From Echinometra lucunter (lineage: Eukaryota; Echinodermata; Echinoidea; Camarodonta; Echinometridae): a stretch of DNA of 64,000 nt. A model generated the notes under the pieces. It was not told the DNA's origin. It did not search any database and saw only the letters and a list, made by a program, of their open reading frames with translations. A program made the translations under genes and the position numbers. Of this stretch, positions 1-64,000 are shown piece after piece (position 1 is the first letter of the stretch; each line of letters opens with the position of its first letter). The DNA is taken from the NCBI GenBank assembly GCA_029962745.1, contig CM057162.1, forward strand, positions 9,798,408 through 9,862,407, read 5' to 3'.

Positions 1-848
1 GCCAAAAGGCCGAGAAGCGTTATCTCCTCGAGACCAAACAAGTTGGGTCTCTACTTGCAAGTTGATACATTGATTGAACTAAATTCATAACAATTGTCAT
101 GTACATGTACCCCTTTAGTGTAAACTTATGGGCCAAACTGTGTGTACTTTTTTACTTTGAGCTTATGAACTCAGTAGTATGGGAAAAAAATATTTCAGGG
201 TCACTCTGCTCTTTACAACCTTTACATTTATCATTCGGGCATTTTGTGCTATTTTGTTGCATGAATTTCCACTTTTAATTCAATGATTTAGAGATGTTGA
301 CCAGCTTTCATAGCAATTGGTTGATCATCTTGAGTAATTTATAATTTTAATTCAAAATTGCTCATTTGCGTGTGCAAGTTTTGTACAACATGATATCAAA
401 ATACAACTGAACATTGTTTGTGCAGTCTAGAAACCTATTTTTGGTACATTGTAAGTGCATTTAGAAATTCTAGCTGCATATTTTTAGGTTCAGCTGTTGC
501 CTTTCAATGTTAAAATGGTTTTAATCGAACCTGCATGCATGTATTCAACCCATTCATGTATACTGTACATGTACAATTCATTCATATTTTCTGATAATAG
601 GATATGATAAGATATGGAGACAGTATTGCACTTCATTTTGTGCCATGCAGCAAAAGCAATTATACTTCATTAAATTTTTTAATTGAAAATTATGAAGTTG
701 AATTACTGAATTGAAAATTATAAAGTTTTAAAAGTTTCAGTAACTTTATGAAAGTACCCCAAAGTTGGCCTGTGGTTCTTATATGGTTCACTAGTGTCAG
801 ATACAAATAAACAAAATAGATTTGATCTGTGTAGCCTAATATGTGCTG

Positions 849-1260
849 TTAACCTTCGTGACAGAGGTCCACATTTTGTGGTTTCGCCTAATATCTTTTG
901 ATGCAAAACCCTAAAATCATACCAAATACATGAGCAGAAAGAGCAAAAAATTCTACACTAACTGTGCCCATTTTGGTTGCGTCAATATTCGTTGTTTGAT
1001 GCTGAAAATTTTTGAAAGGAAAATAAGCATTAAAATCCTTAAATTGGCGATGTGATAGAAGTTTAAAATCACTGTTTTCCCCTGCAAATTGGCAACTTTT
1101 TGACTTCTCATCGTAATTTCTGTCAATTTATATTCATTTCAGATACATGACGTTTTATAAGAAAAAGGTAGCAATAAAATAAAAATGTTGGTGTTGCCAA
1201 TTTGAAGAATAAAAGCTGATCAAATTAGGCTTTAAATAATTCCTGTCACGGATGGGTTAA
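849..1260 (+). mobile_element. piggyBac-type MITE, family A, copy 1
   Basis: About 412 bases bounded by TTAA. The right end reads TGTCACGGATGGGTTAA and the left end TTAACCTTCGTGACAG. Across copies the ends approach the perfect inverted repeat TTAACCCATTCGTGACA. A TTAA target and CCC-starting termini are the hallmark of piggyBac-derived elements. No coding capacity. It has several internal AATTGGCAA / TTGCCAATT motifs. Confidence 0.8.
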
Positions 1261-2582
1261 TAGTGTATTAAAGATTCAAGGCCTTAATTATAGAGAGTTT
1301 GATGTATAAAAACTAAGACGTGCTGATTGAAAGTTACTACTTCCAAGTTCCAATTGTGTTTTACTTTTTACCATGCTCTTGTTCACATCTACATGTACAT
1401 GTAGAATAATTAAAGGCATCATACAGTATAGATAATACTGATACATTTACATGTACATTATTTTTCTATTGAAGGGTCATCATAAACTTTTACATAATCC
1501 GTATCACATCCAAGCAAATTTGATAATGAAAGAAAACACAGTGGCTTTAATAGGAAAGTTCCAATGCTAAAGAGATAACTTCAAATTGATAATTGAATTT
1601 GATGGCCTATGGTCATCATTAGTTGTCATCGCGAGGTCATTCCAAACTAACCGATAGGGTTCTCTTCGGCGCAGGAAGTTGCGGCTGAAGTCTAGCCACT
1701 AACTGACCAGAACCTTTGAGGAAATTGTGTTGATTTAAAGTGCTTCCAGAATGGGTTTGATAGCTTCTATCTGCACCAGGTGACATTTTGCAGATCTACA
1801 TCACAGAGGTACTGTACACCCTGTACACACTGTACAATACAACATTGTTGAAGTGTGCTTATACTGGCACTTGGCACATCGATTGTGCAACAGAGGCATC
1901 GGCATCATAACTGGTTGACTACTGAATTTGCAGGTTCCCATAGGTTTTATACAGGCACCATTCACTTCCAGTAAGCAGTGGGTTTATTCAGCAGTTTGGA
2001 GTGAGCATGTCCTCAAGTGTCGCTCTACATGTATAATGTGTACATTGAGTGTACATTGAATTGTTGGAGTTTGTTTAATACGGGAGTAGTATTTTGTAGA
2101 ACAGTGCCAGGATCATCCAAAGCCGTTGATTACTATTAAAGCTGGAGTTAACTTGGGCTTGGTTCTGTGGAAAATGTGTGTTATACTGAAATTAAATCAT
2201 GGTCAACTGTACTGGAGTCATGGCATTTCTCATTTATTACAGGTCTACTTGCTGTACATGTACATTGGATTAGATGGAAATTTTGCTCACTGAAGCATCA
2301 CTGAACATATTCATTTGTTGTTCATACATTATTTCTGGCCCTGCATTATCTGACATTTTCTCAGCAAAGAGCATATTACAAGAGGAATGATTCTTCTTCT
2401 GTTGCTTCTCACTGGAAAAAATACAGAGGAACTTTCCAGAAATTATGTGTAAAAAAGCTGGATTTTGGTAGAATGGTATTCATATTTTTCAGCTCTTATG
2501 AAGAGTTCTTTTTTAGTTTACCAGATTTTGTCCAGAGATTCAAAGCTTGCTGACTTACTTTGAATTCTCCTTTGATGTTTCT

Positions 2583-2586
2583 CTCA

Positions 2587-2630
<44 letters not shown>

Positions 2631-2636
2631 GGTCGC
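2583..2636. repeat. CT microsatellite
   Basis: Nearly pure CT dinucleotides interrupted near both ends. Confidence 0.95.
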
Positions 2637-4109
2637 TTTTTTGGGAAGCATTTTGGATCTTGGAAAAAAATTTGACATTTAGGTGTGTCAAGGCCAACAG
2701 GTAATTAAATGGGTATTATCAATTTAGCGTACAGTGTACTGTGGTCTTCATGTGACAGTTACATGTACTAGTATTGCTTTATCAGCTTGCATTAAAGTTT
2801 CAGAAGAGTTTCAACATTCATGAGAATTTTTTACCTTTTGGCACTCTTTAAAAACAAACTAAGGAAATAGATGATTTCTGCAGGAACTTCAAGTGGATGG
2901 TATACAGATTTGTTCTTTTTTGTTGGGAAGAAAGAACATTGATTGCATTAAAAGTGAAAGTTTGTGAACACATTGAAAACATAGATTACAAGATAATAGC
3001 ATTTGCATGTGCATGCGATGCTATATGCTTTGGAAGTTTTTCACGCAAAGTATTCTTTTTTTTTTTTAATTCTTGGTGTGTGAAGGACACATTGCCAGCA
3101 GAGGATAATTTGCAGTAAGTCTATACATCAGCAATCTTTTCTTCTTTGAATGTACACTGTACATATTCAGTTTTCTGCTCTTTGGAATAATTGGAAGATT
3201 TTCTTTAGAATAAAGGATGCTTTTTGGAATCATACCGGAGTTTCTTTAAGAATAGTGACATACTGCCATTCTTTTGTGCTTTTTTATGCGTTCTTTAAAG
3301 CATATGGGCTTCTGACAAAATATTGCAGGTCTTAAGTGGACAATTTCTTGGAACATTTGGAATTAAGATCATATGTGTATGTAGTTACGTGCACCTACTA
3401 AGAAGTTTGTAACATCGAAAATGAGCAAAGACAGCTGTAATAGAACTTTGCAGGCCTATGCCTTTGTTAAATGTGTAATGGAGCTACGTGTACATGACTT
3501 TTATGGATCTCTCAGCACTGTCATGAATGCCAGGGTATGCTGTCTGTCTTGTCATTCACAGAGCACTACAGGGGCTTTGTTTTGAGGTTCCCTGTGTGAT
3601 ATACGGGTTTCTGTATTAGTGAGCTTTGTTTGCTTCATCGTATTCTTGATGGAAATCTTCTAGGATGTCAGCATTCCTATCGTTTGCTGAGAGTCAGGAA
3701 GACTATAACTACTGGAACTTGAAGTAATATGCCTTTGGTGAATTACATGTACATACATTTACCCCATGCAGCATTGAGTTTGAGATAACTTGGGCTACAT
3801 GTATGGACAATTTGTGTGAAACTGAAATCAAATTGTATTCATCTGGTAAAAAAGATGATAATGCTATCAGCAGAAGATGTTAAACTATTGTGCAAAAAAG
3901 TTGATTTTTCTTGGAAAATGAAATTCACTTCCTTTTTAAAATTGACTTCTTGCTTGTTTTGTTGGTTTGTTTGGGTTTTTTGTTTTGTGGGGAGGATATT
4001 GGATTGAGATTGTAATGGCTATCAGTTGCTTTTTAGAACATGTGCTGTGAAATGATAGTGGTAAAGAAAATGTATTAACCTTTTGTTCTGCAAGCACATG
4101 GCAGAACTC

Positions 4110-4129
4110 CCATCATCACCATCATCTCT

Positions 4130-4162
<33 letters not shown>

Positions 4163-4539
4163 CTCATCATCGTCACCACCACCATCATCATCGTCATTAC
4201 CATCATCATCATCGTCATCACCATCATCGTCATCACCATCATCATCGTCGTCACCACCACCATCATCATCGTCATTACCATCATCATCATCATCACCATC
4301 ATCATCATCATCGTCATCATCATCATCGTCATCACCATCATCATCATCATCATCACCACCACCACCATCATCGTCATCACCACCACCATCATCGTCATCG
4401 TCATCACCATCATCGTCATCACCATCATCATCGTCGTCACCACCACCATCATCATCGTCATTACCATCATCATCATCATCACCATCATCATCATCATCGT
4501 CATCATCATCATCGTCATCACCATCATCATCATCATCAT

Positions 4540-4571
<32 letters not shown>

Positions 4572-4614
4572 CCACCATCATCATCATCATCATCATCACC
4601 ATCATCGTCATCAC
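4110..4614. repeat. Compound CAT/CAC/CGT trinucleotide array
   Basis: About 505 bases of ATC, ACC and GTC triplets. The pattern itself repeats: the GTCGTCACC landmark recurs after 186 bases (4247 and 4433) with matching neighbours, so a segment was duplicated. Long Ser/Pro and Met/Val frames on the two strands are consequences of the triplet repeat. Confidence 0.95.
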
Positions 4615-5036
4615 CTTCTCACTAGGGAGAGATACATGTACATGTAGAACTCAGAAGATGCTCGAGCAAATAACTGCTGTCTGAGTAAATAGAAAAACAG
4701 TCTTGACTGAACATACCTTAACCCACCGAAACCCTGAAATACTCTCTGTATGATGTCTCCTTCATGTATAACCTGTTCAGACTACAAGAAAGTCCAGTGC
4801 AATATTTGCGTAAAGAACCTTCATGTAGCTGAAGGGGTTTCACACTTTAATGTATGTTTGTATTTTTTAAAAATATAGTGTGAAGACCTTATACAGTAGG
4901 TAGATTGGGCATGGAGTTACCCATGTTTGTAACTCCATGGTTTGGGAGACAGCAACTAAAACTGTATGGTTTTATTCAGGTTTTGTCGAGGTCAGTGTGA
5001 GAGCCTACATACACTGTAGGTACCTGGTATGTGATA

Positions 5037-5213
5037 CAGTGAGAACTCGGTATAATGAGATCCTTGGGACCATCAAAATTACCTTGTTATAGCAGGAATC
5101 TTGTTATATCAGGGTTAAAAAACAATAGAAATATAAAGAGCTGGGACCAAAATATTACCTTGTTATATCAGGCATATTGTTATATCAGATCTCTTTATAT
5201 CAAGTTTTCACTG
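5037..5213. mobile_element. pogo/mariner-type MITE with TA target site
   Basis: 177 bases flanked by TA. The termini are CAGTGAGAACTCGGTATAA and, on the other strand, CAGTGAAAACTTGATATAA. The CAGT...ATA layout is that of pogo/Tigger-like Tc1-mariner elements. Internally CTTGTTATATCAGG repeats. Confidence 0.75.
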
Positions 5214-5539
5214 TATTTACATGTGAACACAATTGCATCTCCAAGTTAAATGTATACGATTTTCATGTTTACAACATATAGACTGCAAATGGATGCTGAT
5301 TCTTTATTGAGTTTTTATTGCAAAATCATACCCAAAGATGAGTTTTATTGTAACAGTTTCCATGTAGCTTTTCAGTGACTTTTGGTTGTCTGAACAGGGG
5401 GCTAGATATCTTTTTAATGAAGGTTTGAGCTGCGCTGTCATTCAAGGGGTTAAATTCCATCAAGCGGAGGTGGTGAGAGGCACGCGGATGATGGAGTGTG
5501 CAGGGTATCAGGTGTGAAACATCATGTTACTTTGGAGTT

Positions 5540-6480
5540 GTTTGTACAGTTGATTGTTGCCAATTTAAGGCAGGAACTTTATCATAACTGCATTTTAAGT
5601 GCGGGATATCTTCGCGATGCCTGATGTCATCTTTTAAGAGCCTGAAGTGCTGTAACTTTCTTCTGGCTATCAATAGACATTGTTTTATTTCAAGTTGGTA
5701 CTCCTATAGATGATTCTTGCTGATTTTAGGAAGAATCCTGTTTGTCTACGGCATGTGTATCTTCAGACCGCGGGGTACATGTATCCATGTGCGATGTCTT
5801 ATGATTTTGCTTGAGAATCTGAATGGTGGACTGTTGCCAACTCCAGGATGGAGCTTTATTCTTCTCGTGTCTATAGCATTTTGAGATTGCTGTAAATGTT
5901 TATGAATGCATTACAGTGAAGATACATGTATGTTGTGAAGTTTTGGTGATGCTATGCACATTTTTGGATGGTATGTATCATTGTTGCCAGTTTAAGGAAT
6001 CTTTATTCACATTGCGTGTTTGTTATTTATACTTGGTTGTTAGGATACAGCATGAGGGTAAGGATTATTTATATACATGTAATCTTCATGTACTGTGAAA
6101 ACACGTGACAAGACTGTCAATACATGAAAGCATGCACCACGTCTACATGTACATCATGAAAAGCAGAGAAGAAAGGAAGAAGCATTTACAGTATGGATCA
6201 TGCATAGTGCATATTGGATTTACAATTCACTTGTTTTGGGTGGCTGGCAGAGTCTTCAAGATTTTCTGTGACATATTTTGGCCTGTTTACTTGTTATCAA
6301 TTAGGCATAAATATTGCATTGCTTTGAAAAGATTTCTCTGTAGTGGAATGAGATCAGTGAAAAGTGATTTGGATTGGTTTATCCTCAGGAGTCAAACTCT
6401 TAATGGTGGATTGTTGCCAATTTAATGAAGGAGATTTATTCTTCTTTTGTCTAGCAGTATGGGATGGCCGTAAAATGTAA
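5540..6480. repeat. Degenerate tandem repeat, period about 143 bases
   Basis: A block like GATTGTTGCCAATTTAAGG followed by a TTTATTCTTC-type stretch recurs near 5548, 5831, 5975 and 6410. The spacings are near 283, 144 and 435, that is 2, 1 and 3 times about 143. Intermediate units are too diverged to align by eye. Confidence 0.5.
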
Positions 6481-7353
6481 TGGAAATATAACATTAGAAA
6501 TGTAATGGAAATATAACATTAGAGTGAAGATTATGAAGTCATGTGCATGTGGATGGAACATCCTTTTCAGTTTGATATTTGTTTATAGCCTCTTGAAACA
6601 CAAAAAGTTTGAAATGTCGCAAAAATATATAACTGGAGGTGATTCAGAATCACATTTCCCATGCATTACATGTAGATAACTGTGTAACGGTAGAAGTGAT
6701 GGGATTATTATGTGAGGCACATTTGAGAATGTGAAGACATGATTGCGTGATATTCATGAGGCACACGTTCTTGTATACTTCCTACTTGAAAAGAGACAGT
6801 ATTCAAGTGATATGAGAAGAGGCAAAGAGGGATGTTACTAGCTGGAAGCTAGTGGGGTCCTCATTAATTAGGAGGGGGTTGATTTTACTACATGTGTCTG
6901 CATGATATTGCATTATGTTCTCTGTGATGCTATACATTGACACTGTATAACATCACAGAAATTGTAAAAACCTCAGGGGAAGATAGAAAGGTTGAAGCAA
7001 AAAGGACTCTGCTTTGGTCAAGGATGAAGCTTATTTTCTACAACCTCTTTGACACTGTATCCTGTTTTTGCATTTGGAAAACATCAACTAAGATATTCAG
7101 GAAGATAACCTGAAGTTCTTGCATAATAACATATATTTAGGGTAATTGTTTAATTTGATACACTGAGGGCTATAAACTCCTAAAAAAATCAATCCTCTCA
7201 AATAGTTTTCCAGATATCCAAGTAATTCATTATCCAGTTGTACATACATGTAGTAACTACATTCCAAAATTTGTATTCTCTCTTCCCTGACATCTTGAAC
7301 TTGCTGAGTTCATTGAGAATTTGTACACTACTGTATTGCAAATGATAAATAAA

Positions 7354-7478
7354 TAAATGAACTCATTGTAATGTATTAGCCCTTAAAAATGATAGTAATG
7401 ATAATGAATTACATTTATGCTTTGTAAATAGTCAGTAATCTTCTTTTTTCTTCTTTATCTTCTTCTTCTTCTTCTCCT

Positions 7479-7525
<47 letters not shown>

Positions 7526-7623
7526 TTCTTCTTCTTCTTCTTCTTCTTCTTCTTCTTCTTCTTCTTCTTCTTCTTCTTCTTCTTCTTCTTCTTCTTCTTC
7601 TTCTTCTTCTTCTTCTTCTTCTT
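7354..7623. repeat. TTC microsatellite with a conserved 85-base head
   Basis: Positions 7441-7623 are almost pure TTC (GAA on the other strand). The preceding 85 bases (AATGAACTCATTGTAATG... to GCTTTGTAAATAG) recur almost unchanged at 34853-34935 before another TTC tract, so both are copies of one dispersed element with a growing simple-repeat tail. Confidence 0.88.
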
Positions 7624-9996
7624 GAATACTTGATTGTAAATATTTTTCTGACATTTAACAAGAGATGCAGATGAGGCTTGCATCAGAGTTGTTGGTACAG
7701 TCTGCATAAAAACTGCATGAGTTTCATTCCTTCAAGACATGCCAGCATGTTCATTGACTTAGCTGTAAACATGAATGGTTTACTTGATTCATGATGCATC
7801 TCACTCCAACCATAGAGTGGAATACATTGAGATGCCTTTCGATCTACCAAGGGGGAAAAGTTTAGGAGTCAGTGATGGCATCTTGCAGATTAATTTGCTG
7901 GAATTTTTATCTTGAGGGGATATGTCATCATCATCATCCTCATCATCACCCTCTCTCTCTTTGAACATGGGGATGGAGCACATTCATGAGCAGACTTATT
8001 CTTGGAAGAAGAGGAGAAGGGTTGGAATTCTTCTTCCAGACATTCTTAACCATGGTTGAAGCATAAGAATACTGTGACCAGGGCCATGAAATATTTGTTA
8101 CATTTTGCTTCTTGGAAAATTGATACTTGTATAATTACTCTTTTATTTGAATTGAATTGAAAGCACTTAAGAGTGTTTACGGCAATATTTTTACCAGGTC
8201 CAGGATTGGTTTACTGGTTACACTTTCTTGGAAATTGGAGACCGGTGTTTCAATTGAGTCGTCCATCTTTGTTTCCTGTGAATGAAGCCGTGGAGAAGGT
8301 TTGTAGCAATACTTACATTGATTCAACTTTCCTGGAAAATTTTGATGTTTTTCAGTGGCAAAGGAATTTTGTGAAAATTGGCAGAAGGCATTAGAATGCT
8401 TATCATATATCACCTTGAACTCTCTACAGGATGCAACCAATTCAAAGTTCTATACTGTTCTTATTCCAGAGAGAATAATTCTATTCTGTTTTTTGTACAT
8501 GGAATTAATAAATGCAAAATTTGCATTGTGTAGGAATATTGCAGTCTCCATTCAATACCCCTTGTTCCCTGTTTGTTCTTTTCTTTTTCAGAGCAGAGAT
8601 TATGAGACAATAATCTACCTTTCTTATAACCATTCATGTTACTTGAGTTATTTGCCATTTAAGGAACAATGTACATGTAATAGATGGCCTTCTAAAAGAT
8701 TTCCTGGTTGGCTTGCATGGATTTAGCCTAAACTGCCATTTCATCTTGAAAGAGAATCTCTTTGTTTTTCTAAATGCCTCTTTGTCTCAAAGCCCCCCAG
8801 TGTCAACACTAGGCCAACTTTGATAACTAGCTATTTGTAGTATTGTGATTTTTGTTCAGTCTGTCGGCACTTTCTTATCATCAGTCTTCTTGGAATGCAT
8901 CTGCGTGTATCATGTATTGAGAGCCATAAGGACATTAGCTCATGATGTAGCATCTAATGGCCTTCTGGCTTCCAGGAGACACATATGCATTGATACATTT
9001 TGGCCTCGTGATTGCTGCATATGCTGGTATACAATGTATGTTGAACCTTGGAAGGAGTTTCTCTTCATTTTGCCTTGCTCATGAACTTGGAGATGGAAGG
9101 CGTCAAGAACCAGTAGAATTATTGGAGCAGCAAATGAAGATACCCCGACGTGAGGAAATTTCTCTCAATAGCATTCCACACTCATCGGCAGCAACCGTGT
9201 ATAAGGGATGGTGATGACGATGTTTATTTTACCTGACTGCTAAGAAAGCAAGTATGCTCAAGCATGCACAGCTAATGCAGCATTGGGCTATAGCTTGAAG
9301 ATTATCTTCACCACTCTCAAGTATGTAATGCACTTTCACTTTGAGGAAATACAGCACATTTCTTTTGTTTGGAATGGAGTAGAATCAGTGGGCTGAAAAA
9401 ATAAATTTTCTTGAGGTGGTTTTTAAGTGTTTTGATTCCTTGGAGGTATTTCTACCATCAATGGAGATAAACATCTCTCAGATATTGAGCCTTTTTTAGC
9501 TTCTTTTTTGAAAATGTGCAGACTTTTATGAACATATTTCCACCTTGAGTTCAGAGGTATGGTTCCAGGGAAAATCTGCCGTATTTGCTCTCTGCCGTTG
9601 ACATTCGGATTTCAAGATAAGACTTGGAACCTTCTCCATGCTGGCTTTTTCAATAGGAAGTTTTTGTACAGTTGTTGTATCTCCTTGTGCAATAAAAGCT
9701 TATTACATCCTATATCTTTTGCACCAGGAGTGTGAGCATTCAAAAAAATGCTCTCTGGTTATATTTTCATTATAGGATTTCACCATTCCTTGTATTTCAG
9801 TTTGCCAGATTCTGCTGTGGTGAGAACATTATTCTCAACTAGTGATGATAGTTTTACTCAAAGGATATTTTCTGAACTTTAAATCCATTGGATAAAGTGA
9901 ATATGTTTTTGGAAATTTAGAGAGACATGCCCTTTGAAAGTGAGGACTGACATTTAGTGACATTTTTTAACTAAGAAACTGAGCAAAAAAAGGACG

Positions 9997-10139
9997 ATGG
10001 ACACAATGTTTCGTTGGCGGAGTAATACATGTGGATGTGAAAAGGACTTAAGTCACATAAGGAGACAACAAGACTTTTTAAAGGCACGTCAGGAGCTGCG
10101 TAATGATGGTGTTGGACCGATCCGCAGAGCGTTCACATG
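9997..10139 (+). CDS. ARHGAP32: Probable first coding exon of the ARHGAP32/33-like gene
   Basis: The ATG at 9997 has A at -3 and G at +4, and an in-frame TGA lies upstream at 9958 with no ATG between. The 47 open codons end in TG, followed by an excellent donor (ATG|gtaagt). The phase-2 end fits both the microexon at 25827 (giving Cys) and direct splicing to 28549 (giving Trp). The peptide starts MDTMFRWRSNTCGCEKD and continues basic and charged (RRQQ, KARQELR). I do not recognise it in vertebrate paralogues, whose N-termini are poorly conserved. The transcription start and 5' UTR were not found. The exon call rests on phase, start context and donor, not on homology. Confidence 0.6.
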
Positions 10140-10693
10140 GTAAGTTTCAAAAGCCTCTTTCTGATGATCTCATTTGGCAACATGATGTTGTTGTAATAGT
10201 CATTTCTCTGTAATTATAGCATAATAAATCATCAGGTACTCTCTGTTTTGGAGTTGCATAAAGTGATGTATATTTTGACTGACATATTTACAGTTTAATA
10301 GCTCATGTATTGTTGCTGGTTTCATTATCCTTCATAGTGCATGTACATACATTTACATGGCACACAGAGACTTGTAATGTTATTAAAGGGAAACTCTACC
10401 TTAGAAGTTTCACTATTTCAATAAAAGGAGATAAATTTGAACACCATTTTAAAAAAGAAATGAGCAAAATTGGTCAAAGAATAAGAAAATTACACTCATT
10501 TACATTTTCTAGTAAACTATTCTCGGCTCTGCAAATTGGCAACACTGATGACATCATATGCAAGCAGGTCTCCATTCACTTTGTACATGAAATTTCACAT
10601 TTTCTCAATTTTCTTGGAAGTTACACATTTTCTTACCCCATAGTCAATGTATGTTCAGAAGAATTGCTTTTTACATATTAAATATACATGTAC

Positions 10694-10839
10694 TTTCGAG
10701 AATGCCACACCATACATTGTTGGGAATGGGCTCAAAATTTACAGTGCATTTTTTTCTTTCTGCTCATGTACGATATGTACTGCCCAACAGATACTGCAAA
10801 AGCGTCTCCTTTAGGAGACGCTGTACTTCTATGGGTTAA
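10694..10839 (+). mobile_element. Family B MITE, right half only
   Basis: Matches the right part of 45810-46230, from TCGAGAATGCC to CTATGGGTTAA. The left half is not recognisable; the sequence upstream to about 10385 has AATTGGCAA motifs but does not align. Confidence 0.7.
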
Positions 10840-11204
10840 GCAAGTATAGAATATTCATGTACTGCCATCAAGTATAGTGAATCATTATAGACATGGTATT
10901 GCCACATTTGAAAACTTTGCTTTTGTAATCTAACATAGACCTACTGTAACATGTTTTGGTCATTTCCATTAAACTTTACTACATCTATTTGACTCAACAT
11001 TACATGCAGCATCTTCATGTGTATGACTCAAAGTGAAACAAGAAGAGAAAGTATAATCTCTTATTTTAGTGAGAAGTGCGTTGCCTTTGATATGATCCTG
11101 TGGATTAAGGCTGTGATCTCTAACAACCTTGGCACGTTCTGAAGAGATTGGCCATTGTGTTATTGTCCATCAGATATGTTTACAACTTCACATCAAGTAT
11201 ACTA

Positions 11205-11345
11205 CAGTCAAACCTCCCTGTAGCAGCCACCTCTTTATAGCAACTACCTCCCTTAAGTGGCCACTGGAACTGGTTCCCATCGAGATAAATTATGTGTTTA
11301 AGAACTTGTTTATAGCAGACATCTGTCTATAAAGACCATGTTTTT
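11205..11345. mobile_element. pogo/mariner-like left end, degenerate
   Basis: TA followed by CAGTCAAACCTCCCTGTAGC, then repeated 'tatagcaac...acc' motifs. The matching right end was not found. Confidence 0.4.
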
Positions 11346-12744
11346 TGTTTCCCTTGGGTGGTCATGATCTCGTTGACCAGGGAAAGTCCCGCTGAGCAGG
11401 ACGACTTTCCCCAGTGTGTGGATGTGAACATCAGGATGTTCTCCCAGTGGTTCCACCAAACATGATGGGTCCTGGGACAAAATCTTGAGGGGAGGGCGAC
11501 CTTGGCTCGTAACTGATATCGCACAGGTATTTTCACTAAATGTGCGAATGCACGAAATATGGTGGCATTGTGATATAACGCACAGCCGAAACCACTTTGA
11601 ATGGCCGTGATTGTCCCTGGAAAGCAGAGGCATTTGAGGAGTGTGTGGACAATCAGTCATAAAAAGTAAAAGACCTCTCCAAACTGTCCCCGGTAAACGG
11701 TTCCTGGTTTGAACACGGGGAGTAGTGTTTCAATGCAGGATGAATCATTGAAGTGGTTGAATATAAAAGTTCAACTACACATTCATACATGTATAGACTT
11801 GGAGGTATTACATTGTACTTTGTACATGTATGCATTGTATGGGTTTCCTGAATTAGAATTTACTAAGAAAGGAGAAGAAAAACTATTCTCAGATCTTTAA
11901 CAACCCCACCCAAACTTTTTGTCCTTGGGTCCACCACTAGCTACATGTAAGAGTTGTATTATGTCAGTTTCAGTACCTATTATTACAAGCAATCCCATGT
12001 CATGTATGTAGTGTCTTCATATGCATTACATGTATGAGCTTGTTCTGCATTTGCAAAAAGTCTGTTGACCGTAACAGTCATCCATCAAGAAATTATAAAG
12101 ATACACAATGTAACTTAACTTTCTTGAATCATTGTCCTTTTGCGGTACAAGAATTCTTGTGAAATGCAATTGCGGTGCTGTTGGGTGGTGTGAAACCTTA
12201 GCAAATCTTGTGCACATGCAAAATGTTTTTAAGTTCTTTGTGTGCATAAGTTTCTGAGTTAAGTTTACAGTATACTCTACTACATACTGTACGCATAGGC
12301 CTGCATGTATACAGTGTAGATCTATATACTTGTATACATGTGGAAAGTGGTTATATTTTGTTGATATGAGGAACATGTGTTGTAAAGTCTAGACTCTAGT
12401 GGTCACACCTTCAAGTTCAAGATCAATGGAAATTGCATGTGACTGGTATGACCCCATCCCCTTATACCAAGGCCTATCCATTATGGATAGTCTACTTCTA
12501 CAGACTCTTGAACTGGAAACTGGCAGTAACTCTGCAAATGAAATGAGAGTGCAAGGTCAAGGTGTAGTTTGATTATTAAAAACCTATATAATAATGATAA
12601 TGATGACAATAATAATAACAATAACTCTAATTGCAACGTTAAATTTTTTTGTTCTCTGTTCTCGGCCTATTGTTTCGATTCCCCTTAACACTCTCCTGCC
12701 CTATTGTGACAAAATAAACCCATTGTTTGGATTTGCCGTATGGT

Positions 12745-12763
12745 AGGTTATATGCTAATAATG

Positions 12764-12794
<31 letters not shown>
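12745..12794. repeat. AAT microsatellite
   Basis: AAT/GAT triplets ending in a pure AAT run. A shorter similar tract lies at 12588-12625. Confidence 0.92.
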
Positions 12795-12796
<2 letters not shown>

Positions 12797-13022
12797 CTTG
12801 GTTCTTTTACAGAGCATAACACATTACAGGAAAGCATGTTCCTATGTACATTGTTACTCATGTAAATTTTAGATATTTGCAACTGAAGATGCTAAAATGT
12901 AAAGAAAACAAAAAGACAATTGATACTTCAGATCATATTTCCAAACTTTGTCCTTCATGTATGATGAGGGAGGTATCCAGCGGAAGGCATTTTTTGTTTC
13001 AATCCATTGGTGGTGTTACTTT

Positions 13023-13409
13023 GGGTGTGTTTAACAGGGGGGACTCGTTTTCTAGAAATTAGAAGTGGGTACTTGAGTCGCAAACACAAATCGCGCTCAT
13101 AACGGGTGGTCTCTCTGGATGTCGTGTTTATCATCGTGATCTGAGTTCCACGAAACCCTCGAGCCCGTACCCAGCTGTAAGATGACCCGGCAGTAAAGGT
13201 CAAATCTGGCAGGCTTTTTACTTTTTATCTGATCCGGAAACAGTAGTCCGAAGTTCCCGAGGTCGCGTTGTGTTTATTGCCACTACTTGAGTCGCCGATC
13301 TCATTCAACGGGTAATCAAATCCCCCTTTTTTGCGGAACTCAAGTCCAGTAAGCTAGTTCGGGACTTGGGTCGCTCATTAGCCCTCTACTACCCTCAATA
13401 AACACACCC
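13023..13409. mobile_element. Possible 387-bp MITE
   Basis: GGGTGTGTTTA at the left and TAAACACACCC at the right form an 11-base inverted repeat flanked by TTT on both sides. The interior is clearly GC- and CpG-richer than its surroundings and has repeated ACTTGAGTCGC-like motifs. Superfamily unknown. Confidence 0.45.
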
Positions 13410-14029
13410 TTTGAAAATTTAGAAAATGATCTTTTAAAATGTATCTGTTTTTGCACACAAACAAACAAACAAAGATGAATGAATTATGCATGCAGTAATT
13501 GATCAGTCATGGAATATCATGCCTATCCTCAATTACTAATGTACTGGCTTACTTGTTTAAGTACTGTACATATACATGTACATGTACAATGTAACTAATT
13601 CACTGAATTTTGAACATAGAAAGCAAAATCATTTTCTTTATTTATCATGTAGCGTGACAGCTTTTTTTCAGAGTAGTCCAGGAAATACTGTGGAATTTTG
13701 ATGTCGTGACTGAGATCTGAAACTACATGTAGATCAGCACCGTGTTGGGAAAGCCTGGAAATCTCATGATGGTGACAGTCCTAAAACTCAGCACTCCCTA
13801 AGCCCAGTAGGGTGGACACATGCAGGGACTATAGACAGACCTACTCTGTATTCCAACCACCACACGAGATCCCCCCTGATCAGCGATATGCATATTAAAT
13901 GATATCCTGGCGGTTGGAATACATGTGATTGTGTTTCCTGCCTGTCGACGAGTCAAAGTTTTTGAGGTGTTGCTGTGCAGTGGGTCCAAGCTCGTAGCGT
14001 GTATTTGTGGATATTAGGGATTATTCAAT

Positions 14030-14440
14030 TTGCAGAACAAGTCATGTTTGTTGATTGTTGACGGGTAAACTACAGGCAATGATCAGTTGTGTCACTCTGA
14101 AACTTTCCAGTTATTTACTAGTTATGGCTAACATCCACTTATGATGTGCCTGCATAGACTGATACTGCTTGAGAATTAATTAGTCTTGTTGGAAGCATTT
14201 TAAATTGATTGATGGCAGCCAATGGTTTCACTTGTACAGAAAAAGTCATGTTCGTGTACATGTATTTCTGACGAGTAAAATCGAAGCAAGGATCGGTAAT
14301 TTCACTTTTAAAATGTCTGTTTATTGGTCCTTAACTGATAATATTATCCAAAGACGTTTTGCCTTCATGGAATGATAGTACTTCAGAATTTATGATTTTT
14401 GTTGGAAGAATTAGGTGACTGATTGCATAGGGTATGTTTT
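14030..14440. repeat. Diverged two-copy tandem repeat of about 210 bases
   Basis: AAGTCATGTT...GA(C)GGGTAAA blocks at about 14038 and 14246, and TTGTTGGAAG blocks at about 14188 and 14400, recur in the same order at a spacing of about 208-210. Confidence 0.5.
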
Positions 14441-17400
14441 CAAGTGGATTACAAGGTATTTATGACCGATATTACTTACTACAACAATGCCTTGATGGAT
14501 AACAGTGAAGAGCTTTTTGTTTCAAAAGCAACTGGCAGCAAAGAAGCACAAGACGTACAGTTCTGTGTGCCTTACTTACTTCAGCACAGACTTATTGATT
14601 GCCATGCCCTCTTTTGTGAAGATATCAGGAATGAAGGATACAAAATGCAATCATATGGACCATGGTCATTGAGCATTTCCTGCAGACCTTTTAAAAGTGG
14701 TTACATCAACTCTCTTGGATAACATCTGGATACTTGCATGATATTCACTTTGTAGGATGCTGACAATGAAGATACAACTTCAACAAGTTTAGACAAAGTT
14801 CTTCCTGAATTAAAACTGTATCAGATTCATCAACTTCCTGTGTTTTCCCTGATGAAGTGATACCGAGTTCATCTAAAGTAGCTCTAAGAGCAAACTCCGA
14901 AAGAGAACTTTCCATCTTTAGAAAAACAGCCTTCGTACATCTACAAACATGTTTGTATTTTGATTCTGTTTCCTAGGACTAGGTTTCAGCCAAGGAATTT
15001 TTTGTGGCAGGGATATCCGGCTAGTGATGGATAAATCAAGTTGGGTTTGATATCAGCAGTGCGTACGTGAGGAGTTCATTTCAGACATATCCAGAATAGT
15101 TTCCTTGCAGATACATCCTATGTACATCCTTCTCGGTACAGAAACCAGTGCATAGAATACTTCTACACCTAAATGTTGGGAGTTCTTTTGGGATTCGTCA
15201 TATTAAGAAGGATATCTTCATTGTAATTTTTCATATCATTTATCAGTGCCTTTTTTCAGAGTGCAAGAGTTTCTTTTGAACTTTGTACTAGAGCTGAATT
15301 GTGTACACTACTTCATAGATCAGCTTATTGGTCGGTGAAACTGTAGATGGGTAGAGGGAATACTCTTTCACTGGGTCTGGTTTGAGTCACCCAAGCATTA
15401 ACGAAATTTGGAAAGGTTTCTGCCAACTCTGGATGTTGTCTGAAATCAACTGTTTTGCCAAGAGAGCATGTCATCCAGTGGAGTTGTTATTGCAAACCGC
15501 TTATCCCCCAAAGCTGGTATTTTCAGAGCACATGACATTCCGTAATTTCAGCCCAGTCCTTTCTGCAGTGACTTTAACATATGGGACACAGATGCTGTGA
15601 GGAAGACTTGAATGATTGCTTTCTACTGCAGATTAAACCTTAAATTGTATTGGAACTTGATTTTATACAACATTTTCATGTTTTATGCCAATTTGGTTAT
15701 CAGGGATTATTTAGTGGATGCTCTGGAATATGTGACTTTGATCATCTGGACATCAATCTATTCATATTGATCAACTAAAAGTTACAGTTGTCATATCAAG
15801 TATCCTACACTATTAATATCATCTTTTAACTCAGCGTGCGTGTCTCTTTCATGAAATGTCAACATAATTATCAACCACATGTGGACCTCGTAGAAATCCT
15901 TCCTGGCTTGTGAATTACCCCCTTTGCAAATGCAACCATCATTAATCTAATTATCTAATGGATTAATGGATTAATCACCAGGTGTAACCTTATTGTGTTT
16001 TGTGTACATGTACACCTACTATTAGAGGACACTCATATTGAGATGGTGTAATTGACATTGAAATGGATACTGGTGCTATGAGGAGACAGCCTATTATGCA
16101 AATATTGACATGATAATTGATGAGAGTTTTGACATTGATACCATTGCGGGAGAGCAGTTGTGAAGAAGGAGGGATCTATTGTTGGTTCCAGAAATCATTG
16201 TTGTAAAGTCTGTTTAATAGTCTTCACCAATAGTGGAGAGCTGAGGACACCTGCAGGTGATGTTGCTTTCTCCTTAAACTTTACAAAGAGCTCCACTGCA
16301 TTCCAATGCGAATATACATGTATTTGAGTATTCATCACTCAGCAGAAATCGGACTTCATACACAGACAGGATTTTAGTTGTAAGCGAAGGAATACATGCA
16401 TAATGTATTAGAAAGATATACAGCAAATGTGTAGCAGTAATGAATCAGAGACCTGAAACTAATTAAAATGGTGTGTACAGTTCAGATGTCTAGAAACTCT
16501 GGATTCCTGTTTTTTAAAAAGGAAAATCCTTCAAGCAATTTTTGTATATGTTAATAAAGCATGTACATTGTACATGTATGTACTATGTATGCTTACAATT
16601 ATCTCTGTGGAGTCCATTTGTGCTGGAAAATAAGATGATTATGTTTCAGTTTAGATTGTAATTGGAACTCATCTCAATCAGCATACTTTTTTTTTTTTTT
16701 TTTTACTTAATGCAGCCTCTATTAAATCTTTAATAGAGATTACAGGTAATACCCATTTGTGACCCCCTCATATGGGGCCATTTCAAATGACAACCTGTAA
16801 ATACAATTATTGCATCACAGCGTAAAATCCTATATCTTAATTACTGCTGGAATTGTCATGGGTATTACCAATCATTTCACTGCTACACACATGTACACTA
16901 GTTAGGTAACACCAATTTAAGGTTCTGAGAATCAATGGCATTCGTCATCTTGGTAAGCTGAATAGCATGGTTAAGACAGCAGACATTTACCATATACACA
17001 GTCTGTCTATTTTGGAAACATTTGAAGGAAGTGGAGATCAAAGTTCTCCATTTTTATCAGATTGGAACACAGCAGCTATCAAGATCCAAGGCTATGAGTT
17101 TCGGTTGTATTCCATTTCAGACATCACACATTTGTTCAATATTGATGCAAAAGTAGATATTGTTTGATCTGTTGGAGCTTGGTGGAGTTAATCGCAGGCA
17201 TTAAACTTTGTGGCATCAGTGATGATGGTGTAGGTTGTTCGATCAGCACAAGGACTTTCTGATGGAATGTTCTATTTTGGTAACACTGACCTAAGGAGTT
17301 GAAGGGTGTGAATTTGACTTTTCTTTTCAAGAAAGCTGGAAATTACAATTGGAATAAACATCTGCTAAGCATGCCCAGCAACTAGGAAGGATGATTATGC

Positions 17401-17495
17401 AGGAGTATTGCACATGATGTACATGTAAATAAGGATCTGTTACTTCAAACTATTTTTACAAGTTGGTGTAAGGCTTGAAGAGTTGAAGGATCACC

Positions 17496-17569
17496 ATGGC
17501 ACAACGTTCGATGTTGAAGAAGATGGGGGAAATGGAGAGACAGAGATGTATGTCATGGAGTTCACCAGG
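17496..17569 (+). CDS. Weak candidate alternative first exon
   Basis: The ATG has a very good start context (caccATGG), with an in-frame TGA 12 bases upstream. Twenty-four codons and two bases run to AGG|gtgagt, a strong donor. The phase (2) is the one the downstream exons need. The peptide is MAQRSMLKKMGEMERQRC and a short tail. A diverged look-alike of this stretch occurs at about 18043-18090, which suggests it may be repeat-derived. One phase in three would match by chance. Confidence 0.2.
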
Positions 17570-17616
17570 GTGAGTAGTCATGATGGTAGTGATAAAGGTT
17601 GTAGTTGAGGAAGTAT

Positions 17617-17670
17617 ACATGTAGTAGTAGTACTAGTAGTAGTAGTAGTAGTAGAAGTAGTAGTAGTAGA
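17617..17670. repeat. AGT microsatellite
   Basis: AGT triplets with a few interruptions. Downstream (17690-17960) is an unusual GC-rich patch with several C and G runs, probably a transposon remnant. Confidence 0.9.
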
Positions 17671-20600
17671 AAAAAAACTTTCTATGAGCAAAAGAGGGGC
17701 TGCAGAAGCAGGGGGAGGCCTTGGGGGCTACAGCCCCCAAAGTTTCGGAAAAAAACAACCTTATATATTAAATGGCTTAAATTGCTCATTTCATAGGCTT
17801 GCAAAACCATAAAAAACCAAGGGCTTCTGGGAGTTCCACCCCCTGAACCCGCGCCTATTTGGGTGTCAGCCCCATCCCCCACCCCCAAAAATGTTCAGCG
17901 GCCCCTGCAAAGGTGGGCCTCGAAGAATTCCTAAGGGCTAAAGCGGGCCTCGAGTTAAAAAAAGGTTGAGAAGGGCTGGTGTAGAGTATAGTATTGATAT
18001 TGGATTCCTAATCACAGCACAACATTGTACACTGTATGTTATAAAGAAGGTGGATAAGATGGAGAGACAAAGCTGTATTGTATGTTCAGACGTAGCAGAA
18101 GCATCATCAGTCAGTCAACTTTGAGTGGCAGAGCCAAGGAGGCAGAGGCATTTCAACACCTGTCAATATCTATTTTGCCCCCCTCCCCTTCCATATATTG
18201 TGCATCTTTGCATGTGGACTTCAGCTAAATTGGAAGAAACAAAATCCCCTATACTATGAGAAGAAAGTGCTCACTTTGGGCAAAACTGGTACAACACACC
18301 AACCCAATTCAATATGCGGGGTTTGTATCAGAAGGGTTACACATTTCCAAGGTGAACATGTTTCATCCTCATTTCCAGTTTTCACTCATGTGATTTTTAA
18401 AAAAGTGTGCTTTTTTCATATCACAAAAATGAACAAGGACATAGAGTAATATTTTTTTCTCATGTCACCTACATGTACGGATGGCCTACAGGAAGAGGCA
18501 AGGTTCAGAGCACATGTATGGAAAAGTGGTTACTGTTTGACATACAATACTTAGGGAACATTTGCTTATGATATGATCACTTTTCTGTCACACTCAAGGA
18601 GAACGGATGTGGACAATGTAGTGTGAAATTTAGTTCTTTCTATCATTTACATGCTCTCTCATATATGGCATGCAGTAAACCCTTAGTCAGTGTTTCACAT
18701 TTTGTTAAGGAATGACTTCAAGTCAAATACATGAAGTATTAAAATAGGAAAAAGTTTGAGGTACATGGTAGGATATACATGTATGGTATGAATTAAAGTT
18801 GGGCATGAATTGCCATATATATTATGTGTCGTGAGCCAAAAAGCACATTATCTTGGCTAGAAATTATCCAGATAATGCCCCTGTATCTCTCATCAGACGT
18901 GCCCAAGTTTGAATTGGTTCTTGACTACATCCTCAGTCCTATAGCCCAAATGGATCTATTAAAATTAGCTCTTCACAAATTTCGTGCCAGGAACGAATTA
19001 GGGAATTGGGACTTGATGGCAAATATCTCCCGTATTTCATTACCGCCTGGCTAATCTCTAGGAGACAGATAGCGGGCAAAGAGTTTGCCCCAATTGGCAG
19101 AGATTCACCCCCTCCCTTACCCCCATCCTGGCTTTATGTCTGTCAGTGATTCCACTCCCACGTGACAAGCTAGCTTCCTAGCAAAGTCAGAGAACAGTTG
19201 GAAAAAGAGAGAAAAAATAGGGTGTTGGATTAGATTCTTGATGCTCGTATTAAAAAGATCATTGATGCGAAGGCAGTTTGGTAATGGCTTCGTAGAGGTA
19301 CATTGTATTTGGAGGAATTAAGAGAAGTCCTCCTTGGAGGATTTTGCCTGTTTTGTGTGGGAGACTCTTCACTAATCCTTCGTGCCTTGTAGTCCTGGAA
19401 TGCATTGCACGCTCTTCAAGGATCAGGGCACGAAGCAACGGTCTTTGATCATTTGCCTCGCTGAAGACATCTTAATTGTTTTCTGACAGCCCTGGGTGTG
19501 ATTAAGAAGACATTCAAAGAGTTCTGTATGTGTTACTAATGACTGCATCATCGCGCAGTGATTTGTAGTTGATACGTTTCACCATCTCCAACTTCAGTGA
19601 ATTTCCAAAATCTAGACTAATGTGTGAGATTTGTGTATCGTGGCTTGTGTATCCATTGGAAATTTGCACTTTGTTTCTTTTCTAAAATTTCATGTAGAAT
19701 GTTATACATTTTGAACTCCTTGAGAATATTTTCTGAATCCTGACTTCATTGTCTTCGGTATACATGGGATGTGTCTAGTGACAACCCAGGAATGACAGGG
19801 ACAAAGTTTGTGAAGTGAATCTTCTGAGGAAAAAGGTGTAAAACCCATTGGTACATGTAGATCGAGATCTCCATCCAACGCTTTATGTCATTGCTTCTGT
19901 CTAGTACCTTGTGTGGTTTCTGAACAGTGAGGATATTAGAGACAAAAGGGAACCATTCACACGTAATAGTCAAAGTCATTTCTCACATTGACATTTCATG
20001 AAACCTGTTATCATGGAACCCCATGTTTGGCTGTTACCATGTAAAAACAGAGAAGATGTTATACATGTATAATAGAATAAACCTTTGTGATATCTGTTCA
20101 AAAATATCTTTCATACTTGGAAACACTACCACTTCTGGGAACACATTTTCAGGGAACCCTTTCTTACAACTGTGAGCCAAGAATATTTCTATGCATTCAT
20201 TCCTTCTTTTTTTCTTCATGGAGGATATCAGTCAAGGTGATCATCAAACTATTTCTGGATTTTGAAGATCTTGGCGAGGCTAGCCAAGTATACATGAGGC
20301 TAAGAAAATTGCATAATATAATCCTTCATTGCCTAATGAAGTCATATGCAATCAGGATATAATTTTCAGGAATTGGGAAATCACGTCTCCTTGAAATACT
20401 TAAACTTCTTGAAGTGGCTGGATAAATTGATATCCCAAGGGAAACTTCAAGGGCATGGCAATATTTCTTCAGCGAAAAACACCTTTGGTCAGTGATGAGA
20501 CCAAGCATTTCCGGAATGCCATTTCCTGGATATTAGTATTTTTTGTAAACACATTTATCACATTTGCTTCATTTTAAAGACTACATGTATGGAGAAAACC

Positions 20601-21181
20601 CATCTTGTTCAAGTTTGTTGCATTGAAATATTAAATTTATACAGATTTGCTTGAAATAGGGCCTGAACATTGTAGAATGTGCCAGTAAATAATACTTTAT
20701 CTTGTAGTCTCCATTTTTCTTCTTCTGCATCACATATTAAAGACTTGACCAAACCAGGTCCATTGCTACACGTGTTTTAGTCTCCAGTTTTTAAAACAGT
20801 CGTGAAGCATCAGGATTGAACTTTTCTCTCCTCAATCACTAGACCAAACCTTCTGCAGATAAAAACAATGACATTTTATGGTCTTTTATGTACTGTTGCA
20901 TCAATATCTTTAACATGTAGGCCTACAGTGTATATGTTCTACATTTAAGACCCTATTGAGCACAATCTTGTGGTCCAATTCTGTAGATTATTAACTCATG
21001 AGATCAAGTAGAAACTAAGCTGCAGCCTGAACTGAGGAACTACTTCCATAAATTTGCAGAGTGCCTTTCTCCTTGTCTCCTGCAATATCAAATCATCTTC
21101 AACCATACTTGAAGGGATCCGTACAGTTTTCAAGCAAAAGATCACATGCTTGTTGTCTGCTGATGATGTGAAGTTAGCAAA

Positions 21182-21258
21182 ATGGCGCCTACTACCAAAT
21201 TTGTTCAGAAGCGAGCGATTGTTAAAAGGAGATATTACTATTCACGAAGATATATTGG
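21182..21258 (+). CDS. Weak candidate alternative first exon
   Basis: An ATG in AAAATGGCGCC context follows an in-frame TGA at 21164-21166. Twenty-five codons plus two bases end at TTGG|gtaagt in phase 2, compatible with exons at 25827 and 28549. The peptide begins MAPTTKFVQKRAIVKRR and is strongly basic. No homology is recognised, and chance occurrence in 15 kb of intron is quite possible. Confidence 0.2.
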
Positions 21259-22699
21259 GTAAGTTGAATATCATGACAGTGCAAGCAGTGTTCTTGGAGG
21301 AAAAACTTAAAGGTGAAGGTTCTTTGCTTGATATGGGAAAATAAAGGAAATCAGATATGGGTTTGATATATTCATGTATAGATTCCCATATATGCTGTAT
21401 TCTTTTTTTTTCAATCTGCTAACAAAATTTTTGTTGAAAACATTAGTTTTTGCATAGTTCGAATTTCATTTCAAGTGTTTATAAATTATAGAGAGTCACA
21501 AATAATCCATACCTCAATTTGCCACATCATCAGCGTTGGCAAAGGATTTGAATCTGACATTGATTAATTTTTAGTCGATGTGATGTGAGGCTGTCTCCTT
21601 CAATCCACTTTTGGCAACTAACTGTATCAATCAAGACATGAAATTGCTTCACCTTCAGTCCCAATCACTGGCAAATACAGGCACATTTATTTTTCAGTAC
21701 AGTGCATATATATTTCAACACAGCCTGAGCCAGTAAGGTACATGTGCAATGTCGCTGAACTGATGAGCAGGCTTTATGCATGTACACGTATATATTTGAG
21801 TGGATGCATATGAAATGGACTTTGCGATATTCTTTCTGATTATGAAAGATACAATTGAAACAACAATCACTGATATGAAAAAATGTCCATTTGCATATTT
21901 TCATATTGAGAGCAAAGTTGCTTATTAAATATCTTCACTTTGCATTGTTTATATCATATGCTTGTGGGTGTCAATCCCTCAGTATAGGCCACTGCTGCTA
22001 AATTCCATTCGCTTTTTTGCAAGTGATATGTGAGGTAAACTTAAGATGTGTTTTGGTAGCATTAATATGAAAGATGCTATTTAAAAATTTTGTAACATGC
22101 ATATAAAAGTAACAGAACCCCTCTTGATATTCTGCAAGTAGTTAATAAATTCACTCATAAAGGCAGGCATGTGACCTTACATATACATGTATGAGGTACA
22201 AAATGGTATTTTTTTTTTCATGACAGAGAAATTGAACAGTAATTCAGCAAAAGGAAAAAAAATCCAAGTGCTGTTTACATCATCACCCAAGATTAAGAAC
22301 TTCCTACATACATGTGGCATTGAATTCTGTCAATCAGTAGAAGACAGGCCCATATCATATGCTTCTACTTTGGAGCCATATGAACTTGAGCTCATGAATG
22401 GGGCTGGTTTTCACGCAACTGCTAGGGGGCAGTGCGGGGGCAGGGGGTAATCAGAGCCTCCAGTGCAGGGCGGAGCCAGGACTTGTGATGATGTGTGGCT
22501 TGTGCAAACTGTCCCCAGTTTGAAAAGAGATGAAATATTCCATTTTTATTTCATATACCATAATTTTTTCTGTGTATGTGCATTACAAATGGTTAATCAT
22601 TAAATGGTTAATCATGAGTACCAGATCAGTGTTGCATGGGAAGAAAGAATAGACATTGACCAGTGCTTATTACATAAAGGAGAAACTGACTGTTTATGA

Positions 22700-23869
22700 T
22701 AGTGCTGTAACATCACGGTTATTTTCAATTCCGTTTAACGGGGAGTCAAAACCGAACGGTTTTCGGATAAACGAAAACATCACGCCTTTGCCAAACTTGC
22801 CGCCTATTGAAAGTAGTGCTGTCAGCCGGTCTGGGATCGGGATTAAATCCCGGCGGCCTCAGGCCCCGAGACGGTTCCAGTATCAATCGATTGAGACCGT
22901 ATCCCGGCAGAAAAAATGAATAAACAACTTATTTATTTAGGTTGTAAACTTTAGTAATTGTACTTACAAAATACCGTGCGAGAGAGCTCATGTATAGATC
23001 TATTTGGCTTTCATTGCGATTGTATTGCGCAATAATTCGCTGCGCCGTATTCGTGTTCGTTTTCTACACATAGCTGAAGACACCAGCGAACGTACATGGT
23101 GTAACGGTCAACGAACGTTTTTCTAGTGTTGTGGTAACGGCACTACGAAATTGTTGCTTATTTCAGTTGTCAGTGAAAAGTTGCAAAGATGAAATCCCAT
23201 AGACTAGTACAGCATTTTCTCTCGCGGAACTATTCTTTTATACATGCTGAAGGTATCGATCATTTTTTATTCTCAATTTAAAGAGTATGTACTTTTGCTG
23301 CACATCGAAAGTACATGCACCGATAGGACATATCAATGATTAATGAGGTGATCTCTATGGGCGATTCCCGATCTTCAAATTGGCTTCGAAAGCTCTGCTC
23401 ATGGTACTTTTTGCGGAATGCACATATTTTCGTGTTGGAGGGCGATCGCGAGCCAGCAAACAAGTGCGCGTTGCGTTACTTACATCCGAGTGTATCGCTT
23501 GTGCAGGGGCAATGAGAGGCGCGCATACGTGTTTGATACATCGAGGTGCTGCATCACCCCCGTGCGCGCCACGACGTACGAGTGACGTGAGGGACCAATC
23601 TTTCGGTGAGCTTATCAATGGTTAGCTGACGTCGTTTAAGAACTTTGCGTTGAGAAAGATCACTAGTAAAGACACAGATCGTAAGTCTTGGAGTTGATTT
23701 ATGATGACAATTAAGTCAGAAAAACTTGAAATATTACAAGTAGCTACACAAACAATGTGTAATCCCTGGCTGACAGTAAATCTCCGTTTATCCGAAACCG
23801 TCGAATTGAAAACGGTTAGTGGCATGGGCGGTCGTTTACCGGACGGATAAACGTTTGACTACAGCACTA
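22700..23869. mobile_element. hAT-type non-autonomous DNA transposon
   Basis: 1,170 bases with perfect 10-base terminal inverted repeats TAGTGCTGTA / TACAGCACTA and a perfect 8-base target duplication GTTTATGA at 22692-22699 and 23870-23877. An 8-base duplication and a YARNG-type terminus are typical of hAT elements. Subterminal inverted motifs (TTTTCAATTC, TTTCGGATAAACG) occur at both ends. Base composition is GC- and CpG-richer than the intron. The internal frames are short and show no transposase similarity that I recognise. Confidence 0.88.
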
Positions 23870-24986
23870 GTTTATGAAATTTGATTTATCCATTTTATTA
23901 TTTCTTATTTTGGGTTTTTTTTAAATCACATAAAAATAAACCATCTACCCTGTGTATGTAAAGTAAAGAAACTTATATGAAGCAACCAGACACTTTTAGG
24001 AAATGAGCTTACTTACATGTATGTTCTTTGTTTACATGTGATTAATGTTAGGTGTTTTAGGTATTAATGATTTGCTTTTTTCTCTAAGAAATTCACACTG
24101 ATCGTACAATCAGTATACATGTCAAAATTTAGTAATATGACGACATGTACTCTGTATGTACATTGTGCATGTCCATTGTGCCCGTCTTCTTTCCAGTAAG
24201 TAGTTTATATTATTTTCCCCATCTTTGAAGGAATCATTTCTCAATTTAGAATTATATGCCCATGATGACATAAGCAATGATGTTTCAGAGTGACACTGTC
24301 TATTGGGACTTTGATGGAATTAGAACAGTTATTCCTTGGATCAACAGTGTTTCAGCATAATCAGAATTCTAAATTTGTAGCTATGTCTTGGCAATTCAAA
24401 TTTCCCATGTTGAAATGTCGCAAGCTCTTATGAGGTGCCATTCAAGGCCCTTTGGCAAATTCATTGCCTGATATCACTCTATTTTAAGAGTGTCTCCGAT
24501 CAAAAGACTCGTGGCAGTGATTCTTTTTGCTGATGTTATACAGCATACAAACCTTGGTTTGGCATGTATATGTATATGGACCATTGTTGTAATGTTATAC
24601 ATGTACAGGGAAAATTCATTTACTCTAATTTAATACATTTTATATTGGGGGTACATGTAAATGCTTGATTTTTAATATCACGGGAATTGAGATGGTGTTC
24701 TTACATCTTATACAGTATTACAGTTCATCCCTCTTTAACCTTAACAGTGAGAGAGATACAATCAAACATTTAATGTCAAGCGGCACACTTACTTAGCTAC
24801 ATGGATACAGTTGAAGGAAAATCCCTCCTTCGCAGTTAACAGAGAATGCACCTTTTTTTTTCTTTTTGTAATCATTCTAATGATTGGAAATGCAATACAA
24901 GATCCTAAATGTACATGTATCATCATTTCTTAATTGAACTCTACACATTCTGTTCAAGAGCCTTGTATGACATGCAGTATAAAGAT

Positions 24987-25251
24987 CCTGTCCTAATGAT
25001 GCATATACATGTAACATGGAGGTGCATGTATTGTTCAATGAATCTGAGAAAAGGAATGTTAATGAAGAATAAAAAATCCCTGTCCTAATGAGGCGTATAG
25101 CATGGAGGTATTGTTCAATGAATCTGAGAAAAGGAATGTTATGAAGAATAAAAAATCCCTGTCCTAATGAGGCATATAGCATGGAGGTACATGTACATGT
25201 ATCAGTAATTGTTCAAGGAATCTGAGAAAAGAGCTGTAACGATGAATAAAA
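24987..25251. repeat. Three-copy tandem repeat, unit 79-95 bases
   Basis: Units start near 24987, 25077 and 25156, each with CTGTCCTAATGA...ATTGTTCAA(T/G)GAATCTGAG and AAGAATAAAA. Copies 2 and 3 are closest; copies 1 and 3 carry ACATGTA insertions. Confidence 0.85.
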
Positions 25252-25458
25252 TTTTATATTTAATGTGTACTTGTACACTGTTAGAGAATAATTGAGCAGA
25301 AGCAATTTATATCACCAGGTCATGTTTTGGTTTTGCTTTTGCATCTGCTCCAGGGTTTGAAAATAGTTGGGGCACTGAACTGCACAGCACATTCGTGAGG
25401 CATCATTGGTATTGTATTGACTTTAGAATACAGCCATTCAGTTGAATAGGAACTGAAA

Positions 25459-25474
25459 CCCCCCCCCCCCCTTT

Positions 25475-25524
<50 letters not shown>
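25459..25524. repeat. Poly-C run and TA microsatellite
   Basis: Thirteen C then TTTTATGTG and about 45 bases of TA. Confidence 0.95.
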
Positions 25525-25527
<3 letters not shown>

Positions 25528-25826
25528 TGGTCTTTCCTCTTTCAAAAATTACTATTTAAATACATGTTAATGAAGATAGAAATTAAATGAGCTTCCCTCA
25601 TCCTGGTGGAAAAATATGTCCAAAATGCTTATCCAGTACAGTTGTATTTCAATACACATTTTATCTAAATCAGAAAAACATACTTGAAATTTGCAAGCAT
25701 TCAGTGATTTCTGTCTCTTTGGCAGAGCATGTGACATTTGACATACATGTATGTTGAATGACTTGTGATTTAATGATTAATATTTCTTCCTCTTTTTTTC
25801 TCTCTCTCCTTTTCTCTCATTTGCAG

Positions 25827-25853
25827 TTCTGTGGCATCATTGGCAGCTTTGAG
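25827..25853 (+). CDS. ARHGAP32: 27-nt candidate microexon 1 (in-frame cassette)
   Basis: The segment follows a long pyrimidine tract ending ctctcatttgcag and precedes the donor gtaatt. It joins the TG of exon 1 to give Cys and encodes SVASLAAL before a split Arg completed by the next exon. At 27 nt it can be skipped without changing frame, so it would add or remove nine residues of a small, hydrophobic stretch. A piggyBac-type MITE starts at 25861, only seven bases into the downstream intron. The call depends on splice signals and phase alone; an ordinary non-spliced match cannot be excluded. Confidence 0.55.
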
Positions 25854-25860
25854 GTAATTA

Positions 25861-26276
25861 TTAATTCGTGACAGAGGTCCACATTTTGTGGTTGGCCTAA
25901 CACCTTTTGATGCAAAGTCCTAAAAATCATACCAAATACATGAGCAGAAAGAGCAAAAAAATCTACACAAACTGTGCAAATTTTCGTTGCGTCAATATTC
26001 TTTGTTTGATGCTGAAAATGTTTTAAAGGAAAATAAGCATTAAAATCCTTGAATTGGCAATGTGATAGAAAGTGTAAAATCACCGTTTTCCCCTGCAAAT
26101 TGGCAACTTTTTGACTTCTCATCATAATTTCTGTCAATTTATATTCATTTCAGATACATGACGTTTTATAAAGAAAATGTAGAAATAAAATAAAAATAAT
26201 GGTGTTGCCAATTTGAAGAATAAAAGATGATCAAATTACGGTAGGCTTTAAATAATTCCTGCCACGAATGGGTTAA
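25861..26276 (+). mobile_element. piggyBac-type MITE, family A, copy 2
   Basis: Same sequence as the copy at 849, with TTAA at 25861-25864 and 26273-26276. The left end lacks the CCCA of the consensus; the right end (CACGAATGGGTTAA) is intact. It sits seven bases downstream of microexon 1. Confidence 0.85.
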
Positions 26277-27378
26277 CCATTCAGAATTCGTAGTCCTCTG
26301 TCAAACTGATGTCTTCTAAAAATGTACAAACTGCATAATTTCATGATAGGTCCTTCAGAAGATATGTGTGAGAATCACTCTCTGCAAAATGTTGGAATGT
26401 GGGTGAAATTAAATCTGTTCCAAACCACATCCAGCTGTTCCTGCTGGTAGGGATATCGTTGGGTCATGGTCAAGTTAACCACATAGAAACAGGGAATCTA
26501 ATCAGTTTCTATCCTCACAAATATGAAAGTAATTTGTTACTTCTTCGCTGGTTTTGATATTTGCCTGATGTTCCAACTTTATTTTATCCATGTACATGTA
26601 CATTTTAGTACTTTTTCTAAGGTTTAATTTTTCTAAATTCTTCCTGCAGTTCTGATATTTATTAAATTTTTGTGACATCTCTCTATGTTACTCTATTCTT
26701 GTTATCTTCCCAAGTCCTAGTTTCATGTCCTCTCCTCCTTTCTTTCTTTCTTGGGCCTGCCTCAAATTTTGATTCATTTCTTACTTTTGTTAAATAAATA
26801 TCATTTTTGGTACACCCAGAGAATGAGTTCCAGATATCTTTTCTGCTGCAATTTTTTTCTAAAGTCTCTTAAGTGCTTACATAAATCTCATTTTAAGTAA
26901 AGAAGCAGTTGTTTCTTTTGCAATGGCATTGACCAAATTGCATTCTTGCTCGGAGTGGAAAATATCAGATAGGCATGGAACCTCTTCCTCTGTCGACAAG
27001 GGGGGAATGAATTTTACGTGGCCTATAAGCTATATCTACATGCCACTTCTGCAAACTGCTGTTAGGGAGGGTACATTGAGGAAATGCAACTAATTAATCG
27101 TGGGAGGTTGAAGCAAAGCTGTATCTTTTGGAGGATTAACTTAATTGCCTGTTTCAACCTTAAAGCATTCCCTCTATCCAATCCTTGAAGCTATGAAATA
27201 TCCTCCTTCTTACTTTACCCATCTTAGCAGCTGTTTTATATACAGCCTTTTTAATGGATGGAATGAAAGATTTTAATTTTGATGTAATAACTGTCTTTAT
27301 AACTGCAACTAGGTGTGACTGTAATTATAACCGTTGCTTAAGACTAACAGGTTCCCAGGACACTTGCCCCCCCAGCCC

Positions 27379-27428
27379 CCAAAAATAAATAAATAAATAA
27401 ATAAAAGAAAATAAAAATAAAAAAATTA
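27379..27428. repeat. AAAT-type simple repeat
   Basis: AAAT tetramers grading into A-rich sequence. Confidence 0.9.
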
Positions 27429-27914
27429 AAATCTTATTCTCACCCCCAAAATTTGAAAACTTTTACATAATCGTACATGAAGCTTAATGTCGACAGACCC
27501 TAACAATTTCAATATGGACCTCCTGTGAAAAGAGTTTGTGTATAGACCAAAAAATCAGTCTATTTTGTTCAGGGATATGTTCCATTGAGTCTGCATCTGG
27601 CTTCATGGAATGTCTAGGAGAGCCATGAAAGTCAGTATAGAAATATTCAATGTTTATGAGTATGATGATTAGGAATATTGCAAGAGGTGCTCAAGTTGAG
27701 CTGTTCTATTCAACAAGGTGAAGTTGAGTATGTTTTGTTTTATACAGCACAAGATATATGAGTGGTTTTGGAATCCGAACACATATTATGTGCAGCGCTT
27801 ACTGCGCTGTGAGGAGGTATACATGTACAAGCGCATTACTGTATGCGCACTTTAAAGTTTAACGTGCCCTTGGTTCTATTGAACGGCTGGCTCCCTTGCG
27901 TGTTCAACAGAGCT

Positions 27915-27941
27915 CTGTGTCAGCATGCAATGCTGACACAG
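27915..27941. repeat. Perfect 11-base hairpin
   Basis: CTGTGTCAGCA, a 5-base loop and TGCTGACACAG. Confidence 0.8.
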
Positions 27942-28548
27942 TTTCCTCTGAATATCACATGACCCATGTTCATCCAATCAGGTGTCGAGGATCTACTTAT
28001 GTGTTGTATAGAAAATATAATAAAACTCTTCTTAACAGACAGGTTTTTCTGTCTATGTGAAGCCCTGATATAACTCTATTTGATATGGAGGTAGTACTGA
28101 GTGATATTTGGCTTGCACAGAGACCCTTATGCAACTCGGCACATCATTAGTATACAATGCAGATGTTTGCTGAATATACAGATATCAATTCCACCACTTT
28201 ACTAAATATTCTATTACAGTATCACTTTCATATACTGCCACATTGGACAGATCAAATGTACTCGTATGTGCATTTAACAATATGTATGTAAAAAAACTAT
28301 ATATTTTTTTTCTTTTGGTTGCCTTCTTTATAAAGTTCTTTTATTTTTTCACTCTGAAATCCGCTATTTTTTCACTCTGAAATTTTCACTCTGAAATTTT
28401 TAACTCTGATTCTTCCATTCTGGATCCTCCTGTTTGTGTGTAATGTGTGTAAATCATGAAAAATCTGCAAATTTAATTTACTATTAACTGGCTCTCTCTT
28501 TTTTTTTTCTCTCTCTCTCTCTCTCTCTCTTGTCATTTTGTTATTTAG

Positions 28549-28648
28549 GGGGAAACGACTACGCAAGTATTCTGAAACAGATGCCTCTACAGAGAGACTG
28601 TCCAGTTCTATCAAATCAGAAGGCGGGTCTAGTCAACTCTATACAAAG
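28549..28648 (+). CDS. ARHGAP32: Exon: basic/Ser-rich N-terminal linker
   Basis: The acceptor is ttgttatttag and the donor AAG|gtaaag. The first G completes an Arg codon (or Trp if the microexon is skipped), followed by 33 codons: a basic start (GKRLRKYSET) and a Ser-rich stretch ending SQLYTK. It is predicted to be a disordered linker N-terminal to the PX domain. It ends in phase 0. A CT-microsatellite at 28507-28530 lies just upstream and may supply part of the polypyrimidine tract. Confidence 0.8.
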
Positions 28649-29654
28649 GTAAAGGAGAAATAACAGATAGCAATGGAGGAGGGGGGATGCCTTGGATTCA
28701 TAAGGGGAACACCTTTGCTATGTCAGGCTTTTCTGGACCCATCGGTAGATACTGTAGATTCTCTGGTCTGTGTTGTGATTGGTAGTCTTCTCATAAATAA
28801 ACCATTAGCATCAGGTTTAGATTCATGTGTACACATACATGTAGGTTTGAAAGATGAAGTTCACCTGTTGAACACTAAGCCGGAGATAACTTGGTCTAGG
28901 GTCTAAGGAAAGTGCGTGTTACACTGAAATCGAATCATGCTTAATGGGTTAACATATTCAAGCAATGAGATTATAGGTGACTCTATTAAAATGGGTTCAA
29001 GAGAGTAATTCTGTTTTGTTTTCTTGGTACATTTTACAAAATCAGCGGGATTGCCAATCAGAATTTTTCCTCAAAATACATGTAACAATTTTTTTTTTCA
29101 GTATGTTAAAATGTACCTTCATTTCTCATTGCCTTGACTAGATTTTTGCATCATAGTCCCAAATTCATACTTTGTTGATGTTTTCAGAAGAAGCGCAATA
29201 TTTCTTCTTCTTCCTTCACATGACAAGGAAGAGGATTATTATGTTACTTAACTCCTTGGAATACCCACTCCTCCTTGCCACCTGCATCGGATCAAAATAT
29301 TCCACCATTTCATTCAGCAAATTACTGAAAAGCAGACAAAGTCTTTCAAAACAACATGTCAACAAGAATATTTATAGCGCAAATTCCGAAGCTGCCAGAT
29401 ACATGTTTTGTGTAATGTGCGACAAATGAGGATGTTGAGCCAAGCGAGAAAAACAAGTTAAAACCATGGATTTCCCGTATGATTCATAGATGGGATGCTT
29501 TCCTCCTCATTAAGAGGGGGGGTGGATGGAAGGTTGGTTAACTTCTGGAAGTTGCTATCATTGATGTAAATCCAGGTTTTAAAGATGGGTACGTGGTTAA
29601 TTACTGGTACTGGTGAAAGGAAGAAGAGAGAAATACAGTGAAGGAGAAAGTGAA

Positions 29655-29900
29655 GGGAAAGAGAGAGAGAGAGAGAGAGAGAAGGGAAAGAGAGAGAGAG
29701 AAGGGAAAGAGAGAGAGAGAGAAGGGAAAGAGAGAGAGAAGGGAAAGAGAGAGAGAGGGGAAAGAGAGAGAGAAGGGAAAGAGAGAGAGAGAGAGAAGGG
29801 AAAGAGAGAGAGAGAAGGGAAAGAGAGAGAGAGAGGGGAAAGAGAGAGAGAGAAGGGAAAGAGAGAGAGAGAAGGGAAAGAGAGAGAGAGACAGGAAAGA
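29655..29900. repeat. GGGAAAGAGAGA-type minisatellite
   Basis: About 240 bases of GA dinucleotides punctuated by GGGAAA at intervals of about 14 to 22. All purine on the + strand. Long Arg/Glu/Lys and Ser/Leu frames are by-products. Confidence 0.95.
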
Positions 29901-29922
29901 GACAGACAGATGGGAGAGAGAC

Positions 29923-30104
29923 TAATGGGGTCTTGCAAGAAAGTTGCAATCGATTGCAAGTTGCAACTGATTGTCACTGGCCAATCAAAATCACTGTTGC
30001 ATGCATGTCTTCTTAAAAGGGCAGACCCTGAGCCAATCAGAATGGTTGTTTCAAAATTAGCAATTATTTGCAATCGATTGCAACTTTCTTGCAACACCCC
30101 ATTA
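29923..30104. mobile_element. Foldback MITE with ATCGAT core
   Basis: 182 bases with near-identical inverted arms of about 36 bases: TAATGGGGTCTTGCAAGAAA and so on at the left, its mirror ending CTTGCAACACCCCATTA at the right. The arms contain GCAATCGATTGC. Two CCAAT motifs (CCAATCA) lie in the loop. Confidence 0.75.
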
Positions 30105-31659
30105 AAGACACAGAGAAGGAAAGAGAGAAAGAGGGTATGTATATAAAGAGATGTTTGGTAGAATTAGATATTGGAAATTATGTTAGGAGGGGGCTCCAGG
30201 ATTTGGTACAATGTATAAAAGCTATGCACTTCTAGCCCAGTATTCTACCACTTTCATGCACAAAGAAATTATGACATTTACAGTATTACACAAGGATATT
30301 GGAAATAACTCTTAGGTTCTTCACTTAAAATGATTACACAATGGTAAATTTTTTTTAATCGAGAATAGAATTGATGATTTTCAAACGAAATCAATGCATT
30401 TTGGCTAATTTTCTCATAAATATTCAAGAGTTGACCAAAAATAATTGAGTATGAGGTATGACGTAAAAGTGGGTACCCAGCTTCGCGCATGGCAGTTGTG
30501 CTGCGTGCTAGACTGTACAATTTGTATTATACCTTGCGCGCATTTTGCTAGAATTGCGTGACAAGGTACCCACTTTCACGTCATTCTGACGTCAAAGTGG
30601 GTACCCAAGTGAAACTGGGTCACAGCTGAGGGGTCAGAAATATCCTGAAATCTTACCACATTTGGGGGTTTCCTTGGCAATACGACATTTTAAAAAATTT
30701 TAGGCAGGTGATTTCTGCTAATAAAATCATGCTCTTTTAAATGAACTAGCATTGTTTCAGCATTGGGTACCCCCTTTAAGTCTATTTTAATATAATCTGC
30801 TGTACTGAATTGTACAAACCTGATAAAAGTATTTAAAGATAAACGTTGGCTTCTGGTCATGTGATTAGAAAGTGAAGGAAACTGTTCAGAAGCAATGAGG
30901 AAGGGTTGATTAAATGGTATGAAAACACTTCCCATGTTCAGACACAAAAAAATTGTCATAATGCTATACCAAAACTATCATACTGAAATGGTACAGCTAT
31001 ACACTGTACATTGGATTTGTCTGTCAAGGTTTATTTAGCCTTAATACTTGATCTGTTTCTCGTCATATTTGTATGAGGGCATTTTTTTTTTCAAGGGATA
31101 TTTCTGTTAAGATATTCTTCCAAACTGACATTGAAATAATTAGAAAGCTCACAAAATGATTTTTTAAGAACTCAAGCTTCTCTACATGGGTTATTTAAAA
31201 AATGGCCATCTAAAAACCATCAAACAAAAACAAATAAATGAACAAAACTGCAAACAAATTGCCAGGAAAAACAAAATAAACAAATATCACTATTTAATTG
31301 GCATGTATTAGTTTGCAATATCATAACAGGCAAAATGATTTCTAATTGGAAATCCCCCCTGGCAATGAAACAGATTATCCCTGTCAGTTTAACCCCTTCA
31401 TTCATCTAATGCTAAAAGACCTCATATGTTAATTCAATTACAGTTTATATTTTTGGTAATGTACATTAAGAGTTAACCAAACAGTATAAAGTGAGTGAGT
31501 AGACAGAGTTTGGGTTGAACCGTCACGAGGGCTAGATGTAGGTCAAACGCTAATGCAATAATTGTTGTTAGATGATATCTACGGCTCAGGAGGAGGATGT
31601 AAGCGTATTTATATATAGACTACCTGTTACACGAGGTGATCTGCAGAGATCAAAAAGGA

Positions 31660-32485
31660 TTTCAGGTTTGGAGGGTGTTGCCAATTTGAGATTGTAAAAA
31701 AGGGCCGAATTGCACGTACAGAATGATTAAATACGTCCTGCTCCATATGCAACTAAAGAATCTTCAATCGGCCTATAGTTCTTACAGCTATTAGGAACGG
31801 GCTGTATCTAGTTGAAACTTTAGAAAAGACAGAATATGCAAGTAGAGAGTGATGGGATCTGTCCTACCGTGAAATTACTGTATATGCTCCATAGATAAGG
31901 CATTTATGTGGAAATGTTAGGCTTGTTTGGTGTATTCAGCTGAAGCTTTTAAAAGGCAGCATTGCATTTAGAGATTGACTGAATACTAAACAAGGCATTT
32001 TTTATTTTCATGTTGGCCTATAGTTCCTACAGTAGGGTTGAGAGGTGTGTGTTTGGTTGAAGCTTTGCACAAGGCAGAATTACAAGTACAGAGTATAGTT
32101 GGATACATGTATGTTTGTGGCTGACGCTAAAAGCCTTGTAGACAAGCTTTAGATCTAAATGTGTAGCTGTTAGGTTTTGTGGAATATTCAGATAAAGCCT
32201 TTTAAAAGGCATCATTGGATTTCACAGATTGACTAAGTACATCCTAGACACAGTATTTTATCTTCATGTAGGCCTATATAGTTGCTGGATTTAGGGGGTT
32301 TATGTAGTTGGAGCTTTAGAAAAGGCAAAATGGCAAGAAAGAGTGATTGGATATGTCCTGGGCTATTGTGCATGCTTATGTCACAGAGACAAGATAGTTT
32401 ATCTAAATGTATACTGGCATTTGTTACATTTGTTGGCTGTATCCAGTTAAAGCTTTTCAAAAGGTTATAATTACATATTATAGAT
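31660..32485. repeat. Degenerate tandem array, period near 125 bases with 250-base pairs
   Basis: Blocks of the form (T)GAAGCTTT..AAAAGGCA.(A/C)ATT recur near 31811, 31940, 32057, 32190, 32305 and 32445. Spacing alternates about 130 and 116. Alternate units are more alike (GGCCTATAGTT units versus GATTGACT units), so the array grew as dimers. Confidence 0.7.
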
Positions 32486-32939
32486 TTATAGTAAGCAAGT
32501 GATGTAAATCTGTTGTGTCATTAGAGAGACGGGTGGTTGTTAGTACATATACCTATCTCATTGTGATCTTCTACATAAACTTTTAAGTTTACTTATTTTT
32601 TGTATCAATATACTCACAAATTGTTTTCCATCAACACTTTTGAACCATAAGCTTTGCATTTAGAGAAGATTAAGTACACGTAAATAATTTTCAGCAATTT
32701 TCCTGTACACAAGCTCCATATTCCTACTAGTCTACGTGGCATTACTGCATGAAATCAGATTCTAAATCTGTATGCAGGCAGACATAATACATGTTACTCA
32801 GTGCCTCTATAAATAGAGGTGTGTTAGTGAATAAACATGGTGCCGTAGCCCCCGTGATGATACGAGCAAGCTGGCCCGAAAGAGCTGTCATAATCTAACA
32901 CATTTCCTGTGTTGGGTACTCCTTCCTTGCTTGCATGTT

Positions 32940-33445
32940 CACACGTTATAAGTCATGATCAGTGAATGTCTATGCTTGGACTCCATGACAGGAATATGAA
33001 CTTTAGGTTATACACTTATCTTGTTCCTATCATCTATTCCCCTCCCCTCCCCTCCCCTCTCCTCCCTCAACAGGCAACTCAATACATGTATATGCAAGTC
33101 AAGTTAGAAGTTATGATCAGTGAATGTCTGTATACTTGGACTCCATGACAGGAATATGAACTTTAGGTTATTAACTTATCTTGTTCTTATTAGCTGCCCC
33201 TCCCCCTTCCCTCCCCTCCCCTCACAACTCACAATGCATGCAATTGCAAGTCAAGTTACAAGTCATGGTCAGTGAAAGTCTATGTTTCAGCTTCTTGACA
33301 GGAATATGAACTTTAGGTAATAAACTTATCTTGTTCGTATTATCTACTACCCCCTGCCCTCCACTACCCTGCCATGAGAGAACATATAATTTTTATGTTT
33401 TCATCTCCTCTGCAGGAATATGAACTTTGGGTGATACATTTCTGC
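32940..33445. repeat. Tandem repeat, about 156 bases, 3 copies plus a partial
   Basis: GTGAA(T/A)GTCTAT...GACAGGAATATGAACTTTAGG recurs at about 32962, 33119 and 33274, with a partial copy at 33411. Each unit contains a CCCTCCCCT-rich pyrimidine tract of varying length. Confidence 0.85.
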
Positions 33446-34487
33446 CCACCCCCCCCCCCCCCACCTTCCCCTTCTGTATTTTCCAGTTGTTAGTTATTGG
33501 TCAGGGTTAATTCATTTTGAGAGCATTCTAAATTTGTGTTTTTATATATATGTGAAGAGTGTGTACATGTTGATGTGTGTATTATAAACAAAAGAATGTG
33601 CATAAATATTCTTTGGATCTCTCTCAAAGTCACCTAGTCAAACATTACATTCTGTAAATGCTGAATTGGTCAAATTGAATTATGACGTCAGGGAAGCTTT
33701 AGCCGAAAAGCAAATTCAATTTTATGATAAGATTACCCTAATTTTTAAAAATGAATTATACATGCTGTTATCAAGATGAGAAATATCTATTACCCTTTTC
33801 TGAGGGAATACTGTATATTTTGGTTAGATTACTTGTCATCTCTGCATGAAACTTTTAGCGAAACATTTTTGATGTACCTGGCATGGTTCTCACTAGAAAA
33901 AAATCCACACACGGTTCCCCCTCTGTGCAAAGCGCAGAGGTTTTGGAAGTTTTACAGAATAACACCTGAAGTTAGGTGTGGCGGCAGTATATGCGATAGT
34001 AAAAGGATGAAAAATACTTCTTGGTAAGCAGGAGTTGTCTACTAATGGCATAAAAGTAAAAAATACATTGCCAAAAAGCAAAACAATCTGTGGCATTTAT
34101 CATTATTGTTAGGAATATATACTCCAATATGTTTTTACCCTTGTTGCCACGCATGGTGCAGCAATTTCACACATGGTTCTTCCTTGTCTGAAATCCTTTA
34201 CGCATGGTATTGGAACCATGGGTGTTATGTACTGGCGAGAACCATGGTACCTGGTATTATTGCTTTTAGTCATAGGAAGACAAGTTATCACATTATTGGC
34301 CATAAAGCAACTGTCCACAAGAGGTGCTTTCCAACAAGGAAGTTAGCATGGATATATATATATTGCTGACAGAACCCTGCAGATACAGAAACTGATAAAT
34401 GTTTTGACTTTATTTATTATTATCTCCCACCATTTGTCCACCTATCTCCGTCATTGGATGATTTATGGGAAGAATCTCAAAGCTATC

Positions 34488-34572
34488 ATATTGTCTGTTT
34501 GGAGCCAGAATGGTGGTAACTCATATGTTGTAACACATAGTTAATGCCCTTCTGGCTCCAAACAGACAATAT
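34488..34572. repeat. Short element with perfect 23-base inverted arms
   Basis: Arms 34488-34510 and 34550-34572 (core GTTTGGAGCCAGAA / TTCTGGCTCCAAAC) are perfectly complementary around a 39-base loop. A related, more degraded version lies at 55016-55079. Confidence 0.8.
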
Positions 34573-34852
34573 ACATGTATGTACAGTGTTGATTATTAAC
34601 CAGTTGGATACGATTGGAGTTTGGTATACAATACATATCTTCCATATATTCTTGCCTGAGTTGTCTCTATTTGAATACTAAGCCGGAGTTATATCGGGCT
34701 TACTTTTCAGTGGGTTAACTTTAGTTACTGTGCTTATGAAAGTGCAGTAATATGAATTCTTGTACAGTGTGATATGACTGTATAACTGGCTTAGAAGTTA
34801 TGGAAACGCACTGTGAAACTGCTGTGAAACTGCTCAGGTGTCAGAGTGGTAT

Positions 34853-35160
34853 ATAAATGAACTCATTGTAATGTATTAGCCCTTAATAATGATAGTAATG
34901 ATAATGAATTACATTTATGCTTTATAAATAGTGATCTTCTTCTTTATCTTCTTCTTTTTCTCCTTCTTCTTCTTCTTCTTCTTCTTCTTCTTCTTCTTCT
35001 TCTTCTTCTTCTTCTTCTTCTTCTTCTTCGTCTTCTTCATCTTATTCTTATTCTTGTTATCATTGATATTATTATTATCATTATCATTTTTATTATCATT
35101 ATTATCATTATCATTTTTATTATCATTATTATTTTTATCATTATCATTATTATTATTCAT
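34853..35160. repeat. TTC/TTA microsatellite with the same head
   Basis: Head as at 7354, then TTC repeats (34936-35040) followed by TTA/TCA-rich triplets to 35160, close upstream of the exon at 35202. Confidence 0.88.
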
Positions 35161-35201
35161 TATTGAATTGTATTTCATTGTATTGTATTGATGTTTCACA
35201 G

Positions 35202-35293
35202 GTTCCACTTACCCCGTTAGCTGTAGAAGACAATGTGGACTACAACTTTAAAAGACAAGCAAGTGTGCGCATTAAGAAGATGACATCGGCATC
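35202..35293 (+). CDS. ARHGAP32: Exon: N-terminal linker before the PX domain
   Basis: The acceptor is ttgatgtttcacag and the donor GCATC|gtaagt. There are thirty codons plus two bases. The peptide begins VPLTPLAVEDNVDYNF and ends in a basic stretch (RQASVRIKKMTSAS), with RQAS a possible basophilic kinase site by pattern only. It ends in phase 2 and its last TC is completed to Ser by the next exon. A long TTC/TTA microsatellite (34936-35160) reaches to within about 40 bases of the acceptor. Confidence 0.88.
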
Positions 35294-35697
35294 GTAAGTC
35301 AATTTTCTGTCTTTGAGATAAGATATACACTGGATGATGATATGAAGAGTTTGTTTGGGGGTCAGATCCACTTTTGTAACTACAGAGAAAAATGCATCTG
35401 TTTGGCAGATTTTGTACAGGCATCCATGGAAAAGTGAAATTTGAGAGTGCATTTTTTCATGAGTGCTCTGAAATTTAGCTTACTTAGCTATACTTTTGTT
35501 CAAAAGACAGGTACAGTACATGTACACAGTTGAACAGTGTCTGATATCAAGAACTCAATTTTCATCAGAAGTGGATCTAACCCCGTTTGCAAACAGCGTA
35601 TTCATATATAATGGGATTTTTTTATGCAATATGAAATAACCAACTATCATTTTTGTAGAACTGGATACATACTGGAATTTGGGGCCAACATAATTAA

Positions 35698-36455
35698 ATG
35701 ATAATAATATTCTGGATTCATATAGCGCATTTCTGATGTCACTAGGTGCTTTACAGAAATACTGTTACCCCGGTCACTGAATTCAGGCTTGCCCGCACAC
35801 AATGTATACACCTTCTCCACTTCGTGGGGAGCATTCCAGCCAGGCATCTATTGCAGATACTCACAATGCTAAACAAACCACAACAACTTTTGCATTGTAC
35901 CGGGTACCCACTTAACCCATTCGTGACATAGGTCCACATTTTGTGGTTTGGCCTGATATCTTTTGATGCAAAGCCCTAAAAATCATACCAAATACATGAG
36001 CAGAAAAAGCAAAGAATTCTACACAAACTGTGCCCATTTTGGTTGCGTCAATATTCCTTGTTTGATGCTGAAAATGTTTTAAAGGAAAATAAGCATTAAA
36101 ATCCTTAAATTGGTAATGTGATAGAAGGTTTAAAATCACCGTTTTCCCCTGCAAATTGGCAACTTTTTGACTTCTCATCATAATTTCTGTCAATTTATAT
36201 TCATTTCAGATACATGACATTTTATAAGAAAAATGTAGCAATAAAATAAAAGTGTTGATGTTGCCAATTTGAAGAATAAAAGCTGATCAAATTAGGCTTT
36301 AAATAATTCCTGTCACGAATGGGTAAACACCTAGGTGGAGAGTGGCGAATGTAGATTCATATTCTTGACAGAGGGCATTAGTGCCGTGGTGGAACTCGAA
36401 CTCGGACCAAGAGATCCACAGTCCAATGACGTCTCCACTAGACCACAACACTTGT
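35698..36455 (-). mobile_element. tRNA-derived SINE, split by a MITE
   Basis: Read on the - strand, the head has an A-box-like TGGTCTAGTGGA (36435-36446) and a B-box-like GGTCCGAGTTCGAGTTCC, spaced as in a tRNA gene. The body continues past the family A MITE at 35912-36327 into GGTACCCGG and ends AGCACCTAGTGAC...GCGCTATATGAATCC with an ATT-rich tail near 35700. The tail resembles that of the LINE fragment at 37040-37093. Boundaries are approximate; no target duplication was identified. Confidence 0.75.
35912..36327 (+). mobile_element. piggyBac-type MITE, family A, copy 3, inside a SINE
   Basis: Left end TTAACCCATTCGTGACA is the full consensus; right end TGTCACGAATGGGTAAA has one change in the target site. 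Removing the element rejoins the two halves of an antisense tRNA-derived SINE across a TTAA-like site, so the MITE is the younger insertion. Confidence 0.88.
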
Positions 36456-36534
36456 ACATGATCCACTTTCAGAGAAATCTCACAACTAATTTACTAAGAC
36501 CTGCACATTTTTATCACAGCTCTGGGCATCATTT

Positions 36535-36673
36535 TTATGAAAGTTGTCGGCACTGACAAGTTGTCATTCTCTGACGATTTCAGTATTGATTGGCTGAGAA
36601 GAACTGGTCACTGACTTTTCCTGTGGTTATTGTCAGAGAATGACAACTTGTCAGTGCTGACAACTTTCATGAA
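36535..36673. mobile_element. Foldback MITE, 139 bp
   Basis: Arms 36535-36575 and 36632-36673 are inverted copies with about two differences (core GACAAGTTGTCATTCTCTGAC). The loop is 56 bases. No target duplication is obvious. Confidence 0.78.
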
Positions 36674-36782
36674 TTGGTGACCTGATCATTGGTTTGTCTT
36701 CCAGGCTCCTATTTACTTGTCTGAATTGATGTAATTTAGGTCACATTCATATGCACATAACTTACGAAGTACACAGGATAAG

Positions 36783-37093
36783 CTGCTTCTAAAGCTACCT
36801 CACTCTAGAACAAAAGTAACTCTTGGGGATCGAGCTTTCAGTTGCGCTGCCCCAAAGCTTTGGAAAAAATTACCACTGGAAATACGAAGGGCACCGACTG
36901 TAACCATCTTTAAACATTTATTGAAGACCCACCTTTTTTCAGAAGTTTTTGGTTAATTGTATTATATGCATAATTGTTTAATTTGTTTGAGCAGTAGCAT
37001 TGTTGGGAGCTCTGTTACACTACAGCGCAGTAGAGTATATTTACATAGTGACTGCGCTATAAAAATGGTCTAATTATTATTATTATTATTATT
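36783..37093 (+). mobile_element. 3' end of a CR1/L2-like LINE
   Basis: An open stretch of 57 codons (36783-36953) ends in a stop at 36954. It encodes the typical non-LTR retrotransposon C-terminus: GDRAFSCAAPKLWKKLPLEI followed by a basic helix and KTHLFSEVFG. About 120 bases of 3' UTR with TGCGCTATAAAAATGG and an ATT microsatellite tail follow. The rest of the element is missing (5' truncation), as is usual for LINEs. Confidence 0.85.
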
Positions 37094-37745
37094 CCAACGA
37101 AATGCCGCAAAATGAGTGTAATATGGAGCTGAGCTAAGATATCCCCGACAGCTCTCTATCTCTACATTACGATGCCTGAGGCACCCTTCCTGTTCCCGGG
37201 TTCATGTAAAGATCACATCAACCTAAATATTTTCTTCTTCTTTGACTTTGTAAAGACAAGGCGGTTGTAGGATGATGGCCTCTGTACTTAGTGTGAGAGA
37301 ACAACATGATGATAGCAATTTCAGATTCATGTTGATGTTTTGACTATAAAAGATAATTTGTGAATGATGGGCTAGTGAAAGAAATGTAGTCAAGGATAGT
37401 TGAATATCTCCCCTTAATGTCTGTGATATCATGCAAGATTGGGTACCCCTTGAAACTCTCTACCCCCCCCCCCCCCATTCCCCTCCCTCTTCCCCTCTCT
37501 CCATTCCATGGTAAAGTTGTAGCTGAGCTATTGTAGTAAGAACTCCTCCCTTCTCTCTATCTCTGTCTCTCTCTCTCCCCTTCTCTCTCTCTCTCTCCCT
37601 CTTATCCTCTCTCTCTCTCTCTCTCCCTTTTTTCCTCTCTGCCTCCATATTTCTCTTTTCATTCCAATACCTCATTTTTATGCTCTTGTCCCCCTGTAAT
37701 ACTAACTTCTTTTCATGTATTCATTCAGTGAATTTTATTTAAATA

Positions 37746-37902
37746 CAGTGAAACTTGTATAAAGACCACCCAAAGGAGACGAGAAACGCAGTCTATGAGC
37801 AGGTGGTCATTATGAACAGGTTCCTTTAATACATGTTTCAATGGGAAACAAAAATTGCGGTCTTTCTTGGCAGGTAGTCACTAAAGCAGGATGGTGTGAC
37901 TG
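37746..37902. mobile_element. pogo/mariner-type MITE with TA target site
   Basis: 157 bases flanked by TA at 37744-37745 and 37903-37904. Left end CAGTGAAACTTGTATAAAGA; right end, read inward, CAGTCACACCATCCTGC. Similar in design to the element at 5037 but a different subfamily. Confidence 0.65.
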
Positions 37903-38039
37903 TACAGGATTTTTGTTCAAAGTTCAAAATTGTCTAGAATTAACCGAACATATGTAATGCATACATGTACTCACATATTCATTTTTATCCAGCCTTGTCT
38001 CATCCCTTTTAACATTTTGCTTGTGGTTTGACTTTACAG

Positions 38040-38124
38040 ATACCATGATGGGTCTAGTCTCTTTCCCAAGCTCAACGACTGTGCACACTTCCACTACGAT
38101 CATGTCGAGCTGGGATCAGTGCAG
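38040..38124 (+). CDS. ARHGAP32: Exon: start of the PX domain
   Basis: The acceptor is ggtttgactttacag and the donor CAG|gtttgt, which departs from consensus at +3 to +5. After a split Ser it encodes 28 residues including FPKLNDCAHFHYDHVELGS. The CAHFHY motif and the following V-E-x-G-x-x-Q match the first strand of the PX domain in ARHGAP32 and ARHGAP33 closely. It ends in phase 0. Confidence 0.96.
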
Positions 38125-39074
38125 GTTTGTCAAAACTTGATTAATGGATTATATTTTTATTGAGGCACCACTCCATTTGGAGATATTATTTAGCCATTTC
38201 AAAGGGTTTGAATCAATATGTTTTGGGGGCATTCATTTGTTCATATGTCTTAAGATTTGCCCTCCCTCATTAACATTTTTTTGAAGTAGACTGCAGCTTA
38301 GAAATGTCACATACACTGTAAGTGTACGGCTTGTGTGGGGTAATAGACCACAAATCCTTTCAGTCTGTTTGGAGGAACAAGATACCCATACTTATTTGAT
38401 AGCAAAAAAGCATGTGCAATGTATGAAATGTTGTGAGCGTTTCCACTTTCATACTAGCATTGATTATTAGACGAAAAATGGTGAGCTTTCTTTATTGAAT
38501 AAATATGTCAAAACCTATGCGATTTGTTCCATATATTCACTAACATATTCCTATATCTATACGTATTTTGTCAAAAAGTTCAGACCTATCATTTGTATCA
38601 TAAAGATTTGACAGCGGAAGAAGCAAATTGAAATATATTTTGACCCAGTTTGATTGAATGAAATATCAGTTGCCTAATCCAACTCTGTCATCTCATTATG
38701 CATTTTGACAATGATGTTTGAAAAATAGGTTTTGGTGCCCTTTTTTTTCTATTCCCCTTTTTTTTTTTCACTGGGATGGAGCTATAATTCAGTGAGCTCA
38801 TTTAAGCAGCTCTTATTAACACTGGATGAATTTATATATCATGTTACATGTAATTATGAACATCTTTTTTAGCTTGGCAGAGAGCAAGGTATTAGATTTT
38901 GCCAAATTTGGAGTGAAATTAACCGCTTAAATTCATGGAAAATCTCTTAACATTAAATGAATTAAATTAATCTAATTTTAAATTTACCACATAAGCTATG
39001 ATCTGTCAAAGTTTAATCCCCCTACATTCTAAATGGGAATAACCATTAATTTTCATTTCTCTCACTCTCCACAG
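38125..39074 (+). other. ARHGAP32: Intron 5 (950 bp)
   Basis: AT-rich, with a weak donor (gtttgt) and T runs around 38740-38770. No repeat family or coding potential recognised. Confidence 0.9.
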
Positions 39075-39314
39075 ATATCTATGCATGAGGAGTCAGAGGA
39101 CCGTACCTCTTTGATGGAGCAGAACGGGGGTGCAACCGACCTCTTGGACTGTCCCTTCACCCTCCGCATGCTGAGCCAAGGCAAGGTCTGGCTCCTCAAG
39201 AGGTGCTATGAGGACTTCAGGGTCCTTGACAAACAGCTTCACAAATGTATCTACGACAGGAGGTTCAGCCAGCTGGTGGAATTACCCAAAGGAGAGACCC
39301 TCACTGGCAGAGAG
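39075..39314 (+). CDS. ARHGAP32: Exon: core of the PX phosphoinositide-binding domain
   Basis: The acceptor is ctcactctccacag. Exactly 80 codons run to GAG|gtgcac, a weak donor; the open frame continues in the intron to a stop at 39424-39426, so intron retention would give a short tail. The exon encodes residues 150-229 of the model. KRCYEDFRVLDKQL carries the PX signature (basic, aromatic, F), and CIYDRRFSQLVELPKG corresponds to the strand and loop region. Most PX domains have a PPK or proline-rich loop here; this one keeps only LPKG, as the ARHGAP32/33 family does. An acidic, Gly-rich insert (MEQNGGATDLLD) precedes the core. Confidence 0.97.
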
Positions 39315-40310
39315 GTGCACATCCCTGTATTTCTTAATGGTTGCATCCATATCACCAGGGCCCATAGGGGTCATTACACTTTTATTATGATAGGGAATCT
39401 GTGTAGGATTATGTACACTTCAATGTAGGTCATATTAGTTTGGAGAAAACATAATGCTACATTTAAAAAAGACTTTAAGTGGCTGTATTTGAAAAGTTAC
39501 ACAAAAATGAAATTCCTGGTTTCACTGTTTATTCATTATCAAAATAATATTTTAGGTACTCAATTGGAACTCTGTCACTGTCTTCAAAAGGGTTGGGATT
39601 AATTCAGACTGATCTCAAGTCCTCCAATCAAGCACAAATTTCTTGTCTCCAGCTGTTACACAAACCATAGCACTGGATTTTATGAATAATTTTGGTGATT
39701 AATGTCATTAATTACTTTGTGCAATTAATTGCAAAAAAATCTCTAAGCTTTACTAATATAATGATATAATAACTTCCATTTATAAAACAGCTTTCAAAAT
39801 TAATAAAGATACAAAGCACATCAAACAGAGAAACACAGAAAAATCAAAACAGCGAAAGCGTCGAGATTTCACTTTATCATCACCGCACTTTAATCGCCTG
39901 ACACTACATACCACTTTGAGTTTGTACACTAGTATATTCACTTTCAATTAACAGGTGAATCATTAAATACAATGAAACTCATAAAAAATTATAAAATAAA
40001 AACTTGTAAAACCCCACCACCACTGGTGCCTCTATATATCTATTTTATTCATTTATTCGTTTATTCATTCATTTCATTATTCATTCATTTATTTATTTAT
40101 TTACTTACTTACCCATTTACTTATTTGTTATTTAGTGTTTTTATTTAAAAACAGGGTAGTCGTTTCAGACCTTAAAGCCCTGCTGTAAATAAAAGGTACA
40201 ATTTGTATTAAGTATTGTTGTGACCACGACCTCAACTCCTTATAAGACAGGGCCAAGATTTCGTCTGAATAACTTTATATTCCTCTTCTTTTCTTTTCAT
40301 TGTATACCAG
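39315..40310 (+). other. ARHGAP32: Intron 6 (1.0 kb)
   Basis: Donor gtgcac is weak. A TTTA/TTCA-type simple tract lies at about 40040-40120. Nothing else recognised. Confidence 0.88.
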
Positions 40311-40403
40311 GCTGTTAGAGCAATGCTGGCCCACTATGTCTCTCGATTCTCACAGATCGCTGGAGATATGATCAACTGTGGTCCGGTTCTCAACTGGCTT
40401 GAG
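40311..40403 (+). CDS. ARHGAP32: Exon: C-terminal helices of the PX domain
   Basis: The acceptor is ttgtataccag and the donor GAG|gtaaac, with 31 codons in phase 0 at both ends. The peptide begins AVRAMLAHYVSRFSQIAGD and ends INCGPVLNWLE. The NCGP(V/A)L-W-E ending is diagnostic of ARHGAP32/33 PX domains. The downstream intron starts with several CAAA repeats. Confidence 0.96.
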
Positions 40404-41782
40404 GTAAACAAACAAACAAACAAATAACCAAACAGACTAACAAAGAAACAAGTAAGCATCATTAATTTAAAGATGGAAGCGTGCCAACTTATAGTTAGCA
40501 TGAAAGAAAAGCTGCTTTAAACATTTGATTTTATTTATTAAAGAGGAAATCATCAAGGCTCTAACTAGAATGAAATATATTGAGCACAAGCAAAACCAAA
40601 TATTATATAATTACCTTGCATGATCTTATTTATTTAAGGACTGTGGTAGGTGCGGTGAAATAGAAACTAAAAGCATAAAGTAGAAAGTGTTTAGCACTTT
40701 CATAAATAGGCATTATTGTTGGGATTTTATTTTTGTAGTAGTAAAATCGGGGGAATTCATGGGTTAGAAGAAAGACTTAACTGTAGTATTTTCAGTAGTC
40801 CAAGTATATTTGACCTTTCATATTCCATTTTTGTCATTGTAGTTGCTAACTTTAGGTATTATTAGAATTGGAACACATAGAGTTTGCTTAGTAAATTCAT
40901 ATTCAGTGGGCTGAGTAGTGTAGTGCTTTTAATGTTTTTTTGGTGTTGTTGTTTATTATTTTTTTTATAATGCTTGTAGATTAATTAGCTACAGTATATG
41001 TTTACATGGACACTTGGAAGATTTGAAGTCCGTAATGTGCATTACGATAAACTGAAAGTAGTTGACTTAGAGGGATTACTTTACATCCCTTTTCTCTATG
41101 AAATATTTGATGCACTTTGACTAACATGATTTTTTTAATGATATATGAGCCATACTTAAAAGTCACACACAATATTCTTATACTCAAATTTTGTAGCAGA
41201 TCTTAGATCATATTTCTGCGAGTTTGATTTTGATAAATGATTAATGTAACTCTGTCTTTCTCTTTCAATTACTCCACATGCCTGACCTATGATCAATTCT
41301 AACCTTGCCCATGCCGGGTGGCTATTACCCGTGTTTCACCCCCACCCCTGTACCCCACATGCCTCTACTGAACACTACCCATGTCATTATCCCCTTCCAC
41401 CTGTAACCCCCTCCTTCTGTTTCATTTCCCCCCTCCCCGTACCACTGTACCCTTGTGTAATCCCATGCCACACTGTGTTCATTCTAACACCATCCTAACC
41501 GATGGCTGTTTCCCCCCCCCCCCCCCCCCCCGGTACCTCCGTGTGCTCCCTATTACTTACCCTATTACTGGTAACCGCTGCCAACCTACCAACCCCCTTC
41601 TGTTTAACCCCTTCCCTGTACCCAATACTCCCCCTTATTACACATACTCCATATGATTACCCCTTCCACCTAACCCTATCCCCACCTGTTATCATCCTAT
41701 ATATACCCCTCTTGTGTACCTTTCTGCACCCCATCTGCCTGCCCGTGTATCACCGTGTATCACTATGTTTTGCCTGTTTCAG
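40404..41782 (+). other. ARHGAP32: Intron 7 (1.4 kb)
   Basis: The first 880 bases are ordinary AT-rich intron. From about 41289 the sequence turns strongly C-rich and G-poor up to the acceptor of microexon 2. Confidence 0.6.
41289..41780 (+). promoter_or_regulatory. C-rich, G-poor tract upstream of microexon 2
   Basis: About 490 bases dominated by CCCC, CCCT and ACC motifs, including a run of 19 C at 41513-41531, ending at the acceptor of microexon 2. Possible binding region for poly(C)- or pyrimidine-binding splicing factors; this role is inference. It contrasts sharply with the AT-rich intron on both sides. Confidence 0.4.
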
Positions 41783-41809
41783 ATTGATAACATTGGTTGT
41801 CACGTTGAG
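41783..41809 (+). CDS. ARHGAP32: 27-nt candidate microexon 2, partial copy of the next exon
   Basis: The acceptor ttttgcctgtttcag and the donor GAG|gtaaag are both strong. The nine codons read IDNIGCHVE in phase 0, so inclusion or skipping both keep frame between ...NWLE and LDNHGNHVV.... The 27 bases match the first 27 of the exon at 57617 at 18 positions, including an 8-base and a 7-base block. Vertebrate paralogues have a single such segment. It would extend the PX-SH3 linker by a second copy of the DN-G-HV peptide. It could be a regulated cassette, or a decaying relic of an exon duplication. Confidence 0.6.
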
Positions 41810-42340
41810 GTAAAGAAACATTGCGTTTCATTTTTTTTTTTCTTTTTTTTTTTTGTGTCCATGTATGATTTTACTGAAGCATTCATCTGTTACCCTTTCC
41901 AAGCATACATTTGAACCTGCTAACTTCTGCACACATAGATTCATAGCCTTTCTCCATCACAGACTTTCACATAACTGTGTAAATAATTGTTGTCTCTCCA
42001 TGGAGCATATTGATTTACGGTTTTTCAGAAACATATCTGTCCTATCTAAGCATCTTGATATCTTAAATTTTCGTTTAGGTGTTGGAAGTTTTGATTCTCA
42101 TGTTGTGTACTTGAATCACAGTGGAAAATAATATAATATCCACAGGTCATCTGCCCTCTCTTTCATGAAATATTCAAAGCATTTATTTAATCAAAATGAA
42201 TTTCTATCATTCTGTAGCTTTCCTCCTTTTTTCCATTTATTACAATCAGGGAAGTGATGCATAGTTTAATAATTGTTATTATTGATTATTTTCTGTCATC
42301 TACACTCCCATAAAATCTTCCAATCATAATAAATACACTT

Positions 42341-43222
42341 TTTATGCCTCCGCCCACCGTAGGTGGTTGCCGGAGGCATTATGTTTTCGGGTCGTCCGTC
42401 CGTCCGTCCGTCCGTCCCGTTTTCGTTCTCGCGATAACTTAAGAACCGTTTGACAGATCAACTTCAAACTTGGCTCATGTATGCATATGGGAGGGACAAT
42501 GATCTGATTAGATTTTGGAGTTTCAAGGTCAAAGGTCAAGGTCATAGAGGTAATAATACACATAAAAATGGCTCGTTCTCGCGATAACTTAAGAACCGTT
42601 TGACAGATCAACCTCAAACTTGGCTCATGTATGCATATGGAAGGGACAATGATCTGATTAGATTTTGGGGTCACAAGGTCAAAGGTCAAAGGTCATAGAG
42701 GTCATTATGTACATAGAAATGGTTCGTTGTCACCATAACTCAACAACCATTTGACCGATCAACCTCAAACTTGGCACAGGTATGCATATGGGAGGGACAA
42801 TGTTCTGATTAGATTTTGGAGTCTCAAGGTCAAAGGTCAAGGTCATAGAGGTAATAATACACATAAAAATGGCTCGTTCTCGCGATAACTTAAGAACCAT
42901 TTGACAGATTGGCTTCAAACTTGGCTCATGTATGCACATGGAAGGGACGATGATCTGATTAGATTTGGGGGTCACAAGGTCAAAGGTCAAAGGTCATAGA
43001 GGTCATTATGTACATAGAAATGGTTCGTTTTCACCATAACTCAACAACCATTTGACCGATCAACCTCAAACTTGGCACAGGTATGCATATGGGAGGGACA
43101 CTGATCTGATTAGATTTTGGAGTCTCAAGGTCAAAGGTCAAGGTCAAAAATGTCATTGTATAAATGAAAATAAAGCAACATGAAGTGCCATTATTTCTGA
43201 TCTGGTAATGCGGAGGCATAAA
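42341..43222. repeat. Inverted-ended repeat with five tandem AGGTCA units
   Basis: TTTATGCCTCCGC at 42341-42353 and its perfect reverse complement at 43210-43222 bound 882 bases. Inside are (GTCC)n at 42392-42418 and five tandem units of about 150 bases, each with a TTTGAC(A/C)GAT...CAAACTTGGC block and a cluster of AGGTCA half-sites. Alternate units are more alike, giving a 300-base higher-order period. A palindrome TCGACCACGCGTGGTCGA follows at 43224-43241. The type is common in sea urchin and other marine deuterostome sequence as far as I know. Confidence 0.8.
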
Positions 43223-44150
43223 GTTCGACCACGCGTGGTCGAAGATTCATCTAGTTATTACGCTGTTTCTCTTATCCTTCTTCTTGCGATTACAGTTCAG
43301 TAAAGTTGTGCACAGTTTTATCATCAATTCTTTTGGCCTTTGCAACGCAATTATCATATTTTCATTCTCATCGATAAAGGGATAATCAGGGCCGCCTCTT
43401 GGAAATGAAGTGCCTTCCTCTTTTATGAAAGGAGGTTGTAGCATGGCCTGTTCCTATCGATGTAACTTCTTTTCCGTTCTCATACATAAAGAGATTTTTG
43501 TGAGGAATTTGAAATTCAAAGTAATTCCTGATCCTCTAAAAGCATGGTACCTCTCTGTTACACTGGAAATTTTCATCAGTCATTTCAACTTGCTTTTCGA
43601 AAAAAAAATGTGGCAAAGATCTCCTATTGCTACTTTGACCATAATATCATTGGTGTCATACATGATGGGTGTATAGGCAGACAAACTTGTTGCAAAAGGG
43701 GTTGCAATGGTACATCCATCATTATCTGTTAAATGAAGATAGATATTAAATAAATATATAGATCCAGTAATCCATATCTATTAGTATCTATGAATCCAAT
43801 ATGAATATGGCATAAATATATCATTCTATAAATCCAACTTTATGGATAAATTGTAACCTGTTATCATCATCATCATCATTGTTAAACATCCATTTTCCCG
43901 ACACTGAGGGTTTGGACATTTCCTTTGTGGCCATTTTTTCCAAACTTTCTTTTATTCAGCATCCGCCTGGGTGAGGCAGGATACTCTCAGATCTTCCTCC
44001 TTCCAATCTATGCTTGCATTGAATTGATATCAGTTATAGGGAATGGTTATGATATATATAACATGATATTACTATTGAAAATTCTGAATGCAGAAACAAG
44101 TATTAGCCAGTTCTGTATGGAATATGACAGCAGCATGACCTAAATGATGC

Positions 44151-44563
44151 TTAACCTATTTGTCACAGAAATTATTTAAAGCCTAATTTGATCAGCTTTT
44201 GTTCTTCAAATTGGCAACACCAACATTTTTATTTCATTGCTACATTCTTCTTATAAAACGTCATGTATCTGAAATCAATGTAAATTGACAGAAATTATGA
44301 TGAGAAGTCAAAAAGTTGCCAATTTGCAGGGAAATATGGTGATTTTTAACTTTCTATCACATTGCCAATTTAAGGATTTTAATGCTTATTTTCCTCTTAA
44401 AAATTTTCAGCATCAAACAACAAATATTGACAACCAAAATGCGTACAGTTGTGTAGAATTTTTTGCTCTTTCAGCTCATGTATTTGGTATGATTTTTAGG
44501 GCTTTGCATCAAAAGATATTAGGCCAAACCACAAAATGTGGACTTCTGTCACGAATGGGTTGA
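44151..44563 (-). mobile_element. piggyBac-type MITE, family A, inverted copy
   Basis: Reverse complement of the other copies: starts TTAACCTATTTGTCACAG and ends TGTCACGAATGGGTTGA. It gives an open frame of 92 codons that is only the repeat read through. Confidence 0.85.
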
Positions 44564-44950
44564 TATGTATCTCAAATGTAACCACTCAAAAAGTACTATA
44601 AAAGCAATTTTTCAGCTTCTGTAGGGTGACATGATTTGCTTTGGCTTCAGACACTCCAGCTCAGTTTGCATTAGGGTTTTAGGTTAGGGTTCTGCTTATT
44701 TGGTGTAGGGAACTGTTCAGTATTTGGATAGTGTACAATTGAAGCAAAGCATGTATCGTAAAACCTCTGCAGCACATATCCTCAATTATCTATCCGTCAG
44801 TGATACGTGTACACGTACATGTAGGTCAGTCATTAGATAGTAGACTGACTTTCAAGATTGGCCATAGCATCAATTTGTAGGGAAGGTTTCTCCCCTGATC
44901 ATCTCAATCATCAGTCCGCCTTTAAAGCGCCCATCTTGTGCACGGCTTAC

Positions 44951-45088
44951 CCAAAATAAACAGAGAATCTCTTACGAAGGACTTCCGGTCGGTCATCAAA
45001 GTCTGCAGCATCCCTGTTCATACTTGGCATGTTCCTGGGCCAGCTGAGTTTTCCAGCACTTTGACATGACCATCCTCTGTGTTATTTT
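44951..45088 (-). CDS. Weak candidate antisense exon in the 15.8 kb intron
   Basis: On the - strand an acceptor (cctcatttcag) borders 45088 and a donor (GG|gtaagc) borders 44951. An ATG at 45030-45028 opens 26 codons plus two bases: MPSMNRDAADFDDRPEVL, then RKRFSVYF. The peptide looks protein-like and charged, and the segment is GC-richer than its surroundings. The sense of that frame is closed by a TAA just after the acceptor, so it would have to be a first coding exon with 5' UTR. I do not recognise the protein. It might instead be a relic of a transposon gene. Confidence 0.22.
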
Positions 45089-45219
45089 CTGAAATGAGGA
45101 AAATGTGTTTTGAATATCAGGAAAGTAGTTATCCTTAGCTTCTTGGCTCCAGTAGTCTGCACAGTTTATTTGATGGTTTTGAATTGTGTCGGCCTCTACC
45201 TTTTTGCATAATATTGGTT

Positions 45220-45637
45220 TTAACCCATTCGTGACAGAGGGTCCACATTATGTGGTTTGGTTTAATAACTTTTGATGCAAAGCCCTAAAAATCATACCAA
45301 ATACATGAGCAGAAAGAGCAAAAGATTCTACACAAACTGTGCCCATTTTGGTTGCATCAATATTCATTGTTTAATGTTGAAAATTTTTCAAAGGAAAATA
45401 AGCATTAAAATCCTTAAATTGGCAATGCAATGGAAATTTTAAAATCACCATTTTCCCCTGCAAATTGGCACCTTTTTGAATTCTCTTCATACTTTTTGCC
45501 AATTTATATTTATTTCAGATACATGACTTTTTATTTTAAAAATGTAGCAACAAAAGAAAACTTTTGGTGTTGCCAATTTGAAGAATAAAAGTTGATCAAA
45601 TTAGGCTTTAAAATAAATCCTGTCACAAATGGGTTAA
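45220..45637 (+). mobile_element. piggyBac-type MITE, family A, copy 5
   Basis: TTAACCCATTCGTGACAG to TGTCACAAATGGGTTAA, about 418 bases. Its right end abuts the left arm of a foldback element that starts at 45639. Confidence 0.87.
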
Positions 45638-45638
45638 T

Positions 45639-46330
45639 GTAGATGAGGTTTAAGGTTCACCATGTGGTAAGTTCTGAAAGGACTGTGAGTTCAAGAGAGC
45701 AGAGAAAGTTGAGAGGGAGGAGAAATGGAAAGGCAAGATAGAATGAGAGAGAGAGAAGAGAGCATCTTTCTTGAGATAGGGTGAAGCAGTAACAAGGACT
45801 GTAAACCAGTTAACCCATAGCAGTACAGAGCTTTCTTAAGGTCTAAATTAATCATCTTCAATCCTCAAATTGGCAATACAAATTATTTTTTCCATGTTTA
45901 AATAGCTTGAAAAAATAAATATGGATATAACATAAACCCAAATGACATACATGTACAATTGTAAAATTTAATCAGAAATTGCCAATTTGAACACAGAAAT
46001 AGTGATTATATATCATTCACTGCATTGCCAATTTAAAGAGTTTAATGATTAGTTACACTTAAACTGCTCTAACTCGAGAACGCCGCGCCATACAGTGATG
46101 GGAATGGGCTCAAATTCATCAGTGCATTTTTCTCTTTCTGCTCATGTATGATATGTACTGCCCAACATTCTGGACCAACAGATAGTGCAAAAACATCTCC
46201 TAAAGGTGACATTGTACCTCTATGGGTTAATGAGAAGGTGATGATGAGAGAAGGCTCTAACCAGATCCTACCCTCTCCACTCACAGTCCTTTCAGAACTT
46301 ATCACATGGTGAACCGTAAACCTCATCTAC
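45639..46330. mobile_element. Foldback element holding a nested family B MITE
   Basis: Arms 45639-45690 and 46279-46330 are 52-base inverted repeats with 2 mismatches (core GTTCACCATGTG). The family B MITE at 45810-46230 lies between them. Confidence 0.75.
45810..46230 (+). mobile_element. piggyBac-type MITE, family B, copy 1
   Basis: A second family of similar size with TTAA ends: TTAACCCATAGCAGTAC at the left and GTACCTCTATGGGTTAA at the right. Internally it shares AATTGGCAA motifs with family A but not the overall sequence. It lies between the arms of a foldback element. Confidence 0.82.
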
Positions 46331-46730
46331 GTTATCAGTACCACCATGCAAACCTCCACCTAAAAAGATCTTCAAATATTGGTTTTCTATTTTACATTCT
46401 CATAGGCTGGGTGTCATAATTATTGTTCAGTTTCAAAGGAAGTTTAACTGTTATTTGATTGGTGAAGTTGGAATCCTTCACTTTGTAAATTCAGAAGCAA
46501 GGCAAGGGATCAGTTGCAACTTTAGCTCTGTATGGACACACTCCCAATGTAGGTGTTCTAATTATTAGCCAGTATTTCAAGGGAATGTGGGTTAATTAGA
46601 TATTGAAGGGGTAGGCTGAAATCCTGTCAAATTACAGTCAAAGCTTGGATCGGATGCAACTTTAGTTCTGTGTGAACATGCTTCTAGTCTCTTAGTCTGG
46701 ATGTCCTTTTTGTTTGGTATCCAGTGTCTC

Positions 46731-46874
46731 CTGGGGGACGTTTCATCAAGTGTCTTGTCAGTGACTTTACTGACAAATTTGCGCTCAGCCAGTAAGATGC
46801 AAGGATTTCAGTAGCTTATAACAGTTGTCAGAAAAAAAAATCACTGACAAGATTCTTGATGAAACACTCCCCAG
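46731..46874. mobile_element. Foldback MITE, GTTTCATCAAG family
   Basis: 144 bases with inverted arms of about 45 bases. The left starts CTGGGGGACGTTTCATCAAG and the right ends CTTGATGAAACACTCCCCAG. Shares its CTGGGG.GTTTCAT terminus with the element at 58941. Confidence 0.75.
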
Positions 46875-49800
46875 GGATTCCTTTTGCAAAGTTTCATGTG
46901 GTGACTGATAATCACCATAAAACATTAGACCAGTGATAATTTGGGTTACACTTGAAAAATTGATGCCCTATTCTGTAATAAAACTTGTCATTAAGGCATT
47001 AAGGTGGCCATATTTGTAAAGTTTAAAGCTGACATCCTGTTTAAACATGAAGCAGAACAACCGTCTTCTTCGATGTGAACACACTCATAGACTGGGTGTC
47101 CTAATTTCTTATTCAATATCTCCAGGGAATCATTTTACAGAGTGTCATTTGCGGTGGCTAATTGACCACCCACAGGAACTTCTAATTTCCTGCCGACCTG
47201 TCTGTATCTGACCAAACCCCTCGCGCCCTCATCCCTCTTAAAACCCCCACCGTAATTTGTGATCTGTAATGCAAGATCACAGGGTTCATATTTGTAGCTT
47301 GGCAGTGACTTTGTTTATATTTAGCCTGTTGGCGTATACTTCTTGAAAAGAGAGCAAAAGCCTTGCCCATAAAAAAATGGCACAGTATTTTAGAAGTTAG
47401 ACGAGGATTTGTGGGGGTTTTTTCACTTCTCTCTTTTTTTTTTTTTGGGGGGGGATAATGCCTTAAAGTGAGAAAAAGACTAGGATGACAGCTATCTGAT
47501 AAAATGTAGTCTTATCCTTCTATGAATCAGCCTGATTATGTACACATTGAAAGGAAACAGAAAACCTTGGAAAAGGAGTAGAAGTGGGCTGTAATCATAT
47601 CGCTCACAATACAGATGTGTTTACAGACTGAGGCTATACTCGACATTACTGATACTTGAGGAAAAGGTTCTACTAGTAGTTAAGCTCAACTCAGCAGTAT
47701 AGTGTGGATTGGTTGGTTTGGACCAAGGAGAGTCATTTATCTACTGTCTAGTGTGGAGGCAACTAACTTCTGACAATTACCCCCCCCCCCTCCTGATAGT
47801 TACCTCACTTCATTTCTCACAGAAAGGGGGAATGGGGTGGGAGGGAGGGGGGGGCAGCTAATCATCCTTTGGATACATAATTGTCTTGGGGGTAATTGTC
47901 ATTGTAGGGTAGTTCTCAGGGAGGTAATTGTCTAGTGGGTAATTGTTCTAGAAATAATTGTTCTAGATACTCTTCGGATAGGACTGGAAGATGTAAAAAT
48001 ATATTTTGAAGCCCATAATCATGTACATTTTTTTCATAGCATCATTAGTCATATAGATGTTTATTAGCATTGTGCAGAAGTTAGCTTGGTTCATATCCCT
48101 ATACCCCAACGGCATCATCATGGCATCGTATCAGAGTTTGTTTAGTCATTTCTGTTTTTTTTTCAAACTCTTCTTCCTCTTTAGCCTCTTTTTCCCCTCT
48201 AGCCTCATACTTTCATGTTTTGGCATGCTAGTTTGCATGGTATATCATTTTGAATATAAACCCAGTGTGTTCACCAATAAATACATGAAATCGTTGCAGT
48301 GAGACTGCATGAAATGTAGTGGTCATCCTCTCTGTTATTCATGTACATGTGTACCTTCATATTTTGTAAGGAAATGTGTGATTAATGTTGTCAGACCTGT
48401 GTTCTGTTGCCAATTTACTCATTCCATATTGGAAGCAGTCTTTGTTTTCACCATGCCAAACAGTAGCAGGTGAAAACCAGCTGATATTTTTCATGCACTT
48501 TTGTTTAGGATTGCTACACTTAGGTCATCTTTGTGATAGAATTTTTTTATTGATGTACTATTTTTTTTTTTTAATCATTATTGAATCCTCCCATGTCTAT
48601 GAACTCTAATGAGTAGTTGCCCAGTACCGAAGATGTTGGAAAGTACAGTGAGTAGAAAAAACGAATAAATAAACAGATTTATTCATACATTTATTTATAC
48701 ATTTGATTATCTATTAATTTATTCATTCATTTAGTTAGTTAGTTGAATAATCAATAAGAATTAAACCCTGCATAGTAGAGTAGTTGAAATGTTGATTGAT
48801 TGATTTGAATTGGACATGAAGGATTTTTGCAGACAAGCATAGCATTCAGACCCATTCAGAAACTAATTATGATAGTGGAGCAGAATTTTCAGTTGGTACA
48901 AACAACGATTTTCTGAAATAGCTACATGCATGCGGAACTGGACAAACAACACAATGTTTTTCACTCAAATGTAAAACTAGGTCAGTTAGCATTAAAATAC
49001 CTTTTTTTTCAACATGATTAAGTTGGTTTATGGGGTAAGTAGGATCTTGAATATAGTTCAACCATATCACATTAGATTAAAATACCTTGACATCTATATG
49101 TTGAGTTCATTGCATTAGGAGGAAAATAGACTATTCCACAAGCTTTGTGTTACAGAGTGGAATGCATGTGATTTCCAGTATTATGAATAGTTAATGAGCC
49201 ATTGTAGATGAGTGGTTTTTTTTCAGTATTTTTGAAAAAACAACCCATATGGCAAAGTAGGTGAAGGATATGTGATAGACCTCAAGCTTATTCAGAATAA
49301 ATCTTTTTTTTTTTCTGTGGGTAACATACAAAGATCTTTTATTTTTTCTGTGCCATTTACATTCTATGTTACATAAAAGTATATAGAAACAGGAATAGGT
49401 AGATGATTTAAATGCTTTTACTTTGCATTGCTTGTTTAAAATAGAGTCACAGAGCTCTGTTCATCAACAAAGCAGAGTTTCATTGTTGATATATTTGAAT
49501 TGCACAATATTTGTTACTTTGTACTGGCTATTATTCAAATTCCTGCTGAAAGCAGTCATACATGTAATTGTTGGCTGATATACATGTACATTGTAGGATT
49601 ATTATAATACAGTACATGTATGTCCAAGTTTCTTCTAATAGGCTTTACAATTATCTTTTTTCTTGATTTAGAGGTTTATGTGTACCGGTACACATCAGCT
49701 GAATGTCAATAAAATTATTTTCACTTAATACTTAATCCATAGATATATCTTATCCCATTTTCATGGAGTGGTTTTTAAGGTTTAACACTTTCGATCAGCT

Positions 49801-52800
49801 GTCAGTGGTGTATTCTTATAGCTACACTTAAGTAGTAGACTGCCAGCCTTTTGTAGCATGGGGGCTTGATCACGGGGGTATTACTGCACCTCCCTAATGC
49901 CCTCCAGGATTAACTAGGCAATAGTCGACGCCCATCGTGATCTCGAATCCACTCCCTGGGACTTGAGTCAGGAAGGGATTCGTGATGCGGCACGTTAGAA
50001 GTATAACTTGCGATTAATCACCGACTACCTGTGTTGCGATCATCCTGCGAAAGATGCCCAGACTCATCCTAGCCGCTCATGGAAATGTGTATTGGGCTTT
50101 TTTTTTTAGAAGTTTAAGATTAGATCCGTAGACTCACCTTGAAACTTTGGTTGACAGTTGCATATACATGGAAGATTTCCTGACGCGACGATTTTTTGTC
50201 ATCTTTGGAAGCTTTGTACCTTTTCTTTGCTGTTTTGTTATTGTCAACATTATTAATTTAAAAGGATTGGTTGGTTGTCGCTAATGCTGGGATGTCAGTG
50301 ACATCGTATCTGTGGCTTCGGCTGGAGTTTTCCTCTCCCTTCAAGTCTAAAACTGTCTAGAGAAGAACTTTAGCTGGATCTTCTTTCAGGGTAGTTGGAA
50401 CGCAAGAGGGAGAAGCTGTAGTTGTATTTGATTTCTTGATGAGAGAATACTCCATGTTAGTGAAACTCTACCCAGCAAATTGTATATGCACTGGAAGAAA
50501 GGGGGAAAAAATAGGTATTGCAACTTATGGTGTGATGTCACCAGCTTTTCTGAGTTTCTGCTTTTGAAAGTCTGATAAGGCATTTGTGAGCTTTACTAAC
50601 AAAATAAGCATCGGCTTGCAAGAACTTGATGTGAGTCTGAGGATTGGTGAGTGAAATTTAGTTGAGGAAGACAAAGGAGTGGGCATATTTTTATTGAAAT
50701 GCTAGTAGATCTGATATAGCAGGAAAAAATATGGCATGATGGAACTACTTTGTTTGAATTAATGGCAGCTGACAGTATTCTCTGTGATTGCTTATTAACA
50801 TTCCAATTCCGTCAACTTTATCATGATCTTGTTTTCATTTGGGTGAAAAAAGGACAAATATACCCCAAATTAGAACAAACTGCATTTCAGTAATCAGCAG
50901 ACAGTACTTACCCCCTGTGATTGGAAGGACCGAATTCATTAACATTCCAGTTCTGTCAACTATTTCATAATCTTTTCTCATTTGGGTGAAAGAAGGACAA
51001 ATAAACCCCTGAATTAGAACAATCAAACAATTGGTCCATGGACGACTGATCCCAAATGTAATTCAGAGGGGAATAGTTTGATGAATATTTGATCCGGAAA
51101 GTGACTCGTTTTGCCAAGATTATCGTGGCACAGCTGCAAACAAGGGTATATTTAAACTTGGCATTGTGAAGGGGATTTGATATCTATTGTTTTGAGGTCG
51201 ACGTACTTTGAGGATAAGCAGGCCATGTGAAGGGGAATAGATAGTGTTTCCCTTACGCAAGTTCTTCATGTGGAATTGTGAATTTTCAGTGTTTTCAACC
51301 CATAAACAAGCTACGTAAAGGAAAACAGTCAGTGTTTCCATTGCACAAGTCCGTATTCATTGCTTCAAGGATTTTTAGTATTTTCAGCGTGTGGTTTGGG
51401 ATTGTTTGATTTCACCTATAAGGATTTCTGTGTGTACGTTATTCAGGATTTAATCATTTCATAGTAAGTAAACACCGCTATGCATGTTTCATTGTATTTA
51501 ATATAAATATGTGTACATTTTACTAGATTTAGCCTACAAAGGGAATATTGAATCATAACTCTGTGAAGTGCAAAATGGGACTTTTGTTTTGCTATAGAAC
51601 TTCGTCCATGCAAAAAAAAAAAAAAAAAAAAGATAAAAGAGCAACCTATAGAATTACACACGTTTAAGCTATATCTGTAACACAACATTTTCATCCACTC
51701 CTTTGTACATGTAGACCTCTTTGATGCATTCTCTTCATAATCCATGGAGATGGTGCCTATATTGTGTGCATACTCTTGGTGTGCTTGTGAAATTGGGATC
51801 CTGTTTATGAAAAGAGGAACAATATTCAATCAGTTTGTCCTGAAAATGTTCAGCTTGCCAACAGTTATGCACGCATGTGCTTTTTTTTTAACCCCTTTAT
51901 ACAAGCACTGCATGTTTAATAGCCATGCATTCATACACATCTTGCCTGATCATTCTTTGTGTTGTAATGTGTAGCGTATTCCACCTATCCTTAAATACCT
52001 TATTTCCCCCCCCCCCCTGCATTAATCTTTCTTTTCTCACCTTTGCTTTAAAAAAACAGTGAGAGCAGTAGTTGTGTCAACAAGGAAAAGGGGGAAAGTA
52101 TGCTCCTCCTTTTCAGGGAGGATCCTTCAAAGATCTCAACATACGATATGTTCATATAATGTAATGTGGTTATTCCTTTCTCTTATTAACCCAATTTTTG
52201 TAAGAAGTTATATGATTTTTATTCATTACTGCTCTTCTTGCTTTGATTCACAACATTGATTTGTTATTTCTTGATATGGAGAAGGGTGTTATCCCTGTTG
52301 TAAAGAGAAACCTGAGTTTTGGGAAAAATATAGATTTATGAGCTTTCTAATCATCTTTATGTAGTTAGGAAGAATATTATGAATAGGATTAGGATTGCTT
52401 GTCCTTTGCCAACTAGCCAATATGTTACAAATAAGACAAAAACAGCAGGGTGTTTGGCCCAAACTTTGGTGTGTAGTCCTGTATACTCATTTCTGTGTGC
52501 ATTACGGAATCTCAAATGTACAACAAATTTTCCTGCCAAATCAACCTTTCTCAGTTACTTTGAGACAGTTTCTTTTATACATTGTAATCCCATAACCAAA
52601 ATTCATCTATTTTAAGGACAATAGTTGGCAACTGTCTGGCTTTTGAGGAGATGACATGTAAACACCAACATGAATTCAAAAGTAATCGTTGTTATTAGTT
52701 CAGTTTTTACAGCGCGTATCATTCAGTTGTGAATATTCACGCCTAAAATCATGCGTATAATTAAATTGATCATCTTTAGCCTATATTTACTTGTAAATTA

Positions 52801-54277
52801 ATTCAGTTATCTGTAGCTTTTTCTCAGTACTAATTTCTGAATTAATTTATAGATAAAGATTTTGTAGAAAGAACTTTATATAGCCATGGTGCAACCATAT
52901 AAATGTTGAATTGCTCTCACTGTTTTATGTTTTTCTGTTATCATTTTGGATCATGATTGTAGTAGTTACCCTTCCAAATCCTGACTTCCTAGTCTTGTGC
53001 AAAGACTTTCTCATCATTTTCACGACTTCTTTTCTTTCAGCAAACTTCTATCAAAAAATGCTGTGGAGCTTGAATTCCTGTAGTACATTTTTGTAGTTGT
53101 GTATGATATACACATGATATATTCAATGCAAATTCTGTAGTATCTGCTGATGTTAATAAGGTGTATTGTGTTGTTGATTTGGCTCAGTATTTGCAGTGAT
53201 ACTTGGTGTGAAAACCATATTATAGACCACAGAAAAGGCTTTGTTTGCTTAAAACATCTCTGGCTCATTTAGTATGCATTCTTTACAACAAGATATATGT
53301 ATGAAATTCATATCACTTTGGAATTTGTTCAAATTTATTTTTTTATATTCCCCTCTATGGATTTTTTTTTAAATTTACATATTTCATGAGATTATTATTT
53401 GTAGTACAGTATGTAAATGTTCACTGACAGTATTGTTTGCATTTAAGCAGTTGTGATTTCACTCTCTGTATTTATTTAAAAACAGTTTAATTGTTTTCTC
53501 ACCTGCTCATGAGATCTCACTGTAGAATGAACTTGTGCACCATCCATTCAAATCTGTGTTGTGTATAAAGGCACATAAGCATCAAAATTTGTACACGTGT
53601 TGTAGTTTGTGTGCTTCAAACTTTAATTATTAAATTGTAGTGCCTTTTTTGTTTGCATTTTTTGGGGTTGTATAAGACAGAGTAAAATATAAAATCTACT
53701 TGTCTTAGAGATTGATATGCATATTACAGTTTTATAATGTAATTGTATTTTCAGTCCTCTTTCCAGTTGTATATGTTTTTATACATGTGCACACATGTTT
53801 TAAGCTCTACTTGTGAGTGTACTATGACAGTTCTCAAACTATTTCTGGTACAAGTCTTAAAAGATTATTTCAACAGATGCTGACACGTGACTAAATGAAT
53901 GTATTTTTAGAAGGGAAGTAGGGAACTAATTTTTTGGATACTCACTCTGCCCAGCTAATTTTAAAAACTCCTTTACATGTACATGTATAGTAGCAGGTCA
54001 CAAATGTACCTAACCGGTAGACTACTGGATTCTCAAACTCTCATAGACTTAAAGACATTGGTTAACATTGTTATGATTTTTAAGAAAATCTTGTTTTGTT
54101 AGTTGAAAATGGGATAAACATAAGGGTTATAGTGTAAAAATACCAGTTTGAAAGTTTCAAAGTATAATCCACAGGAAGTATTTTTAAATATAAAAAATGT
54201 GAACCAATGTTTGAGAAATCTACGAGGGTCGGTTGCATAGAATAGACAGAAGGAGTGCGCATGCGCGTATGACTCAC

Positions 54278-54424
54278 CTTACCATACTGTGTGTATTGGC
54301 GTATCATGCGGCGGGAGGCACATACCGGTATTTTCAAATTCAAGCAAAGTGGTCCTCTTCGTGATTGTCTCGTGAGACGAAGGATAATAAAATCGCCGTT
54401 TGCGTCTAACTTACACTTTTTCAT
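54278..54424 (-). CDS. Weak candidate antisense coding exon
   Basis: On the - strand an ATG at 54424-54422 opens 49 codons ending at AAG|gtgagt, a near-perfect donor in phase 0. The frame also stays open past it to 54080. The peptide starts MKKCKLDANGDFIILRLT and is basic. An NRF1-type palindrome TGCGCATGCGC lies at 54256-54266 and the 200 bases around are CpG-richer than the neighbourhood. No homology is recognised and no further exons were identified. Confidence 0.18.
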
Positions 54425-55015
54425 TCCAAATTATGGTTGGTTTCAGGGTTTTTGAGTACAAATACAAGTACTCATACACATGTTTCATCTTAGTTTGAGA
54501 ATTTTTTAAATCAGCTACTCACAAAGTTAGCCAATGCCTTTAATACAAGGACCACCTGGTTCTCCTAGGAAATGATTTAATACTTCCAACAATGGCTCGA
54601 GATACTTATCAGAGGCTTTTGTGACAGAGTAAAATCTATTCTAATGTATATGTACATGAGCATTCTTACTATTTTGATATACTGATACATTACTCCGTGT
54701 TGACTTTTGCATAGGGTCACAGTTTGAAAATTTGGGGGCTCTGGATGCATTAATAAGACTGACCGCCCCCCCCCCCCCACCCCATATATAGATTATAGGG
54801 GTCATGGTTTAGAATTTTGGGACATAAGTATCAATTGCCTGTTTGTAGTATCTCTGGATAATAGCTGAAACAATACTGTGTTTCTGGGACCGTTGGAGTA
54901 GTAGTTTACGTAATTTTCAATGCTTATGTGAACAGGTCTATACATAGTACACGTTATATTATATCATAAGAGTAGAAATGTCCATGGATGAATTTAAATC
55001 AGTATTGGGGGGTAA

Positions 55016-55079
55016 GGAGCCAGAAGGTCGTTAACTCATATACATTTACCTTTAACAACATGAATGCCCTTATGGCTCC
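55016..55079. repeat. Relative of the 34488 foldback element
   Basis: GGAGCCAGAAGG...TTAACTCATAT at the left and ATGCCCTTATGGCTCC at the right follow the layout of the element at 34488, with mismatches in the arms. Confidence 0.55.
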
Positions 55080-56313
55080 GAGCATACAATATGTGAAGAG
55101 GTCTATCCTTATCATACACAGTATAGTCTTTTTCATTGGGGATACGACAGGCACACGAAGAAAATGTGATGGTGATGGTACTACTAAATTTGGATGGGTC
55201 TCTCTATGACTAAGCCATGTTTAAGGCCACTTCCTGCCCGTAGGCTACACAGAGAGTTTTTTTCCCTTTTAAGAACAAACGAGCCAGGTCCCTTGAGCTT
55301 TATCTTCGGCTAGACAACACATCAACTTTTGTGAAATAATTTTTTCTTTTGTAAGACACTGTAGAGTGTAAAGGAAGAGTTGAGTCTGTACAAATTAGTG
55401 AAGTTGAAAGAGAGGGCATCTTTGTATACTGCATATTTTGTCATTGAAACAAATAGGCTCTTTGTCAGAAAAGACTTGTTTGACAGTGGGCTCCCCCCCC
55501 CCCCCCCCCCATACACACACTTCTTTTAAAGCTTAATCTAAATTATCTGGCATTATAGAAATAAATATTTTTTCCTTTCCTTTTTGATTATCCATGTGTC
55601 AAGTTATTAAAGTAAGACCAGATATCAAAGGTTTCTGCCACACATTTCAGCTTACTGTTTCAATCATCTCAGTATCATCTCTAATGTTTTATTTTATATT
55701 TATTTTTTTCACTTTCCTAGTCTATTTATCCATTATTTCTTTTCTAAAGTATAATGTTACTGCAAGCAAATATTTGAATAATACAGTATTAAGTTCTTAC
55801 TGGCTTTGATCAACAAATGGAATAAACAGAATTGCCATAGTCGAATTTTGGCACACGCACACAATGTATGCTATAAGCATTGTGGCAATGGGGTTTGTAC
55901 GTATGGCAAGGAAACAGTTATTAGAGGTTTATACTTAATATTCAAACCCTTAATAATACAGTCCTAATATCTGATCTCCCCTTTTAAGCATCAAACCTTG
56001 TTGCTTTTTTATTATTTGTAAACAAAACAAAAATTATCAGGCCCCTGACAAGGTCCAATGACAAAGATGAGTCAGAATTGCACTGTAAAGAGTTGTTTGT
56101 AAAATATCATATGATGCCATTTATTGCCATGTTCATGTGCTATACATGCATAATGCCAAAGGTTCTGAAACATATTGTTTGTTTTTTATTGTGTTTATCA
56201 TTATTTTATTTGGCAGATAAATATGTATGCACAATAAAATTGACAATATAAAAGTAACGAATTGTGTAATAGTATACATATAACAGATAAATAACAATAT
56301 AAATGCATATGTG

Positions 56314-56416
56314 TTCCTGAGCATGCTCCCCCAAGCTGCCTGGAAGAAAAAAAAGCAATTATAATTACTATGACCCACGGGCCTTTCCTCCCAACCTGGG
56401 AAAGCATGCTCAGGAA
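56314..56416. repeat. Inverted repeat around GAGCATGCT
   Basis: TTCCTGAGCATGCTCCCC at the left and GGGAAAGCATGCTCAGGAA at the right form the outer stem; CAAGCTGCCTGG / CCAACCTGGG extend it with mismatches. Loop about 45 bases. Confidence 0.6.
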
Positions 56417-57616
56417 TACTTCATCGACAATCAAATTAAATTAAATAGAAATGGGAATGTGGTGGATTGAATTCTTCATATAAGTTTCACGTTATTTGAA
56501 TAAGAAATGAATTGTGTGACTTCCCATTTTGTCCTGATAATTTGGTAACAAATTAGTGCTAGAAAGGCATTATTTCCACTATTAATTGTACAGGTTAAAA
56601 AGTCCTTCTGGCTCTGTGCAGATACTATTTTGGGCTCTTGTGCTAGATGATTATTCATAAGAATTGCAAAATGACAGGATCGCCAAATGAGAAAGAAAGT
56701 CCCCCACCCCATTTCTGCAAAGGAAGATAAAATGGGTGCATACACAAACTACAGACTCACTTACAAGTCATCAGTACCTTTTTGCTGAAAACTTTCCTAG
56801 TTTTGTTTTTAGGTGGGTTTTTTTTTTTGGGGGGGGGGGGGAGAGAGAGGGGGGAGCGTTTTAGGGAATATACATTTTCAGCAGTAATTGATTCTCATTT
56901 TGTATCTGGAAAAAAATATTTTAAATAGCATACCTGTGTGTCATAAAGGGGGAGAAGGGTATATTAGGATTGGGGTGGAGTTCAGGTTGAGGACAGGTAA
57001 TGATTTGATCTTCAGTGAATGTTCACTATTTAGGGTAGTCATAAGGTCTGACAGCAAGACATGCCCAAATTAGCAAGAACCCTGCATGTATGCTCACTCA
57101 TCATCATGGAGAGAGGGAAACTTTGAATGGAATTTTGTTTCATAAATATAGTAACCAGGGGCAGATCCAGAATTTTGTAAGAGGGGGGGAGGTTCACAAA
57201 TCTCAGAAAATGTTCTGATGAGCTCCTTGTCTCCTTGTCCTTTCGAATTCTCTTAGAGGAAAAAAATAGTAGAAATTAAAGAAATTTAAGAGGTCGTCAG
57301 GTCTACATGGGGGCACAATGTATACTTGGTTTTAAAAGGGGCATTGGCCCTATATATTAAAAAAAGTGACCCCTTCCTCATCCAGCAAAGTAAGTTGAAT
57401 TAATTGATTTGACCTTGTCACTAATGTTCTTTTTTTTTCTTCTTTTTTTTGTGGAGGATCTCTCTCTTGTAGAAGAGAGAGGTCATGTATAGTTCAAGTT
57501 TTGACAAAGAAATTTTGTATTTGATCCTTCTAGTTACAAGCAATCAGTCAATCATGTAACATTCGTCACTTTGCTTTAACCTCTACTTCCTTTCCGCTTT
57601 CTTTCCATGACAACAG

Positions 57617-57739
57617 CTTGATAACCATGGCAACCACGTTGTAGCCAGCGAGGAGTCGGCCATCAACATACCAGCCGTGGCGGCAGCACACGTCATCAAG
57701 CGGTACGCCGCGCAAGCACCAGACGAGATCTCATTAGAG
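57617..57739 (+). CDS. ARHGAP32: Exon: PX-SH3 linker and start of the SH3 domain
   Basis: The acceptor is ccatgacaacag and the donor GAG|gtaagc, with 41 codons in phase 0. It starts LDNHGNHVVASEESAIN and continues IPAVAAAHVIKRYAAQAPDE. The VIKRYxAQAPDExSLE segment takes the place of the ALYDY-type opening of an SH3 domain and is nearly invariant in ARHGAP32/33. The exon is distinctly GC-richer than the introns around it. Confidence 0.97.
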
Positions 57740-58543
57740 GTAAGCACCGGATGTTACGATGACTAAGACGTGCCACGCAAGTGATCGTATCGCTTAGCTA
57801 AATACTGCACCCAAATATCAATACCTTTCCTTTCATAAAATTGCTGATTCCGTGTCCCTTTCTCACATTTTCAAATGGGGGATATCATGTATTAAAGTTC
57901 AGGCGTGTTGGAGTAAAAGTGTACTTTGGAAACTGCGTGAACACCACTGCATTTTCTTTGCATTTAAGACAAATGAAATCGTATATTAATTTCACATCAT
58001 GTGAACCTAAGAAAGTCAGAATGCTGTACACATGTATTAGTAGAGTACCTGAGCAAAATTTTCCTAAAGAAGTTTTCTTAGACTTTTTGGAATGACTAGG
58101 GCCACCACGCAAACAGTCTCTTGCCTGAATATTGCAAAATACATGTACTGTGCACACGTGAATAGCATTATTTCTTGCATAAAATCACTAGCACCTTTTA
58201 CCTCTCTCAAAGTTTGGATCGTTGGTATACATACAGTGTACAAGGCATCTGCTGAGAAGCAGATGGGCATTGAATCATGAGGTAATGCCTTTACGGCACT
58301 CAGCTAACAAGATTTGGAAGGTACAATAGGGTGTGTCAGTGTTAAATGCATGTACTGTATCTGTAGCAACACTGGAGGATGGGAGGATTGTTATTGGCAT
58401 ACATTTGGGTAATTTCTTTTCAAGCTTAAAGGCTTTCACCAAGAATCCCACATCGTTGACCATTTCTTTTACCTAAAACTGTGCCTATATCTATGTACAT
58501 GTATGCAGTGTTTACTGCCAACATTTTTTTTCCCCTTGCAATT

Positions 58544-58594
58544 GAGGTTTCTGGTAACACCATGTGGTAGCTGTGTGGTGTTACCAAAAGCCTC
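58544..58594. repeat. 51-nt hairpin
   Basis: GAGGTTTCTGGTAACACCA and TGGTGTTACCAAAAGCCTC pair with three mismatches around a 13-base loop. It may be a short foldback relic. Confidence 0.6.
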
Positions 58595-58940
58595 CCGATG
58601 TCATTATTCACTCATCATGGAAACCTGCAAAGAACATGTCCCCCCCCCCCTTCCTTTTTTCTCTGAGTAGATGATACAGTAAAGTTAAGATATTCTCAAG
58701 TCTTGAACAAGAAAGTTTTGAGAACTGCAGAAGGGCTAGTTTACTCAACCATAAAACAAACCATTTACACCTGCAGATAGTCCTCTGCGTGCGGTTTTGT
58801 TTGGTCATCTATTGACCAGGAACTGTCTCAAGTGCTGTTTAGATCATAACACCAAGGATGGGGAGATTTCATTCAGTTTCAGGCACATACAAATTTATTA
58901 AAACATTCAATCGTGTTTTGTAACTTTTATCTTTTGGTAG

Positions 58941-59247
58941 CTGGGGGTGTTTCATAAAGACTAAGATTGACTCAAATCGCTCTTAACTATGGCAGGCCCT
59001 TCGTGCTACCGTTTGCTGTCACCATCGGTCTCTCAAGGGACACATAAATCAATGTCACAAATTTGAAAAATTTACATTTTTTGTTTTCTTCATCAATGAA
59101 CTATTAAAAATTGTTAATTCCGCAGATTTGTGACCATGATTTGCAAATCCTTTGAGAAATCTGAAGTGAAAGAAAACAATGGCATAAACGGCCAGCCATA
59201 GTTAGTGCGATTTTAGTCAATCTTAGTTTTTGTGAAACACCCCACTG
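58941..59247. mobile_element. Foldback MITE, GTTTCAT family, 307 bp
   Basis: Left arm CTGGGGGTGTTTCATAAAGA with ACTAAGATTGACTC following; right arm ends AACTAAGATTGACTA-like reverse and GTGAAACACCCCACTGG. Arms are about 55 bases with scattered mismatches. Confidence 0.72.
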
Positions 59248-60460
59248 GTATTTAGTACACTCCATTATTGGATTTCAGATGTGAAACTAAGTATGATGTC
59301 GAATAAATCAATTCAATGAATTGTGTAGAAATGATACCACTTGTAATGCAAATGAATAAGGGACTTTAAGAGAAAAAAAATTCTTAGAGGTATCAAGGTC
59401 TGCTTGAAGCAGGTGTTGAAGACTTGATTCAATCCCAGGTTTCCATGGCAACGTAATGTATCTTGGCTGCCACGAATGTATTGAATGTTTAACACTCCTG
59501 CACCACTGTTAGTCATTCTGGCGAGCGAAGGATTCGGCATTGAAATCGCAGCTCCTTGGCGTTAGTCACGTTCACCTAGCCCCTTCTTTCAAATACTGAA
59601 TTGCCGGCTGTATAGCTGTATATATTACATACTTATCTGACTGCATTTGGTGCTTCGTGAATTTTGGCATACAGTGTACACACTGTTGGATCTATTTTCA
59701 TGGAGTATAAGTAGCAAGGACTTAATTTCATGTTCAAAAGAATTATCATTAACTGCTTGTGATATACATCATTGTATGGATTTTGAATTATTAAAAGGAT
59801 ACATAATGCTGTAAGTAGATTAAATGATTTGATATTCTTCATTGTATCATTGGTTTTTTTTTTCATTTGTTTTAGATCAAATTCATAGAATATTAATTTT
59901 TGGATTAAAAACACATGTCAGCAGAAGTATTAGAGGCAATACATTATACCAGTAGTAATCGAGAATTCATGCATATTACTTCACTTGCCAAAAATCAAGT
60001 GAGAAGAAATTATACCATTTAGTCTGTTCTTCTTCTCATTGGTAACTACTGTGTATTTTAGAAGAACTGTCAAATGTTATGGAGTATCCTACAGGTATGA
60101 ATGACTTCTAAATTTCACCTTAAGAAAGCTTAATTCATTCCCTACTCTTTAAGTGGAAATATGCTCACAACACAATATACCTCACTTGGGCCTTGATTTC
60201 TTGATTTTTACATAGTATTTCAAAGGGTGCACAATTTCCATAAAATGGTATGCCACCAATTCATGGTAGTAGGTCACGTTTTTCTAATGTTTCTCTTTTA
60301 TCATTCTGATGAATTATGGTTGAGAATTAAGATTTAATTCACTCTAGTGCTTCAAAATACAGTCACAATCCTTTACACAGTAATTGACTGCGTACCGGTA
60401 TATAAAAATTACCCAATTAAATAATGGTGTCATTTCCTTGTTTGTCAATCAGATATGATC

Positions 60461-60725
60461 GATCCTCCCCTCCCCCTTTTCTCTGTCTGTCTGTCTCTCC
60501 CTCCCTCCCTCTCTCTCTTTCTCTTCCCTTTCCTCTCTATTTCTATCCTCTCCCCACTCTCTCTTCTCTTCTCTCTCTCTCTTTCTCTTTTCTTTTTTCA
60601 CCTTCTCTTTCACTCTTTATTTCTTCTTCACCTCTCACATTATTGTTCTTTCCCATGCTTCTCTCTCTTCTCTCTCTCTCTGCTCTCTCTCTCTTTCTCT
60701 CTTTCTTTCTCTCTCTCCTTTCATA
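60461..60725. repeat. CT-rich low-complexity tract
   Basis: About 265 bases of CTCTCT/TTCC sequence, giving Ser/Leu-rich frames that are not coding. Confidence 0.92.
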
Positions 60726-61267
60726 CAAATTCTCCCCCCTTCCTTCATCTCCACCCTTCCTTCATTGTCTTCTTCTTCTTCTTCTTTGTTCATCATTATC
60801 TACATCTCTCTCAGTTCCTTACTCTTTCTAATGTTTCTGTGTAAGCTTCTGTTTACAAAACTGTGATTGAAAAGTAAACATAGTAGTGGTTTCATTACAT
60901 TAGCATCTAATCATTTATGACGCATACATGGGTGTACTTTTGTCTCTGTTTGCTGCGCTCATTTATTATATTCTCTATGATACATGAGTAATACATCATG
61001 ACTAATGGGTTGTATTGGAATATGAATCATTTGAGTTCAGCTTTTTTATTTTGGTTCAGGGCAACACCTTCCTATTTCTAAACAAAACTAAACCTGAATG
61101 ATACGGTAGGAAGCACAACTCTTTCAGTATAACAATAACCACCGTAGGCAACACATCTGATATCAAGTGCTCCTGGAAATTTATTATTTTAATTCAAGCA
61201 AATTGGATATCCTTTGCATTCAGCAGTGGTAAATATTAGATACTTAAGATTTTCAGGTTTAAGTGGT

Positions 61268-61685
61268 TTAATCCATAGAGGTACAGTGTCTCCTTAGGAG
61301 ACGTTTTTGCAGTATCTGTTGGTCCAGAATGCTGAGCAGTACATATTATACATGAGCAGAAAGAGAAAAATTCACTGAAAAATTTGAGCCCATTCCCAAC
61401 ACTGTATGGTGTGGTGTTCTCGATTTAGAGCAGTTTGATTGTAACTAATCATTAAACTCTTTAAATTGGCAACGTAGTGAATAATATATACCACTATTTC
61501 CGTGTTCAAATTGGCAATTTCTGATAAAATTTTACAATCATAATTCATTTTGGTTCATGTTATATCCATATTTATTTTTTTCAAACTATGTAAGCGTGGA
61601 AAAAAAATTAAGTGTTGTTGCCAATTTTTAGGATTGAAGATGATTAATTTAGACCTCCAGAAAACTCTGTACTGCTGTGGGTTAA
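61268..61685 (-). mobile_element. piggyBac-type MITE, family B, inverted copy
   Basis: TTAATCCATAGAGGTACAG at the left and GTACTGCTGTGGGTTAA at the right. The sequence is the reverse complement of 45810-46230 with scattered changes, including the small palindrome CTCCTTAGGAG. Confidence 0.82.
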
Positions 61686-61879
61686 TTTCGTTTGCTTACA
61701 GTGAAATAACATATGTACAGTACATTGTGACAAACAGACTGTAAAAAGTAAAAGCATAATGTGTCATTGACAAGATCATATGTATTTAATGATTCTTCTC
61801 CATTATATTGACTAGTATCATAGATCTTGTGTGGAAACTCAGTTTAAAAAAGGCCTTGGTAGTTGGTTCATGGGGAAAA

Positions 61880-62008
61880 AATATCATGTTACATCAGGAA
61901 TCTCCTTATATCAGCTTTTCAAAACAGAAAATCAAGATTTGGGACCAGTAAAATAACCTTGTTATGTAGTTACATCGGACCTCTTCATAATACGTTTCCA
62001 GTGTACCT
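61880..62008. mobile_element. Degenerate pogo-like fragment
   Basis: Shares CAGGAATCT, TTATATCAG, TTTGGGACCA and ACCTTGTTAT with the element at 5037 in the same order. Termini are not intact. Confidence 0.45.
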
Positions 62009-62104
62009 GAAATGAGTTTGTAATATACTCTGATACACTCAAGTTGAAACTGTGTTCATCTATCACTTTTCAAACGTTCTTGTTTTATGTTTCTTGATCA
62101 TCAG

Positions 62105-62273
62105 GTGGGAGACATGATCTCTGTCATCGACATGCCTCCTCCCGAGGACACGTCGTGGTGGCGCGGCAAGAATAAGTTTGACGTGGGTTTCTTCCCACGC
62201 CAGTGCGTGGAGATCATCAGTGAGAAGTTGCCCCTGGCAGTGGCTGAGAGGGTACCTAAGGGTCCAAAACCTG
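62105..62273 (+). CDS. ARHGAP32: Exon: main body of the SH3 domain
   Basis: The acceptor is ttcttgatcatcag and the donor CCTG|gtaaaa. There are 56 codons plus one base (phase 1). It opens VGDMISVIDMPPPEDTSWW and includes WWRGKNKFDVGFFPRQCVEI. The paired Trp residues, the Gly-Phe-Phe-Pro turn and the final C-V-E-I strand are the SH3 landmarks. The exon ends in VPKGPKPG, where the vertebrate proteins lead into the region before the RhoGAP domain. The following exon lies outside the window. Confidence 0.97.
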
Positions 62274-64000
62274 GTAAAACTTTTGTTTTAACCCATCGAG
62301 CATGATTTAATTTCAGTATAACATGTTTTTGGCAATATCAGGCCCTGCTCCAAATATTTTCTTAGTGTTTTTAGGGCTAGGGTTAGGGTTAGGTTTTAGA
62401 ATTGGGATTAGGGTTTAGGGTTTATGATTAGGGTTAGGGTTAGGTTAGGTTTAGGCTTAGGTTTAGGGTTAGGGTTAGGGTATGGTGGGGCCTATATCAC
62501 ACGTATGCCATTTTTTTCCATAGACCCAAACCCAAGTCATCTTGGGTTTGGTATTCAGCGGGTTAATCCTTCCTCTAAATGTGCATACTTTGCTAAAGAC
62601 TGAGATGACTTAATGTATCTGTAGTACAGAACTTACAAAAAGGGCACATGCACTGTACATACACAGAAATAGGTGTATGGGCCTACACACAAATGTTGAC
62701 GCCAAACACTCACGCTGTTTTATGTAATATTTCAAATGTGAAGGCATTTAAAGAGCAAACCTTTTTAAGGCAATTTTAACTACAATAATCTTCCTAATAG
62801 ACATGAAAATAAGGAGAAAGTTCACAAAATATTTTCCCCTTTTCCAGACCTCTAACTTCTATTTAATTTGAGTGCTTGTGATGTGTTTTGTTGTTTTTTG
62901 TTGTTGTTGTTGATTGTGTATGTGTGTGGATGTGCAATGTACATTAGTGAAAACAAAAACAAAGTGTAAATATTACATTTCTAGGTAGAATAGGTAGATA
63001 AATAGCAAGATTTTGTGCTGTGTAACCATCGGTAGTTATGTTCTCCTCTTTCCAAAATATTTCCTTATTTCCATGTACTCTGTGATACATTTAGGCATTC
63101 ATTAGGCATTCATGTAATAGAATATGGTACAGATCTACCATTTCCCTGTATTAAAAATTCATATCTATGTTGCTTCACAATATAATGAAATTCAAGAAAT
63201 AGATCTTTACATGCTTCAAACTGTTTCAAAACTCTTTTTTTTCAATTCTTTCAAAATCTTGCAAGTTGCTCCATTCATAAACATTCAAGCCATTTATTAT
63301 TTCCCAGCTCAGATGCTTTTTACACCATTGCAAAATAACCTGCATGAAAATTGAAATCACTTAATCGCTTTTACTAAGGCAATCAATTTCGTGAAAAACT
63401 ATCAATTCAGATATAAGCCTGCAACTATGGAATTTTCAGTAAAACTTTTCCATTCGATGTGCATTGTAGTTTCATGATGATGTAAATTATTATGAGGTTA
63501 ATAACTAATTGAAGTTGCTTAAATGAGGGAAGTGGTATCAACATGTGAAACTGTTTCATACATAGTTGTTATTTACCATGCACATAGAACATAGATTCAA
63601 AGTAGTAATAATATGTTTAAAGTAATGGTATATAATTTGCCAAAACATTATAGTTTTCCACAAAAAAAAATACCATGTAAATTTCTCTGTCATTTCTGTA
63701 TAATGATTTAGATCTCTTACTCTATGTGCACCTTTTCAGTTTAATGATTAACTTCAGATTTCCTCTGTTAAATATTTCCAAGAGTAGTTTTTTGCTTTTA
63801 TTAACATAGAGTTTTTTTATGCCACTTTTCTCCTCCCTTTGTTTAGAAGTATTATTGTAAATTGTTTCCATTAGCCAGGTGTAAAACCATCCACCTGAGG
63901 CCCATCACACATTGTAAATCCAACAATTCAATTTTTTTAAAGAAATTGCAGTATTTAAATTTTGGCTATGAACATGTTACATCTCCCTGACTGAAGTTCC
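62274..64000 (+). other. ARHGAP32: Intron 10, 5' part
   Basis: Starts gtaaaact. A degenerate TTAGGG-like array lies at 62371-62480 and a short TTG repeat near 62890. No acceptor with coding sequence was recognised before the end of the window. Confidence 0.8.
62371..62480 (+). repeat. Interstitial TTAGGG-like array
   Basis: About 110 bases built from TTAGGG, TTTAGGG and TTAGG units with interruptions, 98 bases after the SH3 exon donor. A much shorter one (TTTTAGGTTAGGG) is at 44680. Confidence 0.9.

What the first reader, a model, noticed from the sequence alone, without database searches (positions are those of the whole stretch)
41783..41809. 27-nt microexon that copies the start of the next exon, in frame
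Seen: an AG...GT-bounded 27-nt segment reads IDNIGCHVE, and the next exon 15.8 kb away starts LDNHGNHVV. They match at 18 of 27 bases. Both ends are phase 0, so the proteins with and without it are both in frame. Known: vertebrate ARHGAP32/33 have one such segment between PX and SH3. Inferred: a micro-duplication has become (or is decaying from) a cassette exon that changes PX-SH3 spacing.
Basis: partly seen in the sequence, partly recalled or inferred. Interest (0 to 1): 0.75.

Follow-up and report, generated by a model that had tools for sequence, protein, structure and literature searches.

The report
Ancient duplicated microexon in urchin RhoGAP
A sea-urchin signalling gene carries a real 27-letter exon that is a copy of the start of the next exon; starfish, sea-cucumber and acorn-worm relatives have a matching nine-residue insert at the same place, so it looks like an ancient, possibly optional protein segment, and it is preceded by an unusually long stretch that looks regulatory.

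Summary
Confirmed. Window 41783-41809 is a 27-nt phase-0 exon (IDNIGCHVE) in an echinoid ARHGAP32/33-like gene, between exons C (40311-40403) and D (57617-57739). It matches the start of D at 18/27 bases, the only such match in 64 kb. A 9-residue counterpart stands at the same junction in 9 of 16 listed ambulacrarian entries (all 5 echinoid ones, 2 asteroids, a holothuroid, a hemichordate), is missing from 6 and cannot be judged in 1. None of the other listed proteins has it; hydrozoans have one LDNHGNHL copy. So it is an old partial exon duplication kept in frame, not recent and not decaying. New here: its acceptor follows 558 bases without AG, the longest AG-free run of the window, with full-consensus branch points only at -285 and beyond and UGC at -12, as in eMIC/Srrm-dependent neural microexons and distant-branch-point exons. 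Inferred, not shown: alternative and neuronal use, distant branch point, effect on PX-SH3 geometry. Orthologous DNA and RNA-seq could not be examined. Most likely a new, unusually old member of the known class of neural cassette microexons.

The parts
41783..41809 (+). 27-nt phase-0 microexon, IDNIGCHVE
   Evidence: 8 of 9 residues the same in Lytechinus and S. purpuratus proteins P0003, P0004
41223..41780 (+). 558-nt AG exclusion zone ending at the microexon acceptor; 71% pyrimidine; AG 0 observed vs 11.1 expected, GA 8 vs 11.1
   Evidence: tandem repeats in it are only a 20-nt poly-C and a 10-bp unit x2.1; no other copy in the window except poly-C
41297..41303 (+). TTCTAAC, candidate distant branch point (A at -481)
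   Evidence: consensus match only
41482..41499 (+). TTCTAAC and TCCTAAC, candidate distant branch points (A at -296 and -285)
   Evidence: consensus match only
41771..41773 (+). UGC motif at -12 to -10 of the microexon acceptor
   Evidence: weak alone: exons A and D also have UGC within 100 nt, at -22 and -45
41810..41854 (+). 5' splice site gtaaag followed by a U-rich stretch (T run 41831-41854)
40311..40403 (+). upstream exon C, end of the PX region (...GPVLNWLE), ends GAG|gtaaac
57617..57739 (+). downstream exon D (LDNHGNHVV...), template of the duplicate; holds the start of the SH3 match
39075..39314 (+). exon B, PX region
   Evidence: homology
38040..38124 (+). exon A
   Evidence: homology
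62105..62273 (+). exon E, SH3

Best explanation
The 27-nt segment is a genuine, ancient cassette microexon of an ambulacrarian ARHGAP32/33-like RhoGAP. In an ancestor, the acceptor and first nine codons of the exon that opens the SH3 side were duplicated into the preceding intron and closed by a new 5' splice site; the result stayed nine residues long in all 9 relatives seen. Inclusion puts a second xDNxGxxxx segment directly after the last PX helix and lengthens the stretch to the SH3 side by nine residues, most likely retuning how PX and SH3 sit against each other and so membrane-dependent GAP activity. Its use is probably regulated in neurons: a 558-nt AG-free zone would lead any branch point within it to this acceptor, and a UGC beside the acceptor fits activation by the eMIC domain of Srrm234. 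Shown: exon anatomy, presence in database proteins of several classes, phyletic pattern among listed proteins, the AG-free zone. Inferred: alternative use, a single duplication event, neuronal eMIC control, distant branch point, effect on the protein.
For: Sequence and chance controls. Include-form proteins: Lytechinus variegatus P0003 and S. purpuratus P0004 IDNIGCHIE, P0005 (unnamed) IDNIGCQIE on a 4856-base contig that holds 1381 codons and so is most easily read as spliced RNA, Diadema P0006 IDNNGFHIE, Asterias P0007 LDNHGHQLK, Acanthaster P0008 IDNHGHALK, Apostichopus P0011 IDKHGYQMK, Ptychodera P0014 MDSYGYHCQ, Lytechinus pictus P0123 IDNIGCHIE. In all 9 the ninth residue is E, K or Q, as expected if each is a phase-0 exon ending in an NAG codon before GT (inference). 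Skip form in Patiria, Amphiura, P0012, Antedon, Anneissia, Glandiceps. For nine rows (window included), 5 to 23 of 4982 9-mers score as well against the own D-start, in a pool that itself contains the D-starts and microexons of four species. AG zone: longest of all AG-free runs, with 3661 AGs on the + strand; the other five acceptors have 45-67 nt. [quoted passage not shown] exons with large AG zones are more often alternative (PMC1431707, passages).
Against: No RNA-seq and no orthologous DNA: neither alternative use in one species nor conservation of the AG zone was tested. All 5 echinoid entries include the segment, so no skip form is seen in the window's own group. UGC near an acceptor is common by chance. 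Branch points closer in cannot be excluded (CTAAC at about -110, TTAAC at about -176; degenerate sites were not scored, nor was splice-site strength). The expectation of 11.1 AGs assumes independent letters; the zone is TG- and CC-rich with a 20-nt poly-C. PMC1431707 (passages) estimates that only one-fifth to one-half of human AG zones of 100 nt or more mark distant branch points. Not all eMIC features fit: flanking introns here are long (fly eMIC exons have short ones) and UCUC is scarce (TCTC once, CTCT four times in the zone). Ptychodera shares three residues with its own D copy, so an independent duplication is possible. The structure models are poor overall (mean pLDDT 61 and 49) and weak at the junction (pLDDT 55 and 28 for residues 221-240 of P0011).
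Confidence: 0.63

Rival explanations
1. Real and conserved microexon, but constitutive or nearly so in echinoids, and the AG-free zone is a neutral C-rich accident.
For: All 5 echinoid entries listed carry the segment; the zone is CC-rich with a poly-C run.
Against: Skip-form proteins in 6 of 16 ambulacrarian entries; the longest AG-free run of the window ends exactly at this acceptor, and GA, GG and AA are near expectation while AG is zero.
Confidence: 0.2
2. Independent duplications: similar 9-residue exons arose separately in echinoderms and hemichordates.
For: Ptychodera MDSYGYHCQ shares 3 of 9 residues with its own D-start, and its scores to echinoderm microexons (12-24) are like its score to its own D-start (19). 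Both crinoid entries, the brittle star and Glandiceps lack the segment.
Against: Same length, same junction, E/K/Q at the end in all 9, and a sixth residue that is C, F, H or Y and never the N of exon D.
Confidence: 0.12
3. Main role is a truncated, PX-only isoform: the microexon begins a composite last exon that is read through into the intron.
For: Lytechinus pictus isoform X2 (P0123, 264 aa) ends NWLEIDNIGCHIE-VKKHCFLFLSKHSSDTTPCIH; the window also reads VKKHC before diverging, with a stop after 43 residues from the microexon start and the first AATAAA at 42328.
Against: The 8 other include-form entries continue into D; this is a single gene model of unknown support.
Confidence: 0.03
4. Pseudo-exon or recursive-splicing exon without a protein role.
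For: It sits in a 17.2-kb intron.
Against: It starts ATTGAT and D starts CTTGAT, so no 5' splice site is rebuilt at the junction; nine residues at this place recur across classes in predicted proteins.
Confidence: 0.02

Closest known systems
Neural microexons under Srrm3/4 or the eMIC domain (Srrm234)
   Same: 27 nt lies within the 3-27 nt class used in PMC12626424 (passages); in frame; in a relative of ARHGAP33, called a brain-enriched sorting nexin in PMC4742909 (start of abstract in listing); long AG zone and UGC (PMC8797185, section 10 read).
   Different: Neural regulation untested; long flanking introns, little UCUC; origin traceable to the next exon; present across ambulacrarian classes, whereas PMC8797185 (passages) says microexon conservation declines quickly outside vertebrates.
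Distant-branch-point exons with large AG exclusion zones
   Same: Long AG-free zone with branch-point consensus in its upstream part; PMC1431707 (passages) names zones of 381 nt (PTB exon 11) and 438 nt (nPTB) and counts 165 exons with 150 nt or more in a set of 67,334 human introns.
   Different: 558 nt, longer than any zone named in the passages read; branch point not mapped; an invertebrate microexon.
Tandem duplicated exons (FYN 7a/7b, U2AF1 Ab/3)
   Same: Neighbouring homologous exons whose 3' splice-site organisation differs (PMC5224494, passages; PMC9741552, passages).
   Different: Only the first 27 of 123 bases are copied, and both copies stand together in the 8 full include-form proteins, so insertion and not substitution.
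Vertebrate ARHGAP32 (PX-RICS) and ARHGAP33
   Same: Homologous PX-SH3 region, same junction (TWME in place of NWLE) and one IDNKGNHLL-type segment.
   Different: No second copy in any listed vertebrate protein.

Membership tests
ARHGAP32/33-like PX-SH3-RhoGAP | SH3 domain | tested here: met
   SH3_9 at 38.9 bits against a cut-off of 30 in the joined window product
ARHGAP32/33-like PX-SH3-RhoGAP | PX domain | tested here: inconclusive
   Pfam PX not reached by the window product, P0004 or P0014; reached by P0011 at 21.7 vs 21.6 bits; the region is homologous to annotated relatives
ARHGAP32/33-like PX-SH3-RhoGAP | RhoGAP domain | not testable with these tools
   Would lie beyond 64000; present in P0004, P0011, P0014
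Cassette microexon | Exon of 3-27 nt, in frame, with AG and GT borders | tested here: met
Cassette microexon | Included and skipped in transcripts of one species | tested here: inconclusive
   Include and skip forms seen only in different species; all 5 echinoid entries include it
eMIC/Srrm-dependent neural microexon | Long AG exclusion zone, UGC near the 3' splice site, CUAAY branch-point sequence | tested here: met
   558 nt; UGC at -12; CTAAC at about -110, -285, -296, -481; sequence match only
eMIC/Srrm-dependent neural microexon | UCUC-rich polypyrimidine tract | tested here: not met
   TCTC once and CTCT four times in 558 nt
eMIC/Srrm-dependent neural microexon | Neuron-enriched inclusion lost without eMIC | not testable with these tools
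   needs RNA
Distant-branch-point exon | Mapped branch point about 100 nt or more upstream | not testable with these tools
   needs lariat mapping
Recursive-splicing exon | Exon start rebuilds a 5' splice site | tested here: not met
   ATTGAT and CTTGAT starts
Mutually exclusive duplicated exons | Copies used one or the other | tested here: not met
   8 include-form proteins contain both copies; P0123 is truncated after the first

The most novel reading that the evidence does not exclude
A single partial-exon duplication before the split of echinoderms and hemichordates created a neural, eMIC-dependent microexon that has kept its nine-codon length ever since. It is governed by a branch point about 285-480 nt upstream, inside an AG exclusion zone longer than any named in the papers read here, and it inserts a second copy of a PX-capping turn to switch the PX-SH3 geometry of a Rho regulator.
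Probability: 0.32. Interest if true: 0.66.

Novelty: new member of a known kind. Interest (0 to 1): 0.5.

Why it matters
Microexons are studied mostly in vertebrates, and passages seen here (PMC8797185, PMC9741552) say that few or none are shared between flies and mammals and that conservation falls off fast outside vertebrates. This one recurs in several echinoderm classes and a hemichordate and still shows where it came from, so it is a rare case in which the birth of a microexon (a copied acceptor plus nine codons) can be read. The sequence before it makes a sharp prediction, a distant branch point, that one lariat assay can settle, and the two protein forms would be a simple test of whether nine residues between PX and SH3 change a Rho regulator.

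Tried and rejected
Recursive-splicing exon: no 5' splice site rebuilt at the exon start. Mutually exclusive pair: 8 include-form proteins carry both copies. Chance match. Repeat-derived AG zone: no tandem array over the zone and no second copy in the window beyond poly-C; repeats elsewhere in the genome could not be checked. Insert outside Ambulacraria: of the 240 listed proteins of searches (120 of 1302 and 120 of 194 hits are listed), 9 have the nine residues, 3 Prochilodus models (P0202, P0205, P0227) have other, unrelated inserts and 228 have none at the junction (P0032 was misread by the pattern and is settled). One search (113 proteins from only 151 candidates) added 99, of which 98 lack it and one, Saccoglossus P0341, lacks the upstream exons in its model. 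Solved-structure search by sequence: one chance hit, E 0.28. Rfam and tRNA scans of the window: nothing (the tRNA tool uses the bacterial code). Pfam on three other open frames: nothing. Literature: no held paper has ARHGAP32 or ARHGAP33 together with microexon; other searches are. That this exon's origin and AG zone are undescribed rests only on these searches of the held library; the exon itself is already in database protein models.

Full report
What is there. The window carries, on the + strand, six exons of an ARHGAP32/33-like gene: A 38040-38124, B 39075-39314, C 40311-40403, the 27-nt segment 41783-41809, D 57617-57739 and E 62105-62273. Their joined product is 94-95% identical over this region to proteins of the urchins Lytechinus variegatus and Strongylocentrotus purpuratus, 87% to Diadema, 70-75% to the starfish and sea-cucumber proteins, 64% to the hemichordate Ptychodera and 58% to amphioxus. 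I infer an echinoid; the species was not determined. Pfam sees SH3 in the window product and RhoGAP in the full-length relative P0004; the PX model is not reached by either.

The observation. The 27 bases are bounded by tttcag and gtaaag, lie in phase 0 and match the start of exon D at 18 of 27. No other 27-mer in 64 kb, either strand, reaches 18 except D itself; among 61 AG-27-GT segments of the intron it is the best, the next having 14. Shuffled D-starts reach 18 against any of the 61 in 6 of 20000. Similarity does not extend beyond the exon, apart from the CAG acceptor.

It is a used exon. Three protein searches returned 9 proteins with nine residues at exactly this junction: IDNIGCHIE in Lytechinus variegatus, L. 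pictus and S. purpuratus, IDNIGCQIE in P0005, IDNNGFHIE in Diadema setosum, LDNHGHQLK in Asterias rubens, IDNHGHALK in Acanthaster planci, IDKHGYQMK in Apostichopus japonicus, MDSYGYHCQ in the hemichordate Ptychodera flava. P0005 comes from a 4856-base contig that holds 1381 codons, while in the window six exons for about 245 residues spread over 24 kb, so that contig is most easily read as spliced RNA (inference). The others are named database entries, several marked as isoform predictions; their read support is unknown to me.

Phyletic pattern. Among 16 listed entries that are ambulacrarian by name, or by similarity for the unnamed P0005 and P0012, 9 carry the segment (all 5 echinoids among them), 6 (Patiria, Amphiura, P0012, Antedon, Anneissia, Glandiceps) do not, and Saccoglossus P0341 cannot be judged. 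Of all 240 listed proteins of searches, these 9 have it, 3 fish models have unrelated inserts and 228 have none at the junction. Of 99 new ones from one search, none of the 98 that can be judged has it. Hydrozoans have a single LDNHGNHL, so the single copy is likely ancestral and the microexon the derived copy. Limits: only 120 of 1302 hits of one search and 120 of 194 of one search are listed, one search scored 151 candidates, and clusters at 90% identity hide isoforms; 'absent' means absent from the listed representatives.

Origin. All 9 segments keep D at position 2 and G at 5, and 7 of 9 keep DN at 2-3. The sixth residue is C, F, H or Y and never N as in exon D, and the ninth is always E, K or Q, which is what an NAG codon before a GT splice site would give (inference). 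The Asterias copy scores closest to its own exon D (30; the other rows 13-27). The simplest history is one duplication of the acceptor plus nine codons of exon D in the ambulacrarian stem, but the hemichordate copy is diverged enough that a second event cannot be excluded, and both crinoid entries and the brittle star lack it.

Regulatory anatomy. The acceptor is preceded by 558 bases without AG, 41223-41780, the longest AG-free run on either strand of the window; the + strand has 3661 AGs, median gap 9, 99.9th percentile 268. The other five acceptors have 45-67. The next longest + strand runs, 519 at 4105-4623 and 360 at 60453-60812, are repetitive low-complexity stretches; this zone is not a tandem array. 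By letter composition 11.1 AGs are expected and none is found, while GA 8 (11.1 expected), GG 6 (6.2) and AA 18 (19.8) are near expectation; none of 20000 letter shuffles lacks AG. Full YNYTRAY branch-point matches in the zone lie at -550, -481, -296 and -285, none closer; CTAAC and TTAAC also lie at about -110 and -176. UGC lies at -12. Section 10 of PMC8797185 (read whole) gives long AG exclusion zones, UGC close to the acceptor and strong CUAAY branch points as marks of eMIC-dependent exons, an architecture it calls largely unique to them; it also lists UCUC-rich tracts and, in flies, short introns and very weak splice sites. The first two do not fit here; splice-site strength was not scored. 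PMC1431707 (passages) links large zones to distant branch points and alternative splicing, estimates that one-fifth to one-half of human zones of 100 nt or more mark distant branch points, and notes that some large zones seem unrelated to splicing.

Mechanism proposed. Skipping would be the default outside neurons, because the branch point is far and the exon very short; where an eMIC isoform of Srrm234 is made, the UGC-marked acceptor is activated and nine residues are inserted (inference from the papers above; no Srrm gene was looked at here). At the protein level the nine residues follow the last PX helix. In the skip-form model the matching DNKG turn closes PX (block pLDDT 88); in the include-form model the junction is poorly defined, and both models are poor overall. 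I suggest that the inserted turn takes the place of the original one at PX and frees the original as linker, loosening PX from SH3. The best fold match of the skip model, p40phox, is a PX-SH3 protein, which fits the layout but at TM below 0.25 says no more.

Extra form. Lytechinus pictus isoform X2 (P0123) ends by reading from the microexon into the intron, VKKHC..., and the window keeps VKKHC before diverging. A PX-only product from a composite last exon is possible.

Verdict. Real, in frame, old and present in database proteins; a well-preserved case of a microexon born by partial exon duplication, with an acceptor like those of regulated exons. Its kind is known. What seems new is this member, its depth and its AG-free zone, as far as searches of the held library show.

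Noticed in passing
834-1261, 25864-26280, 35912-36328, 44147-44561, 45206-45638: Interspersed repeat of about 415 bases in five copies, 87-94% identical, both orientations; three copies overlap a 96-110-aa open frame, two of which were tried in Pfam without a match.
   Followed up: partly
42422-43171: Tandem array of a 150-bp unit, 5 copies, with a 301-bp higher period at 94%, about 0.6 kb downstream of the microexon.
   Followed up: no
41783-42328: Possible composite terminal exon: read-through of the microexon gives VKKHC as in a Lytechinus pictus model; first AATAAA at 42328.
   Followed up: partly
58944-59243: Stretch of about 300 bases that matches its own reverse complement at about 75%, in the D-E intron.
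   Followed up: no
45810-46230 and 61268-61685: A second repeat pair of about 425 bases, inverted, 88% identical.
   Followed up: no
4105-4623: Long degenerate low-complexity array, open in several frames as poly-H, poly-S or poly-D.
   Followed up: no
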